Virus record (IMG/VR): IMGVR_UViG_3300020171_000130
Coordinates: 1 to 24,567 of that record
Direction: 5' to 3' (one strand)
Length of the DNA: 24,567 nt
Origin: a virus
The notes under the pieces were generated by a model. That model saw only the letters and a list, made by a program, of their open reading frames with translations, was not told the DNA's origin and made no database searches. The position numbers and the translations under genes were made by a program. Positions 1 through 24,567 of the stretch are shown here, piece by piece. Within the stretch, counting starts at the first letter, position 1. Every line of letters begins with the position of its first letter.

Positions 1-128
1 TGAAAAAGAAAATAAAGAAATTAAATAAGTGTAGTATTTGCTTACCAGTATATCGTATGAATTGTAAAAACTATAAGAGAAAATCAAGGAAAGATGTTAG
101 GTGTGAGTTGCAGAAAGAGGGGGTGTAG
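1..128 (+). CDS. Partial small basic Cys-containing protein
   Basis: This reading frame is open from the first base. It begins as (A)TG with the A just outside the window if that ATG is the start, and ends at TAG 126-128. It encodes about 42 residues, very rich in Lys and Arg, with a CxxC pair (CSIC) followed by two more cysteines (NCKNY, RCEL). That pattern could bind one zinc ion. The high positive charge would suit nucleic-acid binding, but that is inference and no family is recognised. It ends 10 bases before the promoter at 139, so it is probably the last gene of an upstream unit. Confidence 0.55.
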   Translation, partial: KKKIKKLNKCSICLPVYRMNCKNYKRKSRKDVRCELQKEGV

Positions 129-138
129 AGTTATGCAC

Positions 139-167
139 TTGACAAGGTTGTTGCCTTTTGTTAAGAT
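139..167 (+). promoter_or_regulatory. Sigma70-type promoter for the early small-gene operon
   Basis: The -35 box TTGACA (139-144) and -10 box TAAGAT (162-167) are separated by exactly 17 bases. Transcription should start near 174, giving a leader of about 45 bases before the ATG at 218. Genes downstream run with tiny gaps or overlaps to about 7666, so this may drive the whole first region. Only the -10 box departs from consensus, at one position. No operator-like palindrome overlaps it. Confidence 0.75.
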
Positions 168-217
168 GTAAGTATAGAAAAGAAGTTGTTAATAACTAAT
201 AAGATGTTGCTAAAAAT

Positions 218-373
218 ATGGAGGATAAATTAAAAAAGAAAACATTACAATTAAAAGTATTAAGAATAGAGAAAAAGCGGGATAGAGATAGATTGCTCAG
301 TTTAAAAGAATTACAGAAAAAACAAAATAAGATATTAGAACAAATTAAAGAAAGGTCGGAGGAAAATAATTAA
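218..373 (+). CDS. Small charged coiled-coil protein
   Basis: The ORF encodes 51 residues, starting MEDKLKKKTLQ and ending ERSEENN. Almost every residue is Lys, Arg, Glu, Gln, Leu or Ile, with hydrophobic residues spaced in heptads, so a single amphipathic or coiled-coil helix is expected. It is the first gene after the promoter at 139-167. There is no Shine-Dalgarno sequence; the ATG sits in aaaaatATG. Function is unknown. Its position suggests early expression and its composition suggests a small binding or accessory protein, but both points are inference. Confidence 0.55.
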   Translation: MEDKLKKKTLQLKVLRIEKKRDRDRLLSLKELQKKQNKILEQIKERSEENN

Positions 374-387
374 CCAAGTAAAATAAT

Positions 388-501
388 ATGTTAAAAGAAT
401 TAGACAACGCACTCGCAAAACATTTCGGACTCGTATTATTAACAATTTTTACAGCATTATTCTTTCTAGCTTTATTAGGAAGCGATGCCCAACTTATATG
501 A
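388..501 (+). CDS. Single-span mini membrane protein (37 aa)
   Basis: The ORF encodes 37 residues. A short polar N-terminus (MLKELDNALAKHFG) is followed by a continuous hydrophobic stretch (LVLLTIFTALFFLALLG, about residues 14-30) and a short tail. This is a clear transmembrane helix, probably N-in. Its stop TGA (499-501) overlaps the ATG of the next gene (498-500) as ATGA, so the two are likely translationally coupled. The start context is ataatATG without a Shine-Dalgarno sequence. A holin-like or membrane-anchoring role is possible but not supported by any motif. Confidence 0.6.
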   Translation: MLKELDNALAKHFGLVLLTIFTALFFLALLGSDAQLI

Positions 502-815
502 AAAACACACCAATCAAAATCTTAATATCCCAAATGGGAACGAACCTAGAACAAGTATCTAAAGATTATATCGCTGGATTATACGACGGGTCGGGATTAG
601 TAAAAGATTTAAAAACCTTATTAGAAAAAGCTCTAGTAATAGAAGCACACGAGGACGCTATAAACGATATAGAAAACTCAGAGCCAGAAAGGCGAGCAGA
701 GAGAATGGCTGAAGAAATGTCAGATTCAACTATGACCTTAGAAGAAAAAGAAGAAATGGCTGATTGCCACGCTAGCCCAGAGGACGGATGTGAACATTGT
801 AAGGAACAATTATAA
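498..815 (+). CDS. Acidic hypothetical protein with C-terminal Cys/His cluster
   Basis: The ORF encodes 105 residues. The middle is a highly charged helix (EDAINDIENSEPERRAERM). The C-terminus carries C-H-A-S-P-E-D-G-C-E-H-C, a likely small zinc-binding cluster. The gene overlaps its upstream neighbour by four bases (ATGA). Its stop codon, TAA 813-815, lies inside the first arm of the interleaved inverted repeat at 814-871, so a ribosome terminating here would cover that arm. I do not recognise the family. Confidence 0.7.
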   Translation: MKNTPIKILISQMGTNLEQVSKDYIAGLYDGSGLVKDLKTLLEKALVIEAHEDAINDIENSEPERRAERMAEEMSDSTMTLEEKEEMADCHASPEDGCEHCKEQL

Positions 816-871
816 ATTAATCGTAGAGTTAGGAGCTAGTTTTTAAGCGATTAATTTAACTAGCTTCTAAC
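814..871 (+). promoter_or_regulatory. Interleaved inverted repeats (A-B-A'-B'), candidate RNA switch
   Basis: Arm A (814-823, aaattaatcg) is exactly complementary to A' (848-857, cgattaattt). Arm B (828-841, gttaggagctagtt) pairs with B' (858-871, aactagcttctaac) over 14 bp with one G-U. The order is A, B, A', B', with spacers of 4, 6 and 0 bases. Full formation of both stems is sterically implausible with such short connectors, so they should exclude each other. A overlaps the stop codon of the gene ending at 815, and B' ends 12 bases before the ATG at 884. No U-tract follows, so termination is less likely than translational control. Confidence 0.6.
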
Positions 872-883
872 CCTTAAACAACT

Positions 884-1318
884 ATGAAAAAAGAACTTAA
901 AAAAGAAATACTAAAGTTTATAGAGAATATGGAGGGAAATACATTTTTACTTCCAGAAAGTTGGTCCGAAGAGATACAAATGGAAACAGAAGATTTTGCT
1001 TATAAAACTTATGTTGGGGGTCGTGGCAACGGAAGATATATTAATATTCAGATTACTAATGGAGTCGAAATAACTTTTAGGAAAAATGATATATTCGTGA
1101 ACAATGAAGATGTTTTCTCTAAAAGAATAACCCCACAAAAAGTATATGATATTGTGAGTGCTATCTACAAAGAAAAACATTCATTTAAAAATCATTCTGA
1201 AGGAGAAAGGAAAATCAGGAAAGAAATTACAAAGAATAAAAAAACTATAAAACGGATTAAAAAAGAAACAGATGACCTTACAAAAAGATTGAATGATAAA
1301 AAATTAATCAAAAAATAA
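884..1318 (+). CDS. Hypothetical protein with C-terminal basic coiled coil
   Basis: The ORF encodes 144 residues. The N-terminal part (about 1-105) is mixed alpha/beta in composition, containing YVGGRGNGRYINIQI and a run of beta-type residues. The last 40 residues are almost all Lys, Arg, Glu, Ile and Leu, as in a long charged helix. It starts just downstream of the interleaved inverted repeat at 814-871, the likeliest control point for its translation. It ends one base before the next ATG at 1320. The family is not recognised. Confidence 0.7.
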   Translation: MKKELKKEILKFIENMEGNTFLLPESWSEEIQMETEDFAYKTYVGGRGNGRYINIQITNGVEITFRKNDIFVNNEDVFSKRITPQKVYDIVSAIYKEKHSFKNHSEGERKIRKEITKNKKTIKRIKKETDDLTKRLNDKKLIKK

Positions 1319-1319
1319 T

Positions 1320-1571
1320 ATGACAAATCAAAAAGAAACATTAAAAGAATACGCACAAACTCAAAAGGACGAAGCACATAGAGAGGAAGAGATAAAAGCT
1401 GTATTTTGTCCCGTTTGTGGATATTACTGCTTAGGAAAAGGAGGAATTGGCTGTATAGATAAAAAAGGATTTTATGAGATGAGACCCAAAGAAGACGACC
1501 ACTATCCAAAGGACAAATGTGAAGAAATAGAAAGAGATATGCCCGAGTGTTATGAGTGGAGTAAAAAATAA
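1320..1571 (+). CDS. Small zinc-binding hypothetical protein
   Basis: The ORF encodes 83 residues. A charged N-terminal helix is followed by CPVCGYYCLGKGGIGC, giving four cysteines with CxxC and glycine-turn spacing, and two more at DKCEEIE and PECYEW. One or two structural zinc sites are likely. The start is aataATG directly after the preceding stop, with no Shine-Dalgarno sequence. No catalytic motif is visible. The fold resembles a zinc ribbon in spacing, but the family is not recognised. Confidence 0.65.
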   Translation: MTNQKETLKEYAQTQKDEAHREEEIKAVFCPVCGYYCLGKGGIGCIDKKGFYEMRPKEDDHYPKDKCEEIERDMPECYEWSKK

Positions 1572-1576
1572 ATACT

Positions 1577-1735
1577 ATGAAAAAAGAATTTCAAAAAGAG
1601 TTCAACGAATGGCTCTGGTCAGATGATCCTGAAGTAAAAAAAGAGAATCCATTTATAAACTTTATTAGTAAAAAAGCCAAAGAGTGGCCTGATGTGGAGA
1701 ATACTTATGATTATGACAAAAGAACAAATAAATAA
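1577..1735 (+). CDS. Small hypothetical protein (52 aa)
   Basis: The ORF encodes 52 residues starting MKKEFQKEFNEWLWSDDPE. It ends at TAA 1733-1735, so it overlaps the start of the exonuclease gene by 23 bases (ATG 1713). Its WSDDPEVKKEN motif resembles WSETHPEVKNK in the 42-residue protein at 5864-5992, so the two may share an origin or a binding motif. Function is unknown. The overlap with a well-supported gene and the conserved-looking motif are the main reasons to accept it as real. Confidence 0.55.
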   Translation: MKKEFQKEFNEWLWSDDPEVKKENPFINFISKKAKEWPDVENTYDYDKRTNK

Positions 1736-2510
1736 TCAGTTAGAAGCATTTTATCTATCTAATAAGATAGAATATAATGAAGGTAAGCATACTTACAAGC
1801 TAGACGGAATCACTTGTGCTGGAGTATCTACTATCTCTGAATATATGCCGAAGCCATATCTCGTAATGTGGTCAGCAAAAATGGTATCAGAGTTCTTGAA
1901 AGATAAGCTAGACACGATTAAAGGAATGAGCCAGAACCAGTTTGAGGATTTACTACTAGAAGCCAAGAAACAGCATAGTGTAAAGAGTAAAAATGCGTTG
2001 GATATTGGGACCAGAGTACACGACTGGATAGAGAACTATATCAAGACAGGCGAGATGTGGAAGATTGAAGAAGATATGAAAAACGGGGTAGAGGAGTTTC
2101 TGAAGTTTGAAAAGAAACACAAGGTAGAATGGTTAGCAGTAGAAAAAATAGTATGTAGCCCAGAACATTTGGTGGCTGGTCGGATTGATAGTTTATCTAT
2201 GGTTGATGGGGTATTATCCTTGGTTGATTTTAAGACATCTAGCCAGATTAGTGAATCATACTACCTCCAAACGCAAGGATATTCTATGTGCTTAAGAGAA
2301 ATGGGGATAGATATAGAACAACGAATTATATTAAGATTACCGAAAAAAATTGGAGACAATTTTCAAGCTGTATTGGTCGACACAGATCCAGAGAAAGACG
2401 AGAAAGCGTTTCTTAACCAGCGATACGCTAGAGAATGGGCTAATTACATAGATTGTAATTTCAAAGAGAAAGTTGGTTATTATAAGCAATTAAAATTAAA
2501 AGAATTATGA
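1713..2510 (+). CDS. PD-(D/E)XK exonuclease, RecB/Cas4-like
   Basis: The product, counted from ATG 1713 (MTKEQ), is 265 residues. It carries the motif order of the RecB-type PD-(D/E)XK nucleases. H103 lies in GTRVHDWIENY, an acidic residue in LAVEKIV (E144), the metal-binding Asp in AGRIDS (D159), D172-x-K174 in LVDFKTSS, and QxxxY in QTQGYS (186-190). Phages use such enzymes to resect double-stranded ends for single-strand annealing recombination and replication. The next gene, overlapping by ATGA, is SSB-like, which fits. In-frame ATGs at 1692 and 1707 would add 7 or 2 residues. I prefer 1713 because it keeps overlap with the upstream gene smallest. Motif assignment is strong; the exact polarity of the nuclease is not visible. 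Confidence 0.85.
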   Translation: MTKEQINNQLEAFYLSNKIEYNEGKHTYKLDGITCAGVSTISEYMPKPYLVMWSAKMVSEFLKDKLDTIKGMSQNQFEDLLLEAKKQHSVKSKNALDIGTRVHDWIENYIKTGEMWKIEEDMKNGVEEFLKFEKKHKVEWLAVEKIVCSPEHLVAGRIDSLSMVDGVLSLVDFKTSSQISESYYLQTQGYSMCLREMGIDIEQRIILRLPKKIGDNFQAVLVDTDPEKDEKAFLNQRYAREWANYIDCNFKEKVGYYKQLKLKEL

Positions 2511-2872
2511 ACGGATCAAAAGAATACTTAAAAATAAACGACATTATGCCTTACATCTCATTTAAAGATGGGCAAGCACATACTGTTAAATTATTAAGCG
2601 ATAAAGCAGATAAAATAACAGACAAGGACGGAACAGAAAAAGAGGGAATGAAATATATTGTTATTGAAGATGGAACAGAAAAGAGCTTTTTCACAAGTGC
2701 TATTTCTCTTATTCAGAAGTTAGCAGATAAAGAAGAGGGAAGCGAAGTAGTTATTCAAATGAAAAGTGCTAAAGGAGCAGACGGACAATGGAAGAGCTTT
2801 TATGAAGTAAAGAATGTAAAACAAGAAGGTGGTGAGGATGAGTTCCCAACACCAGACGATTATGAAAGCTAG
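2507..2872 (+). CDS. SSB-like protein with acidic C-terminal tail
   Basis: The ORF encodes 121 residues. The body is rich in beta-type residues with alternating hydrophobics (GQAHTVKLLSDKADKIT, MKYIVIEDG, SEVVIQMKSAKG), in keeping with an OB-fold. It ends in an acidic tail, GGEDEFPTPDDYES, as in single-stranded-DNA-binding proteins that recruit partners through such tails. Its start overlaps the exonuclease stop as ATGA, a pairing expected for phage recombination systems. The OB-fold and ssDNA role are inferred from composition and context and no signature motif is certain. A role as exonuclease partner or inhibitor is the main alternative. Confidence 0.65.
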   Translation: MNGSKEYLKINDIMPYISFKDGQAHTVKLLSDKADKITDKDGTEKEGMKYIVIEDGTEKSFFTSAISLIQKLADKEEGSEVVIQMKSAKGADGQWKSFYEVKNVKQEGGEDEFPTPDDYES

Positions 2873-3107
2873 TAAACAATATCTTAAAAGATTTGAGCCA
2901 GATTTTACTTGGAAAGTCCCTAGCAAATCAGAGAAAGGAGTATGTCATAACGTTTCTTTCTCTGAGATGTATGGGTGGAAGTGCGATTGTATCGCTGGGT
3001 CAATGAATAGGGAATGTCGCCACAAGAGGATATGCTTTAATAAAATAAATGGTTTAACTTACAATGGAGAAAACTATAAACGAAATAAAAATCAAGATAG
3101 TAGATAG
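2862..3107 (+). CDS. SWIM-type zinc-finger protein
   Basis: From ATG 2862 the product is 81 residues (MKASKQYLKRFEPDF...). It contains W-K-C-D-C-IAGSMNRE-C-R-H, which matches the SWIM zinc-finger pattern CxCx(n)CxH with eight residues between the pairs. SWIM fingers bind DNA or proteins and occur in recombination factors and transposase-associated proteins. The gene overlaps the SSB-like gene by 11 bases and completes a nuclease/SSB/SWIM block. An in-frame start further upstream would only add residues overlapping the SSB-like gene. Most of the protein is the finger plus a basic C-terminus, so it is probably a DNA-binding accessory factor. Confidence 0.75.
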   Translation: MKASKQYLKRFEPDFTWKVPSKSEKGVCHNVSFSEMYGWKCDCIAGSMNRECRHKRICFNKINGLTYNGENYKRNKNQDSR

Positions 3108-3261
3108 CTTCCCAATAGATACAGAATATAACTTTGATGACGACTTATCTATCTTTTTACGAGGAGAGATTATTAATCGGCTTATTAAGAATAACCAAGA
3201 TAATTCTGTTGACATAGTTCTAACTTTCAAAGCACAGGATTTCAAAGTAAACAAAAACTAA
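3064..3261 (+). CDS. Small hypothetical protein (65 aa)
   Basis: The ORF encodes 65 residues starting MEKTINEIKIKIVDSFPID. It overlaps the SWIM gene by 44 bases in another frame. It appears to be a compact alpha/beta protein with an acidic N-terminal half and a C-terminal beta-type stretch (VDIVLTFKAQDFKV). The start context (acaATG) has no Shine-Dalgarno sequence, like its neighbours. The family is not recognised, and the long overlap leaves the precise start somewhat uncertain. Confidence 0.55.
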   Translation: MEKTINEIKIKIVDSFPIDTEYNFDDDLSIFLRGEIINRLIKNNQDNSVDIVLTFKAQDFKVNKN

Positions 3262-3278
3262 CTAATCTATTACTTTAT

Positions 3279-3485
3279 ATGAAAATCCTACCAACCATTT
3301 TAATAATAGTAATAGCCCTCAATGTATTATGTATCGGACTCTATCTAGGAAGATTAGCCCACACGAATACTTGCGAGGGGTATAAAAAAGTAGTAAACGA
3401 ACTACAAGTAGAAAAACAACAGCTTATACAAATGGTCGCAGAGAAGGAGGAGTTGATTAACCGAATGGCGGATACTTGTAAATGA
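3279..3485 (+). CDS. Membrane-anchored coiled-coil protein, spanin-like outline
   Basis: The ORF encodes 68 residues. Residues 4-24 (LPTILIIVIALNVLCIGLYLG) form one transmembrane helix. The rest is a Glu/Gln/Lys-rich coiled coil (NELQVEKQQLIQMVAEKEELINRM) with two cysteines outside the helix. An N-terminal anchor followed by a coiled coil is the outline of Rz-type inner-membrane spanins. However, no lysin or holin neighbours it, so this is only a resemblance. The stop overlaps the methyltransferase start as ATGA. Confidence 0.65.
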   Translation: MKILPTILIIVIALNVLCIGLYLGRLAHTNTCEGYKKVVNELQVEKQQLIQMVAEKEELINRMADTCK

Positions 3486-4123
3486 AAATACTTAATTTAT
3501 ATGCTGGAATTGGTGGAAACAGAAAACTATGGGGAGATGACCACGAAATAACAGCAGTTGAAAATGTAAAAGAGATAGCTGATATTTATCAGGAGTTCTT
3601 CCCAAAGGATAAAGTGATAGTAGCAGATGCTCATCAATATTTGTTAGACCACTTCAAAGAGTTTGACTTTATATGGAGTAGCCCACCTTGTCCGAGCCAT
3701 TCAGTTTGTAATCACTTTTTAAAGGGTCAAGGTATATTTAGATACCCAGATATGGGGCTGTATCAAGAGATATTATTTTTAAAGCACTTCTTTAAAGGAA
3801 AATGGGTAGTAGAGAATGTTAAACCTTATTATAAGCCGTTAGTAGAGCCACAGATAATTGGCAGACACGCATTTTGGAGCAATTTTGAGATAACACCAAT
3901 TAAGGTTGATTATGAGATAGGAACGATGAACCGACAGGCATCAAAAATGGCACAAAGAAAAGCAATAATAAGAGAAGCACAAATACCAGAATTGATAGAC
4001 CTTCACGGGCTAAAAGATTTTAAAGTTAAAAACAAAAGACAGGTATTAAGAAATTGCGTATTACCAAGAGTTGGACTACACGTATTCAAAGAAGCATTTA
4101 GAGAACAAAATAAACTAATATAA
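3482..4123 (+). CDS. DNA (cytosine-5) methyltransferase, short phage form
   Basis: The 213-residue product has the ordered C5-methyltransferase motifs. LYAGIGG (6-12) is the SAM-binding motif I. An acidic residue in AVENV follows. SSPPCPSHS (66-74) holds the catalytic Cys70, WVVENV (109-113) is motif VI with the ENV triad, and RQVLRNCVLPRVGLHVFKEA near the C-terminus is motif X/IX. It would transfer a methyl group from S-adenosylmethionine to C5 of cytosine in DNA. At 213 residues it is much shorter than typical enzymes (over 300), so the target-recognition region must be minimal. No restriction enzyme neighbours it, which fits a stand-alone anti-restriction or epigenetic role. It is coupled by ATGA to the upstream gene. 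Confidence 0.88.
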   Translation: MKILNLYAGIGGNRKLWGDDHEITAVENVKEIADIYQEFFPKDKVIVADAHQYLLDHFKEFDFIWSSPPCPSHSVCNHFLKGQGIFRYPDMGLYQEILFLKHFFKGKWVVENVKPYYKPLVEPQIIGRHAFWSNFEITPIKVDYEIGTMNRQASKMAQRKAIIREAQIPELIDLHGLKDFKVKNKRQVLRNCVLPRVGLHVFKEAFREQNKLI

Positions 4124-4153
4124 TATGGCTGATGAAAATTGGCTAAAATAGAT

Positions 4154-4309
4154 ATGGATAAGCGAGATAAAATACGAGAGGCAATAGTAAACAGGAAAAA
4201 CCGTGATTGTCAATATAATTTTACTATCCTAGAAGAAGTAGATAATAAATATAAAGTTCTAATAAACTGGGAAAGAGATGTTTATGAAGAATTAGAAATA
4301 ACACTATGA
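4154..4309 (+). CDS. Small hypothetical protein (51 aa)
   Basis: The ORF encodes 51 residues (MDKRDKIREAIVNRKNRD...). Its stop TGA overlaps the ATG of the next gene as ATGA. Composition suggests a basic N-terminal helix and a beta-type hairpin (VDNKYKVLINWERDV). Directly upstream, 4125-4151 is an eight-codon ORF (MADENWLK) ending two bases before this start. It may be a tiny leader peptide or the remains of a gene. Function is unknown. Confidence 0.55.
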   Translation: MDKRDKIREAIVNRKNRDCQYNFTILEEVDNKYKVLINWERDVYEELEITL

Positions 4310-4503
4310 AGAAATCATCAAATTCCTCAAATAAATACCTCCGAATTATTCAATATTTAACCTCAGAAATAGATAACTATCCTGATTTAAGAGAAGATAT
4401 ATATGAATTAGCTCACCTAGCTTTAGAAGAGTGCTTATCCCCCCACTCAGATTGGAAAGAAAAGTGGTTAAAAGTTTACGAACAAATTAAAATTCACTTA
4501 TGA
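4306..4503 (+). CDS. Small hypothetical protein (65 aa)
   Basis: The ORF encodes 65 residues starting MKKSSNSSNKYLRIIQYLT. After a Ser/Asn-rich N-terminus it appears helical (YPDLREDIYELAHLALEECL), ending in an amphipathic segment with several tryptophans (SDWKEKWLKVYEQIKIHL). It is joined to both neighbours by ATGA overlaps, so it belongs to a tightly coupled string of small genes. No family is recognised. Confidence 0.6.
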   Translation: MKKSSNSSNKYLRIIQYLTSEIDNYPDLREDIYELAHLALEECLSPHSDWKEKWLKVYEQIKIHL

Positions 4504-4706
4504 AGAAATACAAAATAAAAGATTTACCAAAAGATTTTAATTTAGTTGGATGTATGTTGAATGGAAAATATATTTACTCTGGATGGGCAAAGGGATTTTG
4601 GGTAAAAGACAGTAAAGAGTCATCAAATGTTGAACCTTTATTCTTTAAGAGCTTTGATGAAATTAAGGAATGGGAAATTGAAGTACCAATGGGGAGAGTT
4701 TTATAA
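4500..4706 (+). CDS. Small hypothetical protein (68 aa)
   Basis: The ORF encodes 68 residues and starts in an ATGA overlap with the preceding gene. The sequence is aromatic and beta-type (GCMLNGKYIYSGWAKGFWVKDS), followed by a short charged segment, and looks like a small beta-rich domain. There is no cysteine pair or catalytic motif. Function is unknown. Confidence 0.6.
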   Translation: MKKYKIKDLPKDFNLVGCMLNGKYIYSGWAKGFWVKDSKESSNVEPLFFKSFDEIKEWEIEVPMGRVL

Positions 4707-4721
4707 TTAATATAAAGATAT

Positions 4722-4796
4722 ATGACACTAACAGCAATATCACTAATATCTGGAATCATAGTCGGATTTATATTCGGATACTGGTTTAATCATTAA
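4722..4796 (+). CDS. Glycine-zipper mini membrane peptide (24 aa)
   Basis: The ORF encodes 24 residues, nearly all one transmembrane helix: MTLTAISLISGIIVGFIFGYWFNH. Glycines at positions 11, 15 and 19 (GxxxGxxxG) form a glycine zipper, a pattern that promotes helix packing in membranes. The start is in atatATG, 15 bases after the previous stop. It is very short, so it could be spurious, but similar mini membrane ORFs recur throughout this region at 388, 5314, 6291 and 7476. Confidence 0.4.
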   Translation: MTLTAISLISGIIVGFIFGYWFNH

Positions 4797-4805
4797 TATA
4801 AAATA

Positions 4806-4832
4806 GATGTACGGAAGATGTACGGAAGATGT
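4806..4832 (+). repeat. Tandem 11-bp direct repeat
   Basis: GATGTACGGAA occurs twice back to back (4806-4816 and 4817-4827), followed by a partial third copy GATGTG. It lies in the 134-base gap before the gene at 4931. The rest of that gap (4833-4891) shows no convincing promoter: a TAAGAT at 4838 resembles the -10 box at 162 but lacks a -35 box. Tandem repeats of this size can bind a dimeric regulator or arise by slippage, and nothing here decides between the two. Confidence 0.6.
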
Positions 4833-4891
4833 GTTATTAAGATACAAACTACCCAATAAACTTTACAAGTATAAAAAGATGTAAACAAACT

Positions 4892-4921
4892 AACCACCCA
4901 AGGCAATAGCTATAAGTGGTT
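4892..4921 (+). promoter_or_regulatory. AACCAC/GTGGTT hairpin before gene at 4931
   Basis: AACCAC (4892-4897) and GTGGTT (4916-4921) are exact inverted repeats around an 18-base loop. They are followed by GGG and then the ATG at 4931. A competing pairing, acccaa with ttgggt, shares part of each arm. The same arms recur at 5283-5300 on the other side of the gene, which makes a functional role more likely than chance. There is no U-tract, so control of translation is more likely than termination. Confidence 0.4.
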
Positions 4922-4930
4922 GGGTATATT

Positions 4931-5272
4931 ATGCACTACCTATATTTTATAAAATCGGAAAAAGAAGATAAAAAAGAAGCCAGTAAAGAGGTTCACGATT
5001 ATATGGAGTCAATCGCTGGATTTTGTGATGAATGTGGAGGACAAAGAGAGTTTGATTATTGGGATTGGTTAAGAGATAGTGATTATTGGAAATCTTATCA
5101 TAATTGGAAAGGGATTTATAAACTTCCATTAGATAAAGATTTTGAAGAAGTGTTAAAAGATTTAGATGAGAAACCAAACTATATTAGAGATTTGGCAGAT
5201 AGTGAAATTGAATACAAAGAATTAAAGAAAAGTAAAAAGGGACATTTATTTGTAGTAGACGTTCACGATTAA
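4931..5272 (+). CDS. Hypothetical protein with CxxC motif and aromatic core
   Basis: From ATG 4931 the product is 113 residues (MHYLYFIKSEKEDKK...). A GTG at 4916 would extend it by five residues but lies in the hairpin arm, so I prefer the ATG. It contains FCDECGG, a possible half zinc site, followed by many aromatics (FDYWDWLRDSDYWKSYHNW) and an acidic helical C-terminal half. It is flanked on both sides by AACCAC/GTGGTT hairpins and may form a small cassette. The family is not recognised. Confidence 0.7.
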   Translation: MHYLYFIKSEKEDKKEASKEVHDYMESIAGFCDECGGQREFDYWDWLRDSDYWKSYHNWKGIYKLPLDKDFEEVLKDLDEKPNYIRDLADSEIEYKELKKSKKGHLFVVDVHD

Positions 5273-5282
5273 CTAACACCAA

Positions 5283-5300
5283 AACCACCTAATAGTGGTT
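5283..5300 (+). promoter_or_regulatory. AACCAC/GTGGTT hairpin before gene at 5314
   Basis: AACCAC (5283-5288), loop ctaata, GTGGTT (5295-5300), then GGGG. The stem is six perfect base pairs and can be lengthened by pairing an upstream ACCAA with TTGG. It lies between the genes ending at 5272 and starting at 5314 and shares its arms and trailing GGG with the hairpin at 4892-4921. Confidence 0.45.
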
Positions 5301-5313
5301 GGGGAAAAGAAGT

Positions 5314-5442
5314 ATGATACATTACATTTTATTGGTATTTGGAGGCTTACTTATAGGAACATCGGTAAAAGATTCAGAGTATAAGTATAAAATCTTCGCC
5401 ATAATAGGAGTAATAGCAATAATAAGTTCGTATTATATTTAA
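5314..5442 (+). CDS. Two-helix mini membrane protein (42 aa)
   Basis: The ORF encodes 42 residues. Two hydrophobic stretches (YILLVFGGLLIG, residues 4-15, and IFAIIGVIAIISSYYI, residues 27-42) flank a charged loop (KDSEYKYK), so a helical hairpin in the membrane is likely. The two-span layout is like very small holins, but no lysis gene is nearby and that role is only possible. A weak purine stretch (ggggaaaagaag) precedes the ATG. Confidence 0.55.
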   Translation: MIHYILLVFGGLLIGTSVKDSEYKYKIFAIIGVIAIISSYYI

Positions 5443-5469
5443 CATACAATAAACAATAAGGAGATAACT

Positions 5470-5640
5470 ATGACTACTAATAAAAAAGAATACTTAATCT
5501 GTGAAGAATGCGGGGCAACTGCTAAAAAGGTTGAATGGAAAGAATACAGAGAGATAAAGAAAAAGCACGGATTGCTCATAGAAGATAAAAGTAAGATAGG
5601 TCCAAAAAGAGGTGGTAAAGAAATTAACCTAATAAAATAA
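5470..5640 (+). CDS. Small CxxC protein with a true Shine-Dalgarno site
   Basis: The ORF encodes 56 residues (MTTNKKEYLICEECGATAKK...) with one CxxC pair and a basic C-terminal half (KSKIGPKRGGKEINLIK). Unusually for this window, AAGGAG (5458-5463) stands six bases before the ATG. This is the only well-placed Shine-Dalgarno sequence I found. Its first codons, ATGACTACTAATAA, recur at 6256 and 6637. Function is unknown. The CxxC could form half of a dimeric zinc site. Confidence 0.6.
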   Translation: MTTNKKEYLICEECGATAKKVEWKEYREIKKKHGLLIEDKSKIGPKRGGKEINLIK

Positions 5641-5641
5641 T

Positions 5642-5857
5642 ATGAAATCTGAAACAAAAGAAAATATATCAATAGCAATAGGGATTATTATTATAGCTAT
5701 TATTATTTCTGTGGTTATTTTTGGTCTTTTTAGTTTAGTTAGATTTTCTGATAGCGAAAGGGAAAGGTTTAAAATTGAAAGAAAGCAAGAATTTAAAACT
5801 TGTTTAGATAAATCTAATGATATAAATTGGTGTTATGACGAGTTTATTAATAATTAA
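5642..5857 (+). CDS. Single-span membrane protein (71 aa)
   Basis: The ORF encodes 71 residues. After ten polar residues, a long stretch dominated by Ile and Val (about residues 11-34, ending FGLFSLV) forms a transmembrane helix. The soluble tail is charged and carries two cysteines (KTCLDKSND, NWCYDEF) that could form a disulfide if the tail is outside. The ATG follows the previous stop by one base in aataatATG. No family is recognised. Confidence 0.6.
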   Translation: MKSETKENISIAIGIIIIAIIISVVIFGLFSLVRFSDSERERFKIERKQEFKTCLDKSNDINWCYDEFINN

Positions 5858-5863
5858 AATAAT

Positions 5864-5992
5864 ATGAATACAGAAGAACAACCATTTAAACTATGGAGCG
5901 AAACACACCCAGAAGTTAAAAATAAAATAAGAAGAGAATTAAGATGGTTTTATTTTAAAAAATGGATAAAATCATTCTTCAAATTTAAATAA
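5864..5992 (+). CDS. Small basic/aromatic hypothetical protein (42 aa)
   Basis: The ORF encodes 42 residues starting MNTEEQPFKLWSETHPEVK. The C-terminal part (RRELRWFYFKKWIKSFFKFK) is an amphipathic, strongly basic and aromatic helix that could lie on a membrane surface or bind nucleic acid. Its WSETHPEVKNK segment resembles WSDDPEVKKEN in the protein at 1577-1735. The start is aataatATG. Confidence 0.5.
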   Translation: MNTEEQPFKLWSETHPEVKNKIRRELRWFYFKKWIKSFFKFK

Positions 5993-6006
5993 CCTAATAC
6001 AATAAT

Positions 6007-6249
6007 ATGAAAAAAGATAAATTAAAGATAGGTCAATTAGTAATAATTACAAGAAAACCAAATAGAGCAACAGAAGTTGAAGTGGGCGATATTGCGAGTG
6101 AATGTGGATATACTAAAGGCGAACCATTTGGTGGGCAACATCAATTTCATAGTCAAGAACTTATTGATAATGGAAAAGAAAGACCAAATTATTGGGTAGA
6201 ATTTTTAGAACGGGATTGTTATCAATTATTAGAGAGAGCAACCCTCTAA
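6007..6249 (+). CDS. Small beta-type hypothetical protein (80 aa)
   Basis: The ORF encodes 80 residues (MKKDKLKIGQLVIITRKPN...). The N-terminal half resembles a small barrel: a strand-turn-strand LKIGQLVIITRK, then EVEVGDIASECGY. Two His/Gln-rich loops follow (GGQHQFHSQEL), then YWVEFLERDCYQLLERA. It starts in aataatATG after the repeated leader aataacctaatacaat. The family is not recognised. Confidence 0.65.
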   Translation: MKKDKLKIGQLVIITRKPNRATEVEVGDIASECGYTKGEPFGGQHQFHSQELIDNGKERPNYWVEFLERDCYQLLERATL

Positions 6250-6255
6250 CTAACT

Positions 6256-6294
6256 ATGACTACTAATAAGAAACTAACTAATAAAATAATATGA
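6256..6294 (+). pseudogene. 12-codon remnant beginning MTTNK
   Basis: ATG 6256 opens 12 codons (MTTNKKLTNKII) ending in a TGA that overlaps the next ATG as ATGA. Its first 14 bases are the same as the starts of the genes at 5470 and 6637. I read it as a truncated copy of that gene-start sequence, though a tiny coupling peptide for the membrane protein at 6291 is also possible. Confidence 0.35.
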
Positions 6295-6389
6295 ATATAA
6301 TAATAATCGTTCTTCTAGTTATAATTGTGCTTGGGTTAGCCGTTATTGAAAATTTATTAAACAAGATACTTAAACAATTAAACAATTAA
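6291..6389 (+). CDS. Single-span mini membrane protein (32 aa)
   Basis: The ORF encodes 32 residues: an N-terminal transmembrane stretch (MNIIIIVLLVIIVLGLAVI) and a short amphipathic tail (ENLLNKILKQLNN). It starts in an ATGA overlap with the 12-codon ORF at 6256. It is one of several mini membrane proteins in this region. Function is unknown. Confidence 0.45.
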   Translation: MNIIIIVLLVIIVLGLAVIENLLNKILKQLNN

Positions 6390-6398
6390 AAAAATAAT

Positions 6399-6623
6399 AT
6401 GAAATATAATGAAAAAAGAGTTAAAGTTTATAGAGTTAGAATAGATAACGAAACAAAAGATAATTATGCTGAGAATATGACAGGCTATGATATTCTTGCA
6501 ACAACATTTGAAGAAGCCTTTGACGAAGTTAAAAAAAGGTTTTCTACTAAGGATATTAAAGATGGAGATGTTATAGGAGAGATTAAATTATTAACAGCGA
6601 TTGATTATCCTTCTAAATCTTAA
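6399..6623 (+). CDS. Small hypothetical protein (74 aa)
   Basis: The ORF encodes 74 residues starting MKYNEKRVKVYRVRIDNET. A beta strand (VKVYRVRI) is followed by a helix (FEEAFDEVKKRF) and another short strand region (GDVIGEIKLL), so it looks like a compact alpha/beta domain. It starts in aataatATG without a Shine-Dalgarno sequence. The family is not recognised. Confidence 0.65.
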   Translation: MKYNEKRVKVYRVRIDNETKDNYAENMTGYDILATTFEEAFDEVKKRFSTKDIKDGDVIGEIKLLTAIDYPSKS

Positions 6624-6636
6624 CCATCAACCCCCT

Positions 6637-6918
6637 ATGACTACTAATAAGAGAACAACAATACAAAGTATAGAGGAGATAGAAAAAGAGTTTGATAAAA
6701 TATATAATGATGAAAGCCAAAACATTGTTAGAGACTTAAGATTAAAAGATTTTATAAGAACCAAGATAGGAGAGATATTAGATGAAGCGATTGGGGAGGA
6801 GAGAAACAGATACGAAAAGGGAGATTTTTTAGAACACCGAGACGAATATAATCAGGGCTATAATGATAAAAGAGAAGAACTCTTATCCCTAAAACAAAAG
6901 ATAAATAACCAACAATAA
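6637..6918 (+). CDS. Helical acidic hypothetical protein (93 aa)
   Basis: From ATG 6637 the product is 93 residues (MTTNKRTTIQSIEEIEKEFDK...). It is largely helical and charged, with a segment DFIRTKIGEILDEAIGEER typical of small phage proteins of unknown function. The open frame extends upstream, but only with non-ATG codons. The ATG shares the ATGACTACTAATAA sequence with 5470 and 6256, which supports this start. Confidence 0.65.
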   Translation: MTTNKRTTIQSIEEIEKEFDKIYNDESQNIVRDLRLKDFIRTKIGEILDEAIGEERNRYEKGDFLEHRDEYNQGYNDKREELLSLKQKINNQQ

Positions 6919-6919
6919 C

Positions 6920-7465
6920 ATGAAAGATAACCAAGTATATTATCAACAAGGTGGAGGGGACGAGCAATATACCCCAAAATATGGTGTAGAAGTTTTATTG
7001 CCACATATTCAACACTTAAAAGATAAAATAATTTGGTGTCCGTTTGATAAAGAGGATAGTCAGTTTGTAAGGGTTTTAACCGAAAATGGATTTAATGTTG
7101 TATATTCTCACATAGATAGTGGACAAGATTTTTTAGAATATGAACCAGAAAAATGGGATGTTTTAATATCAAATCCTCCTTATAAAAACAAGAGAGTTTA
7201 TTGGGAAAGAGCATTGGACTTGAAAAAACCTTTTGCTTTATTGCTTCCGCTTAATATCCTTTCTGATAGTGTTATAAACACTACGATGCGAGAGCGAGAG
7301 CGAGAGCGAGAGTTTCAGCTTTTAATCCCAAGTCGTAGAATGAGATTTTATAACAACCTAACAGGGGAAACAGGGAATCAACCAACATTTAAAGCCAGTT
7401 ATTTCGGGGTAAACATATTTAAGCAACAAATAATTTTACAAGATATGGATCTAAAATCTAAATAA
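6920..7465 (+). CDS. Dam-like DNA adenine-N6 methyltransferase
   Basis: The 181-residue product has DEQYTP near the N-terminus (14-19), a Rossmann-type stretch (KIIWCPFDKEDSQFV), then the catalytic motif SNPPYKN (84-90). This layout is known from short phage-encoded adenine methyltransferases. It would methylate the N6 of adenine in DNA using S-adenosylmethionine. Residues 124-131 are RERERERE, encoded by four exact copies of CGAGAG (7289-7312). That insertion lies after the helix following motif IV and does not break the frame. It is coupled to the upstream gene with a one-base gap. Together with the C5 and ParB-type methyltransferases it suggests heavy DNA methylation. Target sequence is unknown. 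Confidence 0.8.
   Translation: MKDNQVYYQQGGGDEQYTPKYGVEVLLPHIQHLKDKIIWCPFDKEDSQFVRVLTENGFNVVYSHIDSGQDFLEYEPEKWDVLISNPPYKNKRVYWERALDLKKPFALLLPLNILSDSVINTTMREREREREFQLLIPSRRMRFYNNLTGETGNQPTFKASYFGVNIFKQQIILQDMDLKSK
7289..7312 (+). repeat. Hexanucleotide microsatellite (CGAGAG)x4
   Basis: Four perfect copies of CGAGAG lie inside the Dam-like gene and encode alternating Arg-Glu. As the unit is six bases, gain or loss of copies keeps the frame and changes only the length of a charged loop. Confidence 0.85.
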
Positions 7466-7475
7466 CCCTAATACA

Positions 7476-7592
7476 ATGAGAGAAGCATTTGAATATCTAA
7501 GCCATAAAGAAGCAATGAAGTTTATTAAAGGGATAGTAATTATAATACTCGTAGCTTGGGCAATATCAATTTTAATAACCCTAATACAATGA
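7476..7592 (+). CDS. Single-span mini membrane protein (38 aa)
   Basis: The ORF encodes 38 residues (MREAFEYLSHKEAMKFIKG...), with a polar N-terminal helix and a C-terminal transmembrane stretch (IVIIILVAWAISILITLI). It lies after the Dam-like gene and starts in the leader aataaccctaatacaATG. That leader is repeated at its own 3' end (7574-7590), so the gene is bounded by copies of the same 17-base sequence. Confidence 0.5.
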   Translation: MREAFEYLSHKEAMKFIKGIVIIILVAWAISILITLIQ

Positions 7593-7598
7593 AAGAAA

Positions 7599-7622
7599 CA
7601 GCCGTTGTATCTCAAACGGCTG
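7599..7622 (+). promoter_or_regulatory. Hairpin at the end of the first gene block
   Basis: CAGCCGTT (7599-7606) and AACGGCTG (7615-7622) form an eight-bp stem with an eight-base loop. It lies after the last gene of the first block and about 80 bases before the next promoter. No U-tract follows, so a simple intrinsic terminator is unlikely; RNA end protection or factor-assisted termination is possible. A 25-codon ORF (7589-7666) runs through it and is probably chance. Confidence 0.4.
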
Positions 7623-7692
7623 GTAAGAATTATTCTATTGAAAGGCATACACCTCTTGATATATAGACGATTAAAACATATTTTCATTACAG

Positions 7693-7708
7693 TGTCAAAG
7701 CATTGACA
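7693..7708 (+). promoter_or_regulatory. Operator-like palindrome overlapping a -35 box
   Basis: TGTCAA (7693-7698), AGCA, TTGACA (7703-7708) is a perfect 6-4-6 inverted repeat whose right half is the -35 box of the promoter at 7703-7731. A dimeric repressor could bind here. Alternatively the left half is a -35 box facing left: on the minus strand TTGACA is followed after 17 bases by TTTAAT (plus positions 7675-7670), five of six matches to a -10 box. Confidence 0.45.
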
Positions 7709-7731
7709 ATTAAATAAAAATAGATTATAAT
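7703..7731 (+). promoter_or_regulatory. Perfect-consensus sigma70-type promoter
   Basis: TTGACA (7703-7708), a 17-base spacer and TATAAT (7726-7731) match the consensus at all twelve positions. Transcription should begin near 7738-7740, just before the first arm of the interleaved inverted repeats at 7742. It would drive the HNH gene and possibly the sugar, methyltransferase and terminase genes behind it. A palindrome overlaps the -35 box. Confidence 0.85.
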
Positions 7732-7741
7732 TATAGTATAA

Positions 7742-7793
7742 TCAACTTACGAGCGGAATCCCCAGTTTTACCGTAAGTTGAGCTGGGGATTTT
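7742..7793 (+). promoter_or_regulatory. Interleaved inverted repeats ending in a terminator-like hairpin
   Basis: Arm A (7742-7751, tcaacttacg) is exactly complementary to A' (7772-7781). Arm B (7757-7765, aatccccag) is exactly complementary to B' (7783-7791). The order is A, B, A', B', with spacers of 5, 6 and 1 bases. B/B' is a GC-rich stem running into TTTT then GTT, resembling a weak intrinsic terminator. A/A' would enclose B and act as an anti-terminator. The RNA begins within a few bases of A, so the element forms the extreme 5' end of the transcript. It could be an attenuator for the genes from 7804, or a small RNA of about 55 bases. Confidence 0.65.
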
Positions 7794-7803
7794 GTTAAAC
7801 AAA

Positions 7804-8337
7804 ATGTGGAAAAAAGAATATTCAAGACAACACAGATATTATCTTAAAAATAAGAAAAAGTGTTGCGAAGCTAGTAAAAAATCATTTAACAAAAATAGAG
7901 AGAATAATCTAGCTAAAAAAAGATTGGTTAATAATGAAAGAAGTAAAATAAGGAAAGAAAGATACAGAATATATATGGAAAGTTTTGTAAAAGAACATTA
8001 CCAAGAAATAATGCTCATTAAAACTTTAGGGGAGGCAATAAAGAAAAAGAAAAAATCAATTAGGTCAAAGAAATATTACGCTAGAAAAATGAATGCGAAG
8101 GGTAGTTTTACAACTGAAGAATGGGGAAAATTAAAAAAGAAATACGGATATAAGTGTGCTATATGTGGTAAAAAAGAACCATTCAAAAATCAATATTACA
8201 AATTTTTAGAACAAGATCATATAATTCCATTAATTAAAAAAGGTTCAAGCTTTATTGAAAACATTCAACCAACTTGTCATAAATGTAATTGTTTAAAGAT
8301 GGATAAGATTGACATAAGTTATAATAACGTTGTATAA
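7804..8337 (+). CDS. HNH endonuclease
   Basis: From ATG 7804 the product is 177 residues. The C-terminal domain has CAIC (118-121), QDHIIPL (137-143, with H139 as the likely general base), ENIQPTC (152-158, N153) and CHKCN (158-162). This is the HNH/beta-beta-alpha-metal fold stabilised by zinc through four cysteines. The N-terminal 95 residues are very basic (repeated YxxKNKKK and KKKKK runs) and should bind DNA. Such proteins act as homing nucleases, or as nicking/packaging partners of terminases. It is the first gene behind the promoter at 7703 and follows the switch-like element directly. A TTG at 7792 would add four residues but lies in the hairpin. Confidence 0.85.
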   Translation: MWKKEYSRQHRYYLKNKKKCCEASKKSFNKNRENNLAKKRLVNNERSKIRKERYRIYMESFVKEHYQEIMLIKTLGEAIKKKKKSIRSKKYYARKMNAKGSFTTEEWGKLKKKYGYKCAICGKKEPFKNQYYKFLEQDHIIPLIKKGSSFIENIQPTCHKCNCLKMDKIDISYNNVV

Positions 8338-8369
8338 TTAAGATAATAACAACCACTAAAATAAACATT

Positions 8370-9386
8370 ATGAAGAAAACAACTATAGCTTTAACGGGAA
8401 TTTGTGGCTTTGTGGCTCATCACGTCGCAGAACACATACTCAAAGAGACAGATTGGAATATCATAGGACTTGATAAACTCTCATATTCCAGCAACGGTCT
8501 AGATCGCCTCCGAGACATCAAAGCCTTTAATGAAAACCGAGTAAAGATGTTTTCTGTAGATTTACAATTACCATTAAGTGTAGGAGTAAAACAAGAAATA
8601 GGTGAAGTAGATTATATTTTAAATCTAGCTAGTGAGAGCCACGTAGATAACTCTATAAAAGATCCAGTAAGCTTTACGTTAAACAACGTGAAGCTTGTTT
8701 TAAATATGTTAGAGTGGGCGAGAGAGCTTAAAGGGTTGAAGAAGTTTATTCAGTTCTCAACTGACGAAGTTTTTGGAACAGCCCCAAAAGGAGTTGATTT
8801 TAAGGAAGATGACCCACATAATGCTGGTAATCCTTATTCAGCAAGTAAAGACGCACAGGAGAGTATCTGCAGGGCTTATGCCAATACATACGGACTACCT
8901 ATTAATATAACTAATGCGATGAATATTTTTGGGGAACGTCAGCATCCAGAGAAGTTTATACCTATTTGTATTAGAAAGATTTTAGCAGGAGAAACAATAC
9001 AAATCCACGCTAATAAAGATTTAACAGAATCAGGCAAGAGGCATTATCTACACGCCAGAAACATAGCTCAAGTTATGCAGTTTATATTAGAAAAAACAGA
9101 TGAAGTATTGAATAAGAGCAGTGTTTCAGATGGTTGCTGGAATATAGTAGGAGATAAAGAGGTAGCTAATTCAGATTTAGCGTTGATGATAGGAAAGATA
9201 TTAGGCAAGGAAGCGAAGATAGAACTCGTGTCCTGGCATTTTTCTCGCCCTGGGCATGACCTTAGGTATTCTTTATCAGGTGGAAAACTAAAGAAAGCTG
9301 GTTTTTCATATCCTATTGATTTTGAAAATACACTAAGAAAAACAATAGAATGGAGCATTGCACCAGAAAACAAAAGATGGTTATGA
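8370..9386 (+). CDS. NAD-dependent dTDP-glucose 4,6-dehydratase-like protein
   Basis: The 338-residue product is an extended short-chain dehydrogenase/reductase with RmlB-type motifs. TGICGFVA (9-16) is a variant of the NAD-binding TGGxGFIG. LASESHVDNSI (86-96), STDEVFG (130-136), the catalytic YSASK (156-160), GERQHPEKFIP (188-198) and RPGHDLRYS follow in order. The expected reaction is oxidation of a nucleotide-sugar at C4 with loss of water, giving a 4-keto-6-deoxy sugar. No RmlA, RmlC or RmlD homologue is visible, so the host would have to supply or finish the sugar. Related C4 epimerases cannot be excluded. It overlaps the next gene (ATGA) and opens a sugar-related island. Confidence 0.87.
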   Translation: MKKTTIALTGICGFVAHHVAEHILKETDWNIIGLDKLSYSSNGLDRLRDIKAFNENRVKMFSVDLQLPLSVGVKQEIGEVDYILNLASESHVDNSIKDPVSFTLNNVKLVLNMLEWARELKGLKKFIQFSTDEVFGTAPKGVDFKEDDPHNAGNPYSASKDAQESICRAYANTYGLPINITNAMNIFGERQHPEKFIPICIRKILAGETIQIHANKDLTESGKRHYLHARNIAQVMQFILEKTDEVLNKSSVSDGCWNIVGDKEVANSDLALMIGKILGKEAKIELVSWHFSRPGHDLRYSLSGGKLKKAGFSYPIDFENTLRKTIEWSIAPENKRWL

Positions 9387-10354
9387 AAATAGCACTAATA
9401 ACAGCCGTACACATAACTCCCACGAAAGAGTGGATAAAATCTCTCCCAACAGACATAGATATTATTGTAGTTAACGATGAGTGGAAAGAAAAGGTTGTAA
9501 TAGACAAGCCAAACGTAAAAGTATTCGGATATAAAGAGCAAGAAGAATTACTAGGAGAACATTACGAGTATTTCGCCAAGACCTTTCATAAATCTTCTTC
9601 TATCAAGAACTTCGGAATGTGGTACGCTTACAAACAAGGATACGATTATGTAATAATGATTGATTCTGACTGTAATTGCCCACCTAACTTCGTAAAAGAC
9701 CACATAAGAGCGATACAGAAACGAGGAGAGGGTTGGGAGAACAACATATCAGAGTTCGGAAACCATTTCGCTAGAGGATTCCCTTATTCAGAAAGAGATA
9801 AAGAGATAGTTCTTAATATGGGTATGTGGAAAGGACAAATGGATATTAACGGACAGGATAAGATAGATAACCCAGAACTAGCCAAACCACACGATTATAT
9901 GTGGTATCCAGTAGGAAAAACACAGGTAGCGAATGGAATGATACCGCTTTCTGGGATGAATATAATAATTGCGAGGGACGCAATACCAGCTTATTTCTTA
10001 ATACCTAACTTTGATTATGAAGATTTGAAGTTTAGAAGATGTGATGATATATTCGGAGGGTATATATTCCAAAGGTTAGCTAGATTAAAAGGAGATGTTA
10101 TCTCTTACGGGCAACCACTCGTATATCACGATTCTCCAGTAGTACCAGAAGAAGATGCGAAAGAGGAGGAAGCGATGAATGAGTATGATAAGGAGTTTTA
10201 TGAGCTAGTGGATAATTGTATAAAGAATGTATCGGGAATGGATTATAAATATATGTTTGAGTCTTTTGAAAATTCTTTTGAAATAAAATCACTAGGCACA
10301 AAATACGAAAGTTTAATTAGTAGTTTTAATTGGTGGAAAAATTTATATGAGTGA
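9383..10354 (+). CDS. GT75-like (reversibly glycosylated polypeptide) glycosyltransferase
   Basis: From ATG 9383, which overlaps the dehydratase stop as ATGA, the product is 323 residues. It shows the landmarks of the RGP/UDP-arabinopyranose mutase family: KSSSIKNFGMWYAYKQGYDY (70-89), the metal-binding IDSDC (93-97), RGFPYSERDK, VLNMGMWKG (133-141), SGMNIIIARDAIPA (180-193) and RRCDDIFGGYI (208-218). Family members use UDP-sugars for self-glycosylation or ring interconversion of arabinose. A phage copy next to a nucleotide-sugar dehydratase suggests it makes or transfers an unusual sugar. Substrate cannot be read from sequence. An upstream in-frame extension to about 9350 overlaps the dehydratase and lacks motif support. 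Confidence 0.8.
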   Translation: MKIALITAVHITPTKEWIKSLPTDIDIIVVNDEWKEKVVIDKPNVKVFGYKEQEELLGEHYEYFAKTFHKSSSIKNFGMWYAYKQGYDYVIMIDSDCNCPPNFVKDHIRAIQKRGEGWENNISEFGNHFARGFPYSERDKEIVLNMGMWKGQMDINGQDKIDNPELAKPHDYMWYPVGKTQVANGMIPLSGMNIIIARDAIPAYFLIPNFDYEDLKFRRCDDIFGGYIFQRLARLKGDVISYGQPLVYHDSPVVPEEDAKEEEAMNEYDKEFYELVDNCIKNVSGMDYKYMFESFENSFEIKSLGTKYESLISSFNWWKNLYE

Positions 10355-10523
10355 TACAATAAAATTTAAATTTATAAAAGATTATAAACAATTTAAAAAA
10401 GGAATGTATTTAGAAGTTCCTAATAAAAGATATACTGGACAAACTAAATTAAAAATTATTTATAAAGAATTAGAAGAGATTTTAAAAAATAAAATAATAA
10501 AACAAATAAAACAAGATGTATAA
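10347..10523 (+). CDS. Small basic hypothetical protein (58 aa)
   Basis: The ORF encodes 58 residues (MSDTIKFKFIKDYKQFKKG...), very Lys/Ile-rich, with a predicted C-terminal helix (KIIYKELEEILKNKIIKQIK). It overlaps the GT75-like gene by 8 bases and the next glycosyltransferase gene by 8 bases, linking them in one coupled chain. Its composition is more AT-rich than its neighbours. No family is recognised. Confidence 0.5.
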   Translation: MSDTIKFKFIKDYKQFKKGMYLEVPNKRYTGQTKLKIIYKELEEILKNKIIKQIKQDV

Positions 10524-11370
10524 AGGATATAAAGTAAAAATCGTAACCCCAGCAGGAAGAAAGAAGTATCTATCATTCTTTAAGAAGTTCATCTATCGTA
10601 AAATAGAAGAAGGACTAATTGATAGTTGGGATTTATGGGAAAATACTATAAACCCAGACGACCTTGATTACATAGCCAGTATGGAAGCAGAGAACCCTAA
10701 AGTAAAGATATACCGAATAGACGAACCTATCACACCAACTTGGGAAAGCTACAACGCCTTACAGACACACAAGTTCTTTAAGTTTGCTCACGATGATAAT
10801 ACAATATACATAAGATTAGATGACGATATAGTATGGGTAGAAGAAGGAGCATTAGAAAAGATATGTCAGGCAAGAATAGACCACCCAGACGCTTTTGCTA
10901 TATATCCTAATATTATAAACAGCACAATGTGTACTAGCTGGCATCAAGAAATAGGAGCATTGAGTGAAGAACACGGAGTGGTTAGAAAGGAAGATCCGAA
11001 TGATTTGGATTATGCGTATTTAGATGCTTTTAATTATACTGACAGTGGCTTAATTCAACACATTCACGATACATTCCGTAAGAGATACGAAGAAGGAAGC
11101 TTATCAGCTTATTACTTACCTAGCAAGAGCTTTGATGATTATAAGCATTTCTCAATATGTAGTTTAGCGTGGTGGGGTTCTGATAAGGTAAGCCCTAGCA
11201 GATTAGAAGAATCACAGATGTCTCACGAATTGCCTAAGATATTTAAAAGACCAGTGTGGTTTTCGGGAAATAGTTTAATGGTACATTTTTCGTATCACAC
11301 CCAAAGAGATTATCTAGAGGTTGAAAGAAAAGGAGAATACTTAGATTTTTATAAATCAATAGTTAAATAA
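10516..11370 (+). CDS. Phage glycosyltransferase, GT-A-like
   Basis: The 284-residue product opens with a Rossmann-type strand (VKIVTPAGRKKYLSFF). It carries IYIRLDDDIVWVEEGALEKI (about 97-116), in which the DDD triad fits the metal/nucleotide-sugar DxD motif of GT-A enzymes. The C-terminal part has several Trp/His-rich segments (SLAWWGSD, MVHFSYHTQRDYLE). It probably transfers a sugar to a protein, DNA or glycan acceptor. Family number, donor and acceptor are not clear. It lies between the GT75-like and FkbM genes in a chain of overlaps. Confidence 0.7.
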   Translation: MYKGYKVKIVTPAGRKKYLSFFKKFIYRKIEEGLIDSWDLWENTINPDDLDYIASMEAENPKVKIYRIDEPITPTWESYNALQTHKFFKFAHDDNTIYIRLDDDIVWVEEGALEKICQARIDHPDAFAIYPNIINSTMCTSWHQEIGALSEEHGVVRKEDPNDLDYAYLDAFNYTDSGLIQHIHDTFRKRYEEGSLSAYYLPSKSFDDYKHFSICSLAWWGSDKVSPSRLEESQMSHELPKIFKRPVWFSGNSLMVHFSYHTQRDYLEVERKGEYLDFYKSIVK

Positions 11371-11371
11371 T

Positions 11372-12646
11372 ATGCTACAATCATCACCAGCCCTAAGAGA
11401 AAACACAGACGCTCACGAAGAAGCCGTGATAATCTCAGATGAATACAAGATACGCGAATTATATCAAATTGACCGTGATATAGAATATATCGTTGACCTA
11501 GGAGCTAACTCAGGTACAGCATCATTTAAGTTTCAAACATTCTACCCTAATGCTAAAATCCTAGTATGTGAACCAGAGCCAGAATTGATGAAATACGCTA
11601 AACTGAATACAAACAACAAGTTAACATACGTTCAGAAGGCAGTAATAGGTGATGATCGTAAAGAAGTACCATTTAACGTATGTAAATGGGCAGGGAATCA
11701 TCACGTTGACGGACACTTCAGGTGGGACTTATACGCCCCTATGGGTAGTAAAAAGATAGGACAGATTAAAGTACCAGCGTGTACTCTTAAAGACTTAGTA
11801 GATGAATACGAGTTCCCAAGAATAGATTTACTCAAGATAGACACAGAGGGAATGGAATCAGAGATATTAAAAGCATACAAGCCATATCTGAAGAATGTTA
11901 AATATATTAGAGGAGAATGGCACGGAGATAAAGAACGAACCCTTATCAGAGATATATTAAGCGATACCCACGATGTGATGATGGAAAGCATAGCTGATAC
12001 ACAGGGCGGGATTTTTGCTGAGATTAAGAAAGTATTAAATCAGCCAAAGATATTACCAGAGAACGTTAAGAGAGGAATAGTAATTACTACCAGTGAATAC
12101 ACAAAGGATTTCTTAAAGCCATTATTAGAAAGTATTAAAGATGTTAAGTATCCTATCTTAGTAGTGAGCAATGGAGGGTATAATCCGATAGAAACAATAA
12201 AATCAGTATTACAATATGACCAAGTAGAAATGATTATCAATAAGGAGAACAAATGGGAATTAGGAGGAATAGCGAGAGGGAAAGAAAAGTTTGATGAGTT
12301 CGTTCATTTAATGGATACCACTCTTATAAAAGATATATCAATGTTTGATAGATTATTTGAATACGCTCCAGATGAGCATATCGCCTTGACAAAAGGACAC
12401 TTTCATTTTATGGGAAAGTATGTATCAGCTAAATTACCTAACCTACCCGTAGTAACCAGCAAGGATGTAGCAATAATGTTAGAAGCTCACTGGTTGAAGT
12501 ATTATAGAGAATTCAAACCTAATCTACCCGTTCAGAGTGACGATTTTGAAGTAATACACGGACAGAATAGGATGAAATTAGAGAACGAATATATGATAAA
12601 ATGGAAGGGTACTTATCAAATAGAACGTGATAATGAGATATTATGA
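11372..12646 (+). CDS. FkbM-type methyltransferase fused to a second (GT-like) domain
   Basis: The 424-residue product has two parts. Residues 1-215 are an FkbM-family SAM methyltransferase: VDLGANSGTASF (41-52, motif I), CEPEPELM (66-73) and LLKIDTEGMESEIL (153-166, the family signature). Such enzymes O-methylate sugars or polyketides. Residues about 232-424 begin anew with RGIVITTSEYTKDFLKPLLE and ILVVSNGGYNP (262-272), as at the start of a GT-A fold, but no clear DxD metal motif is seen; FDRLFEYAPDEH is the best acidic candidate. The fusion suggests one protein that transfers and then caps a sugar by methylation. The second domain assignment is tentative. It starts one base after the previous stop and ends in an ATGA overlap. 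Confidence 0.75.
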   Translation: MLQSSPALRENTDAHEEAVIISDEYKIRELYQIDRDIEYIVDLGANSGTASFKFQTFYPNAKILVCEPEPELMKYAKLNTNNKLTYVQKAVIGDDRKEVPFNVCKWAGNHHVDGHFRWDLYAPMGSKKIGQIKVPACTLKDLVDEYEFPRIDLLKIDTEGMESEILKAYKPYLKNVKYIRGEWHGDKERTLIRDILSDTHDVMMESIADTQGGIFAEIKKVLNQPKILPENVKRGIVITTSEYTKDFLKPLLESIKDVKYPILVVSNGGYNPIETIKSVLQYDQVEMIINKENKWELGGIARGKEKFDEFVHLMDTTLIKDISMFDRLFEYAPDEHIALTKGHFHFMGKYVSAKLPNLPVVTSKDVAIMLEAHWLKYYREFKPNLPVQSDDFEVIHGQNRMKLENEYMIKWKGTYQIERDNEIL

Positions 12647-13917
12647 ATATAAATGAAATAAAACCATATCCAAAGAATGCTAAAAAGCATCCCAAAAAAC
12701 AGATAGAGCAGGTGGCTAACAGCATTAAAGAGTTTGGATTTAATCAACCAATAGTAATAGATAAGAACAACGTAATAATAGTAGGACACGGGAGATACGA
12801 AGCATCAAAGCTATTAGGGTTAAAAGACGTACCTACATTACAAGTAGACCTAGATGAAAAGAGAGCCAGTGCATACAGATTAGCTGATAACAAATTGAAC
12901 GAGAGTGATTGGGATATGGATTTGGCGATAGAGGAGCTTAAAGAATTAGATGAAGATTTATTTAATCTAACAGGCTTTGACGCAGATTTACTAATAGAGC
13001 CAGAAGATAAAGATGACGAGATACCAGAGAACCCACCAGCGATAGCACAACTAGGAGATATATATCAATTAGGAAATCATAAAATAATGTGTGGAGATGC
13101 AACTAAAGAGAAAGACTTAGAAAAATTAATGGATGGGAAGAAGGCCCAAATGTGCTTCACCGATCCACCATATAATGTAGACTACACTGGAGGGATGGGA
13201 ACTCACAAAAAGAATGAGAGGAGTGGAATTCTAAATGATAAAATGAGTAGTAGTGATTTTTATGAATTCTTATCAGAGGTATCAAAAAGGATTATAGAAA
13301 ACACAATAGGAGGAGTATATATTTGTATGAGTAGTAGTGAGATTGATACGTTAAAAAGAGCATGGCAAAACAATGGAGGACACTGGCAATCATTTATTAT
13401 TTGGGTAAAAAATAACTTTACATTATCTAGAGCAGATTACCAGCACACCTATGAACCAATATTATACGGATGGGGGAATGGAATTGTAAATCATTATTTT
13501 TCAGAAGACAGAGATAGACCAAATGTCTGGGAAGATTTAAGAAAAGTAAAAACAATTTATAAAGATGGATATACAACAATAACATTTCAGGGATATAAAG
13601 TTAGAATCCAAGGGAAAATAGAGAAGGGCGAAGTAATAAGAAAGAAACAAAGGACTGATATCTGGAGGCATGACAAGCCAACGAAAAGCTCAGAACATCC
13701 AACGATGAAACCAGTAGCATTATGTACCGAAGCAATCATAGGAAGTAGTAAAGAGGAAGACATAGTATTAGACCTCTTCCTCGGCTCAGGTAGCACTCTA
13801 ATAGCATCAGAGAAAACAAACAGAATATGTTATGGGATGGAATTAGACCCAAAGTATGTAGACGTAATAATAAAGCGTTATGAAGATTATACAGGTAATA
13901 AAGCAGTAAAACTTTGA
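12643..13917 (+). CDS. ParB-like/DNA N4-N6 methyltransferase fusion
   Basis: The 424-residue product combines two domains. Residues 1-110 are ParB/Srx-like, with the NTP-binding signature GHGRYEASKLLG (48-59). The methyltransferase domain has the catalytic DPPYNVDYTGG (174-184) before the SAM-binding FLGSGSTLIAS (379-389), which is the beta-class motif order. It should methylate the exocyclic amine of adenine or cytosine. The ParB-like part could guide or regulate DNA contact. Such fusions are common in phages and usually act against host restriction. It is coupled by ATGA to the sugar island upstream, and 22 bases separate it from the terminase small subunit gene. Confidence 0.9.
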   Translation: MNINEIKPYPKNAKKHPKKQIEQVANSIKEFGFNQPIVIDKNNVIIVGHGRYEASKLLGLKDVPTLQVDLDEKRASAYRLADNKLNESDWDMDLAIEELKELDEDLFNLTGFDADLLIEPEDKDDEIPENPPAIAQLGDIYQLGNHKIMCGDATKEKDLEKLMDGKKAQMCFTDPPYNVDYTGGMGTHKKNERSGILNDKMSSSDFYEFLSEVSKRIIENTIGGVYICMSSSEIDTLKRAWQNNGGHWQSFIIWVKNNFTLSRADYQHTYEPILYGWGNGIVNHYFSEDRDRPNVWEDLRKVKTIYKDGYTTITFQGYKVRIQGKIEKGEVIRKKQRTDIWRHDKPTKSSEHPTMKPVALCTEAIIGSSKEEDIVLDLFLGSGSTLIASEKTNRICYGMELDPKYVDVIIKRYEDYTGNKAVKL

Positions 13918-13939
13918 TAATAACAATAAATAACAAGAT

Positions 13940-14293
13940 ATGACATTTGTAAAAGGAGAATCAGGTAACCCAGCAGGAAGACCAGTAGGAACTACTGGAA
14001 GTATATCTATTACTGGAATGATTAGAGATGAACTAGAAAAATGCCCAGAAGGTGAAACTAAGAAAACATACGCAGATCTTATTATTAAAAGAATACTAAG
14101 CAAGGCTATCAAAGACGGAGATGGTAGAATGATAGAGAAGATATGGGCGTATATGGATGGCTTACCATCGCAATCAATGGATGTTACAAGTGGTGGAGAG
14201 AAGTTATTTATTCAAATAAGTAGTGAAATAGCAGAAAAAAATGATATTAACTCCAGGACAGAAAATAATAGCGAAGGATCGTCATCGGTTTAG
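13940..14293 (+). CDS. Terminase small subunit-like protein
   Basis: The 117-residue product starts MTFVKGESGNPAGRPVGT. That matches the KGxSGNPxGRP signature of a family of small phage proteins found next to large terminases. The basic GRP segment resembles an AT-hook. The rest is helical (YADLIIKRILSKAIKDGDGRMIEKI) with an acidic, Ser-rich tail. It should recognise the packaging site and deliver DNA to the large subunit. Its 3' end overlaps the large subunit gene by 53 bases. Confidence 0.8.
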   Translation: MTFVKGESGNPAGRPVGTTGSISITGMIRDELEKCPEGETKKTYADLIIKRILSKAIKDGDGRMIEKIWAYMDGLPSQSMDVTSGGEKLFIQISSEIAEKNDINSRTENNSEGSSSV

Positions 14294-15467
14294 AGTAGTA
14301 AGAGCAGGAAGAAGATTCGGTAAGACACATTTAGCAGTAGAGGAGATAAAAGGTAAAGCTATATCTAAGCCAACCAGAATAGCATATTTTGCTACTACTT
14401 ATTCACAAGCTCGTGATATTTGTTGGGAGTTGTTAAAAAAAGAATTAAAACCAGCAATAATACAAGCGAATGAAAGTAGATTAGAGATACGAACTAAAAC
14501 ACAGAAAGGTGGCGAGAGCATAATACAATTAAAGGGTTGGGAATCAGTAGAAACAAGTAGAGGACAGCAGTTTGATTTTCTAGTATTAGATGAAATAGCT
14601 TCAATGAGAAACTTCTGGGCTGACTGGAGAGAGATATTAAGACCAACACTTACTGATACAAGAGGAGAGGGAATGTTTATTAGCACACCGAAAGGATTTA
14701 ATCACTTCTACGATTTATGTAATAAGGAACTAGAAGATAAAGAGTTCAAAGCATTCCATTTTACAAGCTATGATAACCCATTCTTACCAGTAGAAGAATT
14801 AGATTCAGTTAAACTAACCATACCACCAGAGTCTTTTGAGCAAGAGTATATGGCTAGTTTTCAGAAGACACAAGGGTTAGTGTATAAAGAGTTTGATAGA
14901 AAAAGACATCTATACGAAGAACTACCAGATGGAGATTATGAGAAGATAGGAGGAGTAGACTTCGGCTTTAAAAACCCAGCAGGAGTATTAGACATACGAT
15001 TATTCAAAGATAAGTTTTATGTAGAGAATGAGTTTTATAAACGAGAGAGAACAGAAGAACAAATAGCTGATTATGTAACTGCTCATAAGTTTGATGAAGT
15101 ATATCCAGATCCAGAGAATCCATCAGCTATTGAAGTATTAAAAAGAAAAGGCGTAAACACAAGAGAAGTTATTAAGGGCAAGAATAGTGTAAAGAGTGGA
15201 ATAGATAAAGTAAGAGAAGCGTTTATTACAGGGAGGTTATTTGTTAACAAACAATGCGTAAACCTAATATCCGAGCTAGAGATGTATTCTTACGATGATG
15301 AAGATGGCGAGAAGAATGAGAATGAGAATCCATTAAAAGCTAATGACCATCTATGTGACGCTCTACGTTATGTAATAATGATGAAAGACACAGCTCAGGA
15401 TATGGAACTAGAGAGAGCCGACAGACTACTCTCAAGATTAAAAAGTAATACTAATCAAACGAGATAA
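14241..15467 (+). CDS. Terminase large subunit
   Basis: The 408-residue product is the ATP-driven packaging motor and nuclease. The ATPase half shows Walker A RAGRRFGKTH (21-30), Walker B FDFLVLDEIAS (111-121, D117-E118) and coupling motif FISTPKG (146-152). The nuclease half shows GGVDFGF (237-243, D240), a second acidic region around the DEVYPDPENP segment, and ANDHLCDALRY (377-387, D379 and D383), as in RNase H-like terminase nucleases. Length is somewhat short but all motifs are present. The ATG at 14241 overlaps the small subunit gene by 53 bases and precedes a typical TPGQK start. It lies directly upstream of the portal module. Confidence 0.93.
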   Translation: MILTPGQKIIAKDRHRFRVVRAGRRFGKTHLAVEEIKGKAISKPTRIAYFATTYSQARDICWELLKKELKPAIIQANESRLEIRTKTQKGGESIIQLKGWESVETSRGQQFDFLVLDEIASMRNFWADWREILRPTLTDTRGEGMFISTPKGFNHFYDLCNKELEDKEFKAFHFTSYDNPFLPVEELDSVKLTIPPESFEQEYMASFQKTQGLVYKEFDRKRHLYEELPDGDYEKIGGVDFGFKNPAGVLDIRLFKDKFYVENEFYKRERTEEQIADYVTAHKFDEVYPDPENPSAIEVLKRKGVNTREVIKGKNSVKSGIDKVREAFITGRLFVNKQCVNLISELEMYSYDDEDGEKNENENPLKANDHLCDALRYVIMMKDTAQDMELERADRLLSRLKSNTNQTR

Positions 15468-15477
15468 GATAATAACA

Positions 15478-15729
15478 ATGCCTAAAACCCTAAACACTAT
15501 AATAAACGGAGAGCCACAATTAAAGAAGATACCCTTTGAAGTTATGGGGCTTGAATATCATACGAGCGATTTTCTTAATTGGTGTATGAAGAATAGAGAG
15601 AATCTTGAGTTTATTAAAAAGTGTCAGACATTAGAAAAAGCATCTATGTCATCGGTTTTACATATAGACCATCTCAAAAGGATACAGAAGATAGAGGACA
15701 CTATAAGCTATAAGAGGAATGGGGCTTGA
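15478..15729 (+). CDS. Small hypothetical protein (83 aa)
   Basis: The ORF encodes 83 residues (MPKTLNTIINGEPQLKKIPFE...), mixed with a helical C-terminal half (SDFLNWCMKNRENLEFIKKC). Its TGA stop (15727-15729) lies inside the -35 box TTGACA of the promoter for the structural genes, so gene end and promoter are interlocked. It starts 10 bases after the terminase stop in aataacaATG. Function is unknown. Confidence 0.65.
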   Translation: MPKTLNTIINGEPQLKKIPFEVMGLEYHTSDFLNWCMKNRENLEFIKKCQTLEKASMSSVLHIDHLKRIQKIEDTISYKRNGA

Positions 15730-15753
15730 CACGATTTCATACTTTGTTATAAT
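15726..15753 (+). promoter_or_regulatory. Sigma70-type promoter for the structural module
   Basis: TTGACA (15726-15731), a 16-base spacer and TATAAT (15748-15753) match the consensus boxes exactly; spacing is one base under the optimum. Transcription should begin near 15760. The first gene, at 15832, is reached only after passing the terminator at 15799-15827. Confidence 0.8.
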
Positions 15754-15798
15754 AAACCAATAGAATAAATAAACTTATTTCCTAGCCAATACAACGGA

Positions 15799-15827
15799 GG
15801 GAATGTCAATACGACATTCCCTTTTTT
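15799..15827 (+). terminator. Intrinsic terminator/attenuator just after the promoter
   Basis: GGGAATGTC (15799-15807) and GACATTCCC (15813-15821) form a perfect nine-bp stem with loop aatac, followed by six T residues (15822-15827). This is a textbook rho-independent terminator. It begins only about 40 bases after the expected transcription start at 15760 and ends five bases before the ATG at 15832. It could end transcription from upstream, create a small RNA of about 70 bases, or act as a conditional attenuator for the portal and capsid genes. A ten-codon ORF (ATG 15803 to TGA 15835) spans the hairpin exactly and overlaps the next ATG. Confidence 0.85.
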
Positions 15828-15831
15828 ATTT

Positions 15832-15993
15832 ATGAAAGATAATAGAAGAAAATTAACTGACCCTGAAGAATATCAAATTATCAAAAGTATCTATTTTGAG
15901 AAAGATGTTTTTGATAAAGAGAAAACAGACCCCATAGAACGCTTGGAACGTATGAACTCAAAAGAACGTAATAATAATATTAACTCACGATAA
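15832..15993 (+). CDS. Small hypothetical protein before portal (53 aa)
   Basis: The ORF encodes 53 residues (MKDNRRKLTDPEEYQIIKS...), charged and helical, with no cysteines or recognised motif. It is the first gene behind the terminator at 15799-15827. Its TAA overlaps the portal ATG by one base (TAATG), so portal translation may depend on it. Small proteins at this position are sometimes head accessory factors, but that is only context. Confidence 0.6.
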   Translation: MKDNRRKLTDPEEYQIIKSIYFEKDVFDKEKTDPIERLERMNSKERNNNINSR

Positions 15994-17801
15994 TGAAAAT
16001 ACTACAAGAAACAGAGAGTATAATTAGTAATTATTCTACTACCATTGACCTAGTCAGTGGTTTGAAGTTTAATCAAAAAGACCAGATTAGAACAATAGAG
16101 TTCTATAATAACAGCCAATATCTTAACGGAATGAAAGACGAGCTTGGTAGAGATAAGCCATTCTTTCAAATCCTTAACGCTATTTGTGATGTAGAAAACA
16201 CAGCAAAAGACCTAGACACGAAAGATGTAAATATAACATCAGATGACTCTAATCATTATTTAGAGAGCTTTTTATTATCCAAAGATATACAGGTTTGGAT
16301 GAAAGAGGCGAACTTCGCTAAGACACTTAATGATATGAGAGATATGCATACTAGGTATGGTTCGCTATTAGTAAAGAAAGTCATTAAGGATGGTGAGCTT
16401 ACTCTAGAGCTACCAGAATGGAAGAACGTAATAACAGACCAAGTAGATATTATACAGGGAGCGATTATTGAAACACACTGGATGACAGCAATGGAATTAG
16501 CCAAGATGACAGAATGGGATAAGAAGAAAATTAAAGAGATATTGAAGAAAATGGAAGGTTCTAATAAAAGAATCCCTATTTATGAAATTAGAGGAGAGTT
16601 TCCACAATCATTTATTAAAGAGTTAGATAATAAGAAATGGACAGATGAAGATGAAATAACCTTTTCTTACCAGTTATATTACATTGCTGGATTACCAAAC
16701 GATAGCGGAGATGAAAATACTTTTACAGCCACCACACCTCTTTACTGGGAAGATGATACTGAGAGAGTATATAAGTATTTAGCTCGTAAACCAAAAGCAG
16801 GTAGAGCATTTGGAATTGGTGTAATGGAAGAAGGAGAAGAAGCACAGGTGTGGACTAACGATGCTATCTTGAAACAACATCGAGCTATGGAATACACCAC
16901 AAAAGTTGTTGCTCAATCAGCATCTAAAAAGCTAAAGGGTAGAAACCTATTAAATGAAACAGATGACGGAACTATTCTAGAACACGAAGAAAACAAACCA
17001 ATCACAGCAATAAACTTATTACCAGCAGGAGGTCTTACTCAGTATAACAATCTAATCACACAATGGTATGAGCAGTTAGAAAAGACGACCAGTGCTTATT
17101 CGGCTCAAAGAGGAGAAACACCACCCTCAGGAACACCATTTAGATTACAAGCCACAATGCTACAACAATCTTCTAGTGTATTTAAGACCTTACAACAAGA
17201 GCTAGGTATCTTTATCACAGAAGTAATAGAGGATTGGGTAATGCCTTATTTAGCTAGTAAGCTAAACAGAGAACATATATTAGCTTATGAGTTTTCATCA
17301 GAAGAACTTAAAGAAATAGATAAGAAGTTCTCTATTGCTGAAGCGGACAAACAAGCAGTAGAGGCGTTTATCAACAACAAATCTCTAACCCAAGAAGATT
17401 ATGACGCTTGGATGGAAAATGCTGATGAGTTTATCAAACAGACCAAAGGACAAAGATTCATCAAGATCCCCGATAAGTTTTATAAGAACTTCAAAGCGAA
17501 AGTAACTGTTAATATCACAGGAGAGCAACGAAATAAAGCAGCAACATTAGAGAGCTTGAATAACCTACTAATTACTTTACTAAACCCTAACGCTGTTAAT
17601 AATCCATTAGCAGAATTGATTATAGGCAAGATAGCTGAATTATCAGGAGCGGGATTAAGCCCAGTTCAAATAAGTGCTGCGATTAGTAAACAGAATAAAG
17701 ATATGGAGGAGCAGTTAGCTCAACAGGCTCAACAACCGATTAAACAACCACAACAATCAAAGCCGATGTCATTACAAGCTAATCCTTTACCAGCAATATG
17801 A
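15993..17801 (+). CDS. Portal protein
   Basis: The 602-residue product has the length, position and outline of a phage portal. It has a mixed alpha/beta N-terminal half, a central region with SAYSAQRGETPPSGTPFRLQATMLQQ (about 368-393) typical of portal stem/crown surroundings, long helices afterwards, and a Gln/Pro-rich disordered C-terminus (QLAQQAQQPIKQPQQSKP). Portals form the dodecameric ring through which DNA enters the capsid and to which the tail is joined. It follows terminase and precedes scaffold and coat genes. It overlaps the gene before by one base and the gene after by ATGA. Confidence 0.8.
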   Translation: MKILQETESIISNYSTTIDLVSGLKFNQKDQIRTIEFYNNSQYLNGMKDELGRDKPFFQILNAICDVENTAKDLDTKDVNITSDDSNHYLESFLLSKDIQVWMKEANFAKTLNDMRDMHTRYGSLLVKKVIKDGELTLELPEWKNVITDQVDIIQGAIIETHWMTAMELAKMTEWDKKKIKEILKKMEGSNKRIPIYEIRGEFPQSFIKELDNKKWTDEDEITFSYQLYYIAGLPNDSGDENTFTATTPLYWEDDTERVYKYLARKPKAGRAFGIGVMEEGEEAQVWTNDAILKQHRAMEYTTKVVAQSASKKLKGRNLLNETDDGTILEHEENKPITAINLLPAGGLTQYNNLITQWYEQLEKTTSAYSAQRGETPPSGTPFRLQATMLQQSSSVFKTLQQELGIFITEVIEDWVMPYLASKLNREHILAYEFSSEELKEIDKKFSIAEADKQAVEAFINNKSLTQEDYDAWMENADEFIKQTKGQRFIKIPDKFYKNFKAKVTVNITGEQRNKAATLESLNNLLITLLNPNAVNNPLAELIIGKIAELSGAGLSPVQISAAISKQNKDMEEQLAQQAQQPIKQPQQSKPMSLQANPLPAI

Positions 17802-18022
17802 AATCACTCCTAGCATTTTATAACGATAAAGACCAAAAAGAGAACGTCCGTAATTACTTAATGGAGCAATTAATGGAAGAAGGGATTGAAAGAATGTTTA
17901 ATAAAGAAGACACGACAGGTATAGCAGACGCTAAGATAGTGATAGACAAAGCATTTGATAATTTAGAAGTATTATTTAATAAAAAAGCCGAACCTAAAAA
18001 ACCAATTAATGAAGCACGTTAG
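17798..18022 (+). CDS. Small helical hypothetical protein (74 aa)
   Basis: The ORF encodes 74 residues (MKSLLAFYNDKDQKENVRNY...), almost entirely predicted helix, with a Lys/Pro-rich end (KKAEPKKPINEAR). It starts in an ATGA overlap with the portal stop, so it is likely made in step with the portal. Head accessory function is possible from position. No motif is recognised. Confidence 0.6.
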   Translation: MKSLLAFYNDKDQKENVRNYLMEQLMEEGIERMFNKEDTTGIADAKIVIDKAFDNLEVLFNKKAEPKKPINEAR

Positions 18023-18023
18023 T

Positions 18024-18227
18024 ATGCCTATTAAAAAGAAAACAACAAAAAAAGAAGTAAAAAAACCTGTTAAGAAAGTTATTAAAAAGAAAGTAGAGAA
18101 GGTAATTGAAGAAGTAATTGAAAAAGCTATAGAGAAAGTTAAAACAAGACAAGGAAACGTACCAGTAAACGGCTCACCAAACGGGAATCAAGGTGGAGTA
18201 CCAGTAAATGGCTCACCAAACGATTAG
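18024..18227 (+). CDS. Lysine-rich protein with two C-terminal repeats
   Basis: From ATG 18024 the product is 67 residues. A basic Lys/Val/Glu stretch forms a likely coiled coil (KKVIKKKVEKVIEEVIEKAI), followed by two copies of VPVNGSPNG/D at the C-terminus. These come from two 25-base direct repeats (18159-18183 and 18198-18222) that differ at one base. An ATG at 18009 would add five residues but overlaps the previous gene. Positive charge and placement between portal and scaffold suggest an internal head component, without proof. Confidence 0.6.
   Translation: MPIKKKTTKKEVKKPVKKVIKKKVEKVIEEVIEKAIEKVKTRQGNVPVNGSPNGNQGGVPVNGSPND
18159..18222 (+). repeat. Two 25-bp direct repeats encoding VPVNGSPN
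   Basis: Copies at 18159-18183 and 18198-18222 are the same except for one synonymous change (AAC/AAT in the Asn codon). They lie 14 bases apart at the 3' end of the Lys-rich gene. The near-identity suggests a recent tandem duplication. Confidence 0.85.
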
Positions 18228-18237
18228 TTATTACTTC

Positions 18238-18330
18238 GTAGCCCCTAATGGGGGTTACAAAGTGGTAATTAGCCACTAGGACATCGGCTATCCAAAAACC
18301 GACTAAACGCATTGTAGCTCTGCACAAACT
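18238..18330 (+). promoter_or_regulatory. Four consecutive hairpins in the scaffold gene leader
   Basis: The 114-base gap before ATG 18342 can fold into four hairpins in a row: GTAGCCCC/GGGGTTAC (18238-18258, one G-U), AGTGG/CCACT (18261-18277), TCGG/CCGA (starting near 18284) and TGTAG/CTACA (starting near 18313). The first is strong; the others have 4-5 bp. A competing tagcc/ggcta pairing (18270-18274 with 18286-18290) links the second and third. I see no promoter or U-tract. The gap lies between portal-linked genes and the abundant scaffold and coat genes, where RNA processing or translation control would be useful. Confidence 0.4.
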
Positions 18331-18341
18331 ACAACAAATCT

Positions 18342-18863
18342 ATGGAAGAAGAAACCACAGATGTCGCTACGGACACAAACGTAGAGGTTGAGGAAGATAC
18401 CAATATCTCCGAGGAAGAGGATTATACCTCTGACGACAGCACTGAGGACGCTGAAGCTCTTAAAGAAAAGCTTGATTCTGCCTTAAAGGCAAAAGCCGAG
18501 CTAACCGCAAGAGCTAGAAAAGCTGAAGAGAAATTAAAAGCTCTAGAAGCTAAACCTCAAGATAATCAACCTAACGATCAACATCTCTCAGAAGAACTTA
18601 GATTGATTGCTCGTGGTCTAACCGATGAAGCCATAGACCAAGCTAAGATTATCGCTAAGGGTAAAGATGTATCTTTAACTGAAGCGATTAAAGACCCTTT
18701 ATTCGCTATCTATCAGAAAGACGCTGATGAGAAAGCGAAGAAAGAGAAAGCTAAGCTAGGTGCTTCAAAAGGTTCTGGTGCGACTGGTGATAAAGCCACG
18801 TTTAAATCAGGTATGACCAAAGAGGAACATCAAAAAGCCTTTCAAGAGGCGTTGAGTAAATAA
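18342..18863 (+). CDS. Scaffold-like protein
   Basis: The 173-residue product has a very acidic N-terminus (EEETTDVATDTNVEVEEDTN), a long coiled coil in the middle (EKLDSALKAKAELTARARKA), and a basic, flexible C-terminus ending FKSGMTKEEHQKAFQEALSK. This layout matches phage scaffolding proteins, whose C-terminal helix docks on the coat protein during procapsid assembly. It ends where the coat gene begins (TAA immediately followed by ATG). Assignment rests on layout and position because scaffolds are poorly conserved. Confidence 0.75.
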   Translation: MEEETTDVATDTNVEVEEDTNISEEEDYTSDDSTEDAEALKEKLDSALKAKAELTARARKAEEKLKALEAKPQDNQPNDQHLSEELRLIARGLTDEAIDQAKIIAKGKDVSLTEAIKDPLFAIYQKDADEKAKKEKAKLGASKGSGATGDKATFKSGMTKEEHQKAFQEALSK

Positions 18864-19772
18864 ATGGCATTTCCAACAACATCGATGTCATCTACCACGT
18901 TAGCTGAGATGATTCCTGAGATATGGGGAGAAAAGATTAATGACTTTTATAAATCAAAGTTATTAATCGCAGACTTCTTCGTAGACAGGAGTTCAGAATT
19001 AGCAAGTGGTGGTGATGTGCTTTATACTCCTAATATGACAGAGTTCACGGCTAGCGAAAAATCAAACGCTACAGCCGTAACTCTAAACGCTCCTACAGAA
19101 ACAAAGATTACTTTATCTGTAAACCAGTGGTATGAGGCGTCATTCGCAATCGAAGATAGAGAAGCAGCACAAACTAAACATTCTTACTACATCCAAGAGA
19201 AGTACGCTAAGAACGCTGGTTACACTGTTGCTAAAAAGCTAGAAGTGGCTTTAGCATCTCTATTTGATAACTTCAGCACAACAGTTGGTGCTTCAACAAC
19301 AAATCTAGCTGATAGTGAAATTCGTGAAGCTATCGCAGGATTAGAAGCAGTTAACATTGATACAACTACTGACACAGCATTCTTCTTACATCCAAACGTG
19401 TTTTGGAAACAAGTTCAGAATCTTGATAAGTTCAGTCTTGCTATCAATTCACCTGTTAACGACCCAACTGCAAAGACTCCAAAAGCTACTCTATACGGTA
19501 TTCCAGTATATGTTTCAACAAACGTTCAACAAATTTCTGGAACAGTCGGTAGAGCTAACTGTATTGCTGAGAAAGACGCTCTTCACTGGGCTACTTCTCC
19601 ACTAGGAAGCGGTGGTTCTAAATCAGGAGCATCAATGACTGGTAAATACGGAGTTAGAGTTCAATCTAATTACATCCCTGAATATCTATCAACAATTACT
19701 ACTGCAGACTTGCTCTACGGTGTAATTGAAAATAGAGACACATCTGGTGTAACTATTTGGACACAAAACTAG
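18864..19772 (+). CDS. Major capsid protein, HK97-fold type
   Basis: The 302-residue product follows the scaffold gene directly. It contains a typical coat-protein outline. A helical N-terminal arm (STTLAEMIPEIWGEKINDFY) comes first. A beta-type E-loop region follows (GGDVLYTPNMTEFTASEK). A long spine helix comes next (YIQEKYAKNAGYTVAKKLEVAL). An A-domain stretch with TAFFLHPNVFWKQVQ and YGIPVYVSTNV precedes a final strand with RVQSNYIPEYLSTITTADLLYGV. Codons are less A-rich than in the early region (more GCT and ACT), in keeping with high expression. It lacks an obvious protease domain, so cleavage of the coat is not predicted. Confidence 0.87.
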   Translation: MAFPTTSMSSTTLAEMIPEIWGEKINDFYKSKLLIADFFVDRSSELASGGDVLYTPNMTEFTASEKSNATAVTLNAPTETKITLSVNQWYEASFAIEDREAAQTKHSYYIQEKYAKNAGYTVAKKLEVALASLFDNFSTTVGASTTNLADSEIREAIAGLEAVNIDTTTDTAFFLHPNVFWKQVQNLDKFSLAINSPVNDPTAKTPKATLYGIPVYVSTNVQQISGTVGRANCIAEKDALHWATSPLGSGGSKSGASMTGKYGVRVQSNYIPEYLSTITTADLLYGVIENRDTSGVTIWTQN

Positions 19773-19845
19773 CAATTAACCAATTTTAATTGTTTGCTCC
19801 TACTCACTGCAGATTGAGAGATAGGAGCAAATCTGTAAACAATTA
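19773..19845 (+). promoter_or_regulatory. Competing hairpins reaching the next start codon
   Basis: CAATTAA (19773-19779), directly after the coat gene stop, can pair with TTAATTG (19786-19792). Part of the latter (19787-19795, taattgttt) is also exactly complementary to aaacaatta (19837-19845), which includes the A of the next ATG. Between them TTTGCTCCTA/TAGGAGCAAA (19793-19802 with 19822-19831) forms a perfect ten-bp stem, with CTCA/TGAG inside. Thus one fold exposes and the other sequesters the start codon at 19845. No U-tract follows, so translation control is more likely than termination. Confidence 0.5.
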
Positions 19846-20165
19846 TGAAAAATCAATGCAGGGTAGTATTATCCCCGAACATTAAAAAAACATCAGAGAG
19901 AATAAATATTAAAGGTGATGTTATAGACCCAAGAACGAAACAAGTAATAGTTCCTAATGAAGTAGAAGCTCCACCTCCTCCAACCCCTCCAGCACCACCA
20001 CCACAGCCCGTAGAACCCCCTGTAACGCCTGAAGTAGTGAAAGACGATGGACTAGGCGTGTTGGATGAAATACAGGCTACAAAGAAGAGATTGGCAGAGT
20101 TAGAAGAACTTAAAAGGTTGAAAATAAAAGAGAAGGAAGCGGAGCTAGAGCTTCTTAAAAATTAA
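19845..20165 (+). CDS. Proline-rich linker/coiled-coil protein
   Basis: The 106-residue product has a short basic N-terminal domain, a proline-rich linker (APPPPTPPAPPPQPVEPP, about residues 49-66) and a C-terminal coiled coil (ATKKRLAELEELKRLKIKEK). The layout suggests a tether joining a structural protein to something else, such as a capsid decoration or head-neck protein. Its start codon lies in the RNA fold at 19773-19845. No family is recognised. Confidence 0.65.
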   Translation: MKNQCRVVLSPNIKKTSERINIKGDVIDPRTKQVIVPNEVEAPPPPTPPAPPPQPVEPPVTPEVVKDDGLGVLDEIQATKKRLAELEELKRLKIKEKEAELELLKN

Positions 20166-20169
20166 AATT

Positions 20170-21246
20170 ATGAGTAAAGTATATTTTGTGAACTCATCCA
20201 ACTTGAACGGATGTTTCAATGTTCGTTGCTTACTACCACTCCAAGAAAATGGCTGGAACGGTGATCGAACAACATTCTTATTAAACCAGACAACACCAGA
20301 GAATAAAGCAAAAGCGTCATTAGATGCAGATATAGTTGTATTCCACAGACCATTAAAGAAAGAAGTATTAGAGTTAATGAGAATATTGAAGAAACAAGGT
20401 AAGAAGATAGTAATGGACAACGATGATACCTTAAAAGAAGATAACGGATTCAAGTTTAACGAGTATATGGATAAGGCGAGGGTAGAGAAGGGAATTAAAA
20501 AAATGAGTCGTGCCTTAGATGAGTTCGCTAAAGAAGCAGACTTAATCACTTGTGCGACAGAGTTCCTTAAAAAGGAATATGAGAAGATTAACCCTAACGT
20601 GGTTGTTTTACCTAATTGTGTTGACCCGTTCTATTACCCAGAACCTATTGAGAACGAGGAAGATGTAATAAGAATAGGTATGACTGGTTCAGTAGGAGTA
20701 ACAAATGATATTGAAGCATTAAAGCCGATTATCGCTCATTATGAGAACGATCCACGAGTAAGATTAGTTCTATTATCAGTGCCACCAAAGGGACAGAACG
20801 ATATTTACAAAGAACTATATTCTGAACAATACGCTTACTGGAGTTCAGTAAACATTGAGTGGCATCCGTTTGCTAAAGTTGATGAGTATTACGAGAAGCT
20901 TAATGATTTGAAGCTTGATATGGTTATAATCCCACGGGCGGATACATACTTTAATAGATGTAAGAGTAATTTGAAGTTTTTAGAGAACTCAATGTTAGAG
21001 ATTCCAACCATAGGACAAAGCTTTTCTACTAAAGATAGCCCATATGAAGTAAATCCAGAAGATTCTAAGCACCTTTTATTAGCAAGTAACGCTGATGAGT
21101 TTATTGAAAAGATAGAATTACTTATTAAAGACAAGGATTTACGAAAGAAGATGGGTAAAGATGCGAGAGAGTATGTAGAAGCGAATTACACAATAGAAAA
21201 GAACGCTCATCTATGGGAAGAAGCTTATAAACCTTTAAACAAATAA
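20170..21246 (+). CDS. GT-B glycosyltransferase, GT4-like
   Basis: The 358-residue product opens with VYFVNSSNLNGCFNVRCLLP, a glycan-acceptor-type N-terminal Rossmann strand. It carries DIVVFHRP and VMDNDDTL in the first domain. The second domain begins near RIGMTGSVGVTNDIEALKPI (about 172-191) and includes the donor-site segment KSNLKFLENSMLEIPTIGQS (about 266-285), a variant of the Ex7E region of GT4 enzymes. The C-terminus (KDKDLRKKMGKDAREYVEANYT) is typical for GT4. It should transfer a sugar from a nucleotide donor. Its place between coat and connector genes suggests that it modifies virion proteins. That is inference. Confidence 0.82.
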   Translation: MSKVYFVNSSNLNGCFNVRCLLPLQENGWNGDRTTFLLNQTTPENKAKASLDADIVVFHRPLKKEVLELMRILKKQGKKIVMDNDDTLKEDNGFKFNEYMDKARVEKGIKKMSRALDEFAKEADLITCATEFLKKEYEKINPNVVVLPNCVDPFYYPEPIENEEDVIRIGMTGSVGVTNDIEALKPIIAHYENDPRVRLVLLSVPPKGQNDIYKELYSEQYAYWSSVNIEWHPFAKVDEYYEKLNDLKLDMVIIPRADTYFNRCKSNLKFLENSMLEIPTIGQSFSTKDSPYEVNPEDSKHLLLASNADEFIEKIELLIKDKDLRKKMGKDAREYVEANYTIEKNAHLWEEAYKPLNK

Positions 21247-21248
21247 TT

Positions 21249-21791
21249 ATGAATTACCCTAAAGAAATCATTTTAGATAACGACAAGTTAAAAGAACTTA
21301 TTAACAAAAAGGGAGAACTTGTGGAAAAAGGAAGAGCAAAGTCTCGTGAAATAGAGAAGTTAGAAGAAGTAATGGCTAAGACCGAGAAGGAACTAATGAA
21401 AGCAGAAAAGAAAGTTGATTTAAAAGAGTTCGTTAAAGACAACAAAGCTATTACTAAAAGAATGGAAGCGTGTATCAAGGATATGGATAAGCAGAAAAAG
21501 AAGATATACGACAAAATTAAAAAAGAAACTCCTCAAGAATTACGAGATAAGTATGATGAAGCTGAAAAGAGCAAAGAGAAACTAGAGAACGAGAGAAACA
21601 AGATTGCTCTAAAGGCTCAGAAGTTTAACGATAAGATTATTCCGTTAGGCAGAGAGCTTATGAAGACACATTTACAAGACGAGTTTGAAGATTACGATAC
21701 AATGATGATTAAAGATGGTGAAATAAAGGCAACTATCTTTAGCCATTTAGAGGACTTTAAAATTAGATTTAACAAAAAAAGAAAGGTATAA
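21249..21791 (+). CDS. Coiled-coil structural-module protein
   Basis: The 180-residue product is highly charged and almost wholly helical. Several heptad stretches (KSREIEKLEEVMAKTEKELM and YDEAEKSKEKLENERNKIAL) form coiled coils, and the C-terminus is more mixed (DTMMIKDGEIKATIFSHLED). It begins two bases after the glycosyltransferase stop. It could be a head-tail joining or internal protein, but no motif decides this. Confidence 0.65.
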   Translation: MNYPKEIILDNDKLKELINKKGELVEKGRAKSREIEKLEEVMAKTEKELMKAEKKVDLKEFVKDNKAITKRMEACIKDMDKQKKKIYDKIKKETPQELRDKYDEAEKSKEKLENERNKIALKAQKFNDKIIPLGRELMKTHLQDEFEDYDTMMIKDGEIKATIFSHLEDFKIRFNKKRKV

Positions 21792-21870
21792 CTCAAAGAG
21801 CTTCGGCTCTTGAGTGTTGGATACGATAAAAGCTTCAAGCTATTTATATGCTATATAATTTTATCCAACA
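21791..21870 (+). promoter_or_regulatory. UUCG hairpin and multi-branch leader before gene at 21902
   Basis: ACTCAAAGAGC-TTCG-GCTCTTGAGT (21791-21815) is a ten-bp stem with one bulged A and an extra-stable C(UUCG)G tetraloop. It begins on the last base of the preceding stop codon. TGTTGGATA/TATCCAACA (21815-21823 with 21862-21870) follows and encloses an AGCT/AGCT hairpin. A competing GATAAAA/TTTTATC pairing (21825-21831 with 21859-21865) overlaps the second stem. No U-tract follows the UUCG stem, so it is probably an RNA-stability or processing element. A TGCTATATAAT near 21849-21859 could be an extended -10 box, without a -35 box. Confidence 0.5.
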
Positions 21871-21901
21871 CCGAGGAGCTGAAATTAATTAATAAAAAAC
21901 T

Positions 21902-22636
21902 ATGTCATTAACATATTCCCAGATTACAACATTAATAAACGATAACTGCGATACTGATGATACAAGATATACATTAGCTAAGAAAGTAGTTGACGTTAAT
22001 TTAGCATTAGACCAGTTATCTTTACGAGCTATAAGAGCATCGGGAAAGTGGCAAGTAGATGACTCTAATCATACAAAAGACCCGATAATTACTACAAACT
22101 TAGTAGCAAGTCAGAGAGATTATCACTTTACGGTAGATGAGCAAAGCAATCTTATTCTTGATATTTATAGGGTAATGATAGCCGATGAAAACGGAAGATA
22201 TTATGATTTAGAAGAAGTAGACCAGCAAACAAAAGGTTCAAAATCACTAGGATTCGTAGACGGACAAAATCTAACAGGTAAACCAACTAAATACGATAAA
22301 ACAGGTAATGGTATATTCCTTGATTGTATACCTAATTACAGCTACACAAACGGATTAAAGGTGTTTATTAATAGAGAATCTTCATATTTTGTTTCAGGTG
22401 ATACTACCAAGAAAGCAGGATTTGACGGAAGATTACACGAATATCTAGCAATAAGACCAAGTTATTATTACGCAATGAGAAAAGGATTACAAGTTGCTAA
22501 CTATCTAGGAAACGAATTATTAAAATATGAAGGAGATGAGGATAAAGGAATAACAGGTTTAATAGAATCAATTTATAGCAAAAGAACGAGAGACGAAACA
22601 ACACAAATTATTCCTAAGTGGAGGAGTAGTAGATAA
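21902..22636 (+). CDS. Head-tail connector/structural protein
   Basis: The 244-residue product starts MSLTYSQITTLINDNCDTDD, like phage head-completion or connector proteins that open with a helix over the portal. It continues with QRDYHFTVDEQSNLILDIYRVM, a polar region (GNGIFLDCIPNYSYTNGLKV) and GFDGRLHEYLAIRPSYYYAMR, then a helical C-terminus. This pattern is common in phage genes that follow capsid genes. It is probably an adaptor between portal and tail, but the precise class is uncertain. Confidence 0.6.
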   Translation: MSLTYSQITTLINDNCDTDDTRYTLAKKVVDVNLALDQLSLRAIRASGKWQVDDSNHTKDPIITTNLVASQRDYHFTVDEQSNLILDIYRVMIADENGRYYDLEEVDQQTKGSKSLGFVDGQNLTGKPTKYDKTGNGIFLDCIPNYSYTNGLKVFINRESSYFVSGDTTKKAGFDGRLHEYLAIRPSYYYAMRKGLQVANYLGNELLKYEGDEDKGITGLIESIYSKRTRDETTQIIPKWRSSR

Positions 22637-22681
22637 TAAATAAACATTCAACTAAAAATACATAATTAGTAGAATACCAAT

Positions 22682-23089
22682 ATCGCAAGTTTTGTAAAGA
22701 TCGACAGTTTTGTCGAAAACCTAGCTGAGAAGGCAATAGATTTAAGCGGAGCAAGTTTAACAATAGCTCTAACAAACACAGCTCACACAGCAACGTGGGA
22801 CGAATTAGCAGACCTTACACAGGTAAGTTATACAAACTTATCTAGTAGAGTAATAACAGTAAGCACATCAGCTCAAACATCAGGAACATACAAATTAGTA
22901 TGTGCTGATTTAGTATTAACAGCTAGTGGAGCAGTTGGACCATTTAGATATGTTTACATTTATGATGATGGGTCGGTTGGGGATAAATTGGTAGCGTACT
23001 GGGACTATGGGAGTGAGGTCACGCTTGCTTCAGGTGACCAGTTTACAATTAATTTTGACGGGACTAACGGAGTTTTAACAATAGCTTAA
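22682..23089 (+). CDS. Tail-module protein with apparent ATC start codon
   Basis: The frame encodes about 135 residues from ATC 22682: (I)ASFVKIDSFVENLAEKAIDL, then a beta-rich body (TIALTNTAHTATWDELADLT, FRYVYIYDDGSVGDKLVAYW) ending INFDGTNGVLTIA and TAA 23087-23089. The N-terminal pattern ASFxKxxxFVExLAEKxxxL is well known to me from phage tail-module proteins, where it begins MASF. Here the codon at the Met position is ATC. Upstream in frame are only AAT ACC AAT and then tandem TAG stops (22667-22672), with no ATG, GTG or TTG until near the C-terminus. The 53 bases before it contain no ATG in any frame. Initiation at AUC, a recent point mutation, or an assembly error are the choices. The next gene begins one base after its stop. 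Confidence 0.75.
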   Translation: MASFVKIDSFVENLAEKAIDLSGASLTIALTNTAHTATWDELADLTQVSYTNLSSRVITVSTSAQTSGTYKLVCADLVLTASGAVGPFRYVYIYDDGSVGDKLVAYWDYGSEVTLASGDQFTINFDGTNGVLTIA

Positions 23090-23090
23090 T

Positions 23091-23984
23091 ATGGCATCAC
23101 CAGAAACATTAAGACCAAGTGCTGATGGGACTACAATAGAAGTTCAAAATCCAGCATACCCAGCTAATGCCCATTGGTCTTTAGTTGATGAAGCAGTGGC
23201 TGACGATTTAACCACTTACATAGAAGAAACAAATAATCTTGGTTTCAGAACTGATACATATACTCTACCCAATTTAAGTGAAGCTAGTGGAATAACGATA
23301 ACTAGCGTAAAAGTATATTTTAATTTTAGAAGTAATACAGCCGCTTATACAGCTAAAGGAAAAGCAGCAGTAAGGGTAGCTGGAACTAATTATTTTGGAA
23401 CTGAACAAAATCCAAGCACTTCTTGGACAACCTATAGTGAAGAGTGGACTGTTAGTCCAGCAACAAGTAGTGCTTGGACTATTGCTGAAGTGAATGCTTT
23501 AGAGGCAGGAGTTTCGTTAGATAGACCATTTCAAGGATATGCTACTCAATGTACACAGGTCTATGTAGTAGTAGCATACCTTTACACTTACGATATGCCA
23601 GCAGGAGTCGGTTCATTTACTCTTACAGGAATAGACGCTTTATTCAGCAAAGGATATGTATTAGCTTGCACGGTAGGAGCATTTACACTAACAGGCATAA
23701 CCACAATCCTCACATCAGCTCGTAGTATGATAGCCAGTGTAGGAGCATTTACACTAACAGGAGTTACAGCATTATTAGAAAGGGGATATACTTTAGTAGC
23801 CAGTGTCGGCTCATACATCTTAACAGGCATATCAGTATTATTAAGCGGATCAGGAAGTTGGAAGACAACGAATCAATCAAAGAGTTCGGCAATAAGCCCC
23901 ACTAATCAATCTAAAAATACAATAAGCCCAACAGGGCAAGCAAAGAGTTCAACAGTATCATTTACTAATAGTGAAAAAAGCTAA
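23091..23984 (+). CDS. Tail/fibre protein with four 22-residue repeats
   Basis: The 297-residue product has a beta-rich N-terminal domain (about 1-165) resembling a carbohydrate-binding sandwich. Four repeats follow, whose VGxFTLTGI cores start at residues 173, 195, 217 and 239, exactly 22 residues apart. The C-terminal tail (TTNQSKSSAISPTNQSKNTI) is low-complexity, with repeated NQSK/GQAK units. Repeats of this FTLTG type occur in phage tail proteins and usually form elongated beta structure. It probably takes part in host binding or in the tail shaft; the choice is not visible. Its stop overlaps the next ATG (TAATG). Confidence 0.65.
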   Translation: MASPETLRPSADGTTIEVQNPAYPANAHWSLVDEAVADDLTTYIEETNNLGFRTDTYTLPNLSEASGITITSVKVYFNFRSNTAAYTAKGKAAVRVAGTNYFGTEQNPSTSWTTYSEEWTVSPATSSAWTIAEVNALEAGVSLDRPFQGYATQCTQVYVVVAYLYTYDMPAGVGSFTLTGIDALFSKGYVLACTVGAFTLTGITTILTSARSMIASVGAFTLTGVTALLERGYTLVASVGSYILTGISVLLSGSGSWKTTNQSKSSAISPTNQSKNTISPTGQAKSSTVSFTNSEKS

Positions 23985-24567
23985 TGGCTAAAATAAAAGA
24001 AATAACAATTGACCGTTTTATAGGAATCGCTGATGAAGAGCGAGATTTACCTAATGGGTATTTTAGATATTTAGAGAATCTTGAAATTGGAGATAATATC
24101 AGAGGTGCTTTACAGACGTATAATACTACACAAAGTGCTGGTAATTATGGTGCTGGTCCTTCTTATAGAAGTTTAAGACGTGTATTAGAAGTAAGCGGAG
24201 TATTCTGGGCTTTAGGGAATGACGGTAGTGACAAAGCAGGTATATGGAAAAAATCTGGTTCTACTTGGACGGGATATACTATTACTGCTAATTATGCTCT
24301 TGTTCATAAGGATAATCCGTTTTTTGTATATGACGCTGGATACGTTTTGTTTGATAATAGTGGAAAAATAGGACTTTTTAAATTAAGCGACCAATCTAAT
24401 AATGGGGATTTCTTGACTCTAGCTGGTGGATTAAAGGGTGGAACTATGTGGCAAGGAAATGCCTATGGATTTACAAGCCAAAAGATTTATAAAATAACTG
24501 TTGGAGATTATGCTACTACTCAAACTATAACTGAGATGATAAGTGTTCCGTCAGACCAGACAATAGT
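23984..24567 (+). CDS. Tail structural protein, 3' partial
   Basis: The frame is open from ATG 23984 to the window end, giving 194 residues and more beyond. It starts MAKIKEITIDRFIGIADEER and has a series of aromatic and glycine-rich beta segments (GVFWALGNDGSDKAGIWKKS, NPFFVYDAGYVLFDNSGKIG), about 45 residues apart, as in a beta-propeller or repeated blade. This is a pattern seen in phage tail hub or receptor-side proteins. It starts in a one-base overlap with the preceding stop. The C-terminus lies outside the window, so full length and role are unknown. Confidence 0.65.
   Translation, partial: MAKIKEITIDRFIGIADEERDLPNGYFRYLENLEIGDNIRGALQTYNTTQSAGNYGAGPSYRSLRRVLEVSGVFWALGNDGSDKAGIWKKSGSTWTGYTITANYALVHKDNPFFVYDAGYVLFDNSGKIGLFKLSDQSNNGDFLTLAGGLKGGTMWQGNAYGFTSQKIYKITVGDYATTQTITEMISVPSDQTI

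Follow-up and report, generated by a model that had tools for sequence, protein, structure and literature searches.

An apparently undescribed family of interleaved RNA elements near start codons in uncultured phages

The DNA analysed here, referred to as the window, comprises 24,567 bases and makes up an entire IMG/VR virus record. The virus is a tailed phage, as judged by its terminase and capsid genes. Searches for a host with these two genes returned only distant isolates and two MAG contigs whose binning is doubtful. A simple pattern search at 34 gene starts of the window found no Shine-Dalgarno-like (SD-like) motif. Around position 7,742, a promoter is followed by two interleaved stems, S1 and S2, and by an endonuclease gene:

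7703..7731, plus strand, sigma70-type promoter TTGACA-17-TATAAT, 12/12 match (promoter scan)
7742..7751, plus strand, arm A, 5' strand of S1 (sequence, repeat search)
7757..7765, plus strand, arm B, 5' strand of S2 (sequence, repeat search)
7766..7771, plus strand, L2, TTTTAC, which in the predicted fold extends S2 into the 3' end of A'
7772..7781, plus strand, arm A', 3' strand of S1 (sequence, repeat search)
7783..7791, plus strand, arm B', 3' strand of S2, ending 12 nt upstream of ATG 7804 (sequence, repeat search)
7804..8337, plus strand, HNH endonuclease gene (PF01844, PF14279; domain match), preferred start ATG 7804

The core reads TCAACTTACG (7742-7751), AGCGG, AATCCCCAG (7757-7765), TTTTAC, CGTAAGTTGA (7772-7781), G and CTGGGGATT (7783-7791). 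The original prediction described exact repeats of 10 bp (A) and 9 bp (B) in the order A-B-A'-B' with spacers of 5, 6 and 1, and this is what a rereading of the sequence gives. The element was also placed at a transcript 5' end, in agreement with the 12/12 promoter, whose predicted start site at ~7738 would put arm A ~4 nt into the transcript. A' precedes B' in transcription order, as had been claimed, and the U-rich stretch said to follow B' is present as TTTTGTT. The predicted minimum-energy fold is the S2 form (RNA folding z = -5.5), in which the U-run is drawn into the stem. The element would leave ~12 nt free upstream of the ATG (8 counting a G-U extension). We rejected a rule of exactly 12 nt to the ATG, since the value shifts with the cut at the base of S2 and becomes 7-12 nt with maximal G-U/A-U extension. 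By analogy with the spacing in other elements of the same type, ATG 7804 is preferred over TTG 7792 as the probable start of the HNH gene.

No exact copy of the 7742 core was found elsewhere in IMG/VR. The original prediction had looked to relatives with the same gene order. The sole HNH relative found (L002/L005) showed no such element, but members of the class occur upstream of other genes in relatives of this phage. A place for the element in an HNH cassette was therefore rejected. Nearby, a third 12/12 promoter match (8309-8338) lies in the end of the HNH gene, just upstream of an epimerase gene at 8370. A short tandem repeat of GAGAGC (7285-7311) lies inside a 181-aa gene (6920-7465) whose product matches part of a DNA methyltransferase family.

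Two more interleaved elements occur in the window, one of the same type (type I) and one that has an additional outer stem, P0 (type II):

813..871, plus strand, second type I element: A 813-823, B 828-839, A' 848-858, B' 860-871; 12 nt upstream of ATG 884
18864..19772, plus strand, major capsid protein gene (PHROG 267)
19773..19777, plus strand, p'', CAATT, just past the capsid stop; possible second partner of the P0 5' arm
19788..19844, plus strand, type II element 3' of the major capsid gene, directly upstream of ATG 19845

The first of these is the companion of like geometry that had been predicted at 814-871, with a second stem longer than claimed (12 bp, one G-U). The stems of the type II element are P0 (19788-19794/19838-19844), S1 (19795-19802/19822-19829) and S2 (19808-19815/19830-19837). 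All three elements share the A-B-A'-B' order, and their stem sequences are unrelated.

An energy scan for the interleaved geometry placed 7744-7795 (-39.5) and 814-871 (-38.0) at the top of the window and also matched 19795-19837 (-28.7), while the best value from 25 window shuffles was -26.1. Interleaved 7-bp pairs commonly arise at random, so that a coincidence of inverted repeats deserves mention, but Markov shuffles predict only 0.047 pairs per window in which both arms reach at least 9 bp inside 80 nt. The shuffles and the covariation reported below contradict chance, and we regard its probability as negligible.

A further scan match at 18225-18280 was rejected as an interleaved element because a single long nested hairpin explains it better. 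Stop-codon readthrough past the capsid gene was also discarded, as no conserved open frame was seen by eye beyond the stop. In the region 15726-15832, a strong hairpin (15796-15824) lies downstream of another consensus promoter (TTGACA-16-TATAAT), and an outer AU stem involves TTTATTTAT at ATG 15832; this would be start-site sequestration by a nested, non-interleaved structure.

Two more copies of this layout, with different sequences, are present in the related phage L003. A scan of 98 related loci gave noncoding matches mostly just 5' of start codons, many of them directly 3' of the major capsid gene (PHROG 267). The post-capsid elements contain the third helix P0, whose 5' arm abuts A and whose 3' arm, p', abuts B', usually near the start codon and often reaching the ATG. 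Capsid-anchored retrieval among related IMG/VR phages yielded 80 distinct post-capsid regions, and an energy score of -31 or lower was reached by 69 of these 80 in comparison with 11 of 800 shuffles. In five control phage regions (170 kb), scan scores reached at most -31.5, mostly in GC-rich sequence, with gene overlap assessed by eye; two control post-capsid gaps contain plain hairpins.

We analysed 68 type II elements, 58 of which are non-redundant. S1 measures 6-13 bp, and the loop between A' and B' (L3) has 0 nt in 41 of the 58 and 3 nt at most. Predicted energies favour S1 over S2 in 60 of the 68. The distance from the end of B' to the ATG has its mode at 8 nt, and p' extends into the start region in most elements; in about one quarter, the ATG lies 15-57 nt from B', which counts against a model centred on the start codon. 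Several members offer the P0 5' arm another complement just past the capsid stop: 17 of 42 show a 6-mer match there, where single-base shuffles would give 1.8. The capsid gene and the element are separated by an additional ORF in L092 and L143, in which the element still lies upstream of a homologue of the usual next gene. Because downstream genes differ among other phages, the element is not tied to one gene family.

Type I elements, which have no P0, number 13 in our set: those at 7742 and 813 and eleven others. L2 is mostly U-rich and ends before A', L3 is mostly a G, and in the predicted folds L2 extends S2 into A'. The end of B' falls 12-14 nt upstream of the ATG in 9 of the 13, a count that depends on where S2 is cut. 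In 11 of the 13, predicted energies rank S2 as more stable than S1. S1 can form before S2, and the proposed competition between the two hairpins is supported.

Further features were noticed in some relatives. A plain hairpin terminator replaces the interleaved element 3' of the capsid gene in L030, L031, L038, L142 and L171, and several of these regions have a TATAAT-like box near the next ATG, a combination that suggests very short or leaderless transcripts. A group I intron (Rfam) was recognised at 15580-15776 of L043, apparently within the capsid gene, since it is flanked by two pieces matching the major capsid profile. The gene 3' of the element at 5896 in L078 starts MKALGDRVLLQVA... and resembles, by eye, a GroES-type co-chaperonin. 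At 639-715 of L036, the A arm (ACAATATA) occurs a third time, beside the start codon, so A' would have two possible partners there, A and the start region.

Strong support for the family comes from covariation. Among the 58 non-redundant type II elements, the arms of P0, S1 and S2 pair with their own partners at 97.9, 99.0 and 100% of positions and at 49, 45 and 50% when arms are swapped between phages; the corresponding values for type I are 100% (S1) and 97.2% (S2) as compared with 46 and 42%. As the arms had been picked for pairing, the shuffles of whole regions and a plain alignment are the stronger tests. When 20 type II sequences were aligned independently with MAFFT, 97.6% of cells were paired (76.3% after shuffling), 90 cells show double-sided changes (22.5 after shuffling), and the covariation score is 0.621, compared with 0.187 for shuffles and no more than 0.129 for slid registers. 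On every measure, 0 of 500 shuffles reached the observed value, a count that is not a probability because the aligned sequences are related. Double-sided changes occur in P0, in both parts of S1 and in S2, so all three helices covary. The closing C-G pair of S1, a loop A, a loop G and one C-G pair of S2 are invariant in this alignment. A covariance model of P0 and S1, run over 1.62 Mb, located the element only at this post-capsid position and never in the controls, and it recovered copies outside its training set (L092, L188). All the above make it nearly certain that the interleaved elements are a selected RNA family, and the earlier view that selection acts on structure and not on sequence is upheld by the shuffle and covariation tests across relatives.

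The elements would act in cis as RNA within phage transcripts, either in 5' leaders or in the gaps between cistrons. With an L3 of 0-1 nt and an S1 of 6-13 bp, geometric reasoning indicates that S1 and S2 are not both complete in one molecule, so that the stems may alternate, copies may pair with each other, or the knot may be partly open. In type I, S1 would form first during transcription and then be displaced by S2, which is usually more stable and is extended by the U-rich L2. In type II, P0 would close the element and S1 would be the more stable state. As the elements end near a start codon in a genome devoid of SD sites, the pairing state most likely sets the accessibility of the start region, and control of translation is favoured. 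We believe that alternative pairings beside the start codon tune translation of the downstream gene, with a probability of about 0.4; our confidence in the mechanism of the element overall is moderate. Against a switch in cis, S1 in type II is both first and stronger, which would disfavour S2 despite its perfect conservation. The invariant residues, for which a simple switch of pairing has no use, may point to contact with a protein or ligand or to a tertiary contact.

Several other explanations have to be weighed against translational tuning. The elements might mark mRNA boundaries as compact structures that block exonucleases or direct processing; 7742 would stabilise the downstream message at its 5' end, and type II the capsid message at its 3' end. 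In most relatives they follow highly expressed structural genes, arm A lies at or near the predicted start site at 7742 and in some other type I members, and several phages without the element carry a hairpin terminator at the same spot, some of them followed by a promoter-like -10. The post-capsid recurrence and the replacement by terminators in some relatives keep a boundary role open. We rate it as unlikely, given that neither the interleaving nor the conserved loop residues are required for it, that the position of the element follows start codons, and that a strict pattern search flagged a terminator in only 2 of the 11 element-less regions, others being recognised by eye only. The original prediction favoured a switchable terminator or attenuator at 7742, in which S2 and the T-rich tail would terminate transcription unless S1 persists. 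TTTTGTT stands immediately 3' of B', S2 is the predicted minimum-energy fold and the element at 2161 of L031 is similar. A clear U-tract 3' of B' is confined to these two among the 13 type I elements (L193 at 954, where 5 of 8 letters are T, is a borderline case), and p' follows B' in type II, so the proposal fails as a family rule. At 7742 itself the tail is T-rich (6/8) but the hairpin loop is long and the U-run is taken into the stem in the predicted fold; a terminator scan did not list the site, which its loop limit of 8 excludes by design. Partial termination at 7742 alone is conceivable, and the terminator reading is in our judgement very improbable. A put-like action on polymerase, also suggested for 7742, has no positive evidence.

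Two other possibilities concern the S1 hairpin. Copies could join transcripts by loop-bulge kissing in trans, with B presented in the apical loop and B' bulged at the base so that B:B' pairs form between molecules. This would agree with the dominance of S1 in type II, with an inner extension of S1 that leaves a loop of ~12 nt in which B is flanked by two residues on each side and an A and a G are conserved, and with the apparent steric impossibility of B:B' pairing in cis once S1 is closed. The chance of such kissing appears slim, as the 6-13 bp variation of S1 is awkward for a defined assembly, S2 in cis is favoured in type I and there is no known reason to join mRNAs. Alternatively, a phage or host protein might bind the apical hairpin of S1, which often has a bulged A below the loop, and lock one state. 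The invariant closing C-G, the loop A and G and the conserved C-G pair of S2 in the 20-sequence alignment are in line with such an operator, for which we see a slimmer chance still: no candidate protein was identified, and the features of type I differ (U-rich L2, G at L3). A more far-reaching proposal, which we consider doubtful, is an undescribed class of phage regulatory RNA, characterised by its interleaved stems and not by sequence, in which the invariant loop residues would recognise a protein or ligand or join two transcripts, and the genes 3' of the capsid gene would thereby respond in their expression to a signal during infection.

A fast-changing RNA family of conserved structure, located most often directly 3' of the capsid gene, thus spans a large group of uncultured phages, and sequence-based searches miss it because its stems share no sequence. 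It poses a structural puzzle, as two perfectly conserved stems are mutually exclusive in one molecule by steric reasoning. If translational tuning is true in these phages without SD sites, the elements offer a testable model for the ratio of capsid to downstream protein.

The family is apparently undescribed so far. No element matched Rfam 15 above the gathering cutoff, the sole match being the unrelated intron in L043, and no description was found in the open-access literature searched, which is not proof of absence. Classical attenuators and the expression platforms of riboswitches employ competing alternative hairpins; most of the present elements differ in having no terminator U-tract, and no ligand or leader peptide was seen. 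HK022 put RNA is, like 7742, a structured RNA at a transcript 5' end, and the put sites are not known to have the interleaved arrangement found here. The phi29 pRNA combines variable sequence with conserved structure, as the present elements do, and pairs between copies through its loops, whereas our elements occupy gaps in mRNA, and some relatives lack them or have something else in their place. The A-B-A'-B' order with both stems conserved, as expected of a classical H-type pseudoknot, was found, but a full pseudoknot was rejected because, by steric reasoning, loop 3 is too short to span S1.

The same connectivity occurs in a phage leader that controls translation, the pseudoknot of T4/T2 gene 32 mRNA, which is coaxially stacked, lies 67 nt from the start and has a known protein partner (PMC3014915). 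At the time of that review it was possibly the only viral pseudoknot known in translational autoregulation (PMC3014915). The present elements differ from it by an L3 of 0-1 nt and stems of ~7-13 bp, for which steric reasoning does not permit the fold.

The nearest functional parallel to 7742 is probably found, by analogy, in the leaders of T4-type homing endonuclease genes (I-TevI, segB and Aeh1 mobE; seg43 of Aeromonas phage 25), which hold RNA structures (PMC3014915, PMC2988022). As at 7742, a stable RNA structure stands beside a promoter and immediately 5' of the start of a phage endonuclease gene. In seg43 of phage 25, the ribosome-binding site comes just after a stable hairpin, which leaves it uncovered (PMC3014915, PMC2988022); at 7742, ~12 nt upstream of the ATG would likewise stay free. 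The T4-type structures are single hairpins that usually hide an SD site, whereas 7742 has two interleaved stems and no SD. Unlike in those leaders, the promoter includes the whole 7742 element, and the class precedes many genes other than endonucleases.
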